Below are positions 1-5,146 of a stretch of 5,146 nt of DNA, in pieces; position 1 is the stretch's first letter, and every line of letters begins with the position of its first letter. The stretch is taken from positions 1 through 5,146 of the forward strand of contig CAJWSE010000082.1 in NCBI GenBank assembly GCA_913046275.1, read 5' to 3'. The notes below the pieces were generated by a model. That model did no database searches, had not been told where the DNA came from, and saw nothing but the letters and a program-made list of their open reading frames with translations. The position numbers were made by a program, and so were the translations under genes. Source of the DNA: an uncultured Phycisphaerae bacterium. GTDB taxonomy: Bacteria; Planctomycetota; Phycisphaerae; Phycisphaerales; SM1A02.

Positions 1-2
1 AA

Positions 3-479
3 AATCAATCGCCAATCATCCAAGGAGTTAATGATGATTCTGAAAAACTTCGAATCATGCAGCGCGCGCTCAAAAGAATAGGAGCAGACAACCACTATTT
101 CTTCTGTGGACGAGACATTATTGCGCATCGATTTTTTAATATACCAATTGAAACTGCATGGCACACTCTCAACAACTCACAGAAAGGACTCTCAGGAGTT
201 GAATGTCACGCAAGATTATCAATTACTCATTATCTAGGGAAAACTGAAGTTGTCGCAGTTACAGATGAACCCATCCCAGGATTAGCAGGCAGTGAAAACG
301 GTGTATTAATCTTTAAACTGCTTCGAAATGCAGCAGATGCACCGCTACGTGGAAAAGTCTGTATTGTTGGCCGAAATCCAGATGCTATTTGGTTTGACGA
401 TTATGAAGACCGGGTTCTATTCGATGAAGCAGGATTATTTGATTATGCGCGCGTTCGAGAAGTAGTCAATGCGGACTAA
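3..479 (+). CDS. KamA-family radical SAM, PLP-dependent 2,3-aminomutase (3' part only)
   Basis: This is a partial gene: the frame is open to the left edge, so the internal ATG at 57 is not the start and 158 C-terminal residues are visible. The first residues (NQSPIIQGVNDD) match the NQSxLLxGVND segment of lysine 2,3-aminomutase (LAM), and the match continues without gaps through a YFF segment, F-x-x-P and a conserved Ser-Gly. These enzymes move an amino group from C2 to C3 using a [4Fe-4S]-SAM radical and PLP. The CxxxCxxC cluster motif would lie upstream of the window. Lys80 of the visible part (codon 240-242, in LGKTE) aligns with the PLP lysine, Lys337 of clostridial LAM. The lysine side-chain ligands are changed: Asp293 becomes Arg37 (111-113), and the Asp330 position is not acidic. 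The zinc ligand Cys268 is Asp12, and the C-terminal CxCxxC is absent. Alignments are from memory. The substrate is therefore probably not lysine, and an acidic amino acid is more likely. It is the first visible gene of the operon and overlaps the next by 11 bases. Family is fairly sure; substrate is inferred. Confidence 0.8.
   Translation, partial: NQSPIIQGVNDDSEKLRIMQRALKRIGADNHYFFCGRDIIAHRFFNIPIETAWHTLNNSQKGLSGVECHARLSITHYLGKTEVVAVTDEPIPGLAGSENGVLIFKLLRNAADAPLRGKVCIVGRNPDAIWFDDYEDRVLFDEAGLFDYARVREVVNAD
457..462 (+). promoter_or_regulatory. Ribosome binding site of the CoA-transferase alpha gene
   Basis: The purine-rich GAGAAG ends six bases before the ATG at 469 and lies inside the aminomutase coding sequence. 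It supports that ATG as the start even though this makes the two genes overlap by 11 bases. It is a modest match to the Shine-Dalgarno consensus, so translational coupling to the upstream gene probably helps. Confidence 0.5.
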
Positions 480-1179
480 AATAGTTCCGAATGCTCCGAT
501 TGCTCTCGCTGATATCAAAGACGGAGACACAATAATGATTGGCGGCTTCGGTGAAGCTGGAAGCCCAATCGAACTTATTCATGCTCTAATTGACACTGGT
601 GCAACAAATTTAATTGTCATTAACAATAACACTGGCAGTGGCGAAGTAGGACTGGCTGCACTTATAAAAGAACATCGTGTTGCGAAGATGATTTGCTCCT
701 ACCCCAAAACTGCAAACTCTACCGTTTTTCCAAAACTTTACCACGCAGGTGAAATAGAACTCGAACTTGTTCCACAGGGCACGCTCGCAGAACGTATTCG
801 TGCTGGAGGCTCAGGGATTCCTGCATTTTATACCCCCGCTTCAGTTGGCACACCGCTAAGTGATGGCAAAGAAATACGTGAGATCAAGGGTCGTAATTAT
901 GTCCTTGAATATGGTTTGACTGCTGATTTTTCTTTAATCAAAGCAAAAAAAGCCGACATGCACGGCAATCTTTTATACAACAAGACTGCTCGTAATTTTG
1001 CGCCACTAATGGCAATGGCAGGAAAGATCACAATCGTACAAGCTCAAGAAATCGTTGACTTAGGCCAATTAGAGCCAGAAACAATTGTCACACCAGGGAT
1101 ATTTGTCCAAAGGCTAATTCAAATTAGTGCACCTGTTCTAGAATCTACTCTTGTAGCAGATGGGGCGACATACCCATGA
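469..1179 (+). CDS. pcaI: 3-oxoacid/3-oxoadipate CoA-transferase, alpha subunit
   Basis: This is the alpha subunit of a family I CoA-transferase, which with the beta subunit moves CoA from succinyl-CoA onto a 3-oxo acid in the cytoplasm. The 236-residue length is normal. The family signature is complete at residues 18-33 (D-G-x-x-I-M-I-G-G-F-x-x-x-G-x-P). Further hallmarks are GSGEVGLAAL, VPQGTLAERIRAGGSG, the KTARNF segment and TPGIFVQR near the C-terminus. The sequence resembles both PcaI (3-oxoadipate) and ScoA (acetoacetate/succinyl-CoA) proteins; the RAGGSGIPAFYT and LTADF stretches lean towards ScoA, so the alpha chain alone does not settle the substrate. The start overlaps the aminomutase stop by 11 bases and the stop overlaps the beta-subunit start by 4. 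The neighbours suggest that the 3-oxo acid comes from transamination of a beta-amino acid rather than from aromatic ring cleavage. Family assignment is secure; the symbol is given for the closest characterised role. Confidence 0.9.
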   Translation: MRTKIVPNAPIALADIKDGDTIMIGGFGEAGSPIELIHALIDTGATNLIVINNNTGSGEVGLAALIKEHRVAKMICSYPKTANSTVFPKLYHAGEIELELVPQGTLAERIRAGGSGIPAFYTPASVGTPLSDGKEIREIKGRNYVLEYGLTADFSLIKAKKADMHGNLLYNKTARNFAPLMAMAGKITIVQAQEIVDLGQLEPETIVTPGIFVQRLIQISAPVLESTLVADGATYP

Positions 1180-1820
1180 TAGGACGTTCTCGAGAAGAAA
1201 TGGCAAAGCGTTTGGCTCAAGATATAGACGATGGTGCATATGTGAATCTTGGAATTGGTATACCTGAACTTATCGCAAAGTATGTACCAGAAGGCAAGGA
1301 ATTTATCTACCACACGGAAAATGGATTACTTGGCATGGGACCATCACCAGAAGATGGAGAAGGTGATCCTGAATTAATTAATGCCGGCAAAAAACGTGTG
1401 ACTGAACTACCTGGCGCCGCATACTTTCACCATGCAGACAGTTTTTCCATGATTCGTGGCGGGCATCTTGATTTAAGTGTTCTTGGAGCACTTCAAGTTT
1501 CAATGCATGGAGACTTAGCAAATTGGTCTACAGGTAAAGCTGATGCTGTACCTGCAGTTGGAGGAGCAATGGACTTGGTAGCAGGCGTAAAGTCGGTATA
1601 TGTAATCACGCAACACTGTACTAAGAATGGTGCTCCTAAACTCGTTGAAAATTGCACATTTCCACTTACTGGCATTGGTGTTGTAAATAGAATTTACACA
1701 GACCTTGCTGTTATTGAAGTTACTGAGGACGGTTTTCAAGTAATAGAGCTAAGCCCAAATATAACATTTGAATATGTGCAAGAACATACAGGCGCTCTAC
1801 TTCTCAAGCCAAGGAGTTAA
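1176..1820 (+). CDS. pcaJ: 3-oxoacid/3-oxoadipate CoA-transferase, beta subunit (catalytic)
   Basis: This is the catalytic beta subunit, 214 residues, a normal length. The oxyanion-loop motif NLGIGIP is at residues 24-30. The active-site glutamate is Glu48 (codon 1317-1319) in H-T-E-N-G-L-L-G; this Glu carries the glutamyl-CoA thioester intermediate in the family. Thr replaces the commoner Ser in S-E-N-G, which the family tolerates, and Tyr precedes the motif where Leu or Phe is usual. GMGPSP, the FHHADSFSMIRGGHLD segment and the DLANW motif are typical. The C-terminal part (CTFPLTG, then NRIYTDLAVIEV) reads more like PcaJ than like acetoacetate-type ScoB, favouring a dicarboxylic 3-oxo acid such as 3-oxoadipate; this comparison is from memory. 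The ATG lies in an ATGA overlap with the alpha stop, typical of coupled translation and equal subunit dosage. The aminotransferase follows after 5 bases. Confidence 0.92.
   Translation: MIGRSREEMAKRLAQDIDDGAYVNLGIGIPELIAKYVPEGKEFIYHTENGLLGMGPSPEDGEGDPELINAGKKRVTELPGAAYFHHADSFSMIRGGHLDLSVLGALQVSMHGDLANWSTGKADAVPAVGGAMDLVAGVKSVYVITQHCTKNGAPKLVENCTFPLTGIGVVNRIYTDLAVIEVTEDGFQVIELSPNITFEYVQEHTGALLLKPRS
1811..1816 (+). promoter_or_regulatory. Strong ribosome binding site of the aminotransferase gene
   Basis: AAGGAG stands nine bases before the ATG at 1826 and is the best Shine-Dalgarno match in the window. It overlaps the last codons of the CoA-transferase beta gene and fixes the aminotransferase start, which also agrees with the family's N-terminal length. 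Confidence 0.8.
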
Positions 1821-1825
1821 TTTAA

Positions 1826-3118
1826 ATGACACGAAGCGAAGAACTTTACAAAAAAGCACTTCAACTATTACCCGGCGGGGTCAGTCGAAATACTGTTTTA
1901 AGAGATCCATATCCGCCCTATGCAAAGTTTGGCGAAGGATGTCGACTGACAGATATCGAAGGTGTCGCACGCATTGACTTTTCAAACAATATGGCATCAC
2001 TCCTGCACGGACATGCATGTCCAGCCATTGTCAATGCAGTTACCGAACAATTACAACGTGGCTCAGCCTTTACAATGGCTACTGAAATTGAACTTCAATA
2101 TGCCGAATTCTTAATTAATCGCAGTCCCTCTTTTGAGAAACTTCGCTTTGTAAATTCTGGGACAGAAGCAATTATGGCAAGCTTAAAAGCTTCGCGCGCT
2201 TTCACTGGAAAACCAAAAATTGCAAAAGCCGAAGGCGCGTATCATGGGCAGTACGACTACGCTGAAGTAAGTCAAACACCCTCTCCAGACACATGGGGGA
2301 ATATCGATCAGCCAAATAGCGTGCCTGTTGCACACGGAACACCTAATTCTGCACTTGAAGATGTTGTCATTATCCCTTTTAATGACACAAAACGAGCGAT
2401 AGCGCGGCTAGATCTTTACAAAGACGAACTTGCCTGTGTACTTCTAGATTTGATGCCACACCGAGTCGGGCTGAGACCTGCTGAACCAGAATTTGTCGAA
2501 GCTATTCGCGAGTGGACAGACGAAAACGATGTATTACTCGTCATCGATGAAGTCATTACCTTCCGTTCCGAAGTCGGCGGGCTACAACAACAGTACAACA
2601 TAAAGCCAGACATTACTGCGATGGGCAAAGCTATTGGAGGCGGCTTTCCAGTGGGGGCAATTGCAGGTCGTAATGATGTCATGGACGTCATGAATCCTCT
2701 TGCAAATAAAGTGCTATTCCCACACTCTGGAACATTTTCAGCAAATCCAATTACACTTACTGCCGGCTTAACATCGATGAAACTATTTGACGCCTCTGCT
2801 GTTGAAAGGTTGAACAAATTAACAACTCGAGCCATACATGGAATTGAAAAAGCAATTAAAGATACAGGCGCTACTGCTTGCGTTACTGGTGCCGGATCAA
2901 TGTTTCGCATTCACATGAAACCTACGCCACCAAAGAATTTTCGAGAAGCATATATGTCACCTGAAGAAAATGCAAAATTAAAAACTTTGCTTAATCATAT
3001 GTTCGACGAAGGCTTCATCATGATTAATACTTGTTCAGGAGCGCTCTCAACACCAATGGGCGAATCTGAAGTTGATACGCTTGTTGAAGCCGTAAAACAA
3101 GGCTTGCAAAAGATTTAA
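1826..3118 (+). CDS. Class III PLP aminotransferase, GSAM-like; probable beta-amino-acid transaminase
   Basis: This is a 430-residue fold-type I PLP enzyme of the glutamate-1-semialdehyde aminomutase (GSAM/HemL) subgroup. Visible elements are the phosphate loop N-S-G-T-E-A (110-115), Tyr139-His140 next to the cofactor ring, Asp241 of the V-I-D-E-V strand, Lys268 (codon 2627-2629) as the Schiff-base lysine in GKAIGGGFPVGA, and Thr303 in HSGTFSANP. It probably does not make 5-aminolevulinate. The N-terminal substrate loop reads P-G-G-V-S-R (Arg21, codon 1886-1888), as in Variovorax beta-phenylalanine aminotransferase, whose Arg41 binds the substrate carboxylate, rather than HemL's P-G-G-V-N-S-P-V-R. 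HSGTF and the L-M-P strand end also follow the transaminase pattern. Comparisons are from memory. Lying last in an operon with a 2,3-aminomutase and a 3-oxoacid CoA-transferase, it most simply converts a beta-amino acid to a beta-keto acid. Automatic annotation could well call it hemL. Family is sure; reaction is inferred. Confidence 0.87.
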   Translation: MTRSEELYKKALQLLPGGVSRNTVLRDPYPPYAKFGEGCRLTDIEGVARIDFSNNMASLLHGHACPAIVNAVTEQLQRGSAFTMATEIELQYAEFLINRSPSFEKLRFVNSGTEAIMASLKASRAFTGKPKIAKAEGAYHGQYDYAEVSQTPSPDTWGNIDQPNSVPVAHGTPNSALEDVVIIPFNDTKRAIARLDLYKDELACVLLDLMPHRVGLRPAEPEFVEAIREWTDENDVLLVIDEVITFRSEVGGLQQQYNIKPDITAMGKAIGGGFPVGAIAGRNDVMDVMNPLANKVLFPHSGTFSANPITLTAGLTSMKLFDASAVERLNKLTTRAIHGIEKAIKDTGATACVTGAGSMFRIHMKPTPPKNFREAYMSPEENAKLKTLLNHMFDEGFIMINTCSGALSTPMGESEVDTLVEAVKQGLQKI

Positions 3119-3126
3119 CTAGTTAA
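3115..3126. repeat. Perfect 12-bp palindrome holding both convergent stop codons
   Basis: TTAACTAGTTAA reads the same on both strands. It contains the TAA of the aminotransferase (3116-3118) and the TAG of the minus-strand gene (3119-3121), which abut with no spacer, plus a further in-phase TAA stop beyond each on neither strand that is needed. It is AT-rich, has no loop and no adjacent U-tract on either strand, so it does not look like an intrinsic terminator. It may simply be a compact solution for two stops back to back. Confidence 0.6.
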
Positions 3127-4027
3127 TAGATATACCTACTAATATTGCGTCATGATCCGAACCATCAAGCGAATGAAAATTTAATGAGGCCCCCTCAACT
3201 CCACCTCTAACAAAGCAGTGATCAATTGGAATTGCAAACAGCGGGCCAAATGGATCCAACCTCCAACTTGGCAGAATCCCCCTGCCTTTACGAAGATTAA
3301 ACAACCCATTTGTTAAAATAAAATTAGCGTACGCTCTTGACCACATTGTTGTATTCAAATCACCAATAACGACTGCGTCACCACTTCTAGTTTTCAAAAA
3401 TGCACTTATATTCTGCATCTCTTTATCGCGTATCCGACTGCCATGTCGAATACCTGGCCTAATGGGATGAACCGCCACTAAGTCGACATCTTTATTTTCT
3501 ATTCGAACTGTTGTAGCGATTGTCACCATACCAGTTGCACCGTTGACGAACGCCTCTGTGTTTGATATTGGAATTTTACTGTAAAGCAAAAAACCAGAAC
3601 CTGTTTCTAAAGAATGAGAGTAGGTGTTTGGGTAATCAATCTCAAGATTTTCTAATCCTACCTGATGATGATGCATCGATTCTAAAAGCACAAGAAAATC
3701 TGCATCTGTATCTTTTACAAGTTTTTCAATTGCTCCAATATTCGTATTTGTGGCTTTAACATTTACGCACAAAATATGCATTGAAGGGAAGCCTTTATTT
3801 ACATCACCAAAATACCATGGAATCACTTTAGATATACTTGGAATCGAAAACAGAAACACAATAGTCAGCATCAATATCTTTTTTTGAAAAGCAAAGACCA
3901 TCGCTATCAAAGCAAAAATAAATAAATATTGAACTTGAAAATGTACTAGCAAATCAAATTGCGGAATAATGAAAGACCACATGCCAATATTTGCAAAAAT
4001 TGCAAATACACAAGCTGTAATGAACAA
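3119..4027 (-). CDS. Membrane-anchored endonuclease/exonuclease/phosphatase (EEP) family protein, YafD-like
   Basis: As drawn the protein has 302 residues. Three hydrophobic segments at about 2-22, 30-47 and 51-70 are followed by an EEP (DNase I-like) domain at about 82-300. The metal and catalytic residues are all present: Asn89 (VNVKATN), Glu116 (LLES), His187 (VHPIRP), Asp223 and Asn225 (GDLNTT), Asp269 (IPIDH) and the Ser-Asp-His of GSDHD (Asp291, His292). The P-S-W ... F-G-P-L ... I-P-I-D-H stretch is characteristic of YafD-like membrane EEP proteins. The domain probably cleaves a phosphodiester or phosphomonoester; its substrate is unknown, and the side of the membrane it faces cannot be proved here. 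The drawn start is a TTG with no clear ribosome site. The frame stays open 17 more codons to an ATT directly after the typA stop, with AGGAA seven bases upstream (see finding). Same-strand order suggests it is co-transcribed with typA. Confidence 0.82.
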   Translation of the reverse strand: MFITACVFAIFANIGMWSFIIPQFDLLVHFQVQYLFIFALIAMVFAFQKKILMLTIVFLFSIPSISKVIPWYFGDVNKGFPSMHILCVNVKATNTNIGAIEKLVKDTDADFLVLLESMHHHQVGLENLEIDYPNTYSHSLETGSGFLLYSKIPISNTEAFVNGATGMVTIATTVRIENKDVDLVAVHPIRPGIRHGSRIRDKEMQNISAFLKTRSGDAVVIGDLNTTMWSRAYANFILTNGLFNLRKGRGILPSWRLDPFGPLFAIPIDHCFVRGGVEGASLNFHSLDGSDHDAILVGISIN

Positions 4028-4078
4028 AAGAGTATCTACTTTTTTACTGTTTTTTTGACTACGATTAAATATATTAAT
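4028..4078 (-). other. Gap between typA and the EEP gene, possibly coding
   Basis: These 51 bases separate the typA stop from the TTG start of the EEP gene. They hold two A-runs on the minus strand (six and seven A) and a short ATTAA/TTAAT inverted repeat at 4064-4078 with no T-run after it on the minus strand, so no terminator is seen. No convincing promoter is seen. The whole gap is in frame with, and open to, the EEP gene, and would encode a basic segment (N-R-S-Q-K-N-S-K-K) suited to the cytoplasmic end before the first membrane helix. Confidence 0.45.
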
Positions 4079-5146
4079 CTATTTATTCCTACGTGCGATT
4101 TGCTTGCGTTTTGTTTCGCTTAATTCTTTCTTACGTAAACGGATATCACCTGGTGTTATTTCTACAAATTCATCATCCTGTATATATTCTAAAGCGGATT
4201 CAAGTGTGATTTCTCTAGATGCTTTTAAAACTGTCGTAGCCTCTTTATTTGACTCTCTAACGTTAGAGAATGCCTTGCCCTTAATAATGTTTACTTCAAG
4301 ATCATTATCTCTTGAGTTTTCGCCAACAATTTGCCCGCCATAAATAATATCCTGCGGCTCAACGAACAATATACCGCGCTGAGAAATATTCAACATTGAA
4401 TAGGTAGTGGCTTGCCCTGAAGCTGTTGCAATCAATACGCCATTAGATCGACGATACGTTGTAGCACGCACGGGTGCATACTTTTGGAAGCAGTGATACA
4501 TCACTGCTTCACCACCTGTGGCTGTAAGCATGTGACTACGCAAGCCTATTAAACCACGAGCAGGAATTTCGCATTCAATATGCATACGATTACCTCGTTG
4601 CTCGAGTGACTGAACCTCTCCGCCCCTCAATCCAAGAAGTTCCATAGCAGAGCCAACATGCCCTTCATCAACGTCTATCGTGAGCAATTCAATCGGCTCA
4701 CATTTCACACCATCAATCTCTTTTTCAATTACTTGCGGCCTTCCAACAGTTAACTCATAACCTTCACGACGCATATTCTCAAGCAAAATGCCTAAGTGCA
4801 AAAGACCGCGGCCAGATACTTTGAACTCCTCCGATGTATCGCCTGGCTCTACTCGAAGTGCCAGATTGCTTCTAAGTTCACGCTGAAGACGCTCGTCAAT
4901 CTGGCGAGAAGTCACGTATTGACCAGTGGTACCTGCATTAGGCGAATCATTGACGCGAAACAACATATGCAAGGTCGGTTCATCTACTGCAATTCTTGCA
5001 ATTGGATTTGGTTGATCTGGGCATGCAATTGTATCTCCGATCTCAAAATCTCCAATACCTTCTACGGCACATAAATCACCCACTGAAACAAGTTCAGCGG
5101 GCGTTTTACCTAAATCTTTAAATCTGGTCCTACCGTAAAACATTGT
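4079..5146 (-). CDS. typA: Ribosome-associated translational GTPase TypA/BipA (C-terminal part)
   Basis: Partial: the frame runs off the right edge, so 355 C-terminal residues are visible of a protein that is usually about 600. The GTPase domain and its G1-G5 motifs lie outside the window. Visible in order are the end of the beta-barrel domain II (to about residue 48), an EF-G-like domain III (ARIAVDEPTLHMLF onwards), the TypA hallmark SGRGLLHLGILLENMRREGY, an EF-G domain V-like region around PIELLTIDVDEGHVG and GLIGLR, and the TypA-specific C-terminal domain (YGGQIVGENSRDNDLEVN, then LEYIQDDEFVEITPGDIRLRKK). TypA binds the ribosome at the EF-G site and supports 50S assembly and growth under stress or cold. 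The segment after GLIGLR reads TATGGEAVM instead of the TxTRGxGxM common in proteobacteria, a lineage variant. It is a housekeeping gene unrelated to the operon on the other strand. Identity is secure. Confidence 0.96.
   Translation of the reverse strand, partial: TMFYGRTRFKDLGKTPAELVSVGDLCAVEGIGDFEIGDTIACPDQPNPIARIAVDEPTLHMLFRVNDSPNAGTTGQYVTSRQIDERLQRELRSNLALRVEPGDTSEEFKVSGRGLLHLGILLENMRREGYELTVGRPQVIEKEIDGVKCEPIELLTIDVDEGHVGSAMELLGLRGGEVQSLEQRGNRMHIECEIPARGLIGLRSHMLTATGGEAVMYHCFQKYAPVRATTYRRSNGVLIATASGQATTYSMLNISQRGILFVEPQDIIYGGQIVGENSRDNDLEVNIIKGKAFSNVRESNKEATTVLKASREITLESALEYIQDDEFVEITPGDIRLRKKELSETKRKQIARRNK

Follow-up and report, generated by a model that had tools for sequence, protein, structure and literature searches.

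A KamA-family aminomutase operon in an uncultured marine bacterium as the probable core of an apparently undescribed 2-aminoadipate breakdown route

The stretch of DNA analysed here (the window, 5,146 nucleotides), from an uncultured marine bacterium, carries a four-gene set that looks like the core of an apparently undescribed breakdown of 2-aminoadipate, in which the amino group would be moved by one carbon and the chain split into two fuel molecules. From the observed gene content, conserved gene order, protein families and residues, together with the predicted fold of the aminomutase, we consider it quite likely that this operon is the central part of a catabolic route for L-2-aminoadipate that would involve no decarboxylation and would probably be independent of oxygen; its substrates, reactions and step order are our predictions. 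A little more cautiously, we propose that the genes probably belong to a complete, widespread and undescribed lysine pathway keyed on a 2-aminoadipate 2,3-aminomutase, a specificity that would be new and would occur in two distant KamA subfamilies; this pathway would need neither decarboxylation nor oxygen to convert lysine to succinyl-CoA and acetyl-CoA.

The four genes form a tight single operon on the forward strand (positions 3-3118), with overlaps of 11 and 4 bases and a gap of 5 bases, as the sequence-only reading had described. First in the window is a truncated gene (3-479), about one third of which lies inside it, for a KamA-family radical-SAM aminomutase (KamA1), the predicted 2-aminoadipate 2,3-aminomutase. 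Its C-terminal 158 residues are 98.1% identical to residues 317-474 of the 474-residue protein P0167, with a profile match to lysine 2,3-aminomutases and a fold match to 2A5H. Next come subunits A (PcaI/ScoA-type, 469-1179) and B (PcaJ/ScoB-type, 1176-1820) of a 3-oxoacid CoA-transferase, scoring 330.0 bits against TIGR02429 (cut-off 128.5) and 300.8 bits against TIGR02428 (cut-off 243.55), both above the cut-off, in scores that fail to separate 3-oxoadipate from acetoacetate. Subunit B contains an ENG motif whose Glu (codon 1317-1319) we take to be catalytic. The last gene (1826-3118; PF00202, E 1e-52) encodes a class III aminotransferase, predicted to be a 3-aminoadipate (or 3-aminoadipyl-CoA) transaminase, in which Lys268 (codon 2627-2629), invariant in 19/19 aligned family members, is presumably the PLP lysine. 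The window holds no thiolase gene.

The recurrence of the four genes in other genomes, on which the earlier proposal of an operon-encoded route depended, was indeed observed. Neighbourhoods were counted at 32 loci, out of at least 80 listed relatives of which the other 48 have aminotransferases of 32-44% identity; these 32 loci span nine phyla, as named in their records. Among the matches listed, the CoA-transferase A and B genes precede the aminotransferase gene in 30/32 loci, and a KamA1 or KamA2 gene lies directly upstream in 27/32. The contig of L024 has no KamA gene and at L049 the KamA gene is on the opposite strand. The other operon genes were absent at L030-L032, the only loci viewed among the 48. 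A PcaF-like thiolase gene adjoins the operon in 22 of the 32 loci among the matches listed and is absent from that place in the other 10, in agreement with the earlier suggestion of a beta-ketoacyl-CoA ready for a thiolase. The gene content found supports the general route proposed there, from an alpha-amino acid through a beta-amino acid and a beta-keto acid to a beta-ketoacyl-CoA, as a set of predicted reactions.

The aminomutases in this operon slot belong to two subfamilies, KamA1 and KamA2, that are about 25% identical. In lysine 2,3-aminomutase, Asp293 and Asp330 are presumed to hold the lysine side-chain amine, and we take Lys337 to be the PLP lysine. Sequence alignments, rather than positions in the predicted fold, were used to set the residue equivalences. 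The Asp293 position is Arg in 65/65 KamA1 and KamA2 sequences (R353 of P0167, codon 111-113), whereas the Asp330 position, counted from the conserved Lys, is Ser in 55/55 KamA1 (S389, codon 219-221) and Thr in 7/10 or Ser in 3/10 KamA2; the equivalent of Lys337 is Lys in all 65 (K396, codon 240-242). Because both subfamilies carry Arg for Asp293 and Ser/Thr for Asp330, the alignments argue against lysine as the substrate and for one with an acidic side chain. The CxxxCxxC radical-SAM motif, the absence of which from the full-length aminomutase would have counted against the sequence-only reading, is present, as are the PLP Lys and the KamA fold. This fold, predicted for KamA1 from 65 sequences (pLDDT 79.6), matches 2A5H; an earlier prediction from 8 sequences only had a pLDDT of 49.1, and a phmmer search of the PDB with the KamA fragment gave a single match (E 0.52). 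The operon enzymes have in common with lysine 2,3-aminomutase (KamA/AblA, 2A5H) and glutamate 2,3-aminomutase this radical-SAM, PLP-dependent fold, the CxxxCxxC motif, the PLP Lys and an Arg two residues past the third Cys, but have Arg and Ser/Thr in place of Asp293 and Asp330, and score far under both family cut-offs: the homologue at L001 reaches 76.7 bits against TIGR03820 (lysine 2,3-aminomutase, cut-off 525.4) and 81.6 bits against TIGR04368 (glutamate 2,3-aminomutase, cut-off 650).

The thiolases and the neighbouring genes bear on which acidic amino acid this might be. Among the matches listed, the cut-off for 3-oxoadipyl-CoA thiolase (TIGR02430, 597 bits) was exceeded in 19/32 operon genomes compared to 0/14 controls; seven further operon genomes have thiolases of 548-576 bits, including the nearest relative, the 1.9-Mb MAG G001 (548 bits), and the convergent thiolases at L002, L003, L009, L011 and L027 (554-576 bits) are likewise under the cut-off. 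At E<=1e-140 a thiolase was found in 26/32 operon genomes among the matches listed, with none in the other 6, compared to 2/14 control genomes. A gene for piperideine-6-carboxylate dehydrogenase lies near the operon in 5/32 loci among the matches listed (0.19 expected), and one also stands beside the aminotransferase gene in G124. Pipecolate-oxidase-like (L012) and saccharopine-reductase-like (L019, Maribellus sediminis Y2-1-60, and L029) genes are also found nearby; in G295 lysine-ketoglutarate reductase and saccharopine reductase are in one run with the operon. In one genome of Cloacimonadota, seven genes in a row extend from saccharopine reductase to PcaF. G001 encodes lysine 6-transaminase and piperideine-6-carboxylate dehydrogenase, each over its cut-off. 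In Planctomycetota the dehydrogenase was present in 8/8 operon-type genomes compared to at least 103/246 genomes (p 0.0008, kinship not corrected), and in Bacteroidota in 2/2 compared to at least 153/296 overall (p 0.27, uninformative); these genome counts are lower bounds, at most 5 to 7 candidates having been scored per genome. As the dehydrogenase is common anyway, its co-presence alone is weak evidence, and in 6/32 operon genomes among the matches listed it was absent or a distant match only, with no match at E<=0.001 in G022, where lysine-ketoglutarate reductase and saccharopine reductase are present. Together, the neighbouring genes point to 2-aminoadipate, one of the candidates named by the sequence-only reading and the best reading of the substrate.

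According to this model, lysine would be converted to 2-aminoadipate, 3-aminoadipate, 3-oxoadipyl-CoA and finally succinyl-CoA and acetyl-CoA. The lysine 6-transaminase, saccharopine and pipecolate pathways, each of which yields L-2-aminoadipate, would feed this route. The KamA-type enzyme, using a 4Fe-4S cluster, SAM and PLP, would transfer the C2 amino group to C3 to give 3-aminoadipate, and the class III aminotransferase would hand that group to a 2-oxo acid, giving 3-oxoadipate. The PcaIJ-type CoA-transferase would then form 3-oxoadipyl-CoA with succinyl-CoA as CoA donor, and a PcaF/PaaJ-type thiolase would cleave it into acetyl-CoA and succinyl-CoA, making good the succinyl-CoA spent. Alternatively, CoA transfer may precede transamination, with 3-aminoadipyl-CoA as the transaminase substrate.

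The aminotransferase could instead be the organism's HemL (glutamate-1-semialdehyde 2,1-aminomutase), serving tetrapyrrole synthesis with an incidental place in the operon, which we regard as highly improbable. Its best NCBIfam match is hemL (TIGR00713), but at 321.3 bits against a cut-off of 527.3. Among the matches listed, 12/32 operon genomes have a better HemL candidate elsewhere (521-647 bits), which in 9 of these exceeds the cut-off; none of at least 520 bits was found in the other 20 genomes, whose completeness is not given, G001 included. The concern raised earlier that this protein might be the only HemL is thus partly answered by its score and by those 12 genomes, but stands in G001, where the operon copy is the sole match at E<=1e-60. 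The nearest solved relative is the beta-amino-acid transaminase StoTA (Sphaerobacter thermophilus omega-transaminase, 6K8H; 44% identity over 424 aa), with HemL chains ranking lower; StoTA acts on free beta-amino acids (PMC10589169) and has Ser where the window protein has the family-invariant R26.

We also judge it very unlikely that L-lysine is the substrate, whether by way of beta-lysine, which a transaminase acting at C3 and then a thiolase would turn into acetyl-CoA and 4-aminobutyryl-CoA, or in a lysine fermentation with a Kat-type aminotransferase. The aminomutase does belong to the KamA family, but both lysine-binding Asp residues are replaced in KamA1 and KamA2. Kat, the 3-aminobutyryl-CoA aminotransferase of a variant lysine fermentation, is likewise a class III beta-aminotransferase whose initial annotation was HemL, and its partners are the AtoA/AtoD CoA-transferase and a thiolase; known Kat proteins (CLOAM0809-type) are about 65% identical among themselves (PMC3149608). 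Criteria for Kat are close kinship to CLOAM0809-type proteins, which was compared here, and action on CoA thioesters alone. The identification as Kat was rejected: the protein found in Cloacimonadota that have lysine 2,3-aminomutase is a different one, the window aminotransferase being 26-27% identical to the candidates of four such genomes, called Kat from context (CLOAM0809 itself was not compared), and 29-34% identical over shorter stretches to those of 6/6 genomes. These candidates adjoin thiolase and CTP synthase genes (named by eye) in 5/6 loci, L123 not being resolved, and the operon relatives appear to have another thiolase type. A window-type aminotransferase (E<=1e-90) occurs in 2/78 Cloacimonadota genomes, compared to 43/78 with a lysine 2,3-aminomutase over cut-off, and lysine 5,6-aminomutase had no match in 30/32 operon genomes among the matches listed, Ancylomarina euxinus M1P (L026) being one that does have it. 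L-glutamate, another acidic candidate, would give 3-aminoglutarate (beta-glutamate), either oxidised via 3-oxoglutaryl-CoA, with thiolysis to acetyl-CoA and malonyl-CoA, or kept as an osmolyte. The Arg at the Asp293 position would suit glutamate too, and KamA has a relative in the known family of glutamate 2,3-aminomutases, but one whose cut-off lies far above the score given above; moreover, the adjoining thiolase seems to be of the 3-oxoadipyl-CoA type, the nearby feeder genes produce or consume 2-aminoadipate semialdehyde or piperideine-6-carboxylate rather than glutamate, and an osmolyte would presumably need neither CoA-transferase nor thiolase. Glutamate is therefore unlikely, and 2-aminoadipate remains our preferred substrate.

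PcaIJ and PcaF/PaaJ close the beta-ketoadipate and phenylacetate pathways. The route proposed for 2-aminoadipate would share their types of CoA-transferase and thiolase and is expected to pass through 3-oxoadipate and 3-oxoadipyl-CoA as they do, but would start from an amino acid, via an aminomutase and a transaminase, rather than from an aromatic ring. The saccharopine and pipecolate pathways have a 2-aminoadipate branch in which 2-oxoadipate is converted to glutaryl-CoA or processed via HglS. The proposed route has the starting compound and feeder enzymes in common with that branch, but would have no 2-oxoadipate and no decarboxylation, and would end at succinyl-CoA and acetyl-CoA. It was not found in the literature searched, where queries on "2 3-aminomutase" probably miss "2,3-aminomutase", so that the zeros for that term say little. 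In PMC9854754, beta-aminoadipic acid occurs only in the title of a cited lysine 6-aminotransferase paper, where it looks like a misprint for alpha-aminoadipic acid.

If correct, the proposed route would be a new branch of lysine degradation joined directly to 3-oxoadipyl-CoA, and it predicts a new aminomutase specificity. It would account for a gene cluster whose parts are named lysine 2,3-aminomutase, glutamate-1-semialdehyde aminomutase or hypothetical protein in the source databases, and cautions against assigning these genes to lysine fermentation or to haem synthesis. With such a route, some planctomycetes, Bacteroidota, Desulfuromonadales and Cloacimonadota would need neither 2-oxoadipate dehydrogenase nor glutaryl-CoA dehydrogenase to use lysine.

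On re-reading the window, the four open reading frames of the operon (3..3118, forward strand), with their overlaps and gap, were found exactly as the sequence-only reading had given them. Both middle genes score above the curated NCBIfam thresholds for the two subunits, A and B, of a 3-oxoacid CoA-transferase, and the fourth gene encodes a class III aminotransferase. The KamA-family fragment alone scored only 20 bits; across its whole 158 residues it is 98.1% identical to P0167, a 474-residue database protein of the KamA1 subfamily, in which the CxxxCxxC motif expected of the full aminomutase is present as CSSHCRFC. Identical copies of the window aminotransferase occur on seven contigs of up to 46,088 bases, and some of the next-best matches carry Phycisphaerales names. 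The nearest contig among the matches listed, L001 (Phycisphaerae isolate SI073_bin8), encodes an aminotransferase 85% identical to the window's, and its genome, G001, was used as a stand-in for the window's genome. Two reverse-strand genes identified by profile match showed no evident link to the operon in the window: one for an endonuclease/exonuclease/phosphatase-family protein (3119-4027; hydrophobic N-terminal part, by eye), whose stop codon directly abuts the operon end, and one for the translational GTPase TypA/BipA (4079-5146), of which the window has the C-terminal portion before the gene continues past its end. A gene similar to the former lies farther from the operon in L001 (7773-8717).

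The gene set recurs well beyond this lineage. Thirty-two of the best 80 loci listed (L001-L029, L033, L039 and L049) encode an aminotransferase at least 55% identical to the window's and were taken as the operon set. Their record titles place them in Planctomycetota, Acidobacteriota, Pseudomonadota (Alpha- and Gammaproteobacteria), Actinomycetota, Desulfuromonadales, Verrucomicrobiota, Sumerlaeota, Bacteroidota and Cloacimonadota, with one titled just "bacterium"; most are from metagenome-assembled genomes, so single titles may be wrong. Both CoA-transferase genes lie upstream of the aminotransferase gene in 30/32 loci, the exceptions (L002 and L027) having it less than 300 bases from a contig edge. 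In 27 loci a co-oriented KamA gene lies upstream (KamA1 in 13, KamA2 in 14), and no locus belongs to both clusters. In the remainder, L049 carries it on the opposite strand, none was found across the 12.4-kb contig of L024, and L002, L008 and L027 offer too little sequence to show one. None of the other operon genes was found at L030-L032, whose aminotransferases are 43-44% identical to the window's. An RpiR-family regulator gene is divergent from KamA1 in L001 (535-1380, reverse strand), and likewise in L004, L005, L007, L011 and L013. A LysR-type regulator takes its place upstream in L006, L012, L014 and L033, being GcvA-like in the last of these.

The substrate is suggested by the thiolases. 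A PcaF-like thiolase gene adjoins in 22/32 loci (17 same strand, 5 convergent). Thiolases above the cut-off of TIGR02430, the 3-oxoadipyl-CoA type, were detected in 19/32 operon genomes versus 0/14 controls, and at E<=1e-140 in 26/32 versus 2/14. Judged by these profiles, the thiolases in operon genomes are predicted to be of the 3-oxoadipyl-CoA type.

Of the 32 operon genomes, 21 have a piperideine-6-carboxylate dehydrogenase above the NF050084 cut-off and five more have matches of 564-722 bits, two of them partial; the other six (G013, G015, G016, G019, G020 and G022) have a distant match or none. At five of the 32 loci (L010, L012, L019, L029 and L033) the gene is no more than about 10 kb from the operon, versus 0.19 expected if there is one such gene per 3.3 Mb (p about 1e-6, treating loci as independent, though L012/L033 and L019/L029 are kin pairs). 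In genome G124 it adjoins the aminotransferase gene. Among 246 Planctomycetota genomes drawn, all eight aminotransferase carriers have the dehydrogenase, as do at least 103 overall (p 0.0008 including the seed genome G001, 0.002 without; kinship ignored). The Bacteroidota figures (2/2 carriers, one being the seed, versus at least 153 of 296 genomes) were uninformative.

Enzymes producing the dehydrogenase's substrate also appear to lie near the operon. L012 encodes a pipecolate-oxidase-like protein (AmaA model, 458.6 bits, below the cut-off of 600), and L019 and L029 encode saccharopine-reductase-like proteins. Lysine 6-transaminase exceeds its cut-off in 6/32 operon genomes, G001 included; in G029 it sits beside the dehydrogenase, distant from the operon. 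In the Cloacimonadota genome G295, seven genes run along one strand, spaced -10 to 39 bases apart: saccharopine reductase (top PDB hit 1E5L, E 1.2e-92), lysine-ketoglutarate reductase (top PDB hit 8E8U, an alpha-aminoadipic semialdehyde synthase, E 1e-77), KamA2, CoA-transferase A and B, aminotransferase and PcaF. G022 has the same order with a 680-residue open reading frame between lysine-ketoglutarate reductase and KamA2; a profile search found no NF050084 match there at E<=0.001, which leaves 2-aminoadipate semialdehyde oxidation unexplained in that genome and counts against the route.

Four pieces that together would make up the whole route from lysine lie on separate contigs of G001: the operon, the genes for lysine 6-transaminase and the dehydrogenase, and one for a 3-oxoadipyl-CoA-type thiolase (548 bits versus the TIGR02430 cut-off of 597). 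By eye, the thiolase gene (L132, 6079-7290) lies amid genes resembling those of phenylacetate degradation, and the enzyme may be shared by both pathways. A second PcaJ/ScoB-type CoA-transferase subunit gene (L131, 7519-8223) is divergent from the dehydrogenase gene.

The aminotransferase could instead serve haem synthesis as glutamate-1-semialdehyde 2,1-aminomutase (HemL), its best NCBIfam model. In G001 this is unlikely given the score, 321 bits for the window protein versus a cut-off of 527, even though a profile search found no better HemL match in G001 or in 19 other operon genomes. The concern that the transaminase might be the sole HemL is lifted for the other 12/32, where a separate match reaches 521-647 bits (nine above cut-off, one with an in-frame stop), and stands for G001. 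G007, the genome of L008, has three HemL-like aminotransferases (331-348 bits); the operon type may have multiplied there.

The order of the last two steps bears on the same enzyme. Its nearest solved relative is the Sphaerobacter thermophilus transaminase StoTA (6K8H; 44% identity over 424 residues), described in PMC10589169 as active on several beta-amino acids. Candidates for 3-aminobutyryl-CoA aminotransferase (Kat), for which CoA esters are the only substrates according to PMC3149608, are more distant (of six Cloacimonadota genomes searched, four gave 26-27% identity, and all six gave 29-34% over the best-matching stretches). Because the enzyme acting on free beta-amino acids is nearer, we favour, on sequence likeness, free 3-aminoadipate being transaminated before CoA transfer. 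The reverse order, which the position of the CoA-transferase genes ahead of the aminotransferase gene would fit, is a weaker but real contender. In Cloacimonadota with lysine 2,3-aminomutase (L119-L122 and L124), the likely true Kat gene adjoins thiolase and CTP synthase genes (by eye).

In the open-access literature, most subscription journals lying outside its scope, we found no report of 3-aminoadipate as a metabolite, no occurrence of "aminoadipate aminomutase" and, partly judged by title, no planctomycete aminomutase-oxoadipate route; 3-aminoadipate did appear in a meteorite context and within a title cited in PMC9854754. The passage from an alpha-amino acid to a beta-ketoacyl-CoA proposed by the sequence-only reading is supported and can be made specific: the operon quite probably degrades 2-aminoadipate via 3-aminoadipate to 3-oxoadipyl-CoA. 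The enzyme families are known; what is new is their combination and, by prediction, the specificity of the aminomutase.
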